The notes below the pieces were generated by a model. The model saw only the letters and a list, made by a program, of their open reading frames with translations, did no database searches and was not told the DNA's origin. The translations under genes and the position numbers were made by a program. From Magnetococcales bacterium (GTDB lineage: Bacteria > Pseudomonadota > Magnetococcia > Magnetococcales > DC0425bin3), in the NCBI GenBank assembly GCA_015228935.1, contig JADGCO010000042.1, positions 1 through 36,188 of the forward strand: 36,188 nucleotides of DNA. Direction: 5' to 3'. Below, piece after piece: positions 1 to 36,188 of the stretch; the stretch's first letter is position 1, and each line of letters starts with the position of its first letter.

Positions 1-40
1 GTCTGACTCTTGGCGCGTTGTTCAGCGCCAAGAGTCAGAC
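1..40 (-). terminator. Perfect inverted repeat downstream of dxs
   Basis: Bases 1-16 and 25-40 are perfect reverse complements (16-bp stem, 8-base loop). The hairpin lies about 50 bases past the dxs stop in the direction of dxs transcription, so a transcription terminator is the simplest reading. The bases that would show a U-run lie outside the window, so it could instead be a dispersed palindromic repeat. The stem may continue beyond the left edge. Confidence 0.5.
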
Positions 41-89
41 GTATTGCAGGTTTTCCGAAAAAAAGCACTCATCGTGGCCGAATGAATGA

Positions 90-1979
90 TCATGGCCGGG
101 GTGGTGTGGCATGGGCCTGCATGAGTTCCCGGACCCGGCGGGCGACGCCCTCTGCATCCAGGGAAAGTTCGGCCCGCATCTCTTTGCGGCTGCCCTGGGC
201 AACGAAGGCATCCGGCATGCCCCAGGTGCGCACGCGCAGGCCGGCATCGAATAATCCCTCTTGGGCCAAAAATTCCAGGACAGCGGCACCGAAACCACCG
301 CAGACAGAATTTTCTTCCAGCACCACCAGGGTGCCATGGCTGGCAGCTTCCCGCAACAGGGCCGTATCGAGCGGTTTGATGAAACGGGCATCATAGACGG
401 CTGGCTGGATGCCATCCCGTTTCAGAATGTCCGTGGCACCCAGGGCGGCATGGACCATGGAGCCGACAGCCACCAGGGCGATTCCCTTGCCATCGCGCAA
501 GCGTCGTCCGATGCCCGGTGGCAGGGAGATCGGGACCACCGGATCCAGGCCCATGGCGGCTCCCCGGGGATAGCGCAGGGCTACCGGGCGTTTGAGTGAC
601 AGGGCTGTGGCCAGCATGTGGCGCAATTCGTTTTCGTCGGCGGGTGCCATCAAGACCAGGTTGGGGATGGCACGCAGGTAGGAGAGATCGAAGGCCCCGG
701 CATGGGTGGCACCATCTTCGCCCACAATGCCGCCTCGATCCACGGCCAATACCATGGGCAAACCTTGCAGGGCCACGTCATGCACAACCTGATCGTAGGC
801 GCGTTGCAGAAAAGTCGAGTAAATGGCCACAACAGGCAAAAATCCCTCGCAAGCCAAACCGGCGGCAAAGGTCACGGCGTGTTGTTCGGCAATTCCGACA
901 TCGAAAAACCGTTCGGGAAAACGCTCCTGGAACAGGTTCAGGCCGGTCCCTTCCGGCATGGCGGCGGTGACGGCCACAATGCGCGGATCGTTGGCGGCCA
1001 GGTTGACCAGGGTTTCGCCAAAGACCTGGGTGAAGGAGGGAATGACACCATTGCCTTGCAACCTGCCGGTAGTACGATCAAAGGGTTGCACGCCATGATA
1101 GGTGCAGGGGCTGGCCTCGGCGGGGGGAAAACCCTTGCCTTTGCGGGTGACCACATGCAGCAGAATGGGACCGGAAAGGCGTTGAATGTTGCGCAGGGTG
1201 GGGAGCAATTGGGAAAAATCATGGCCATCGATGGGACCAAAATAGGTAAAGCCCAGCTCTTCAAAAAGGGTTCCGGGGGTGATCATGCCCTTCATATGCT
1301 CTTCGGCGCGCCGGGCGGCTCCCAGGAGTGGTTCCGAAATTTTTTTCAGGACCCGTCCGGTGCCATCCTTGATGGTCGTATAGACCCGGCCACTCAAAAT
1401 GCGGCTCAGATAGGCCGACATGGCTCCCACATTGGGGGAGATGGACATTTCATTGTCATTGAGGACCACCACGAGACCCAGTCCCCGATGCTGACCGGCA
1501 TCGTTCAAGGCTTCAAAGCTCATGCCGGCGGTCATGGCTCCATCGCCGATGACGGCGATGCATTTGCGTTTTTCCCCTTTTTGGCGGGCCGCAATCGCCA
1601 TGCCCATGGCTGCCGAGATCGATGTCGAGGAGTGGCCGGCTCCGAACGGATCGTAGATGCTTTCCGACCGTTTGGTGAAGCCTGACAGGCCCTGTTTTTG
1701 ACGCAGGGTATGCATGCGCTCGCGTCGTCCGGTCAGGATTTTATGGGGGTAGGATTGGTGTCCCACGTCCCAGATCAGGCGATCTTCCGGGGTGTTGAAG
1801 ACGTAGTGCAGGGCGATGGTCAACTCCACCACGCCGAGACTTGCCCCCAGGTGACCTCCGGTACGGGCCACGGTGTCGATGGTGAACTCCCGCACCTCGC
1901 TGGCCAATAATGGAAGATCCGCTTCCGGCAGGGAACGCAGGCGGGTGGGAGTATCGATTTTTTGCAGCAGTGATGTCAT
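90..1979 (-). CDS. dxs: 1-deoxy-D-xylulose-5-phosphate synthase
   Basis: Thiamine-diphosphate enzyme that condenses pyruvate and glyceraldehyde-3-phosphate to DXP, the first step of the MEP isoprenoid pathway (cytoplasm). The 629-residue product has the family's usual length. Visible motifs are the early HHxF-like region (TGGHLGASLG), the Mg/TPP motif GDGAMTAGMSFEALNDAG, the catalytic glutamate segment DVGIAEQHAVTFAAG, and DRGGIVGEDGATHAGAFD in the pyrimidine-binding domain. The C-terminal transketolase domain is complete. The ATG start lies 13 bp after the ispA stop, so dxs is probably the last gene of an xseB-ispA-dxs operon, a common proteobacterial arrangement. The Shine-Dalgarno is weak, consistent with translational coupling. 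Nothing looks broken. Confidence 0.97.
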   Translation of the reverse strand: MTSLLQKIDTPTRLRSLPEADLPLLASEVREFTIDTVARTGGHLGASLGVVELTIALHYVFNTPEDRLIWDVGHQSYPHKILTGRRERMHTLRQKQGLSGFTKRSESIYDPFGAGHSSTSISAAMGMAIAARQKGEKRKCIAVIGDGAMTAGMSFEALNDAGQHRGLGLVVVLNDNEMSISPNVGAMSAYLSRILSGRVYTTIKDGTGRVLKKISEPLLGAARRAEEHMKGMITPGTLFEELGFTYFGPIDGHDFSQLLPTLRNIQRLSGPILLHVVTRKGKGFPPAEASPCTYHGVQPFDRTTGRLQGNGVIPSFTQVFGETLVNLAANDPRIVAVTAAMPEGTGLNLFQERFPERFFDVGIAEQHAVTFAAGLACEGFLPVVAIYSTFLQRAYDQVVHDVALQGLPMVLAVDRGGIVGEDGATHAGAFDLSYLRAIPNLVLMAPADENELRHMLATALSLKRPVALRYPRGAAMGLDPVVPISLPPGIGRRLRDGKGIALVAVGSMVHAALGATDILKRDGIQPAVYDARFIKPLDTALLREAASHGTLVVLEENSVCGGFGAAVLEFLAQEGLFDAGLRVRTWGMPDAFVAQGSRKEMRAELSLDAEGVARRVRELMQAHATPPRP

Positions 1980-1992
1980 ATCCGGCGTTGGA

Positions 1993-2880
1993 TCAATGGG
2001 TTCTGGAGATGGTAAAACGTGCCAGTTCCCGCAGAGGATCCGCCGCTGTTGGGAAGGACTCCAGGCTTTTCAGGGCCTCTTCCACCAAAAGTTGCGCTTC
2101 CGTGCGGGCCTGACCCAGTCCGATGAGAAACGGATAGGTGGCCTTGGATTTATTGCGATCCGATCCGGTATTTTTGCCCATGAGCTGACTGTCACCGACT
2201 TCATCCAGGATGTCATCGGTGATTTGAAAGGCCAAACCAATGGCCTCTCCATAACGTTTCAAATGTTTGATTTGTTCGGGAGTGCCTCCGGCGAGGCGGG
2301 CACCACCCACGCAGGCCATGCGAATCAACGCTCCCGTCTTGTGGATATGAATGTTCTGTAATTCGACATGATCCACCAGCCGGTTTTCCGCTTCCAGGTC
2401 GAGCATTTGGCCGCCCACCATGCCGGCCATGCCGGCGGCCCGGGCCAGGTGATCGATCACTTCGAGGAGGGCTTCGGTGGTCACGCCCGGTGCGACATGG
2501 CGGGCGAGGAGTTCGAAGGCCAGGGTCAACAGGGCGTCGCCGGCCAGAATGGCGGTGGCTTCGTCAAATTTTTTATGGCAGGTCGGCAAGCCACGGCGCA
2601 GATCGTCGTTGTCCATGGCGGGCAGGTCGTCATGGATCAGGGAGTAGGTATGGATGCACTCCATGGCGCAGGCGAAGGGCATGACCTGGGTGACCTGACC
2701 ATTCACGGCCTCTGCCGATGCCATGGCCAGGATGGGACGCAAACGTTTGCCGCCTGCCATCAGACTGTAGCGCATGGCCGCATTCAGGCGTTGTGGAGGG
2801 CGATCTGTTGCTGGCAGATAATGCTCCAGGGCCGCATCCACGGTTGCTTTCATCCGGGAGAGGTAGGAAGGAAGGTCCAC
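1993..2880 (-). CDS. ispA: Farnesyl/geranyl diphosphate synthase
   Basis: Trans-prenyltransferase that chains isopentenyl diphosphate onto allylic diphosphates to give FPP. The first aspartate-rich motif is HDDLPAMDNDDLRRG, with the two-residue insertion typical of bacterial FPP synthases. The second is QITDDILDEVGD, and LMAGGKRLRP is the conserved N-terminal motif. The frame is open upstream to a TTG at 2904, which would overlap xseB. I prefer GTG at 2880: it lies 4 bases after the xseB stop, and VDLPSYLSRMKATVDAAL aligns with the known N-terminus of E. coli IspA. That gives 295 residues, the family norm. It supplies the prenyl chain for quinones and undecaprenyl phosphate, next to dxs which feeds the pathway. 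Confidence 0.93.
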   Translation of the reverse strand: MDLPSYLSRMKATVDAALEHYLPATDRPPQRLNAAMRYSLMAGGKRLRPILAMASAEAVNGQVTQVMPFACAMECIHTYSLIHDDLPAMDNDDLRRGLPTCHKKFDEATAILAGDALLTLAFELLARHVAPGVTTEALLEVIDHLARAAGMAGMVGGQMLDLEAENRLVDHVELQNIHIHKTGALIRMACVGGARLAGGTPEQIKHLKRYGEAIGLAFQITDDILDEVGDSQLMGKNTGSDRNKSKATYPFLIGLGQARTEAQLLVEEALKSLESFPTAADPLRELARFTISRTH

Positions 2881-2884
2881 GGTT

Positions 2885-3097
2885 TCAAACGTCTCTCTGG
2901 GCAACGGTTTGCAGGGGAGCCGTCAGGGTTTCTATTCTTTTCTCTGCCGCATCCAGACGTTCCTGGCAGGCTTGGGCGAGTTTGATTCCTTCCTCGAAGG
3001 CGGCCACTCCGTCATCCAGGGAGATATCACCCTGCTCCAGACGTTGCACAAGGGCTTCCAGCCGACCGAGGGAATCCTCAAAATTCATGGATTGCAT
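2885..3097 (-). CDS. xseB: Exodeoxyribonuclease VII small subunit
   Basis: A 70-residue protein matching the XseB family: MNFEDSLGRLEALVQRLEQGDISLDDGVAAFEEG is the helical hairpin that packs on the large subunit. Several XseB chains bind one XseA (encoded here at 5811-7187, a separate transcription unit) to make the single-strand-specific exonuclease. It is the first gene of the xseB-ispA-dxs set, with ispA starting 4 bases after its stop (GTG start). A GGGAAG ribosome-binding site lies about 6 bases before the ATG at 3097; an in-frame ATG at 3088 is an alternative. Confidence 0.93.
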   Translation of the reverse strand: MQSMNFEDSLGRLEALVQRLEQGDISLDDGVAAFEEGIKLAQACQERLDAAEKRIETLTAPLQTVAQRDV

Positions 3098-3111
3098 GTT
3101 CGCTTCCCGGA

Positions 3112-3303
3112 TGAGTGGCCCAAAGAGCAGTCACAGTTCACAAGGGCGACATCATCGCATTCCCGAACCATCAAAAGCAACCCGGGATTGTGCTGTGCCC
3201 TGCCATCTTTATATATAAATTATTGATATAAATGATTTTTTATTAAATTTTCTTCTGCCTAGACAATCTTATGCAGTCCCAGGATTTTGCGGATTCATGA
3301 CCA
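3112..3303 (-). promoter_or_regulatory. AT-rich spacer upstream of xseB
   Basis: Between the HEPN gene and xseB lies a spacer whose middle part (about 3205-3265) is almost pure A/T, in sharp contrast to the GC-rich surroundings. It is the likely promoter region for xseB-ispA-dxs. No -35/-10 pair stands out clearly enough to assign, and no gene is seen here. Confidence 0.35.
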
Positions 3304-3693
3304 TCAGGCATGGCGACAAATGTCTTCGACACGCTGGAACAGCGCCGTTATCTGATTTAAAATAGGAGTGCGAGCCAGGGGCGTATGATCAACTGTAAAG
3401 GATTCATAGCGAAATTGAACGGCAAAAGCGGTCAAGTCGATCAGTTCCCACTCGCGAGTCAAATTTTCTCCTGTACGGGCCAACAAAACGAGCAGCAGAC
3501 GCAAATTGTGAGTTTTGGGAACTTCCTGATCACAAAATGCCAACCAGGCCTTGAGAGATTTTTCAATGGCCTGCTGGGCAAGAAAGCCGAATATTTCATC
3601 TGGAAAACGCTCGGTATCCAGCATGTTACTGATGGCAAGCAGGTCGCGACGGGCAGCGGCCAACATGCCACGAGTGGTTTCAAGATCGGGCAT
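3304..3693 (-). CDS. HEPN-domain protein (toxin of HEPN-MNT pair)
   Basis: This 129-residue all-helical protein resembles the COG2250-type HEPN family. The diagnostic stretch is QQAIEKSLKAWLAF...PKTHNLRLLLVLL, followed by a FAVQFRYES segment. Start chosen at ATG 3693, which overlaps the 3' end of the upstream MNT gene by 14 bp; the longer open frame up to 3861 is the antitoxin gene read out of frame. HEPN proteins paired with minimal nucleotidyltransferases commonly act as RNase toxins. The usual R-x4-6-H RNase motif is not obvious: the nearest match is RYESFTVDH, with seven residues between R and H. Activity is therefore uncertain. Confidence 0.8.
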   Translation of the reverse strand: MPDLETTRGMLAAARRDLLAISNMLDTERFPDEIFGFLAQQAIEKSLKAWLAFCDQEVPKTHNLRLLLVLLARTGENLTREWELIDLTAFAVQFRYESFTVDHTPLARTPILNQITALFQRVEDICRHA

Positions 3694-4015
3694 GAAGCGT
3701 GATTCCCTCTCGCAATGCGCGGGCGACCACATGATTGGGCGAAGTTTGCAGGCGTTTAACTTCTTCCGTGGAATAGACCAAAATATCAGTGGCCAGGGGA
3801 ATGGTGCCCATGGCACGTTCCAGGCGGGCGATTTCATGAAAGCGGCTACGGGATGGACCAAATGGTTCCCCTTCGATGACCAGCAAATCTACATCGGAAT
3901 CAGCCCGTTCATCACCTCGGGCAAGCGAACCAAAAAGAACGATCCGCTCCGGTTGGACCGCTGCCACAATGGCACGAACCATGGCATCCAACATGCTTTG
4001 CGTGGCGGGTTTCAT
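3680..4015 (-). CDS. MNT-type nucleotidyltransferase (antitoxin partner)
   Basis: A 111-residue minimal nucleotidyltransferase. The polymerase-beta-fold signature is FGSLARGDERADSDVDLLV: GS at residues 29-30 and metal-binding aspartates at 41 and 43. In studied HEPN/MNT modules this protein neutralises the HEPN RNase by AMPylating it or by complex formation. It precedes and overlaps the HEPN gene, as is usual for this toxin-antitoxin class. The ATG at 4015 has a GGAAAA ribosome-binding site. The third catalytic acidic residue is probably in the TDILVYS segment. The assignment to the family is firm; the role as antitoxin is inferred from the pairing. Confidence 0.85.
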   Translation of the reverse strand: MKPATQSMLDAMVRAIVAAVQPERIVLFGSLARGDERADSDVDLLVIEGEPFGPSRSRFHEIARLERAMGTIPLATDILVYSTEEVKRLQTSPNHVVARALREGITLHARS

Positions 4016-4029
4016 GAAATGTTTTCCGT

Positions 4030-4134
4030 TCGGTTATGGTTTTGCTGTCGTGGGATGGTGACCCTTATTGTCAGCCAGACTTGGATATTCTTGATATTTC
4101 CCTGTCGGTTGTGGCTTTGCTGCGTGGGAAAGTC
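4030..4134. repeat. Imperfect direct repeat, about 28 bp, 75 bp apart
   Basis: The segment starting near 4031 (CGGTTATGGTTTTGCTGTCG) recurs imperfectly from about 4106 (CGGTTGTGGCTTTGCTGCG). Both copies lie in the short spacer between the M23 gene's stop and the MNT start. The function is unknown. Confidence 0.4.
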
Positions 4135-4999
4135 AAGGTGTCGGTTGGGTTACGATTCCTGGCAGCAGGGTTGGATCGACCCGTTCGCCACGCACCAGAA
4201 TCCCCCAATGCAGGTGGGGACCGGTGGCGCGTCCCGTCATGCCGACTGTTCCCAGGACGGTCCCTTCCGGCAACCAATCTCCCTCGGCCACACGCAGATC
4301 ATGCAGGTGGGCATAGAGGGAGACGACCCCATGGCCATGATCGAGCAACAGCGTATTGCCGGTAAAAAAATAGTCTCGTCCCAGCAAGGCCACTGTTCCC
4401 GGTGCGGTTGCCACAACAGGGGTATTTTCGGGGGCAGCGATATCGACGCCATTGTGAGGGCTGCGCATCTGCCCGTTCAACAGACGGCGACTGCCGAACA
4501 CCCCGGAAAAGCGTCCCGTCACCGGCATGCGAAATCCACCTGTAAACCCGACCCGTTCGGTACGTCGCTGATAAGTGGCCTTGATGGCCGCAGACTCTTT
4601 TGTGGCGCGGGCGGCATCGGCGGGATCGAGATCCACCTTTTTTTCCGGCAAGGTCAACTTTTCGACCTTGTAGGACCGTTTGGTCAGGGACAGATTTTTT
4701 TTCAGGGTGACGGCCTGACCGGTGGGGGGTTGCATCTTGACCTCCAGGAGAAGGGTGCCAGGCTTGGCTTCCATGTCCACGGCAAGCAGGGCCATGCCCT
4801 CCGGCGTCAACGGAAATGGCTTGCCGGCCAGGCTCCCGGTGAAATGACTCCCCGGGGGAAACCCCGGTACCGACAGTAAGACCGCCATACCTGGTTGCAA
4901 AGGTGACGAGAGAAGTAGGGATTCCTGGCTGCTGGCAGATTGTGGCCTGAGCAGGAGGGTTCCCAGCAGGCAGACGACCTGGAATAATTTTGTACGCAT
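4133..4999 (-). CDS. Secreted M23 (LytM-type) metallopeptidase
   Basis: Predicted periplasmic peptidoglycan endopeptidase or amidase activator. Start set at ATG 4999, preceded by AGGAG at a good distance, giving 288 residues; an in-frame ATG at 5020 lacks this. The N-terminus MRTKLFQVVCLLGTLLL is a signal peptide. A beta-rich region of about 120 residues follows, then the M23 domain with zinc ligands in HNGVDIAAP (HxxxD), LYAHLHDL and GPHLHWG (HxH). All catalytic residues are present, so hydrolysis is likely. Similar proteins often process the cell wall during division or envelope remodelling. The gene is divergent from the DUF1640-like gene across a 196-bp gap. Confidence 0.9.
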   Translation of the reverse strand: MRTKLFQVVCLLGTLLLRPQSASSQESLLLSSPLQPGMAVLLSVPGFPPGSHFTGSLAGKPFPLTPEGMALLAVDMEAKPGTLLLEVKMQPPTGQAVTLKKNLSLTKRSYKVEKLTLPEKKVDLDPADAARATKESAAIKATYQRRTERVGFTGGFRMPVTGRFSGVFGSRRLLNGQMRSPHNGVDIAAPENTPVVATAPGTVALLGRDYFFTGNTLLLDHGHGVVSLYAHLHDLRVAEGDWLPEGTVLGTVGMTGRATGPHLHWGILVRGERVDPTLLPGIVTQPTP

Positions 5000-5195
5000 G
5001 ACATCTCCTGAAACGGACATTTATCCAAACCTGTCCTGAGCTTTCGTTCGCATCTGAACCGGAACATTCATGGGGTGTGCATGGGGGATTCCAGGCATGG
5101 GAGTCAGGGGGAAATCCATTGGACATTTCCAGCCATGATTGGATAAAGTACCTGGAACGTATCACCTTGATTCCATATTTGCCAGGACATGTCCC

Positions 5196-5783
5196 ATGAC
5201 CGGTCTTGCCTTTGACACCCTGAAATACACGAAACGTCTCAAGGACGCGGGTGTTGCCGCACCCCAGGCGGAAACACAGGCGGAGTTTCTGGCCGAGGTC
5301 ATGACCGAAAACCTGGCGTCCAAGGAAGATTTGGCCAGGTTGGAGACCAGGATAGATACCCGTTTCAAGGAACAGGACACCAAAATGGAGACCCGTTTCA
5401 AGGAACTGGAGACCAGGATGGAGACCCGTTTCAAGGAACAGGACACCAAAATGGAGACCCGTTTCAAGGAACTGGAGGCCAAAATGGAGACCCGTTTCAA
5501 GGAACAGGGAATTGAATTCAAGCGAGACAACAGAGAACTGGAACTGCGTATGGTCATCAAGCTGGGTGCCATGACTCTGGCCGGTTTCGGTCTCATGGTG
5601 ACCGCCAACCGCTTGTGGCCCGTGTCGGTACAGTATGTTCAAGTCCCGCATGTCGCTCAGGAGATGCACACACCCTCACAACCTGTCCAACGCATGCCGG
5701 ATGTGCCACCACCACGACTGCCATCCTCACCCCCTGTCCAACATACCCCGCCGGACATCTTTCCCCCGTTACAGAAGCCGTAG
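5196..5783 (+). CDS. DUF1640-like membrane-anchored coiled-coil protein
   Basis: The N-terminus MTGLAFDTLKYTKRLKDAG is typical of small bacterial DUF1640 (CCDC90-like) proteins. Five near-identical 11-residue units (such as METRFKELETR) occupy residues 50-104, encoded by 33-bp DNA repeats. A single transmembrane helix follows (MVIKLGAMTLAGFGLMVTANRLW), then a proline-rich tail with PSQPVQRMP and PPPRLPSSPP. Eleven-residue periodicity predicts a slightly right-handed coiled coil. The ATG at 5196 is preferred over the upstream frame start at 5139 because it matches the family N-terminus. Function is unknown. The tail (about 50 residues) is longer than in typical members. Convergent with xseA. 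Confidence 0.75.
   Translation: MTGLAFDTLKYTKRLKDAGVAAPQAETQAEFLAEVMTENLASKEDLARLETRIDTRFKEQDTKMETRFKELETRMETRFKEQDTKMETRFKELEAKMETRFKEQGIEFKRDNRELELRMVIKLGAMTLAGFGLMVTANRLWPVSVQYVQVPHVAQEMHTPSQPVQRMPDVPPPRLPSSPPVQHTPPDIFPPLQKP
5343..5507 (+). repeat. Five tandem 33-bp repeats coding an 11-residue unit
   Basis: Five contiguous units of exactly 33 bp, each containing CCCGTTTCAAGGAAC. Units alternate in an A-B-A-B pattern at their 3' ends (GAACAG / GAACTG), as if a 66-bp pair had been duplicated. The repeats stay in frame, so copy-number change would only lengthen or shorten the coiled coil. Confidence 0.9.
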
Positions 5784-5810
5784 ACGTGTGCCAGGTGTAT
5801 TTTTCATCGG

Positions 5811-7187
5811 TCATTCTTTCAGTCTGTTTACCCGGGCCAACACGCCCCCCTCTGCCAGGGTGACATCCAGCATATCTCCCGGTTGCAGGCCTTTTGCCTG
5901 TCGCAGGGTGCGTCCCTGGCCGTCCCGCACGATGGCAAATCCTCTGTCCAGGGTGGCCTGGGGTGACAAGGCCATGAGACGCAAGCGTTGGGTTTGCAGA
6001 CGTTCGTGTTTGTGTTTGATGTCGGTCCGGGCAATCTGGAGCAGTCGCAACAAGAGAGTGGCCACTTTCTGGTGCCAATAGGGGAGATAGTGTCCTTCTT
6101 TCCAGGCCAGCAATCTTGTTTGGAGATGGATCAGTCGTTCCTGCTGTCCAGAGAGGGTGTCGCGCAAGATGCGATGCAGCCGTTCGCTCAGATCGTCACA
6201 CCGTTGTCGGGATTGTTCCAGATGACGCCGCGGATCTCGTACCCGTGTCCGGCACAGTTTGACCCGTTCGCGCAGATGGGTCACATGGTTTCGGGCAGCG
6301 TGGAGCAGACGGTCACGCAGGGTCCGCAATTGTTGAACAAGGATGGTTTTTTCCGGCAACAGACGTTCAGCCGCCGCCGAAGGGGTCGGGCAGCGCAAAT
6401 CGGCCACCAGATCCGCCAGGGTGACATCCACTTCATGTCCCACGGCGCTGACCACGGGAATTTTGGAACGGGCGATGGCTCGCACCACGGTTTCGGTGTT
6501 GAAGGCTGCCAGATCCTCTGCGGACCCACCCCCCCGTCCACAAACAATCACCTGGGCACGCCCGTCGGCATTGAGGAGATCCAGGGCAGCGGCAATTTCC
6601 GCTGGTGCAGTCGTTCCCTGCACCTGGGCATGGGCCAGCAGGAGATGATAGCCCGGAAAACGTTGGTCCAAAACCTGGATGATGTCATGGATGACGGCTC
6701 CGGTAGCCGAAGTGACGACGCCAATGATCTCCGGCAAAAACGGCAAGGGTCGTTTGCGGGTTTCGGCAAACAATCCCTCTGCTGTTAGTTTGGCGTGGAG
6801 TTGCAGCAACCGTTCCCGTTCGCCGCCGGTTCCCTGGGGAACCACACCTTCCACGACCAACTGGTATTCTCCTCGCGGGGCATACACGGCGACCCGGCCA
6901 GTGACCAGGATGGCCTCCCCATCGCGGGGCAACGCCGGCAAACGGCGGACCGTGGTGCGCCACACCACACAGCGAATCTGGGATTCGGCATCAACGAGGG
7001 TGAAATAGACGTGGCCTGAGGGTGGTTTGCGCAAACCCGACACCTCGCCGCGCACCCGCACATACGGAAATGCATCCTCCAGCAGATTGCGAATCCGTTC
7101 ATTGAGTTCGGATACGGAAAGGGCATTGTCGGGACGTCCTGGAATATCCAGGCGTGCTGGTTGGGGGAAGTCGGGGGGTGGTGACAT
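5811..7187 (-). CDS. xseA: Exodeoxyribonuclease VII large subunit
   Basis: Catalytic subunit of exonuclease VII, which degrades single-stranded DNA to oligonucleotides. The N-terminal OB-fold is seen in LSVSELNERIRNLLE...VRGEVSGLRKPPSGHVYFTL. The catalytic core includes GVVTSATGAVIHDI, VIVCGRGGGSAEDL and VGHEVDVTLADL, followed by the long helical region that binds XseB and the C-terminal DRGFAIV segment. ATG 7187 gives 458 residues, close to the family norm; the frame is open up to a TTG at 7235. Transcribed separately from xseB. No sign of damage. Confidence 0.95.
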   Translation of the reverse strand: MSPPPDFPQPARLDIPGRPDNALSVSELNERIRNLLEDAFPYVRVRGEVSGLRKPPSGHVYFTLVDAESQIRCVVWRTTVRRLPALPRDGEAILVTGRVAVYAPRGEYQLVVEGVVPQGTGGERERLLQLHAKLTAEGLFAETRKRPLPFLPEIIGVVTSATGAVIHDIIQVLDQRFPGYHLLLAHAQVQGTTAPAEIAAALDLLNADGRAQVIVCGRGGGSAEDLAAFNTETVVRAIARSKIPVVSAVGHEVDVTLADLVADLRCPTPSAAAERLLPEKTILVQQLRTLRDRLLHAARNHVTHLRERVKLCRTRVRDPRRHLEQSRQRCDDLSERLHRILRDTLSGQQERLIHLQTRLLAWKEGHYLPYWHQKVATLLLRLLQIARTDIKHKHERLQTQRLRLMALSPQATLDRGFAIVRDGQGRTLRQAKGLQPGDMLDVTLAEGGVLARVNRLKE

Positions 7188-7271
7188 GCGACCGCTTTCT
7201 GGTCCGATTGAGTGCAAAATACCTGGTGGTGTCAATTGCTGACCTGGCAGTGATGGCTCCCACCTGTTGTT

Positions 7272-8501
7272 TCAGCGTTTGGCAACCCGCTGCATCCAGG
7301 CAGCCATTTGCCCCGCCACCTGGCTGCCGTGATATTGCTGCCGAACGTCGGCATCTCCCCAGGGCAATGTCGGGGGGTTGTCGCGCACCCGGGCAATGGC
7401 CTGGGCCAGGGACGCGGCGGCCAGACCGGGGTTGTCGGGTGGAGCGACCCACCCGCCCAGGCGTTCGATGAGTGTTGCCGCCGCGCCTGGGGGCGTCAAC
7501 CCCAGGATAGGCCGTCCGGCACCAATATAATCCACCAGCTTGCTGGGCAGAAAAACGCTGGTTTGGGCCGGGGCATCCAAAACCAGCAACAGATCCGCCG
7601 AGGCCATGAGTTCCAGGGATCTTTGATAGGACACCGGACGGTGGATCGAAAGCGTGTGCAACAGCAGGGATTGCAGACCGGTACGCGCCAGGACCGTTGG
7701 CGAAAAATCGCCATGCAATTCAATCCGAACATCGTCAAGGATCCGAGGTTGCCGTTCTGCCAGCCTGGCCAGGGCCAGAAACAGGGCCTGGGGGGTGCGA
7801 TTGCCATAAAAATTGCCCAGATAACGCAAAACAACAGGGTGGCCGGGTGACCTGATCTCCGTTGTTGCCGGAAAAGCGGTTGGATCGAAACCGTGGGCCA
7901 CGACCCCCACCTTTTGCCGCCAGGCAGCCGGATATTTGGCCATGACCAGATCCACGGTTTCGGCAGAGGTGAAGATGGCCCCGTCAACCTGTTCCAGAAC
8001 AGCATGTTCCATCCGGCGTTTCAGCCAGATGTCCATGCCATGTGCCGTATCCAGCGGATTGTCCACCCATGGATCGCTGAAGTGGGCCAGCCAGGGAATG
8101 TTGACCTGTTTCCTGATTTCCAGACCCGCCAGATGGGTGGACATGGGTTGACCAAAAGTGACCAGAAGATCCGTATCCTGGAGCCATCCCTTGGCCAGAA
8201 TGGTCCGGGCCGCCCGGAATGACCAGCTCCGGTTGGCATCCGGAATTCCCCAATATTCCGGCAACACGAGATCCCGATAACGATGCATCACCTGACGCCA
8301 GCCGGATTCTGTCAGACGCTGAATGGCCTGGGGTTTTCCCTCTTTTTCCTGGACGATGGTTGGATCGATGGGTTCATGGGCACGACCGGAGGCACACACC
8401 ACATGGACTGGAATATCGAGGAACTTGACCAGTCGGGAAATTTGGATGGAGCGCGGATAGCGGAGTGGGGGATAGCAATAAGTCAGAAACAAGGCCTTCA
8501 T
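7272..8501 (-). CDS. Glycosyltransferase, GT4-like
   Basis: A 409-residue GT-B fold glycosyltransferase. The N-terminal domain begins MKALFLTYCYPPLRYPRSIQISRL. The C-terminal nucleotide-sugar domain has VVLRYLGNFYGNRTPQAL and a family-4-like end motif VFLPSKLVDYIGAGRPILGL. ATG 8501 overlaps the stop of the preceding asnB-type gene (ATGA overlap), so the two are translationally coupled. It is the last gene of the glycan run that starts at the polysaccharide deacetylase gene. Donor and acceptor cannot be predicted from sequence. Confidence 0.85.
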   Translation of the reverse strand: MKALFLTYCYPPLRYPRSIQISRLVKFLDIPVHVVCASGRAHEPIDPTIVQEKEGKPQAIQRLTESGWRQVMHRYRDLVLPEYWGIPDANRSWSFRAARTILAKGWLQDTDLLVTFGQPMSTHLAGLEIRKQVNIPWLAHFSDPWVDNPLDTAHGMDIWLKRRMEHAVLEQVDGAIFTSAETVDLVMAKYPAAWRQKVGVVAHGFDPTAFPATTEIRSPGHPVVLRYLGNFYGNRTPQALFLALARLAERQPRILDDVRIELHGDFSPTVLARTGLQSLLLHTLSIHRPVSYQRSLELMASADLLLVLDAPAQTSVFLPSKLVDYIGAGRPILGLTPPGAAATLIERLGGWVAPPDNPGLAAASLAQAIARVRDNPPTLPWGDADVRQQYHGSQVAGQMAAWMQRVAKR

Positions 8502-10378
8502 GACCACACCCGCAGCCACTCTTCAAAGACGATGAGAATCCAGATGCGATGGGCGGCTTCGATATCACCTTGGCGGGCTGCTGCCAACACCGGCACCAGC
8601 GGTGCCGGATCGAACCAGGCATGCAGACGGGAGCCGCGATCCAGCAATTTTTCCCTGGCCCAGGCTCCCAGATGCGCTTCCTGCAACCAATGGTAGGCAG
8701 GTATGGGAAATCCCTGCTTGGGTCGTGCAATGATGGCCGGCGGCAGCAAACCGGCGGCAAACTGGCGCAAAATGCGTTTGGATTGAAAACCTGTCCTGAC
8801 TGTGCCCACTTTCCAACTCAAAGGCAGATGCGCGGCCCACTCCACCAGGGCATGGTCGAGAAAAGGGGTGCGCAGTTCCAGGGAGGCGGCCATGCTCATG
8901 CGATCCGCTTTCATCAATAAATCATCCACCAGCCAGGATCGGCAATGCACCTCCTGGATGCGATCCAGGGCATGCAAACCCGGCGCGGCATGATACCAGG
9001 AACGAATCAGATCCTCACTGGAGAGTGATGGAGGTGCCTGGTGCCAGAGGCGGATTTTATCCGCTTCCGACCAGTGTCGTGTGATATGCAGGGGCAGGGC
9101 GGCAGGCAGGCTTGCCAGGTCGTTCCGGGCCAGGGCCGTCAAATGGTGTTGCCAGCGTGGCAACCAACGCGACAATCTTCTCAACAAACGCGACGGCAGA
9201 AAAGGGGTCAATTTTTGCAGATAATGCAGTTTGGCGATGAACCGTTCCATGTCATAGCCGGCCAGAACTTCATCGCTTCCCTCACCGGAGAGGACCACCT
9301 TGACCTGTTGCCGGGCCTGAAGGGAGAGGTGATACAGGGGAATGGCCGTCAAATCGGCCAGGGGTTCATCGGTGGCCTGGACCAGGTGTGGCAGAGAGTC
9401 CAGAAAGGTTTTCTGGTCGATGCACACTTCGTGGTGCTGCGCTCCCAGGTGATCGGCCACCTGTCGTGCCCAGGTCAACTCATTGGTCTGGTTGGTGGCG
9501 TCGGCAAACCCGACACAAAAGGTGTGAAATTTTTGATGTCCCAACGCCACAGCGGCAGCACTGATGGCGCTGGAATCCAACCCGCCACTCAAAAACACCC
9601 CAACCGGCACATCTGCGGCAAGCAGGCGTTTTTCCACTGCCGCCAGAAACAGTTCCCGAAACTCCTGGCGGGGATCCCGGGCGGGATTGTCAGGTTCGGA
9701 CTGAAAATGGACCGACCAATAGGTGCAGGTGGTCAAACCACCGCCATCCAGACGATATTCGAGCCGTTCACCCGGGGCCAGACGTTGCATGCCCTGCCAG
9801 ATGCAAGCGGGAGCCGGCACGTAGCGCAAGGTGAGATAGTGGTGGATCGCCTCCCGGGAGAGGGGCGGTCGCACCGGCAGTGCGGCAATGATTGCTTTGA
9901 TTTCACTGGCAAAATAAAACAGTCCCTGAAAGATTCCATAATAGAGCGGCTTGACCCCGAGCCGATCCCGGATCAGGTGGACCACTCCGGTACGGGGATC
10001 ATACAGGCAGATGGCAAACATGCCTTCCAGGCGCTGGATGGCGGCAATACCGTAACAGTGGTAGAGGTTGAGCAACACTTCGGTATCGGAGTGGGTGACA
10101 AAGTGGTAACCGCGTGCCTCCAGTTCATGGCGCAGGGCACGATAGTTATAGATCTCTCCATTGAAGACAATGCCGACGCCATCCGGGGTCCACATGGGTT
10201 GCTGGCCGGTGGCGAGGTCGATGATGCTCAACCGGCGCATGGCAAAGGCGAAGCGATCCGTGGACCAGATGCCTTCGCCGTCCGGTCCCCGATGGTGGAG
10301 GGTTGCGTTCATCCGGCGCACAAGGGTGGCACCTTCCTGGGCCGGGAAGTTCCCGGCAACGCCTACGATGCCACACAT
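8498..10378 (-). CDS. asnB: Glutamine-hydrolysing asparagine synthetase family protein
   Basis: The 626-residue protein has an N-terminal class II glutaminase domain starting MCGIVGVAG (Cys2 is the nucleophile), with RGPDG and FNGEIYNY motifs. The C-terminal synthetase domain carries the PPi-loop SGGLDSS at residues 264-270 and GEGSDEVLAGYD. All catalytic residues are present. Homologues inside surface-polysaccharide loci often amidate sugar acids or similar substrates rather than making bulk asparagine. Its position between a methyltransferase (16-bp overlap) and a glycosyltransferase (4-bp overlap) favours such a role here, but asparagine synthesis is not excluded. Confidence 0.9.
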   Translation of the reverse strand: MCGIVGVAGNFPAQEGATLVRRMNATLHHRGPDGEGIWSTDRFAFAMRRLSIIDLATGQQPMWTPDGVGIVFNGEIYNYRALRHELEARGYHFVTHSDTEVLLNLYHCYGIAAIQRLEGMFAICLYDPRTGVVHLIRDRLGVKPLYYGIFQGLFYFASEIKAIIAALPVRPPLSREAIHHYLTLRYVPAPACIWQGMQRLAPGERLEYRLDGGGLTTCTYWSVHFQSEPDNPARDPRQEFRELFLAAVEKRLLAADVPVGVFLSGGLDSSAISAAAVALGHQKFHTFCVGFADATNQTNELTWARQVADHLGAQHHEVCIDQKTFLDSLPHLVQATDEPLADLTAIPLYHLSLQARQQVKVVLSGEGSDEVLAGYDMERFIAKLHYLQKLTPFLPSRLLRRLSRWLPRWQHHLTALARNDLASLPAALPLHITRHWSEADKIRLWHQAPPSLSSEDLIRSWYHAAPGLHALDRIQEVHCRSWLVDDLLMKADRMSMAASLELRTPFLDHALVEWAAHLPLSWKVGTVRTGFQSKRILRQFAAGLLPPAIIARPKQGFPIPAYHWLQEAHLGAWAREKLLDRGSRLHAWFDPAPLVPVLAAARQGDIEAAHRIWILIVFEEWLRVWS

Positions 10379-11238
10379 GGCCCGACGTGTTTATGGCCCT
10401 GCGCCCACAGACTCCAGCCAAAGCGCCGTGCCCATACCTTTTTGGCCCAGGTTGGCAGGATCAGCCCCAGACCAGGCAACAAAAACCGCAACAGGGAGTC
10501 CAGATCGGTACCCAGCACGCGCACGGTACAATCCGGGCTGTACGGGGCCAACAAACCGGCAAACTCCTGCCGGGTCACTGGCCAGGTGTGGGGATTGCCC
10601 TCCTGGCGACCACCGTCACCGTAACGGCTCGCCAACTGCAAGGGGGTGAGAAAACGGTTTTCCAGGTGCAGAAACCCCTCCAGGTATTCCGTCATGTACT
10701 TCTGGAGAATGGCATGCCGATGATAGAGCATGATGCCGTATTCGCCACCAGGCCGCAGAACCCGCAGCATTTCTGCCACGGAGCGTTCGATGGTGGGCGA
10801 GTGGTGCAGAACCCCCCAACTGTAGACATAATCGAAATGATTGTCCGGAAAGGGCAGGGCACGGGCATCGGCTTCCCGAATATCGCCCGTCAGGCCCAGG
10901 AGTTCAAAACGTCGCCGGGTCTGGGTCACTGCTGTGGTGTTGAGATCCACGGCAGTAACGGTTGAGCCGTTTTGTGCCCAATGCATGGCCATGGTTCCCA
11001 GACCGCACCCCACCTCCAACACCTGGCTGCCGGATCCATACCGGTCGAAGGGGAACAGACGTGAGAACGGACGTTGGCCATGCAGGGGGTGGTTCCAGGC
11101 ATGAAAGACGGCATCCAGTTTGTTGAAAAAGTCCAAGGTGCCCAGGGTGTGTTCGGCACCGTCATAGCGGGACTGACCGTGGACCTCGCCATAGGTCATG
11201 GGGTGGCGTGCCCACCAACTCCGCACGGTATCGTTCAT
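10363..11238 (-). CDS. SAM-dependent class I methyltransferase
   Basis: A 291-residue protein with a Methyltransferase_11-like core. The SAM-binding glycine loop is LEVGCGLGTMAMHW (residues 74-87), with acidic residue D98 in VTAVDLN. The motif DYVYSWGVLHHSPTIERSVAEM and LRPGGEYGIMLYH complete the fold. The N-terminal 70 residues and the C-terminal 90 are less conserved, and the substrate is unknown. Overlaps at both ends (4 bp upstream, 16 bp with asnB) place it in the glycan operon, so it probably methylates a sugar or lipid-linked glycan. An alternative would be quinone or small-molecule methylation. Confidence 0.85.
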   Translation of the reverse strand: MNDTVRSWWARHPMTYGEVHGQSRYDGAEHTLGTLDFFNKLDAVFHAWNHPLHGQRPFSRLFPFDRYGSGSQVLEVGCGLGTMAMHWAQNGSTVTAVDLNTTAVTQTRRRFELLGLTGDIREADARALPFPDNHFDYVYSWGVLHHSPTIERSVAEMLRVLRPGGEYGIMLYHRHAILQKYMTEYLEGFLHLENRFLTPLQLASRYGDGGRQEGNPHTWPVTRQEFAGLLAPYSPDCTVRVLGTDLDSLLRFLLPGLGLILPTWAKKVWARRFGWSLWAQGHKHVGPCVAS

Positions 11239-11771
11239 CGCCGTCCCCGCAAAAAATCATGGCCCAGCAGGAGGGGCGTGACGAGCAGGAAAAGCGGCAG
11301 CAGGCAGAGTTCCAGGAGCATGAAACGCTCCAGGCCGCGTCGCCAGCGCAGGGCACGGCGGGTGGCCCGATCCAGGCAAAACCGGCGACCCCGCCCATTG
11401 AGAACCCACACTGGACAATCCGGTCGTCGTTGCCGAAGCACCTGTCGTTCCAGGGCGGTGAAACCCTGGCCTATGGCGTCCGGATAGAGGAGGACCAACT
11501 GCGAGCAGGTCTGCAAATGGCTGTTCCAATCGGGGTGTTGCTGCACATCGATAAAATCCCCATCGGGGAAGTGTTGCCGAAACAGGGTTTGCATATAGGT
11601 CGTATCCCGGGGGTTGGCCTTGAACCAGACGGCCCAGCGCCAAAGACCCAGGCCCATGCGTTTGGGTGGTGGATCCCAGGAACGGTAAAGGGCCGTGACC
11701 GGTTTGGGCAGGTCAGGCAATCCAGGATGTGTCGTTGGTTCGTTCAAGTTACGGGATCCAAACGTGGTCAT
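11235..11771 (-). CDS. Uncharacterised protein with C-terminal membrane helix
   Basis: This 178-residue protein was not recognised. A repeat-derived, proline-rich N-terminus (about residues 1-18) is followed by a soluble basic domain with LVLLYPDAIGQGFTALERQVL and CPVWVLNGRGRRF. Near the end is one hydrophobic segment (FMLLELCLLPLFLLVTPLLL), suggesting a monotopic or tail-anchored inner-membrane protein. The ATG at 11771 overlaps the deacetylase stop (ATGA), and its stop overlaps the methyltransferase start. The true start might be internal, since the first 18 codons fall in the 37-bp tandem repeat. The VLLYPDAIG...FTALER pattern hints at a Rossmann-like fold, but no family can be assigned. 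Confidence 0.6.
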   Translation of the reverse strand: MTTFGSRNLNEPTTHPGLPDLPKPVTALYRSWDPPPKRMGLGLWRWAVWFKANPRDTTYMQTLFRQHFPDGDFIDVQQHPDWNSHLQTCSQLVLLYPDAIGQGFTALERQVLRQRRPDCPVWVLNGRGRRFCLDRATRRALRWRRGLERFMLLELCLLPLFLLVTPLLLGHDFLRGRR

Positions 11772-11901
11772 CGGTTCGTTTTTGTCGGGCGGATCCGGGC
11801 GCTGTCAACCATTTGATCCAGTCGGGTCGATCCGGGCACGATCCTTGGTTCGTTCCAGTCTGGTGGATCCAGATGTGGTTCCTGGTTCGTTCCTGTGATG
11901 C
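11717..11901. repeat. Five tandem 37-bp repeats across a gene junction
   Basis: Contiguous units at 11717-11753 (most diverged), 11754-11790, 11791-11827, 11828-11864 and 11865-11901. The common core is GGATCC...GGTTCGTTC. There are no spacers. The array covers the last ~45 codons of the deacetylase and the first ~18 codons of the next gene, including the overlapping stop/start. Because 37 is not a multiple of three, each unit is read in a different frame. Confidence 0.9.
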
Positions 11902-12805
11902 GGTCCAGGAAATGTTGAAAAGTGATGGGAGTTGCCATTTTGGCCAATTGGTCCATCGTGGCAAAAAATATCGGTGCATCATGAATGTGGCATGGATCTC
12001 CATAAATATTCAAAAGACCGCCGGTAAAACCCGCATACCGTTCGGCAAGATGATGACCTTCCACACCATAGTCGAGGGGTGTTCGTTGCCGGTTGGGTGC
12101 CCGAAAAAATCCCCAGGTGTCAAAGATGCTGGTGGGTGCGGAGGCCATCCCGGAGACGGGAATTTCCCACAAGCCATCGACCCGGATCACGGGTCCTCGT
12201 TGCAGAGCGGTCTGTGGCATGGTGGAACTGGAAAAGCGATACCCCAACTCCCGCAAAAGGTCATGGAGAAAACGAATCTGATGCGGTTTTTGGAAGGTTC
12301 CAAAATGGGGCGCACGAAACCCTTCCGGGTGTTCACCCATCACCTCCCGCAGGCAGGCATCCCCGCGCCGGACATCTTCCTGGATCTTGGTCAGGGGAAG
12401 CTGATCGTAAAAAAAACAACTCCGAAACTCTCCCGCATCCGGATCGAACCATGCGTGCATGTAGTAGCCATGGTTGAGAAACCGTGCCCCGGTTTCCCGG
12501 ATGCGGCGATAGGTCTTTTCTCCACTCAGCAGCAATTCACCCGGGACAGCGTAATCGGGACAGATGCCCATGTCGAGCAGTCGGGAGTGGACGCTCCACA
12601 CGACCTCGACATCTTCCGGGGTATCGCAATCGAAGGAGAGGATGAAATAAACCCGATCCAAACCGGCAGCGACCGCCATATCCTGGTAGCGGGCGAAGAG
12701 GGAGGCAGGAAACCACCGTCCCCATTGCCCATAGGCAACCTGCACGGGGTTGGACCATGCCCTGTTGATTTTACTGAGGAGTGCCCTGATGGTCTGGTTC
12801 TCCAT
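11768..12805 (-). CDS. Polysaccharide deacetylase-like protein
   Basis: A 345-residue NodB-fold (carbohydrate esterase 4-like) protein. Motif 1 is ILSFDCDTPED, with the metal and base aspartates; the histidine motif is FLNHGYYMH; motif 3 is EGFRAPHFG. It lacks a signal peptide, so it may act in the cytoplasm on lipid-linked or nucleotide-linked sugars. It starts 9 bp after the rpoH stop and leads the run of overlapping glycan genes. The last ~45 residues are repeat-encoded (TNQEPHLDPPDWNEPRIVPG) and probably not part of the enzyme fold. The HxxxH metal pair is not classical, so substrate and activity are uncertain. Confidence 0.8.
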   Translation of the reverse strand: MENQTIRALLSKINRAWSNPVQVAYGQWGRWFPASLFARYQDMAVAAGLDRVYFILSFDCDTPEDVEVVWSVHSRLLDMGICPDYAVPGELLLSGEKTYRRIRETGARFLNHGYYMHAWFDPDAGEFRSCFFYDQLPLTKIQEDVRRGDACLREVMGEHPEGFRAPHFGTFQKPHQIRFLHDLLRELGYRFSSSTMPQTALQRGPVIRVDGLWEIPVSGMASAPTSIFDTWGFFRAPNRQRTPLDYGVEGHHLAERYAGFTGGLLNIYGDPCHIHDAPIFFATMDQLAKMATPITFQHFLDRITGTNQEPHLDPPDWNEPRIVPGSTRLDQMVDSARIRPTKTNR

Positions 12806-12814
12806 CCACGCCCG

Positions 12815-13663
12815 TCACATTGGAAGCGTGCCGCTGACGGCCTGGCGCATTTTGAGCAGGGATCTTTTTTCCAATTGGCGAACTCTCTCGCGGGAGATGC
12901 CCATCTGTTCGCCGAGCAGTTCCAGCGTGGCGGGTGTGTCGGCCATGATGCGTTTTTCCACAATATATCGTTCGCGGTCATCAAGCATGGCCAGGGCCTG
13001 GCTGCTGATGCGGCACCGCCACTTTTCTTCTTCGGATGCCAACAGGGTCAATTCCTGATTGGGGCGGGTATCCACGAGCAGATTTTGTATCTCTTCGCCT
13101 CCTTCCACCAGGGGACGATTGAGGCTTTCATCGGGGGAGGAGAGACGGCTGTCCATGTCCAGGACTTCCCGGGAATCGATCCCCAGCGATTGTGCCAGAT
13201 CCTTGACCTGGAGATCATTGAGACGTTCAATCCGGTTGCGCACCCGGCGCAGATGGTTGATCAATTTGCGTTGCGCAGCGGTGGTGCCGATCTTGACCAG
13301 GCTCCAGGTGCGCAAGATAAATTCCTGGATGGCCGCCCGAATCCACCAGATGGCGTAGGTGGCCAGTCGATATCCCTTGTGGGGGTCGAACCGCTTGACC
13401 GCCTGCATGAGGCCAATGGACCCTTCCTGGACCAGATCCATCAGGCGCAAACCATAATAGCCATGATATTCCCTGGCAATACGCACCACATAGCGCAGAT
13501 AGGACGAAACCAGTTTATGGGCCGCTTCCAGATCGGCCTGCTCCCGATAACGGACGGCCAGGAGAAACTCCTCTTCCTGGGTCAGCATGGGAAAACGATT
13601 GATTTCCGTCAGATAACTTTCCAGTTCTCCCAACTGGTCAACCGGTACCACAGCGCGGGTCAT
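12815..13663 (-). CDS. rpoH: RNA polymerase sigma-32 factor
   Basis: Heat-shock sigma factor of the sigma-70 group. Region 1.2 is LESYLTEINRFPMLTQEEEF; region 2 is LMDLVQEGSIGLMQAVKRFDP...YAIWWIRAAIQEF, the core-binding and -10 recognition segment. The RpoH-typical WSLVKIGTTAAQRKL follows, and the helix-turn-helix of region 4.2 is TLELLGEQMGISRERVRQLE. ATG 13663 (282 residues) matches E. coli RpoH in length and N-terminus and has AGGA upstream; the frame is open to an ATG at 13741 that lacks a ribosome site. It is divergent from plsC. Only 9 bp separate it from the deacetylase gene. Confidence 0.92.
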   Translation of the reverse strand: MTRAVVPVDQLGELESYLTEINRFPMLTQEEEFLLAVRYREQADLEAAHKLVSSYLRYVVRIAREYHGYYGLRLMDLVQEGSIGLMQAVKRFDPHKGYRLATYAIWWIRAAIQEFILRTWSLVKIGTTAAQRKLINHLRRVRNRIERLNDLQVKDLAQSLGIDSREVLDMDSRLSSPDESLNRPLVEGGEEIQNLLVDTRPNQELTLLASEEEKWRCRISSQALAMLDDRERYIVEKRIMADTPATLELLGEQMGISRERVRQLEKRSLLKMRQAVSGTLPM

Positions 13664-13764
13664 GAACGATGGTTTCCTTTGCGGATTGTGATGAGGGTTT
13701 GCATCCTGCTCCACTCTCTGGAATATTTGATCGAAACTCATTCGGTTGCAATGGAGAAAAAAGC

Positions 13765-14490
13765 ATGCTCACGGTTCGTTCCAGTCTGTTTTTCATGATG
13801 TTCATCCTGGGTATCCTGTTTTTTTCCCTGTTGATTGTCCTGCTTTGGCCGGTGACGACCCTGGCCTTTCGCCAACAGTTGACTCGATATTGGGCGCGTT
13901 ACAACAGCCGCATCCTGGCCTTGACCTGTGGCTTGCGCCATCGGTTGCATGGCGTGGAGAATCTTCCTTCCCCCCCTTACGTCATCATGTCCAAGCATCA
14001 ATCCGCGTGGGAGACAGTTGTCTTTCATGATTTTTTTCCAAACTTTGTCTGGGTACTGAAGCACAATCTCAAATACATCCCCTTTTTTGGCTGGGCTTTG
14101 CAGGCCTCGGGACAGATATTCATTGATCGTGCGCATGGCATCGAGGCCATGAAAAAACTCCATCGCCAGGGTCAGGACAATTTTCAACGGGGGACATCCT
14201 TGTTGGTCTTTCCAGAAGGGACGCGCATGGCTCCAGGACAGGTGGGTGAATACAAGGCCGGTGGGGTGGGCATTGCCATGGCGGCCGGGGTTCCCATTGT
14301 GCCGGTTGCCCACAATGCCGGGGAGTATTGGGGACGCCGCGCCTTTTTGAAACGACCGGGGGAAATTCAGGTCCGGATTGGCCCTCCCATTCCGACTGCC
14401 GCTCTTTCCCGTCGTGACCGCCAGGAGGTATTGGAAAAAGTGCAAGGCAGCATCGAGGGCATGATGGCGGAAATCTCCCGTTCCTCGTGA
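13765..14490 (+). CDS. plsC: 1-acyl-sn-glycerol-3-phosphate acyltransferase
   Basis: A 242-residue membrane-bound LPLAT acyltransferase that makes phosphatidic acid from lysophosphatidic acid. The N-terminal transmembrane segment is FFMMFILGILFFSLLIVLLWP. Motif I is SKHQSAWET, in which the usual HxxxxD carries E in place of D, a variant seen in a subgroup of bacterial LPLATs. Motif III is FPEGTR, and the VPIVPVAHNAG motif is near the end. ATG 13765 has GGAGA about 8 bases upstream; the open frame further upstream overlaps rpoH and is ignored. Divergent from rpoH across about 100 bp. Confidence 0.88.
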   Translation: MLTVRSSLFFMMFILGILFFSLLIVLLWPVTTLAFRQQLTRYWARYNSRILALTCGLRHRLHGVENLPSPPYVIMSKHQSAWETVVFHDFFPNFVWVLKHNLKYIPFFGWALQASGQIFIDRAHGIEAMKKLHRQGQDNFQRGTSLLVFPEGTRMAPGQVGEYKAGGVGIAMAAGVPIVPVAHNAGEYWGRRAFLKRPGEIQVRIGPPIPTAALSRRDRQEVLEKVQGSIEGMMAEISRSS

Positions 14491-14735
14491 TTGATTTTTC
14501 TGGTCTGATTGGCCATGTCTGCCATTTTTTTTGCGGAAGCATTTGTCGTTGGGCCTTGATCATCGATTGGGCCAATCCGGTTGATTATCCGGGAGCCAGT
14601 CAAAATTTTCCGCGTCTTTCCAATGTATTGTGAGGCAGGAGAACCGGGCGTTTCGCCCCGAGGTCCAAAAGATGATCATGGCCTGTCGTTGCAGGATTGA
14701 TTTTTCTGGCCTGATCAGCCATTTTTTGCGCGGGC
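14489..14735. repeat. Direct repeat pair at convergent gene ends
   Basis: A segment of about 45 bp starting at 14489 (GATTGATTTTTCTGG) recurs at 14695 with small differences. The second copy covers the 3' end of the minus-strand gene that stops at 14715, and the first covers the plsC stop. The spacer between them holds no convincing gene, only a short GC hairpin (14646-14658). It may be a duplicated gene tail or a dispersed repeat. Confidence 0.5.
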
Positions 14736-15053
14736 ATCTGCTGCCGGGGCATGCAGGGTGGGCAATTGATCCACATGCTCGATGGCCTGCGCACCCAGTT
14801 GAGTCGTGAGAAGATTCACCAGGTGAGCGAGGTCAATCGGACCATAGAGATAAAGTTCCTGGACCCCTCCGGCGGCCACCCGGATGCGAATCCGCCCAGG
14901 ATCATGGGTCACCTTGATCCGATAGGTACCCCCTTTGCCTCCCTTGGGATCAATGGGACCCGGATAGGGTACCAGCCCGGCGCGGCGCAGAATACGGGCT
15001 ACCCGGGCTGCCGTGGGAATCAGGGTCGTATGAGGGGTTTTGTTTTTCGCCAT
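14715..15053 (-). CDS. Small uncharacterised protein
   Basis: A 112-residue protein from ATG 15053 (MAKNKTPHTTLIPTAARVARILRRAGL); the frame is open to a TTG at 15101. Not recognised. The order is a basic helix-rich N-terminus, a glycine-rich turn (PKGGKGGTYRIKVTHDPG), and a beta segment RIRIRVAAGGVQELYLYG. No signal peptide or membrane helix is seen. It is divergent from the TauE/SafE gene and convergent with plsC. The base composition looks native. A nucleic-acid-binding role is possible from the charge pattern but is only speculation. Confidence 0.6.
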   Translation of the reverse strand: MAKNKTPHTTLIPTAARVARILRRAGLVPYPGPIDPKGGKGGTYRIKVTHDPGRIRIRVAAGGVQELYLYGPIDLAHLVNLLTTQLGAQAIEHVDQLPTLHAPAADARAKNG

Positions 15054-15059
15054 GGTTCG

Positions 15060-15072
15060 GGTTAAAGTAACC
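15060..15072. promoter_or_regulatory. Short palindrome in divergent intergenic region
   Basis: GGTTA-AAG-TAACC lies between the divergent small unknown gene and the TauE/SafE gene, just upstream of the ATG at 15053. A 5-bp arm is short, so this is only a candidate operator. Confidence 0.2.
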
Positions 15073-15127
15073 GGGCTTTCATCAGAGATCAAACCAACCA
15101 ACAGGTAACCCCACCGGAACGGCCATC

Positions 15128-15988
15128 ATGTTTTTTCTTATCCTTGGCAGTGTTGTTGTGGGATTCCTGGGTGGATACTTTTCCGGCCTTTTGGGTATTG
15201 GCGGCGGGATGGTCATGGTACCTGCCTTGCTGTTTCTTTTCTACCTGGATGGTTTGGCACCTTTGTTGGCCTGGCAACTGGCTGTCGGCAGTGTGATTGC
15301 CGCTTCCGTGGTGATCGATCTGGCCGTTGCCTGGCTTTACCTGCGGCAAAACAGTATTCGCTGGGATCTGGTCCGCACTTTTTTGCCCGGTATCCTGCTG
15401 GGATTGTTGGTCGGGACCTCGTTTTCGTCCCTGGTGCCGGGTACCTTTGTGGAAGCGGGTCTGGCGTTTCTCATGATGGCTCTTGGCTTGCGCATGTTGC
15501 AGGAACTTCCCCCCACGGATAACGGTGAATCCAGGGAAGTTGCACCCGATCCCGATTCGGAGGCCGGGTTGGCAACCCAAAACGATCTGATGCAAAGGGA
15601 TGATTGGCGGCTCTCTTCTCTGCTGGGAATAGGTATTGGTTTTCTGGGTGGCATGTCCGGAATTGGTGGGACCATCCTGCTTGTTCCAACCCTGATTTTC
15701 ATTACCGGCCTGTCTGTTCAGCAGAGCATCGCCACCACGGCTGCAACGGGTTCCCTGCTTTCCCTGGCCGGATCTGTTGGTCTGGTCAATGCCGGTTGGC
15801 ATCAGGAAATATTGCCTGCGGATTCCCTGGGTCTCATTCTGCCAGGCATCATCGTGGCCATGACGTTGGGGGCGTTGGTGGCCATTCCCTTTGGCAATCA
15901 ACAAAATCTGGCCATGTCACACCAGCGACTCATGCAGAGCTTCGGGGTGGTCTTGTTGGCGGGCGGCGTGGAAGTCATCTGGAGGTGA
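15128..15988 (+). CDS. TauE/SafE family membrane transporter
   Basis: A 286-residue inner-membrane protein with about eight hydrophobic helices in two homologous halves. Each half carries the family's glycine signature: GYFSGLLGIGGGMVMVPALL in the first, and GFLGGMSGIGGTILLVPTL in the second. The family (YfcA-like) exports sulfite, sulfoacetate or other small organosulfur anions; the substrate here is unknown. A charged cytoplasmic loop of about 35 residues separates the halves (DNGESREVAPDPDSEAG). The gene is followed 58 bp later by anmK on the same strand, without an obvious functional link. Confidence 0.88.
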   Translation: MFFLILGSVVVGFLGGYFSGLLGIGGGMVMVPALLFLFYLDGLAPLLAWQLAVGSVIAASVVIDLAVAWLYLRQNSIRWDLVRTFLPGILLGLLVGTSFSSLVPGTFVEAGLAFLMMALGLRMLQELPPTDNGESREVAPDPDSEAGLATQNDLMQRDDWRLSSLLGIGIGFLGGMSGIGGTILLVPTLIFITGLSVQQSIATTAATGSLLSLAGSVGLVNAGWHQEILPADSLGLILPGIIVAMTLGALVAIPFGNQQNLAMSHQRLMQSFGVVLLAGGVEVIWR

Positions 15989-16046
15989 CCGGGCAACATG
16001 CGTTGCCTACTGAAAAAGGCTCTGGAATCCCAATGCAATTGCCCTG

Positions 16047-17228
16047 ATGGAGGCTGGAAAATTGACTGAGAAAATTGAACAATGGCTTGCCATTGGCTTG
16101 ATGTCGGGAACCTCTGCGGATGGCATTGATGCGGCCCTGGTACAAACCGATGGTACAACACCGCCCCGGCTGTTGGCCTTTGCCAGCCACCCCTATTCGT
16201 CAGAAATCCGTCAGCGTGTATTGACTCTGCAACAACCCGGACCCGGAGAGATTGATCTTTTGGGTGAGCTGGATCGGGATCTCGGGATTTTGTTTGCCCA
16301 GGCCGCCTTGGTCGTTTGTGGCACGGCCCATGTCGCACCGGAACAGGTCACTGTCATCGGCAGCCATGGCCAGACCGTGCGGCACCGTCCGCCCCATTTT
16401 TCCTTGCAGATCGGCGATCCATTCCGCATCAGTGCCCTGACCGGCATCACCACAGTGGCTGATTTTCGTCCGGCGGACCTGGCCCGGGGTGGTGAAGGGG
16501 CACCTTTGGTCCCGCTGTTTCATCAATGCCTGTTCAACCGGATCGGGCAGCGTGTGGCGGTCGTCAATCTGGGCGGCATTGCCAACGTGACGGCCCTGCC
16601 TGCCTTGCCTGGGCAGACGCTCATTTCCGGAGATACCGGACCTGCCAATACCCTGCTGGATCTTCTCGCTGCCCGCATATCAAACGGGGCGCAACAGTGC
16701 GACCGGGATGGCCGTTACGCTGCCCGCGGTCGATTCGATCCCCAGGCACTGGCCTGGCTCATGGAGCATCCCTATCTGCACCGACCCTTTCCCAAATCCA
16801 CCGGTCGCGAAGAGTTCGGGCCGCAACTCCTGGATCAGTTCCAGCAAAAATTTCCGCTTCTTTCCGTCGAGGATTGCTTTGCCACCCTGACCCGGTTTAC
16901 GGCGGCAACCGTGGCCATGGCTGCCCGGAAACTGTTGGATCCTTTTCCTCAGGCCGTGGTGTTGTGTGGGGGGGGTGCCCACAACCCGGAACTGGTCCGT
17001 CACCTTGCCGACTTTCTGCCGGAGGCGAGCATGCAGACGAGCCACTCCCTCGGTGTGGATCCAGATGCCATGGAGGCCCAGGCTTTTGCCTGGTTTGCCG
17101 TGCGCACCCTGCGGGGCCTGCCCTCATCCCTTCCAGAGGCCACCCATGCGACGGAGGCCGCCATATTGGGATCGATTCATCCGGGAAAGAAGAACGTCAC
17201 CACCCTCCCTTTCCTTGCGCATCCTTGA
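16047..17228 (+). CDS. anmK: Anhydro-N-acetylmuramic acid kinase
   Basis: Phosphorylates and hydrolyses 1,6-anhydro-MurNAc to MurNAc-6-phosphate in peptidoglycan recycling (cytoplasm). Family motifs are GLMSGTSADGIDAAL (ATP-binding), GSHGQTVRHRPPHFSLQIGD, VVNLGGIANVTALP, SGDTGPANTLLD and VVLCGGGAHNPELV. Length (393) fits the family. The ATG at 16047 lacks a good ribosome site; a TTG at 16062 is preceded by GGAGG with an 8-base gap and is a credible alternative start. Convergent with the next gene, with 5 bp between stops. Confidence 0.95.
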   Translation: MEAGKLTEKIEQWLAIGLMSGTSADGIDAALVQTDGTTPPRLLAFASHPYSSEIRQRVLTLQQPGPGEIDLLGELDRDLGILFAQAALVVCGTAHVAPEQVTVIGSHGQTVRHRPPHFSLQIGDPFRISALTGITTVADFRPADLARGGEGAPLVPLFHQCLFNRIGQRVAVVNLGGIANVTALPALPGQTLISGDTGPANTLLDLLAARISNGAQQCDRDGRYAARGRFDPQALAWLMEHPYLHRPFPKSTGREEFGPQLLDQFQQKFPLLSVEDCFATLTRFTAATVAMAARKLLDPFPQAVVLCGGGAHNPELVRHLADFLPEASMQTSHSLGVDPDAMEAQAFAWFAVRTLRGLPSSLPEATHATEAAILGSIHPGKKNVTTLPFLAHP

Positions 17229-17233
17229 CGGAG

Positions 17234-17881
17234 CTATTGCACCTTTTTCAGGGATTGCTCGATTTTTTCGGACATGGAAGAGATTTCGCTGATGACCCGA
17301 TCAATATCACCCGCCAACTCTCTGGCCACCCGGGCGGTGCTTTTGACCTCACCGGCCACCACGGCAAATCCCTTGCCGAACTCTCCGGCCCGGGATGCCT
17401 GAATGCCGGCATTGATGGCCAACACTTCCAGTTCGTTGGAAATTTTTTCGATACCGTGCAAGGTCTTGGAGACATCGCGCGTATTCCGGTCAATTTCCCG
17501 CCGCACGCCGGAAAGATCCCGGAAAACCTGCTGGTTGGTGGTGCCCCGCTGGTCCTCCAGGACTTCAAAGAACAGCAGCGTGGCACTGCCGCTGATGATT
17601 TCGCCCTGTTGCCTGTTGTCGGTGACCAGGGCCAGGGTTTCTGCGTCACCGGTGGCCTCGATGATGAAATCCACCGGAATGTTTTTCACGGCGGATTCAA
17701 TGTTGGTCAACGTCTTGATGCCCAACGCCTTGGCTCTGGTCATCCCTGGCGAGCCGGTATTGGTATCCACGACGTAGAGGAGTTCGACGCGCTGGCTTCC
17801 TGAGAACAGTTGCAGCAACCGGGCCGCATTGTCACTGCCGCCAACAAGGCCGATGGTCTTTTTTTGTTCGTTGCCTTCCAT
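17234..17881 (-). CDS. Rossmann-domain / MCP signalling-tip fusion
   Basis: A 215-residue cytoplasmic protein. Residues ~8-95 look like a nucleotide-binding Rossmann domain: IGLVGGSDNAARLLQLF, a VELLYVVDTNT strand, and VDFIIEATGD, as in NAD-binding domains of dehydrogenases. Residues ~135-200 carry the chemoreceptor hairpin tip (EVLAINAGIQASRAGEFGKG, then FAVVAGEV). The flanking methylation helices of full MCPs are short or absent, and there is no membrane segment. It could couple a cofactor or metabolite level to CheA/CheW, or be a degenerate receptor. Start at ATG 17881 has a GGGGG ribosome site; a TTG at 17896 is open. Confidence 0.75.
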   Translation of the reverse strand: MEGNEQKKTIGLVGGSDNAARLLQLFSGSQRVELLYVVDTNTGSPGMTRAKALGIKTLTNIESAVKNIPVDFIIEATGDAETLALVTDNRQQGEIISGSATLLFFEVLEDQRGTTNQQVFRDLSGVRREIDRNTRDVSKTLHGIEKISNELEVLAINAGIQASRAGEFGKGFAVVAGEVKSTARVARELAGDIDRVISEISSMSEKIEQSLKKVQ

Positions 17882-17924
17882 CCTTGAGACCCCCAAGTTA
17901 CAGGTAGCTCCAGATTCTGGTCAC

Positions 17925-17982
17925 AGGAGAACATTCCAGAGAAGCGCATGACCAGGAAAATATTCCAGAGAAGAGCATGACA
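17925..17982. repeat. Two tandem 29-bp repeats in a promoter region
   Basis: 17925-17953 and 17954-17982 share ATTCCAGAGAAG and GCATGAC, differing at a few positions. They lie between the divergent Rossmann/MCP gene and the lysine-tailed gene, so they may be operator sites for either; no known regulator motif is recognised. Confidence 0.55.
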
Positions 17983-18046
17983 TCGAATTTGGATTATGAT
18001 CACATTGCACGGTTCATGATAACCTTTCCTGAAGGGAAGTCTCAAC

Positions 18047-18508
18047 GTGCTGAAAGATTCTCAGCAATATTTATACCATCAAAACCAGTCATCAGAGGAG
18101 ACACGGCGCGTCTCTTCTGGTGCCGGACGCTGTCGGGAGGACGCTGTGTTCGACCTTGCACCTTTTGAAAATTTGCCATCCCTTTCCCGGGAGGATGCCG
18201 CCTGGCTGGTGGGCATGACCCCCGAGGCTTTTGACCGTTTCATGGAGAGCAGCGGCAATCTGGAGCGCAACAAGCCCATTGCCATTCTGGATTTGTTGCG
18301 TGCCGGCTTTACCCTGTTGGGACGCAAAGAGGCTCAGGCCGCCATGATGGGCCTGCAATTGAGCCGGGCACTGGAGCGGGAAAAGAGTCTGGCCACCACC
18401 CTGCAATCCCGGGTATTCGACGAACCCCTGAACCTGCCCGTCCCTGATACTTGTTTGACGGAACTGGAACCGGAAAAAAAGAAAAAAAAGAAGAAAAAAG
18501 ACCGTTGA
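18047..18508 (+). CDS. Uncharacterised protein with lysine-rich tail
   Basis: A 153-residue protein from GTG 18047, preceded by AAGGGAAG about 8 bases upstream. Not recognised. It is mostly helical (REDAAWLVGMTPEAFDRFMES, IAILDLLRAGFTLLGRKEAQAAMMG) and ends in a run of nine lysines encoded by an A-rich tract. The tract is prone to slippage, so tail length may vary. The segment LVGMTPEAFDRFM recalls helix-turn-helix or death-like helical bundles, but this is weak. The polybasic tail could bind nucleic acid or anionic membranes. No signal peptide is seen. Confidence 0.6.
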   Translation: MLKDSQQYLYHQNQSSEETRRVSSGAGRCREDAVFDLAPFENLPSLSREDAAWLVGMTPEAFDRFMESSGNLERNKPIAILDLLRAGFTLLGRKEAQAAMMGLQLSRALEREKSLATTLQSRVFDEPLNLPVPDTCLTELEPEKKKKKKKKDR

Positions 18509-18529
18509 CCAGGAATACCGCCCTGCAAT

Positions 18530-18706
18530 CTGTCTGAGAGGCTGTCTAATAACTTGTTAATTTCAAAAAACGAATGAAAAACTGGGATAGAGGTCCAGGA
18601 GGAAGCGGCTCTGCCCTTCCTCCTGGCGGGGTTTGGGGCTTAAGCCCCAATAAAATCTTTCTTTCCAATCTTTTTTGTCCAAGGGTTAATGGACAGCCTC
18701 TGACAG
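18530..18706. mobile_element. MITE-like element with terminal inverted repeats
   Basis: About 175 bp bounded by imperfect inverted repeats: left GAGGCTGTCTAATAA near 18537, right the complement of GAGGCTGTCCATTAA ending near 18700. Inside are a perfect 11-bp-stem hairpin (18595-18605 with 18616-18626) and the 14-bp palindrome GGGGCTTAAGCCCC (18635-18648). There is no transposase. The shape suits a non-autonomous insertion, or a dispersed hairpin repeat that could also end transcription of the upstream gene. Confidence 0.6.
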
Positions 18707-18764
18707 AATCCAACCAGGAAAAAAAGCAAAAAGCGAAAAAGATCGTCGAACAGGAGGCATACCC

Positions 18765-19709
18765 GTGTCAGAACACAATCGGTCAAAGACGCCGGCCATG
18801 GCGGGTTCATGGCCACATCACAACAAAAACGTTCCGCAACATCCGGCCTCTTTTCAGACCGCAGTCAAAAAAATTCAGCCGGGTTTGACCTCGATTCTGG
18901 TGCCTGTCTTCAACAATCTGCAATGTGTCACCCTCCTGTACCGGTCTCTGGCAGCCCAGACTGCCGATCAACCCATCGAGATGATTTTCATCGACAATCA
19001 CTCCACGGAAGCGGGCATGGATGAGTTTTACGACAACATTCGCCTTGACCCGCGAGTGACCGTCATTCGCAATGTTGGCAATCTGGGTTTCGGCAAGGCC
19101 AACAATTGCGGTTTGCAACAAAGCCACGGCGAATTCATTGCCCTGATCAATTCGGACATGTTTTTTTTCCAGCCATGGCTCTCTCCCATCCTGGACCATT
19201 TTGCCGGCGATCCACTTTGCGCTGCTGTGCAGGGTCTGATTCTGCTGCCCGACGAGGGAACGCCTTTATCCTCCTGGAAGACCCAAACCTGTGGTGCCCG
19301 GTTTGATGCAACCGGACTGCCTCAGTATCATCTGGCCGGTCAGTTGGCCGATGCGCCGGCAGTGCAATCCCTGCAAACCCTGGAGGCTTTCATGGGGACG
19401 GGGGTGGTGTTGCGCCGGTCGATTCTGGATGAAGTCGGATTTTTTGACGATTCCTATGACATTGTTTTCATGGAGGATACGGATCTTTCTCTGCGGATCA
19501 GTGCCGCAGGCTATCGTATCCATTTCGAACCCCGTGCCCGACTCATCCACCTGCACAGTGCCTCCATGCCCTACCTCTCCCAGGAGGAGTATGACCGTTC
19601 CCGTCATTTCAATCTGGCCCTTTTTCGCCGCAAATGGCCCCCACAGAAAATTCAGGAGATCCTCCTGGCCCAGGGATTTCGTTCCCCTGTTCACAATCCT
19701 GGTGCCTGA
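18765..19709 (+). CDS. Family 2 glycosyltransferase
   Basis: A 314-residue GT-A fold protein of the rhamnosyltransferase-like GT2 group. The donor-binding N-terminus is TSILVPVFNNLQCVTLLYRS, with FIDNHSTE and NVGNLGFGKANNCGLQQS. The DxD-like metal site is LINSDMF, and the acceptor motif is FFDDSYDIVFMEDTDLSLRI. The first ~40 residues are a low-complexity extension. The GTG start at 18765 has a perfect AGGAGG with 7-base spacing. No membrane helix. It probably builds a surface glycan, but no other glycan gene is adjacent on this strand; a MITE-like element lies just upstream. Confidence 0.88.
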   Translation: MSEHNRSKTPAMAGSWPHHNKNVPQHPASFQTAVKKIQPGLTSILVPVFNNLQCVTLLYRSLAAQTADQPIEMIFIDNHSTEAGMDEFYDNIRLDPRVTVIRNVGNLGFGKANNCGLQQSHGEFIALINSDMFFFQPWLSPILDHFAGDPLCAAVQGLILLPDEGTPLSSWKTQTCGARFDATGLPQYHLAGQLADAPAVQSLQTLEAFMGTGVVLRRSILDEVGFFDDSYDIVFMEDTDLSLRISAAGYRIHFEPRARLIHLHSASMPYLSQEEYDRSRHFNLALFRRKWPPQKIQEILLAQGFRSPVHNPGA

Positions 19710-19758
19710 TGGCATGGCCAAACGGGCTGCGCGCCTTCAGCCATGTTCCCTTGCCCAA

Positions 19759-19962
19759 TCAGCGATCTCTGCCGATGATCAAATTGGGGTTTGCCGGATC
19801 GATGACAGGCTCCACGGGTTTTTTGCCGGCCAACAGAGGTCCCAGGGTCTGGGACAGGGGTTTTTGACGCAGTGGTGCCTTTTCCTTGCTCCCGGTTGAA
19901 TATTCCTCTGCCTGTGTGGCCTCGGGCATCAACCGGCTCAGGTCAACATTCTGATTGCTCAT
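19759..19962 (-). CDS. Small uncharacterised protein
   Basis: A 67-residue hydrophilic protein, MSNQNVDLSRLMPEATQAEEY at the start and PANPNLIIGRDR at the end. ATG 19962 has GAGAGG 7 bases upstream; the longer open frame to 20175 is not supported because it overlaps the phosphatase gene. Not recognised. It lies 91 bp after the phosphatase stop on the same strand and could be the last gene of that operon, perhaps a small regulatory partner, but this is a guess. Likely disordered. Confidence 0.5.
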   Translation of the reverse strand: MSNQNVDLSRLMPEATQAEEYSTGSKEKAPLRQKPLSQTLGPLLAGKKPVEPVIDPANPNLIIGRDR

Positions 19963-20053
19963 GGATCGCCTCTCTTTTCCTGCCCCGGATATTGCGGACA
20001 ATGTGTCACCCGTCCACATCATGCCACACCAGAGCCGGCCTGCGCATCCATCT

Positions 20054-22666
20054 TCAGTGCCCGGTTCCGCCCGGTTCTGGTTGACCTGGCCGTGGGCATA
20101 CCGATGCCTGGCTGGCCCGGCCATGGGCATGCCAATCTGCCTCGGCAAACCGAAAGCCGATGACGGAGACATCATCGCGACGTTTTTCTTCTCCCTGGAA
20201 GGTGACCAGAGTCTGCCGGATCTGTTCTTTTTGTTCTGTCATGGGCAGATGTTGGAGGGAGAGCAGCAATTCCTTGAAGCGGTTTTTTCCGAAAGCCCGG
20301 CGGTTGGTGCCGCCGATCTGATCGAGCAGACCATCCGTGGTCATGAAGCAGCTTGAGCCTGGCAGGAGGGACAATTCATGGACATCGTAGGGTTGCGTGG
20401 CGTCAATACCACGATAACCAATTCCTTTTTTGTTCCCCTTGATGATTTGGACGCTGTTGTCGGCGACGATGAAGAGATCAAAGCGGGCACCGGCAAAGAT
20501 CAGCAGGTTTTTATGGGTCTGAACATGGCAGATCCCCAGCTCGATGCCATCGTCCGACTCACCCGTTTCCAGGTGTTGCCCGAGGGTGATCTGGATGAGC
20601 TGGTGCGTGCGGCGGATCAGGGCAGTCACATCACCTTCAGGTACCTCGGCCTTGGCCTGCCGCAGGGCACCCACGGCAATCAGGGTCATGAATGCCCCGG
20701 GAACGCCGTGCCCCGTGCAATCGCCCAGGAGCAGCAATATGCCGTTGCCCCAGGCATCACACCAATAGATGTCACCCCCCACCGTGTCGCGTGGTTCCCA
20801 GTAAACAAAATAATCAGAAAAAGTTTTGTCGAGAATGGCGGTATCGGGCAGCACGGAGCGTTGAATGCGGCTGGCGTACAGGATGCTGCCTGATATGACA
20901 TTCATGGCCTCGTTGCGTTCGTGCTGGATGCGTTTGCGTTCGGTGATGTCGCTGAACGAGACGACGGCACCGGCCATCTGTTCACCGTGACGGACCGGTG
21001 TGCAACGGTATTCGACATCCATGTGTGTGCCATCCATGCGCCAGAATACTTCATGATCAATATGGTAGGCGACACCATCGAGCATGGTTTTGAGCCACCG
21101 GCATGCTTCCAAGGGATAGGGTGTGCCATCGGCGGCGCTGTGATGGAACTTTTCGTGTGCATTCAGGCCGATCAAGGCATCGCCGGGGCAACCCAGCAGA
21201 ATGCTGGCCTGCGGGTTGGCAAAGGTGATCTGTCCGGCAAGGTCAACGCCCAACACCCCTTCGCCCACGGATTCCAGTAACAACCGGACGCGCTCTTCGC
21301 TTTCCCTGATGCGTTGGGCGGCTTCCAGTTCGATGGCCATCTGGGCGGCGGCCAGGCGTTCTCGTTCGACCATTTTGGCCAGGTCGCGTTTTTGCCGGCG
21401 TGCCTGGGTCAGAGAACCTCCCAGGAGTACAAGATAGAGGAGTGAGCCGCCTGCTCCCGGGGTGGCCGTGTCCAACAGCCATAAGGGTTGCCAATAGGCC
21501 CACCAGCCCATTCCCAAAGTGAGCGTTGTCAGGGTCAGGAAGAGTGCCAACCCCCCAAGTGGCGACAGGCGAGGAATCCCGAGCAACAAAAACAGTCCCA
21601 GGCATCCCAGCAGGGCGACTTCAGCCCGGTTGGCCCAGGGGGGGCGTTGCAGGATCTGCCCGGAAAATATGTTTTCCAAAAACTGGGCATGCACCTCGAT
21701 GCCAGGCATCGATTCATGCAGCGAAGTGACCGGATAATCCGTCAATCCAAGTCCGGTCACTCCCAGCAGAACCATGCGCCCCTCCAGGATATCGGCGGCC
21801 TTGCCGGAGAGGACATCGACTGCGGAGACAAACCGCTCCGGGACATGGGGGGTATAATGCACCCAGAATTTGCCTGAAGGAGCGCTGGGGATGATCAGGT
21901 CACCGATGCCAACCGACTCGATGCCATCCTTGCCAACGGAGAGATCGATCCAGGCGGCACCTTTGACCAGACGCAATACCTCAACTCCCAGAGAGGGCAT
22001 GACCTCCGTGCCGATGGCGGTTACCAGAGGCAGGGTGCGCACGAGGCCATCGCCATCCTTGTTGACGGAGACCACCCCATGGCCTGCCGCAACCTGATCG
22101 ATGACCGGCAGGGTGCGCAGAATGGACGGATGGTGATCGAGGAAGGGCAGGGGGGATGCGCCACGAACGCGCACCAGGGTTTTGGGACCACGGTCTGGTT
22201 TATGGTCATCCAAACCGGCAACACCGAGAACCACCGGGACCGTTTTGATGGAAGCGGCCAACAGGGCATCGTTGGCAGGCAGGGCCAGCAGGGCCTGTCG
22301 CTGAGCGGCAGAAAGATCGGGTTGGGAGAGTGCCCAGATTTCAGGAGAAAGGCGGTCCGGTTCCGGCCAGAGCAGGTCCACACCAACCGCCACCGCTTTG
22401 GCGGCAGAAATTTCATGGAGAAGTTTTGCCAGGATCGAACGGGGCCAGGGCCACTGTCCGACGGCCTTCAGGCTTGTTTCATCCACAGCCACAATGACGA
22501 CAGGAGAGGCATCCTGGGCACGTGGCAGCACCCGCTGATAGAGATCAAACCAGGCCAGACGCAAACCATGCAGCGGGGTGAATCCGCCCCACAGATGCAA
22601 CCCCATACCCAGTATCAGGAGTGCAATACCCGGTGCCACCCCGGAATGGCGGATCAAAAAGCCCAT
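20054..22666 (-). CDS. CHASE2-PAS-SpoIIE (PP2C) sensor phosphatase
   Basis: An 870-residue membrane receptor. Order: one N-terminal transmembrane helix (~11-30), a periplasmic CHASE2 sensor (~35-330, with FDLYQRVLPRAQ, DETSLKAVGQWPWPR and ILEGRMVLLGVTGLG), three transmembrane helices (~348-422), a short coiled coil, a PAS domain (~460-575), and a SpoIIE-type PP2C phosphatase (~590-842). Metal-binding motifs are present (VGGDIYW, GDCTGHGVPGAF, TDGLLDQ, RRDDVSVIGF). It probably dephosphorylates an anti-sigma-factor antagonist in response to envelope signals. Its ATG directly follows the OmpA-lipoprotein stop, indicating one operon with FecR. Confidence 0.92.
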   Translation of the reverse strand: MGFLIRHSGVAPGIALLILGMGLHLWGGFTPLHGLRLAWFDLYQRVLPRAQDASPVVIVAVDETSLKAVGQWPWPRSILAKLLHEISAAKAVAVGVDLLWPEPDRLSPEIWALSQPDLSAAQRQALLALPANDALLAASIKTVPVVLGVAGLDDHKPDRGPKTLVRVRGASPLPFLDHHPSILRTLPVIDQVAAGHGVVSVNKDGDGLVRTLPLVTAIGTEVMPSLGVEVLRLVKGAAWIDLSVGKDGIESVGIGDLIIPSAPSGKFWVHYTPHVPERFVSAVDVLSGKAADILEGRMVLLGVTGLGLTDYPVTSLHESMPGIEVHAQFLENIFSGQILQRPPWANRAEVALLGCLGLFLLLGIPRLSPLGGLALFLTLTTLTLGMGWWAYWQPLWLLDTATPGAGGSLLYLVLLGGSLTQARRQKRDLAKMVERERLAAAQMAIELEAAQRIRESEERVRLLLESVGEGVLGVDLAGQITFANPQASILLGCPGDALIGLNAHEKFHHSAADGTPYPLEACRWLKTMLDGVAYHIDHEVFWRMDGTHMDVEYRCTPVRHGEQMAGAVVSFSDITERKRIQHERNEAMNVISGSILYASRIQRSVLPDTAILDKTFSDYFVYWEPRDTVGGDIYWCDAWGNGILLLLGDCTGHGVPGAFMTLIAVGALRQAKAEVPEGDVTALIRRTHQLIQITLGQHLETGESDDGIELGICHVQTHKNLLIFAGARFDLFIVADNSVQIIKGNKKGIGYRGIDATQPYDVHELSLLPGSSCFMTTDGLLDQIGGTNRRAFGKNRFKELLLSLQHLPMTEQKEQIRQTLVTFQGEEKRRDDVSVIGFRFAEADWHAHGRASQASVCPRPGQPEPGGTGH

Positions 22667-23269
22667 TCAGCGAATATTGATTTCTGTACGTCGGTTGCGG
22701 GGTTCTGCCACTTCATCCCCGGTCTGGACCAGCGGTTCCCTTTCACCCCGTCCGGCGGCATCGATGGATTCGGGTTTGATTCCGAGTTCGACCAGAGATT
22801 TCATGACGGAATTTGCCCGTTTGAGAGCCAGCGTATCATTGCTCTGGACCGTGCCGACACGATCCGTATGGCCGATCACCGTGATTTCTGTCACGGGTCG
22901 CTTCTTGATTTCCTGGAAAATTTGTTCCCTCACCGGGACTGATTCCGGCGTCAATTCGGTACCTCCCTCCTTGAAATAGAGATTGAAGGATACCGGCGGA
23001 ACGGGGCGGGCAGCCAGGACGTTTGCGAATACACGTTCCACTTCATTGCGTTCCATGACAACAGCTTCCGCATTGCCACTGCCTGAGAGTTGTGTGGAGG
23101 CGTAGGCTTTATCCAGAACCAGGGATTGCCCGCCTTGTTGCACGACGACAGAACCGGTTTTACCGTTTTCGTCGGGAAGAACCACGATGAGATTTTTGCT
23201 GCCGCATGCAGAGAGGAGGAAGAGAAATGCCAGCAGGCCAGATTTGGTCAAGATGGAGTATGGGCGCAT
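22667..23269 (-). CDS. OmpA-family outer-membrane lipoprotein
   Basis: A 200-residue lipoprotein: MRPYSILTKSGLLAFLFLLSAC ends in the lipobox cysteine (Cys22), so it is lipid-anchored. The C-terminal OmpA/MotB domain carries EITVIGHTDRVGTVQSNDTLAL and GRGEREPLV...EPRNRRTEI, the peptidoglycan (diaminopimelate) binding site. ATG 23269 has AGGAAT upstream; the longer open frame to 23326 overlaps the fecR stop and is not used. It sits between FecR and the CHASE2 phosphatase and is probably a cell-wall-anchored part of an envelope sensor. Confidence 0.9.
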   Translation of the reverse strand: MRPYSILTKSGLLAFLFLLSACGSKNLIVVLPDENGKTGSVVVQQGGQSLVLDKAYASTQLSGSGNAEAVVMERNEVERVFANVLAARPVPPVSFNLYFKEGGTELTPESVPVREQIFQEIKKRPVTEITVIGHTDRVGTVQSNDTLALKRANSVMKSLVELGIKPESIDAAGRGEREPLVQTGDEVAEPRNRRTEINIR

Positions 23270-23291
23270 TGGAGATTCCTGAGCAGATATT

Positions 23292-23744
23292 TCAGTTTCC
23301 GGAGCTGACGACAAACTCGGTGCCACGGACTGCCAGCACCGATGTTCGGGTATTGATTTTCATGGCTTCCGGGGTTTGTTTGACAATTTTTCCCGATTTG
23401 ACTGCCAAGGTACCCTGGCGCAATGAGCTGTTGAAGACCCCCGCATGTGTTGTGCTGTTGAATTCAAATTTGTCCAGGGCCAACACGGTATCAGGTCCCA
23501 CGGCCATGGTGCTGTTGTCGATGAAGACAATGCCAACCGAACCGTCCCCCCCGGTGTGGATCACATCGGCCTGTTGCAGGGCATCCCCGGTTTTGAGGGG
23601 GGTCTTATTGTTGTTTTTTTCAATGAAAACAGCACCTTGTACATTTTTTACCTGGCCAATCCCGTTCGCATGGGCTGCTGTCATCATGGCAAGAAGAGTG
23701 AGGATTGTGATGGACACGGTCTTTGCGGGTGACGGGTATCCCAT
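23292..23744 (-). CDS. Secreted FecR-domain protein
   Basis: A 150-residue periplasmic protein with a signal peptide (TVSITILTLLAMMTAAHA) and one FecR domain (GAVFIEKNNNKTPLKTGDALQQADVIHTGGDGSVGIVF then RTSVLAVRGTEFVV). ATG 23744 has GGAGA close upstream; an ATG at 23756 is also in frame. FecR-domain proteins are common beside OmpA and CHASE2 proteins. Here it is the first of three co-directional genes with tight spacing. The 5' part is duplicated as a fragment at about 30520-30585. Confidence 0.85.
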   Translation of the reverse strand: MGYPSPAKTVSITILTLLAMMTAAHANGIGQVKNVQGAVFIEKNNNKTPLKTGDALQQADVIHTGGDGSVGIVFIDNSTMAVGPDTVLALDKFEFNSTTHAGVFNSSLRQGTLAVKSGKIVKQTPEAMKINTRTSVLAVRGTEFVVSSGN

Positions 23745-23806
23745 GGGAATCTCCATTTGAAAGAGAGGATTCGGTTTATGAAATAACGGACATATTTAGA
23801 AGATGT

Positions 23807-24715
23807 CTATCCCAGTTTTATTGCCTTTTCTTTTAACATCCTCATAAATTCACTAATTTCAGAATCAATCAGTTGATGGTCACAGATTTTTCTTGCCAAC
23901 TCCAACCTTCTGGGATCTGAGAATCCAAACCATTTGCAGAACCTCACCAAAAACAGTTTTCCATCGATCAAATAGTTAAGCTGGTCCCAGTGGTCTTCTG
24001 GAGTTCCAGTCTCATCATGCAAGAAGGATCGGATAGCTTTACATTTAATATCAATTTTTTCTTGTGCATCTGAAATGCCCTGTGTTTCAAAATACCGGAT
24101 AACGAGTGGTGTTAGACTCTGTATATCTGAATAATTTTGTTCGAAGAGAGGTTTTATCGGTATCCGATCATGCTCTATTAACACCAGATTGGCTGCTGTC
24201 ATCAGGATAGCTACAGCAGAAAAATCCAGGAGGCATTGGGCTGCGGCATTTGGTGAACAAGTAACGTTGCTTTTAACCTCGGCATCCTGCATCAGCTTAC
24301 CTACAGCAACCGGATGCAGAAGATAATTCTCTATTTCCCAACGTCGCAATACTTTAATGTAAGGGCCAACATGGGCAGCCGACTCGAAGGCAGCATGGTT
24401 TGATTCCAAGAATGCGTCCCAATTGGAACCACGACCCATGACTTGATCATTTAGAAGGACATCACGGTCTACAATACCAAATGCTGGGACGTTACAATCC
24501 CGATCCTTCTGTACACGATGAAAGACTTGAGAGGATCCGCCCCCACCGCCTTCTTGGGCATCTACCGACTGGAACTCAATCCATTCGCTCCAACCTCTGA
24601 ACCAACGTTCATGGAATATTTCCAAGTCTTCGCGGGATTCCAAGTACAGCATGATCCTGCTCGAATACTGCCTTCCAATTGCTTCTGGTTCATACATTGT
24701 CGAAAAATTTCCCAT
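23807..24715 (-). CDS. DUF4435 (TOPRIM-like) protein, PARIS AriB-like
   Basis: A 302-residue protein with DUF4435 features: acidic SRIMLYLESREDLEIF near residue 25, AFGIVDRDVLL (VDRD, residues 82-85), and the family's RRWEIENYLLHP. DUF4435 has a TOPRIM-like nuclease fold. In PARIS anti-phage systems such a protein (AriB) is the effector held by an ATPase (AriA); here the ATPase gene sits just upstream (23-bp gap). ATG 24715 has AGAGGAT 8 bases before it. The DNA is more A/T-rich than its neighbours, suggesting transfer. The PARIS-like reading is inference; another ATPase-nuclease system (OLD-like) is possible. Confidence 0.75.
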   Translation of the reverse strand: MGNFSTMYEPEAIGRQYSSRIMLYLESREDLEIFHERWFRGWSEWIEFQSVDAQEGGGGGSSQVFHRVQKDRDCNVPAFGIVDRDVLLNDQVMGRGSNWDAFLESNHAAFESAAHVGPYIKVLRRWEIENYLLHPVAVGKLMQDAEVKSNVTCSPNAAAQCLLDFSAVAILMTAANLVLIEHDRIPIKPLFEQNYSDIQSLTPLVIRYFETQGISDAQEKIDIKCKAIRSFLHDETGTPEDHWDQLNYLIDGKLFLVRFCKWFGFSDPRRLELARKICDHQLIDSEISEFMRMLKEKAIKLG

Positions 24716-24738
24716 CGGCTTTATCCTCTGGAAGAAGA

Positions 24739-25884
24739 TTAGATCTCATCGGTTTCAATTAGATGTCCACCCAAACGCAAGCCATGTTCACCAACTTTCA
24801 TATCTATGCCATACTGATCGATTAATTCACGAGAATGCGTCGTAACAATGATGGTGATATTAGGGTTGGCTGTGACAACTCGTTTGAGTGCTTGATAGAG
24901 GCGGTGTTGCAGCTTCGGGTGTAGATGGGCATCCAATTCGTCGATCAACACGAAACTGTTGCTGGTAAGGTGCAAATGGATTCGCAGCAATAGCTGCAAG
25001 AGGCTTTTTTCTCCGCTGGAAAGTTGGTCAAGACGATGGTGACCTTCCCCTGCTATGATACGTGCTTCCATATATTGGCGGCTTATGCTATCCAGAGCCT
25101 TATTGGTTCCGGTGAACACCAACTCGTTGAGCAGGACCTGCATAGCTTCATAACGACCATCGTTCAGCCAAGTCAGCCAGACAAGAACGTTGTCCAGACT
25201 GTGTTGCCATTGATCTCCGTGCAAGCCAAAACGATGCAGGGGGCGATAGAACCATTCGGGGGGACGACTGATGGATTGTGAGTCGTCGGAAACAGTGGGT
25301 ATATCTCGATAGGCATCGAAGTAGAGTAGCGAGGGGACAGTCATCGGATCTGGTCCGAAACTTTCGTAGACATTTTCCATCTCCAATTTGACCAAGCCCA
25401 GAAGCTCGTCCACCAGAGGTTCTTGGGATCTGACCTGCTTCCAATGCCCCCCTGGGGTACGGGACTAGGCGATGTGCATGTGTTCTTCGGTTTGTACTCG
25501 CTTCAGGTCACGTGCATTCCAGCTTCGGGTTTCATGGGGAGAACCACCCCCCGCAGCGAGGGTCAGAAGAACCTCTTTGACTTTGCCTTCCATTGTGACA
25601 GCAAGGCGCATGTCCAGTTGAGCACGTGCATCCGGATTCGACCACAACCGTTCATGGGGTGGTTTTGGGGTGAGGGAAGAATCCAGGATGTTCATCAGAG
25701 CGGCCATAGCCTCCAGGAGAGTGGTCTTGCCTCGTCCATTGGGCGAAATGAGCAAAAAAAAGTTGCAGCTCTCCCCCTCTTTATTGGTGAAGTCCAGATA
25801 AAATGGCTTGTCCTGAAACGGCCCCATGGCGAACAGAGTCAGAGCAACAGGGTGACAACTGCGAATAGACAAAGCGCGGTCCAT
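24739..25884 (-). pseudogene. AAA ATPase (AriA-like) split by an in-frame amber codon
   Basis: The ABC/SMC-like ATPase is continuous in one frame except for TAG at 25465-25467 (codon 140). The N-terminal half (25465-25884) has Walker A SPNGRGKTTLLEA. The C-terminal half (GTG start at 25413) has the signature LSSGEKSLLQLLL, Walker B FVLIDELDAHLHP and the TTHS switch. The sense codon was probably CAG. With the stop the protein cannot be whole; it may be a pseudogene, a sequencing error, two co-expressed fragments, or amber readthrough. It starts 2 bp after the FtsK-fusion stop and precedes DUF4435. Confidence 0.8.
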
Positions 25885-25886
25885 TC

Positions 25887-27395
25887 TTACGTTCTCCCTT
25901 CTTCGCGGATCACTGCGGCGATGTCGTCTTCGGTCACCAGTACACCATGCAGGCGTACAATTGGTTCACCACTTAGTCGGACCAGCATGTCCCCGATTCC
26001 GGTAAGGCGCTCTGCACCAACTTCATCCAAGATAATTTTGGATTCCGTGGATTTCTGTACTGTCAGGGCAATACGTGATGGAATGTTGGAGCGAAGCAAG
26101 CCGTTCAGGGTACGGGCATCGGGACGCTGGGTGGCTATGATCAAATGAATACCTGTGGCACGCGCTTTCTGCGCCAAACGGATCAGGTGTTCCTCGGCCT
26201 CGGGAACCTGCATCACCAAGTCTGCAAGTTCTTCCACAAAAACAACGATGTATGGAAGCATTACCAGCCCCTTTCGACGTCCTTCCGAAAGATCTCGTAC
26301 TCCAGCATTCTCCAGCGCGGTAGTGCGTGCATCCATTTCTTCGGTCAGCGTGCCCAATCGAATACGGGCATCCACAACGTCGGTGATCACATCAATCCGT
26401 CTGGAATGCACCTTGGCGTATGGCGCAAATTCAACCTTTTTAGGATCTATGAGTACCAGATCCAATCGATTATTGGGCACGCCAACCAGGAGCGAGATGA
26501 GTAGAGAGTGCAAACAAATGCTTTTTCCACTGCCTGTTGTTCCACCAACAAGCAGATGGGGTTGGCGGGTAAGATCAAACGACACTGGTTCACCAGTCAC
26601 GCTTACGCCTGGCCAAAGGGGTAAGCCAGCGGACTCAGGAACATCTTTCGCAACCCATCCCATCAATTCCCGGCAGGGAACGGCATTCCAGGTACTGCGT
26701 GGACGAGGCACATCCAAACCAATAATTTTTGGCTTGCCAGTCTCGGCCAGGAAGACCCCCTGCTTCTGGAGGCCCAATGCGAAGGTGATCTTATCCAGTC
26801 CGCGCCGGACTCGATCCAGGTGGTTAGGGTATTCCAAACGAACCTGATAGCGGGTGATCCGTGGTCCGTCCTGAGTTGAAATGATTTCTCCCTGAACACC
26901 GATCTCGCCCAAGGCATCGATCAGGAGAAGGGCAAAGTCAGCTCCACTATTCTCCGTCTCTCGTCCCAGTCCCGCGCACAATTCCTGGTAAAGAAACTGG
27001 TGAAAATCATGGCTTTCACGCCATCCGCGCCGAAATTCCCTTAGCCCCCGGCGGACATGGCGTTGTAAATGGGTACGGAAAGCAGCATCATCGGCGAACA
27101 AATCCTGATTGGCATGTATACTCAGAAGGCCACAAATTGCGTCGGTGTAGTCCTGTTGTTGCCCGGTGGCACTTCGACCCTGGTTCCGCCCAGTAACCTG
27201 TTCCAGATGATATTCCGATCCCTTTTCCTTTTCGAGTACTCGATCCAACTCCTCATCTGGAGGGGTTTGGATCTTGAGCGAATGAGCCAGTGCCAATCGC
27301 ATCACTGTCCATTTGGGAGCTTTGACTCTGAGTCCTTTGAATAAGACATCCTTGATGGTCTTTTCGTCTTCCGAACTGGTATAGATGTCCGCCAT
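25887..27395 (-). CDS. DndE-like domain fused to FtsK/SpoIIIE translocase
   Basis: A 502-residue protein. Residues ~10-125 resemble DndE, a small nicked-DNA-binding protein of phosphorothioation systems (LRVKAPKWTVMRLALAHSL, TPPDEELDR, then DDAAFRTHLQRHVRRGL). Residues ~165-500 are FtsK-like: the GPRITRYQVRLE region, Walker A GGTTGSGKS (284-292), Walker B LVLIDPKKVEF, and GIHLIIATQRPDARTLNGLL. The FtsK gamma domain is absent, so it lacks KOPS-type orientation and is unlikely to be the cell-division FtsK. GAGGG is 6 bases before the ATG; it follows dndD by 12 bp. DndE assignment is by motif only. Confidence 0.75.
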   Translation of the reverse strand: MADIYTSSEDEKTIKDVLFKGLRVKAPKWTVMRLALAHSLKIQTPPDEELDRVLEKEKGSEYHLEQVTGRNQGRSATGQQQDYTDAICGLLSIHANQDLFADDAAFRTHLQRHVRRGLREFRRGWRESHDFHQFLYQELCAGLGRETENSGADFALLLIDALGEIGVQGEIISTQDGPRITRYQVRLEYPNHLDRVRRGLDKITFALGLQKQGVFLAETGKPKIIGLDVPRPRSTWNAVPCRELMGWVAKDVPESAGLPLWPGVSVTGEPVSFDLTRQPHLLVGGTTGSGKSICLHSLLISLLVGVPNNRLDLVLIDPKKVEFAPYAKVHSRRIDVITDVVDARIRLGTLTEEMDARTTALENAGVRDLSEGRRKGLVMLPYIVVFVEELADLVMQVPEAEEHLIRLAQKARATGIHLIIATQRPDARTLNGLLRSNIPSRIALTVQKSTESKIILDEVGAERLTGIGDMLVRLSGEPIVRLHGVLVTEDDIAAVIREEGRT

Positions 27396-27407
27396 ATCCC
27401 GCCCTCT

Positions 27408-29441
27408 TTAATCCTTGTACATGGGCCGGTTTTCCACCCGTGTCTGATCGCCATGGGGGTTGTCCAACTTGTATTCCCGATAGATATAGGAGGAAAGCAT
27501 TCGATATTTTTCCTTATCCAACTCCGAATCGGTAGGAAGCACGATGACCTGTTCCGCCACATGGGGAAAGTAGTCCCGAAGCAGGTTTTCCTGATTTTGC
27601 CGATCAATTCTGGCCAGGGGGGTATCAACGATCACTGGGACTGACTTTTCCGATACATCCTTCAACGCCCATAACAAAGCGAAGGCGACCAATTGTTTCA
27701 TTCCTGCCGACAGATTGGCTCCCCCCAATGGTTGACTTTCTCCATCCTGGTAATGAAGTCCGAAATGTTCATCCACCCGGATAGAGTGAACCAAATCGTG
27801 GCTGGTCATCAGGGTTTTGAAGTGGGCATTTATGGCAACCTCCAGAGCGTTTCGGCGACGTATTTTCAGCCCCTCCTTGTATTCCCTATACAACGCCACC
27901 AAGTCATCGGCCTTTTGGCGACGGGCATTGGATCTGTTGGCGACGGCCATCTTCTGTTCTTGCTGCCTGCTTTCATCCTGTTTACGTTCAAAATCCCTTT
28001 GGATTCTTTCGAAGTCGGCATCAAGTTTGCCAATAGTTTGATTGCACTCGTCCCTTTCCTTATGCAATCGACTCAAGGCCTCCTGCACTTGAAGATAACG
28101 CTCTCGATCCTCCTCAATAACTGTACTAATGCCATCGAGCCTTTGTTGTAGTTCAATCTCCCTTCTGGCCAAGCGGCTTGTCTCGTCCAAGCGACGAGCG
28201 TGAATGTGGAGGGATGGGGCATCAACCACTCTGATCAGCAGACGCCGCAAGGCTGATTGCCGTTCACTCGCTAACCCCAGTCCACCATGGCCTACATTAA
28301 GATCGTCCTGAAGATTGCCGGGAGCCAGGGCATCATTCAAACGCTGCCGATAGAACTGCTGCTGCTCATCACGCAAGCGAAAAGAAACCGGGGCAGGTCG
28401 GTCAAAGACCTGGAGGGGGAGATGACTTCGTAGATAATTCAACAGCTCCTTTTTTGACCATAAAGACTGGTCGTCCTCCTCCAAGCGATCCAACAACTGT
28501 TGCACCAAAGGCAAGTTGACCGCCAGTGGAGCTTCCGGAATGAACTGGTCAACGATCTCTTGGCGCAGTTCGGCCAAACGCTCTTGAACTTTTTCCAGTT
28601 CCGTCTTGTGACTGGCTTCCTCCTCCTTGGCACGAAACCCCTGCATGGTGCGCCGACGGCGTTCCAAATCAGATATCTGGTCGTTGAGCGAGTCCAGTTC
28701 GACACGGCATTCTCCTCGCCGCGCTTGTACATGGGAGAGCTGGTCCTGCAACTCCTCCATTTCTCTCTGAACGCGCTTGAACTGAATCTTTTCGGCCTCC
28801 GCCGCCCCTTCCTGAGACCATTGCCGTTTGGCTTTATCCAAATAGGTCAACAAGGAGTTGACTGGGGCGATGTTGAGAATCCCCTCCACATGCTCTTCCA
28901 TCTGTTCCCGGTTGGCCTCGGCCATAACCTGGATTTTCTCACCATCGAAGAAGAAAAATGGAAGATAGGAAGCTGGCAGACGACGTTCCAGAAATTGTTG
29001 TGCTTCTGACCCTTCCAGGGGTTCATCCAGAAAGGTCGCCCGGATGGTCAACTTCCCGTTGGGGTCGAATTCTCCTTCATCTGGATACCACTGACGACGC
29101 GCATCGACCACGCCATCGCTTTCTCGCCACTGGCTGCGAACGTAGTAACCGGCATGGTTCTTATTCTTGCTGCGGCGATTGAAGACTCCCATCCATTCCT
29201 CGCCGTGGCCAACCATGTACAATTTTGGACTCAGTTTCCGCCCTGCCTGGACTTCATTGCGCAGATCCTCAGTGGGACCGCAGAACAGCAGCTTGATGGC
29301 GTTGAGAAAGCTGGTTTTGCCGTAACCATTGCGCCCGCTGATCAGGACAATGGGGCGTTGTTGTTGATGGCCGGTCAGGTCAAAGGTAACCTGATCCTGG
29401 TAGGAGAAAAGATTGGCGATTTCAATTTCCTGAAAGACCAT
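27408..29441 (-). CDS. dndD: DNA sulfur modification protein DndD (SMC-like ATPase)
   Basis: A 677-residue Rad50/SMC-like ATPase. Walker A GRNGYGKT is at residues 36-43 followed by LLFCG, typical of DndD. Long coiled-coil arms occupy the middle; the signature LSAGMKQLVAF is at 577-587 and Walker B PVIVDTPLARID at 601-612. In Dnd systems DndD acts with DndC and DndE to place sulfur in the DNA backbone, probably by driving ATP-dependent nicking or structural change. The ATG is 3 bp after the dndC stop, with GGAGGAG inside the end of dndC. No damage is visible. Confidence 0.88.
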   Translation of the reverse strand: MVFQEIEIANLFSYQDQVTFDLTGHQQQRPIVLISGRNGYGKTSFLNAIKLLFCGPTEDLRNEVQAGRKLSPKLYMVGHGEEWMGVFNRRSKNKNHAGYYVRSQWRESDGVVDARRQWYPDEGEFDPNGKLTIRATFLDEPLEGSEAQQFLERRLPASYLPFFFFDGEKIQVMAEANREQMEEHVEGILNIAPVNSLLTYLDKAKRQWSQEGAAEAEKIQFKRVQREMEELQDQLSHVQARRGECRVELDSLNDQISDLERRRRTMQGFRAKEEEASHKTELEKVQERLAELRQEIVDQFIPEAPLAVNLPLVQQLLDRLEEDDQSLWSKKELLNYLRSHLPLQVFDRPAPVSFRLRDEQQQFYRQRLNDALAPGNLQDDLNVGHGGLGLASERQSALRRLLIRVVDAPSLHIHARRLDETSRLARREIELQQRLDGISTVIEEDRERYLQVQEALSRLHKERDECNQTIGKLDADFERIQRDFERKQDESRQQEQKMAVANRSNARRQKADDLVALYREYKEGLKIRRRNALEVAINAHFKTLMTSHDLVHSIRVDEHFGLHYQDGESQPLGGANLSAGMKQLVAFALLWALKDVSEKSVPVIVDTPLARIDRQNQENLLRDYFPHVAEQVIVLPTDSELDKEKYRMLSSYIYREYKLDNPHGDQTRVENRPMYKD

Positions 29442-29444
29442 CAG

Positions 29445-30077
29445 TCAGGTCTCCTCCACGTTGTCCATGGCCCGCTCGATAGTTTCTCGGATCGCCCGTT
29501 CGAATTCAATCTTCTTGCCATAATTGTCGAGATTTGGGTGGTACTCATAGGCCAGTCGCAAAAGGCTCTGTATCAATTCCTGGCTCAACGGGCTATCGAC
29601 GAGCAACTCCTCCAGCACATCATCCTGGGTATCTGTAGCCATGGCACCCTCCCAGCGGCTTGGGGAACGTCCAAATTTATGAGCCAGTTGCCAAAATCCT
29701 TCGTTCGGCTCGGGTCGTACCAGTTTCACGGAGATGGGAAGGTCGGAGACTTCGGCAAACGCCTGCATTCGCCGGATGGCATCAGTCAGGTATTCTTCGA
29801 TATTGGGGGCCTCGACGCGGGTATCGGTTGAAATGATGAAAACCGGTTTGGACACCCGAGATCCCAGTTCCATGAGCATGTTGTACACGAGCTGCACCAG
29901 CAGGGTCGAATCCTTGCCCCCAGAAAATGCAACCACCCAAGGCCGTTCGTCCCGGGTGTAAAGAGTGCGCAGTGCGGAAGATGTCTTTTCAGCAATACCT
30001 TCTGGTTTCAATGGGGATTCTCCGGGGGCGAACTGCATGTCCATATTGAACCTCTGCATGGTGCGTCCCACCATCAT
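29445..30077 (-). CDS. dndC: Shortened DndC-like ATP-pyrophosphatase
   Basis: The first ~130 residues match DndC: TLYTRDERPWVVAFSGGKDST (P-loop SGGKDST at 52-58), FIISTDTRVEAPNIEEYL and RPEPNEGFWQ. A short tail of about 80 residues (DSPLSQELIQSLL...RETIERAM) follows. DndC is usually ~450-550 residues and binds an Fe-S cluster via cysteines in the central part. That part is missing and this protein has no cysteine at all. The frame is intact and the stop is coupled to dndD, so it is either a decayed dndC with an in-frame deletion or a minimal derived form. Confidence 0.75.
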   Translation of the reverse strand: MMVGRTMQRFNMDMQFAPGESPLKPEGIAEKTSSALRTLYTRDERPWVVAFSGGKDSTLLVQLVYNMLMELGSRVSKPVFIISTDTRVEAPNIEEYLTDAIRRMQAFAEVSDLPISVKLVRPEPNEGFWQLAHKFGRSPSRWEGAMATDTQDDVLEELLVDSPLSQELIQSLLRLAYEYHPNLDNYGKKIEFERAIRETIERAMDNVEET

Positions 30078-30313
30078 TAGGAAGATTCGAGTGTTCCGTT
30101 GAACATCCGGTGGAGCATGGCGGGAAGCAGAGCATCCAGAGAGGTTTCGATTGGCGTCTTCTGTCGCTGGATTTCATTGGCTCGTTGAATGATTTCCAAC
30201 GCTCTTTCCTGGCGCTCCAATATTTGGCATGCGAACTGGCATGGCCAACAGCATTTCTGGTTGCAGCCTTTGCCGCATCGCGCCCTGACCCCAATGGCAC
30301 GTAGATAGGAGAT
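30077..30313 (-). pseudogene. 3' remnant of a gene, perhaps hsdS
   Basis: An open frame of 78 codons without a start ends in TAA at 30077-30079, overlapping the dndC-like ATG as TAATG. The end resembles the C-terminus of type I restriction specificity subunits (helical QERALEIIQRANEIQRQK then SLDALLPAMLHRMFNG). Upstream is a cluster of six cysteines (RCGKGCNQKCCWPCQFAC), not typical of HsdS. A frame change near 30300 is possible. The rest of the gene is absent, so it is a fragment. Confidence 0.45.
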
Positions 30314-30650
30314 TTATTTTCGTTTTCAACTGATTGTGACGTTGCTCCCCTGATGGTGCATGATTAACGCATCTCAAGTGCCAACCAAGTAGCGGCTCTC
30401 CCATGCCTCAATTGTCCCGGATTTCATGCCTCCAGTCCATGAAAATCCACATGAAACCTCCGTAATCATTCCCTGAACCGGGCCAAATGAGTTAATCGGA
30501 AGGGACAACCCACGTGAAATAGCAAGGAGCCACATCTTTGACCCGGCCAATCCCGTTCGCATGGGCTGCTGTCATCCAGGCCATCAATCCCTGGCAAAGG
30601 TCCTGATTTGCGGAACGACCGGGCAGGATAAGGGGTATGGAAACTGCCAA
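30314..30650. other. Intergenic region with a fecR fragment
   Basis: About 340 bp without an intact gene. On the minus strand, roughly 30520-30585, the frame reads MTAAHANGIGRVKDV, homologous to the signal-peptide cleavage region of the fecR gene at 23.7 kb. A stop follows shortly, and the upstream part differs. Bases 30545-30576 are identical to 23654-23685 (32 of 32). The remaining sequence (30314-30520) shows no recognisable gene or clear promoter. Confidence 0.65.
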
Positions 30651-30655
30651 CAGGG

Positions 30656-30684
30656 TTGAATTTTTTGACAGGAAGAAGGATACT
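30656..30684 (+). promoter_or_regulatory. Candidate sigma-70 promoter for the glycan membrane gene
   Basis: TTGAAT (30656-30661) and GATACT (30679-30684) are separated by 17 bp, each matching 4 of 6 consensus bases. It would start transcription about 30 bases before the ATG at 30723. Prediction only. Confidence 0.3.
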
Positions 30685-30722
30685 CCCGGCTTCGAGTCAA
30701 CCCCGCCCGTCAATGGATTGAT

Positions 30723-32330
30723 ATGTTCAGCCTGGATGCATGGACAAGCCTGGTACCCGTCATGGTGATCTTTCTTGCCGTTCGGGTGCTGCCATACTGG
30801 TCCCTGCGCCATCGCGGGTGCGATCCGTACTTTTTCCTGTTGTTTGCCGACCCTTTGCGTCCCGAGACACCACAGGACAATCCGGAGTGTGCCACTTACG
30901 CGATCCTCTTGAAAGCCGAAGCGTTGCGCAGACAGCGGCAGCGAAGGCGTCCTGGAGGTTCGGCGACGGACGTGCCCGGGTATGAGAAGGACACGCCTGG
31001 GGAGAGACTCGACACACCTGCCCTGTTGACTGGCTTGCCCTTTCTGTTGTCGTTATTGCCCCGGACATGGGTGCGGCATTCTTACTGGATGATCAATCAC
31101 CTCCTGGACCTGGTCTGCATGTCCGCCCTGTTTCTGCTTGTGACATCGGAGCTGGGCGGTGGACTCGGGCACCTTGTGGCCCTGCTTTATGCATTCAGTC
31201 CGGCGTTGAATTCAGAGTTTTGTCGCCTGACGCCGCGTGCCCTGGCGATGCCTGTGTTTTTGTTTCTGCTGGGCAACACCTTTCACTGGTTGCAGAGTGA
31301 GAGCTGGTTTTCATTCTGGGTATCTGTTGTGTTGGGTACGCTCCTTTTTTATGTTCATCACCTGACGCTGCGGGTCATTCTGTTTGTGATGCCTTTCCTG
31401 GCCATGACCCTGCACGATATCCGTTGGTTGATGCCCATTCTGGTGGTTTGTCTGGTGATGGTCGTGTTGGACCGGCGGCTGTTTTTGGCCGTATTGAATT
31501 TTTCCTGGCTGGCAGCATTTTTTCGGGGGGGCAACAGCAGGGTTCTGTATGAATCGTTGCATTTATTCCTGGCGCGATGGTCAACCTCCCGGCGGGAGAT
31601 GGGTTCCCTGCGCATGATGTTTCGTCGCTATTATCGACAGGCCAAAGTCTTGTTTCTCATGAATCCATCCGCCCTGGCCGTTGCCATTTACTTTACGGAC
31701 CGTCCACCCCATTACAGTCTGGTCCATTTCATGATTTATTGGGTGCTGGGCATCTATCTGCTGGCCGGGCTTTCGTTATTGTTTCCCGCTGTACGGCGCT
31801 GGGGAATCCGACTGGATATTGTACAATATGCGGAATGGCCTTCCTTGTTTGTCACCGTTCTTTATCTGGTCATGGGCAAGGCAGAGATGAAATACTGGTT
31901 GATTCTGGCCGTGTTTCCGCTGCTGCATCTGCTCAATTACGGTGTGCGTTTTCATTGGTTATGGCTGGCAGGGACGCGCTGGTGTGGCATGGAAACCCCG
32001 GACTTGCATCTCCTCTTGCAGCGGATTGCCGCCCTGGATCAGGCGCGTGTTCTTTGTTTTCCGACCATGCTGGCGGGCTTGACGGCCTATCGGACCGGTA
32101 AGGGAGTCTTCTGGCCTGCCGGTTCGCAGAATTCTCACGGGCTTGGATTGCCGGGATTTCCCGGATATCGTCCCACCATGGACCTGATCCGCACGGCCCA
32201 GGTGACACACCTGTTGCTTGATCAAACCTTCCATACGCTTGGCGAACTTGGTCTGGCCGAGGAGGGTGTGCTGGCACGTTCCGGACATTTCCTTCTCTAT
32301 GCATTCGACCGTGTTCAATCAGAGTTCTGA
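30723..32330 (+). CDS. Polytopic membrane protein, possibly GT-C-like
   Basis: A 535-residue inner-membrane protein with roughly 9-11 hydrophobic helices, such as VPVMVIFLAVRVLPYWSL, LLDLVCMSALFLLVTSELGG and WLMPILVVCLVMVVL. An Arg-rich cytosolic loop (EALRRQRQRRRPGG) separates helix 1 from the rest. A soluble C-terminal domain of ~110 residues follows (LLQRIAALDQARVLCFP, then THLLLDQTFHTLGE). The architecture recalls polyprenyl-linked glycosyltransferases (PMT/GT-C), where the last domain is extracytoplasmic, but no catalytic motif is clear. It is upstream of the nonulosonic-acid genes and may use their product. Not recognised with certainty. Confidence 0.65.
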   Translation: MFSLDAWTSLVPVMVIFLAVRVLPYWSLRHRGCDPYFFLLFADPLRPETPQDNPECATYAILLKAEALRRQRQRRRPGGSATDVPGYEKDTPGERLDTPALLTGLPFLLSLLPRTWVRHSYWMINHLLDLVCMSALFLLVTSELGGGLGHLVALLYAFSPALNSEFCRLTPRALAMPVFLFLLGNTFHWLQSESWFSFWVSVVLGTLLFYVHHLTLRVILFVMPFLAMTLHDIRWLMPILVVCLVMVVLDRRLFLAVLNFSWLAAFFRGGNSRVLYESLHLFLARWSTSRREMGSLRMMFRRYYRQAKVLFLMNPSALAVAIYFTDRPPHYSLVHFMIYWVLGIYLLAGLSLLFPAVRRWGIRLDIVQYAEWPSLFVTVLYLVMGKAEMKYWLILAVFPLLHLLNYGVRFHWLWLAGTRWCGMETPDLHLLLQRIAALDQARVLCFPTMLAGLTAYRTGKGVFWPAGSQNSHGLGLPGFPGYRPTMDLIRTAQVTHLLLDQTFHTLGELGLAEEGVLARSGHFLLYAFDRVQSEF

Positions 32331-32364
32331 TCCAGGGTGACGCCCGTTGCATGGGACAACAACC

Positions 32365-33984
32365 ATGAGTTCCATTTGTGTCATGATTCCCGCCATCAAG
32401 AAAAATGTCGCTTTCACCGACGATCTGGTGAAAAAGCTGGCAGGAATTCCCCTGATTCTGCGTGCCATCAACAAGGCCAAGGAACTGACCGATCCGGAAC
32501 AGGTGCATGTCGTGACCGACTCCATGGAAATCCATCTGTTGGCGCAACGTCATGCAGTGCATTCATTCCATGACAAGGATTTGGATCTGCTGCGGCCCGG
32601 ATTTCCCAGGAGCATGCGCTTTTTTTTGGGTCGCATTGCCCGACGTCACACCTGTGTGGTTTTGCTCTCGCCTTATGCCCCATTGTTGACGGCGGCCACA
32701 ATCAAACAGGCCATACAGATTTTCCAGGAAACCGGGTGCGATCTCCTGCTGCCACTCTCCATGCAGAGGTACCGGGGAGGCACGACCCATTTGCCGGATA
32801 TGCAGGAGCTGCTGCTGGCCGCCAAACAACAGCTCCTTTTTGTGGAGTCCCGGTCATTCCGGATTTTCAATCCGACCCGGATTTTGCAAAATACGCCGCA
32901 GAGTGCATGGCGCATTCAGCCCTTTTTGTTGGAAAGTGGCCTGCCGGAAATAGCCGATTTCCAGGATTGGTGGATTTGCGAAAAAATCATTCGACGCCGG
33001 CGGATTGTTTTTCGGGTCGTGGTCGATGCGACCAAGGGAACCGGACATATATTTCGGGCCATGGCCCTGGCCCACGAGATTACGGATCATGAAATCGTGT
33101 TTGTCTGTAACGACCTGCACCATGAAACAGTCAAAAAACTTGCCGGTTTCGACTATCGATTGGACGTGTTTTCCGACTCCGAAATGGTTGATTCAATCCT
33201 GCGTCTCAAGCCGGATATGGTTGTCAACGATATTCTCGATACCGATGCCGCCTATATCGACAGACTGCATCAGGCCGGGATCAAGGTGGTCAATTTCGAG
33301 GATTTGGGCAGTGGTGCCCCCCTGGCTGACCTGACGATCAATGAACTCTATGATGAACCACAAATACAGGGGCATACCATTCATTGGGGACATGGGTATT
33401 TTTTCTTGCGGGATGAATTCAACGATGCCCGACCGCATCGTTTCAGGGAGAAGGTGGAGAGCATTCTGGTCACCTTTGGTGGCACGGATCCCAATGACTT
33501 TACCCGCAAGATTTTTCATGCCATCCACCCGTACTGTCGGGAGAAGGGGATCCGTATATTCATTGTCACCGGGGCCGGTTATGGCAACATCGAGGTGTTG
33601 AACCGGGAACTGGCTGCCATGCAAAGTGCGGATGTGGTTTTCACGCATGCGACAGGCGTCATATCCCAGATCATGGAAATGACGCCCATTGCCATTTCCG
33701 CCAATGGTCGGACCGTATATGAATTGGCGCACATGCACATTCCCGCCATTGTCCTGTCGCATCATGCCCGGGAGATTACCCACCGTTTTGCCCGGGAAGA
33801 GAATGGCTTTCTCAACCAGGACATCTATCACGCCGGTTTGACCGAGCAGACCGTCCTTGCGAACCTGCAACGTCTGGTGGAGGATCACGCCTTTCGCCGG
33901 GAACTGTTTGATCGCGTGCGACGTTATAATTTCACCCGTAACAAGTCAAAAGTATTGCGGATGATCCTGAAAATATTGGAGTGA
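32365..33984 (+). CDS. NeuA-like / PseG fusion protein
   Basis: A 539-residue fusion. The N-terminal ~210 residues resemble CMP-nonulosonate cytidylyltransferase (SSICVMIPAIKKNVAF, KLAGIPLILRAINKAKEL, VHVVTDS), but the CTP-binding RxGSKR motif is replaced by IKKN, so activity may be lost. Residues ~220-539 resemble PseG, the UDP-sugar hydrolase of pseudaminic acid synthesis (VVDATKGTGHIFRAMALA with its catalytic His; TFGGTDPNDFTRKI). ATG 32365 follows a GGGA. The neuB/pseI-like gene overlaps or follows immediately. Substrate (pseudaminic, legionaminic, other) is undetermined. Confidence 0.8.
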   Translation: MSSICVMIPAIKKNVAFTDDLVKKLAGIPLILRAINKAKELTDPEQVHVVTDSMEIHLLAQRHAVHSFHDKDLDLLRPGFPRSMRFFLGRIARRHTCVVLLSPYAPLLTAATIKQAIQIFQETGCDLLLPLSMQRYRGGTTHLPDMQELLLAAKQQLLFVESRSFRIFNPTRILQNTPQSAWRIQPFLLESGLPEIADFQDWWICEKIIRRRRIVFRVVVDATKGTGHIFRAMALAHEITDHEIVFVCNDLHHETVKKLAGFDYRLDVFSDSEMVDSILRLKPDMVVNDILDTDAAYIDRLHQAGIKVVNFEDLGSGAPLADLTINELYDEPQIQGHTIHWGHGYFFLRDEFNDARPHRFREKVESILVTFGGTDPNDFTRKIFHAIHPYCREKGIRIFIVTGAGYGNIEVLNRELAAMQSADVVFTHATGVISQIMEMTPIAISANGRTVYELAHMHIPAIVLSHHAREITHRFAREENGFLNQDIYHAGLTEQTVLANLQRLVEDHAFRRELFDRVRRYNFTRNKSKVLRMILKILE

Positions 33985-33998
33985 GGGGAATGTCAGCC

Positions 33999-35057
33999 AT
34001 GCAAATCCAGACCCTTTTTCAATCTGCGACGGAAAGACCTGACCGCTGGGTACGTCCATTGGTGATTGCCGAGGCGGGGGTCAACCACCAGACCGATATG
34101 CAGACGGCCCGGCTCCTGATTGAATTGGCCCATGACGGGGGGGCGGATGCCATCAAATTTCAGACGTACAGGGCGGAAACCCTGGCTTCACGACACTCCC
34201 CGGCCTATTGGGATACGACCCGGGAACCCACGACGAGTCAATACGAATTGTTCAAAAAGCACGATGCTTTCTGGAAACGTGAGTTTGAACTCTTGAAGCG
34301 CCATTGTGACCAGGTGGGCATTCAGTTCATGAGTACGCCCTTTGATTGGGAGTCGGCGCGTTTTTTGAATGATCTGATGGAGGTATTCAAAATTTCCTCT
34401 TCGGATATCACCAACCGGCCTTTCATCCAGTATATTGCCGAATTTGGCAAACCGATTCTTCTATCGACCGGGGCATCCCGCCTCTCGGAAGTTCAGTCTG
34501 CTGTGGAGTGGATTGATCAGACCGGTGTGCCCCTGGCGCTTTTGCACTGCATTCTCAATTATCCCACCCGGGATGCCGATGCCAATCTGGGCATGATGCT
34601 CGATTTGAAACGCCATTTTCCGGGACGCATCATCGGGTATTCGGACCACACCCTGCCTCGGGACATGAAGACACTGGAGGTGGCCGCGATTCTGGGGGCG
34701 GAAATTGTCGAAAAGCATTTCACGCATGACAAGACCTTGACGGGAAACGATCATTATCATGCCATGGACCGGGATGATCTGCGCAAGTTTTTGCAGTCCA
34801 TGGAGCGGGTTCGCCTGGTGATGGGGGCGTTCCACAAGGCACCCCTGGAGAGTGAGGAGCCGGCCCGTCGCCACGCCCGGCGCAGTATTGTGTTGAGCCG
34901 GTCAGTGGTTGCGGGGGAGGTCCTGAGTGCCGATCATTTGACCTGCAAACGTCCCGCTCATGGCATTTCGCCTGCCCATTGGAACGAGGTGCTGGGGCAT
35001 CGGGTGCGTCATGCCCTGGAGGCCGATCATGTGTTGACCTGGGGGGATTTGGCTTGA
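33999..35057 (+). CDS. NeuB/PseI-family nonulosonic acid synthase
   Basis: Condenses phosphoenolpyruvate with a 6-carbon amino sugar to make a nine-carbon sugar acid. Motifs: LVIAEAGVNHQTDMQTARLL, DAIKFQTYRAETL, FMSTPFDWESA, KISSSDITN, LLSTGASRLSEV, GYSDHTL and EKHFTHDKTLTGNDHYHAMD. The C-terminal SAF (antifreeze-like) domain begins RRSIVLSRSVVAGEVLSADHL. ATG 33999 with AGGGGA 9 bases upstream gives 352 residues; GTG 33981 (overlapping the previous stop) and ATG 33990 are in frame. It belongs to the nonulosonic-acid cluster; whether the product is Neu5Ac, Leg or Pse cannot be told. Confidence 0.9.
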   Translation: MQIQTLFQSATERPDRWVRPLVIAEAGVNHQTDMQTARLLIELAHDGGADAIKFQTYRAETLASRHSPAYWDTTREPTTSQYELFKKHDAFWKREFELLKRHCDQVGIQFMSTPFDWESARFLNDLMEVFKISSSDITNRPFIQYIAEFGKPILLSTGASRLSEVQSAVEWIDQTGVPLALLHCILNYPTRDADANLGMMLDLKRHFPGRIIGYSDHTLPRDMKTLEVAAILGAEIVEKHFTHDKTLTGNDHYHAMDRDDLRKFLQSMERVRLVMGAFHKAPLESEEPARRHARRSIVLSRSVVAGEVLSADHLTCKRPAHGISPAHWNEVLGHRVRHALEADHVLTWGDLA

Positions 35058-35093
35058 GGTTCAGGCAGGCGGCTTGTGGACTGGACGTTGTGC

Positions 35094-35207
35094 AGCCCCC
35101 GTTGTTCGGTTTTTGCCAAACAGTGCCCTGATGGCCTGGTGCAGACCAGCCCCCGTTGTTCAGTTTTTACCAAACAGTGCTTTGATGGTTTGATGCAGAC
35201 CAGCCCC
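35094..35207. repeat. 54-bp tandem repeat, two copies plus a partial
   Basis: Copies at 35094-35147 and 35148-35201, with a 6-8 base start of a third at 35202. They code, on the minus strand, the last residues of the small membrane protein (GLHQTIKALFGKN) and a second copy of that tail past the stop (GLHQAIRALFGKN). 54 bp equals 18 codons, so the frame is kept. Confidence 0.85.
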
Positions 35208-35486
35208 CACGCAGGCAAGGCCGAACAGGCCGAACAGCACGCCCATCACTGCCAGGATTCCTTCCTTGACTGTGTTGGGCAGGGCGCGGGCCACTCCTTG
35301 CGAGAGCGACCAGATGCGGGAGGATGATTCACCCTTCGGAATCCCGTCATACACCAGATAGAGAAACAAGGCGGACATGGCCAGTGAGACGAGGCCAATA
35401 CCAGAAACGAGAAAAAATCCTTCCCAGTCGAAGCCTCTCCTGGTTGGGGAGGCTCGACGGGTTGATTTTGACCGTTTGGCGGACAT
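35160..35486 (-). CDS. Small two-helix membrane protein
   Basis: A 108-residue protein from ATG 35486, which has AAGGAG 9 bases upstream. The N-terminus is basic (MSAKRSKSTRRASPTRRG). Two hydrophobic segments follow (FLVSGIGLVSLAMSALFLYL and ILAVMGVLFGLFGLACVGAG), with a charged loop between. Not recognised. The C-terminal tail LHQTIKALFGKN is duplicated downstream of the stop. It is convergent with the nonulosonic-acid cluster and divergent from the thioredoxin gene. Longer open frames up to 35792 are without support. Confidence 0.65.
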   Translation of the reverse strand: MSAKRSKSTRRASPTRRGFDWEGFFLVSGIGLVSLAMSALFLYLVYDGIPKGESSSRIWSLSQGVARALPNTVKEGILAVMGVLFGLFGLACVGAGLHQTIKALFGKN

Positions 35487-35779
35487 GAATTTGACTCCTT
35501 GTATCTCGATGAACCTGCCTGGGTCCGGGCTGTTCCGGCAGGGGGTGGCACCTTGTGTTCCGAACGTAAAATGAATATGTTCCACGAATATTGTGACTGG
35601 GGCACTGCGGAAAGGAGTGACGGGGCATGAAACGCAATCAAACACAGACACTTTAAAAATATTTTGTTTCACAGGATGCTGCAAGCCAAATAAAATCCGG
35701 GTCCCACAGAATGGTGCAAGTCTGAAATGCCGGGAGACAATCTGTTCTGGGGGGCGATGGAAAACAGGGGAATACAGAC

Positions 35780-36188
35780 ATGAGTGCGACACTGCCCGTT
35801 GCCGAAATTGATGATCCCGATTTCATCTGGTTCAATGTGACCCAACCCCTCTCCCTGGAAAAATTACGGGGCCGTCTGGTCATTCTGGATTTCTGGACTT
35901 CTTGTTGCATCAACTGCATCCATGTTCTGGAGAGCATCAAGCATCTGGAGGAACGGTTTCCCGATGAGGTGGTCATCATCGGGGTACATTCTCCCAAATT
36001 TGCCGCCGAAGAGAGCAGCCGTATCGTTGCCAGTGCCATCGCCCGTTACAACATTCGCCATCCGGTCGTTCAGGATGTCGGCATGCGTCTTTGGCGGCAG
36101 TATGGCGTCCAGTCCTGGCCCACCCTGGTCTTCATTTCACCCACCGGCAAGGTTTTGGGTGAGGTGGTCGGTGAACCCGATCTGACCG
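35780..36188 (+). CDS. Thioredoxin-fold protein (NHLRC2-like), partial
   Basis: The first 136 residues of a protein cut by the window edge. The thioredoxin-like fold is visible (LRGRLVILDFWTSCCINCIHV), with a CxxC site Cys-Ile-Asn-Cys, then VIIGVHSPKF and a cis-Pro loop VQSWPTLVFISPTGKVLG. This matches the N-terminal domain of NHL-repeat thioredoxin proteins, whose remaining ~350 residues form a beta-propeller; that part is not in view. ATG 35780 has AGGGGA about 9 bases upstream. No signal peptide, so probably cytoplasmic. Confidence 0.82.
   Translation, partial: MSATLPVAEIDDPDFIWFNVTQPLSLEKLRGRLVILDFWTSCCINCIHVLESIKHLEERFPDEVVIIGVHSPKFAAEESSRIVASAIARYNIRHPVVQDVGMRLWRQYGVQSWPTLVFISPTGKVLGEVVGEPDLT

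What the first reader, a model, noticed from the sequence alone, without database searches (positions are those of the whole stretch)
29445..30077. DndC-like protein of 210 residues without any cysteine
The ATP-pyrophosphatase half with SGGKDST is intact, but the central part that carries Fe-S ligands in known DndC proteins is missing, and the whole protein contains no Cys. The frame, stop and coupling to dndD are kept. Either an in-frame deletion of about 250-300 residues inactivated sulfur transfer, or this is a minimal ATP-using protein with a different job.
Basis: partly seen in the sequence, partly recalled or inferred. Interest (0 to 1): 0.7.

Follow-up and report, generated by a model that had tools for sequence, protein, structure and literature searches.

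The report
Deleted DndC with its docking tail
This is a DNA-sulfur-modification gene that recently lost its catalytic middle in one clean in-frame cut, so it almost certainly can no longer put sulfur into DNA; relatives lose the same gene repeatedly yet keep its small tail, which resembles the part that holds on to the partner motor DndD, together with the rest of the defence operon.

Summary
The ORF is 210 aa, has SGGKDST and has no Cys. It aligns to an intact Magnetococcales DndC (453 aa, 7 Cys) over residues 23-125 and 374-452. The two blocks abut at 29688/29687, so 248 codons were lost in frame. The loss covers the DNA-reading loop and all Fe-S cysteines. The missing middle is nowhere else in this genome, and the surviving half shows no relaxed constraint, so the loss looks recent. 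The neighbouring AriA-like gene also carries a nonsense codon.

In Methylobacter and Mesorhizobium it is its own gene (Pfam Sp-DndD, "DNA modification system-associated small protein"). It corresponds to the segment of E. coli DndC that binds DndD.

In this order dndC is broken in 4 of 7 readable loci, by at least 3 independent events. All keep this module plus dndD and dndE-FtsK; AriA/AriB are intact in three of the four.

Verdict: a recent loss-of-function deletion in a decaying copy. It belongs to a wider pattern in which the sulfurtransferase is dispensable and its DndD-docking tail is retained. Selective retention is suggestive, not proven.

The parts
29445..30077 (-). Internally deleted dndC ORF, 210 aa, no Cys (the finding)
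29691..30077 (-). Remaining N-terminal half of DndC (residues 1-129), PP-loop SGGKDST intact
   Evidence: L002 23-125 aligned at 60%; 78% aa identity and pN/pS 0.17 to G021
29687..29688 (-). Deletion junction; L002 DndC residues 126-373 missing
   Evidence: Abutting alignments; A2 alignment; parental sequences compared, no clear microhomology
29448..29642 (-). Sp-DndD-like module (65 aa, MATDTQDDVLEELL...), the DndD-docking end of DndC, with its own ATG
   Evidence: 46-63% identical to six other Magnetococcales tails; homologous small gene in Methylobacter and Mesorhizobium; PF20306 matches 11 of 17 aligned relatives, best 6.9e-15, but not the window member itself
29647..29653 (-). GGGAGGG, Shine-Dalgarno-like, 4 nt before the ATG of the Sp module; possible internal start
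   Evidence: Same purine run before the ATG in G042, G026 and G009; weaker in G021 and G044
27408..29441 (-). dndD, SMC/Rad50-like ABC ATPase, 677 aa, Walker A and signature motif intact
   Evidence: TIGR03185 261.3 bits, cut-off 245.85; motifs
25887..27395 (-). DndE-FtsK fusion, 502 aa
   Evidence: FtsK_SpoIIIE 1.9e-37; DndE 1.9e-4 (22.1 bits, cut-off 25); Walker A GTTGSGKS
24739..25884 (-). AriA-like AAA ATPase gene, broken by an in-frame TAG
   Evidence: TAG at 25465-25467; W in six of seven relatives, L in G026; AAA_21/AriA profile hits
23807..24715 (-). AriB-like (Toprim/DUF4435 type) gene, 302 aa, intact
   Evidence: PADLOC AriB 2.1e-7; LYLESREDLEIF and GIVDRDV motifs

Best explanation
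The ORF is a dndC gene that recently suffered a single in-frame deletion of about 744 nt (248 codons). SHOWN: the PP-loop half and the C-terminal 65 aa remain; the DNA-reading loop (GKGYPSPTRWFRW in L002) and all Fe-S cysteine positions are gone; no other dndC is present in the genome. INFERRED: it cannot mobilise sulfur, so the cell makes no Dnd phosphorothioate, and the N-terminal half is a dead leader. The C-terminal 65 aa are a complete Sp-DndD-type module, the segment by which DndC docks on the DndD head and coiled coil, still in frame, with its own ATG and Shine-Dalgarno-like sequence, directly before dndD. So the ORF can at most still supply a docking peptide to DndD. At family level, module + DndD + DndE-FtsK + AriA + AriB behaves as a unit that can persist without DndC: sister loci have lost dndC and kept these genes intact. 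In this particular genome the AriA nonsense codon means the effector arm is probably dead too, so this copy is a defence island in early decay.
For: Alignment with intact DndC and exact abutment; missing Cys and loop; missing middle found nowhere else in the 4.7-Mb assembly. DndC residues 433-482 plus the C-terminal helix bind DndD, and L458D/E462A/R471A abolishes it (PMC12193691); those residues were located in an E. coli DndC with matching numbering, and by inspection lie in the stretch that aligns with the Sp module. Sp homology: separate gene in Methylobacter and Mesorhizobium; Mesorhizobium Sp matches the L002 tail at E 1.9e-8 and DndC model C-termini at 1e-3; the Sp-DndD profile's only hit in 299 genomes fell in the tail of a full-length DndC. 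Recurrent dndC loss with the module kept: G026 stop plus frameshift, G044 and G018 5' truncations, G462 in another order. Tree gives at least 3 independent losses; dndC 4/7 broken against 1/31 for the other operon genes, p = 0.002. Recency: pN/pS of the surviving half 0.17 and of AriA behind its stop codon 0.17.
Against: No reads were available, so a misassembly is not formally excluded. Docking by the Sp module is inferred from homology and was not tested; the window's own tail does not reach the PF20306 profile by itself. Relative to DndD+DndE-FtsK, the module's terminal branches are somewhat longer in dndC-broken lineages (ratios 1.19-1.66) than in intact ones (0.59-1.17), which hints at relaxed rather than retained constraint. 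The other losses may also be recent, so persistence is not yet shown to be selected.
Confidence: 0.68

Rival explanations
1. Plain decay: the whole island is dying, and the Sp module, dndD, dndE-FtsK and AriB are intact only because too little time has passed; keeping the tail means nothing.
For: AriA nonsense codon in the same operon; both lesions look recent; slightly faster Sp evolution in dndC-broken lineages; three breakpoints upstream of the tail are not unlikely by chance (388 of 453 codons lie upstream of it).
Against: In G026 and G018 every other operon gene is intact while dndC is broken or missing, and in G044 what is visible is intact too (dndD is split over two contigs); dndC is hit significantly more often than the other genes; retained sequence begins at L002 residues 374, 374 and about 391, just before the module start at 390.
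Confidence: 0.35
2. Assembly artefact: the genome carries an intact dndC and the 744-nt gap is a misassembly or population variant.
For: Draft assembly in 197 contigs; no reads available; a single example of this exact junction.
Against: Missing segment absent from the rest of a 100%-complete assembly; both sides are in frame; no direct repeat at the junction that would cause collapse; other related assemblies carry different dndC lesions.
Confidence: 0.08
3. A minimal cysteine-free ATP-using protein with a new job, kept by selection.
For: PP-loop intact, frame and coupling to dndD kept; pN/pS low.
Against: No second example in genome contigs or in 100 relatives; the remnant lacks the second half of the PP-loop/PAPS-reductase fold (L002 matches that profile over residues 43-226, the window over 48-106); AriA behind a stop codon shows equally low pN/pS, so low pN/pS only means recency.
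Confidence: 0.04

Closest known systems
DndC (TIGR03183), phosphorothioation sulfurtransferase
   Same: N-terminal PP-loop segment with SGGKDST, C-terminal DndD-docking module, position directly before dndD
   Different: Lacks about 248 central residues including the Fe-S cysteines and the DNA-reading loop; no Cys at all; far below the family cut-off
Sp-DndD (PF20306), 'DNA modification system-associated small protein'
   Same: The last 65 aa are homologous and sit immediately before dndD, as in Mesorhizobium and Methylobacter
   Different: In the window it is in frame with a DndC remnant; the window sequence itself is too divergent for the Pfam profile
Dnd systems with DndE fused to HerA/FtsK (Rakesh et al. 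2024, PMC10853773)
   Same: DndD-related ABC ATPase followed by a DndE-FtsK fusion; DndC absent from about 30% of taxa with Dnd modification components in that survey
   Different: That paper's main text does not mention PARIS or AriA, nor a link between the small protein and the DndC C-terminus; here the unit also carries AriA/AriB-like genes, and the loss of dndC is caught in progress
PARIS (AriA/AriB)
   Same: AAA_21-type ATPase followed by a Toprim/DUF4435-type protein
   Different: Weak profile similarity, embedded in a Dnd operon; AriA is interrupted by a stop codon in the window

Membership tests
DndC (TIGR03183) | PP-loop SGGKDS(T/S) | tested here: met
   SGGKDST present
DndC (TIGR03183) | Fe-S cluster cysteines (C146, C273, C280, C283 in E. 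coli B7A) | tested here: not met
   No Cys; equivalent positions deleted (PMC12193691)
DndC (TIGR03183) | DNA-reading loop GYPxPxRxFRW | tested here: not met
   Loop lies in the deleted interval
DndC (TIGR03183) | Full-length score above the curated cut-off | tested here: not met
   95.3 bits against 290.4
DndC (TIGR03183) | Sulfur transfer to DNA | not testable with these tools
   Needs LC-MS or iodine-cleavage assay
Sp-DndD (PF20306) | Profile match above cut-off | tested here: not met
   Window tail has no hit; 11 of 17 aligned relatives match, best 6.9e-15
Sp-DndD (PF20306) | Homology to a stand-alone small gene next to dndD | tested here: met
   Mesorhizobium Sp matches the L002 tail at E 1.9e-8; the window tail is 57% identical to the L002 tail
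Sp-DndD (PF20306) | Binds DndD | not testable with these tools
   Inferred from the E. coli DndC docking mutants (PMC12193691)
DndD (TIGR03185), gene 27408-29441 | Equivalog score above cut-off | tested here: met
   261.3 against 245.85 bits
DndE (PF08870), N-terminus of gene 25887-27395 | Pfam score above cut-off | tested here: inconclusive
   22.1 against 25 bits, E 1.9e-4
PARIS | Intact AriA plus AriB | tested here: not met
   AriA interrupted by TAG at 25465-25467; AriB intact

The most novel reading that the evidence does not exclude
The C-terminal DndD-docking domain of DndC is the same thing as the stand-alone small protein Sp-DndD, and the unit Sp + DndD + DndE-FtsK + AriA + AriB is a phosphorothioate-independent defence machine. 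DndC is an optional, repeatedly discarded add-on, and the small docking piece must stay for the DndD motor to work.
Probability: 0.3. Interest if true: 0.75.

Novelty: new variant of a known kind. Interest (0 to 1): 0.48.

Why it matters
About 30% of taxa with Dnd modification components lack DndC (PMC10853773), and what their DndD/DndE machines do is open. These loci catch DndC loss in progress, inside one bacterial order, and show what is kept: a 65-aa module that corresponds to the DndD-docking end of DndC and exists elsewhere as its own gene. That turns the question into a simple binding and defence assay. If loci with intact AriA/AriB live happily without DndC, the effector is not a restriction activity that attacks unmodified self DNA.

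Tried and rejected
AlphaFold2 models of L002 DndC and of the window ORF were poor (mean pLDDT 51.5 and 56.0, only 3-4 sequences) and were not used; no fold search was run on them. PDB sequence search with L002 DndC found nothing. Microhomology at the junction: compared with G021, G026, G042 and G009, no clear repeat can be named without the parental allele. L007, which matched the tail region, is an unrelated protein. I first read the Sp module as fused to DndC in four Methylococcales loci; checking frames showed it is separate there. An empty insertion site in the same-genus genome G002 was sought and not found as one contig. A Gammaproteobacteria-centred phylum search returned the same loci under new handles. 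An HsdS-like look of the fragment upstream of dndC was not supported by Pfam.

Full report
OBSERVATION. The 210-codon frame lies on the minus strand, 30077 to 29445; the plus strand of the same interval is interrupted. The protein contains SGGKDST and no cysteine. DndC models match only about residues 30-130. A cysteine-free 210-aa protein is by itself not remarkable (P = 0.15 at local Cys frequency).

WHAT WAS LOST. One genome-contig scan gave an intact relative, L002 (Magnetococcales MAG, contig JADGCE010000131.1), with the same gene order. Its DndC (453 aa in the frame used, Cys at 142, 246, 257, 264, 267, 343, 384) aligns with the window over 23-125 and 374-452; the two blocks meet at 29688/29687. 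So 248 codons are gone in frame. They include the loop GKGYPSPTRWFRW and the cysteines equivalent to the Fe-S ligands of E. coli DndC (PMC12193691). The rest of the 4.7-Mb, 100%-complete assembly contains no other DndC and no displaced middle part. L002 is the genome G042, listed as the same order as the window's genome, so the window is from a Magnetococcales bacterium (inference).

RECENCY. Between the window and its relative G021 the surviving N-terminal half is 78% identical with pN/pS 0.17, no worse than intact DndC pairs (0.30-0.34). The AriA segment downstream of an in-frame TAG in the same operon gives the same value, 0.17. Both lesions therefore look recent. The TAG (25465-25467) replaces a Trp codon kept in six of seven relatives, Leu in the seventh.

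THE TAIL IS A MODULE. In Methylobacter (L003, L006) DndC stops before the tail, and a 68-70 aa gene whose ATG overlaps the dndC stop precedes dndD. It is separate in all Methylococcales loci examined and fused in the intact Magnetococcales loci and in G170 and G194. Pfam Sp-DndD (PF20306) matches 11 of 17 aligned tails, best 6.9e-15, but not the window's own. In a search of 299 genomes its only hit lay inside the tail of the G170 dndC. In Mesorhizobium amorphae plasmid pM0123d the annotated 'DNA modification system-associated small protein' starts a unit small protein - ATPase - FtsK - ATPase - hypothetical, beside a separate dndC whose product lacks the tail. These proteins match the window's DndD, DndE-FtsK, AriA and AriB (E 1e-73, 6e-124, 5e-52, 2e-5), and the small protein matches the L002 tail at 1.9e-8. 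It also matches the C-terminus of DndC models. In E. coli B7A, DndC 433-482 and the last helix bind DndD, and L458D/E462A/R471A destroys binding (PMC12193691). An E. coli DndC with identical landmark numbering places these residues in KLIELEVSMEGLSRRQG, which by inspection aligns with the LLRLAYEY..NLDNYG stretch of the tail. The tail alignment's invariant residues L30 and G42 fall there. So the tail most likely is the DndD-docking domain; binding was not tested.

RECURRENT LOSS. Eight Magnetococcales genomes carry the DndE-FtsK gene. dndC is intact in G042, G009 and G021; in-frame deleted in the window; stop plus frameshift in G026; reduced to the tail in G044 (L002 373/374-452) and G018 (391-452, beside an RluC-like gene); and unreadable in G034 (contig end). 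A DndD+DndE-FtsK tree pairs the window with G026 and G044 with intact G042. The window's deletion covers the site of G026's lesions, so a shared first hit cannot be excluded: at least three, at most four, independent losses. The other genes are intact except the window's AriA; G044 dndD is split over two contigs. dndC 4/7 against 1/31 for the others gives p = 0.002, counted on few genomes. In Methylococcales, G462 has a ruined dndC (PP-loop SRGRDST, early stop) but an intact small gene, with an IS30-type insertion in dndD; most others are intact.

IS THE TAIL KEPT BY SELECTION? For: no stops or frameshifts; identity in broken lineages tracks DndD identity; retained sequence starts just before the module. 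Against: with the topology fixed, the module's branch relative to DndD+DndE-FtsK is longer in the four broken lineages (1.19-1.66) than in the three intact ones (0.59-1.17), hinting at some relaxation. Verdict: suggestive only. A Shine-Dalgarno-like GGGAGGG before the module's ATG occurs in the window, G042, G026 and G009, but it also encodes Trp-Glu, so an internal start is a possibility, not a finding.

MECHANISM. Shown: the deletion and its contents, the module's homology, the repeated losses. Inferred: no sulfur transfer; docking of the module on DndD; a unit able to exist without phosphorothioate, because loci with intact AriA/AriB lack dndC. If AriB were set free by unmodified self DNA, such cells should not survive. 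In PARIS, AriA holds AriB inactive until triggered (PMC12409363); by analogy the window's AriA nonsense codon probably disables this arm here.

KNOWN OR NEW. DndE-FtsK fusions next to a DndD-like ATPase, and frequent absence of DndC, are published (PMC10853773). I found no paper in the held library linking Sp-DndD to the DndC C-terminus or describing AriA/AriB in this unit; subscription papers and supplements were not searched. New variant of a known kind.

Noticed in passing
window 25465-25467 (-): In-frame TAG in the AriA-like gene; Trp in six of seven relatives, Leu in G026.
   Followed up: yes
window 23641-23690 and 30532-30581: 50-nt direct repeat (90%) flanks the island; the left copy lies in a fecR-like gene, the right copy is a fragment of it, suggesting insertion at fecR.
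   Followed up: partly
window 30080-30304 (-): Open stretch ending in KTPIETSLDALLPAMLHRMFNGTLESS directly before dndC, reminiscent of a type I HsdS C-terminus (from memory); no Pfam hit.
   Followed up: partly
L051 (G462) about 7427-8530: IS30-type transposase inserted in dndD of a Methylococcales locus whose dndC is also ruined.
   Followed up: partly
L003 9513-11775: IS21-like pair inserted between dndD and dndE-FtsK in Methylobacter luteus; the DndE part is truncated.
   Followed up: no
L056 (G664): dndC frame ends early at a TGA where relatives have Trp, just before the Sp gene; possibly another dndC lesion.
   Followed up: no
L039, NZ_CP087976.1 70672-78862: Rhizobium plasmid copy of the double-DndD locus with many frame breaks.
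   Followed up: no
L004: Methylococcaceae MAG dndC truncated after CTVVK by an unrelated sequence; no DndE-FtsK gene found in that genome.
   Followed up: partly
window 32347-35057 (+): Nonulosonic-acid-type genes: a 545-aa protein with weak NTP-transferase matches, followed by NeuB with a SAF domain.
   Followed up: no
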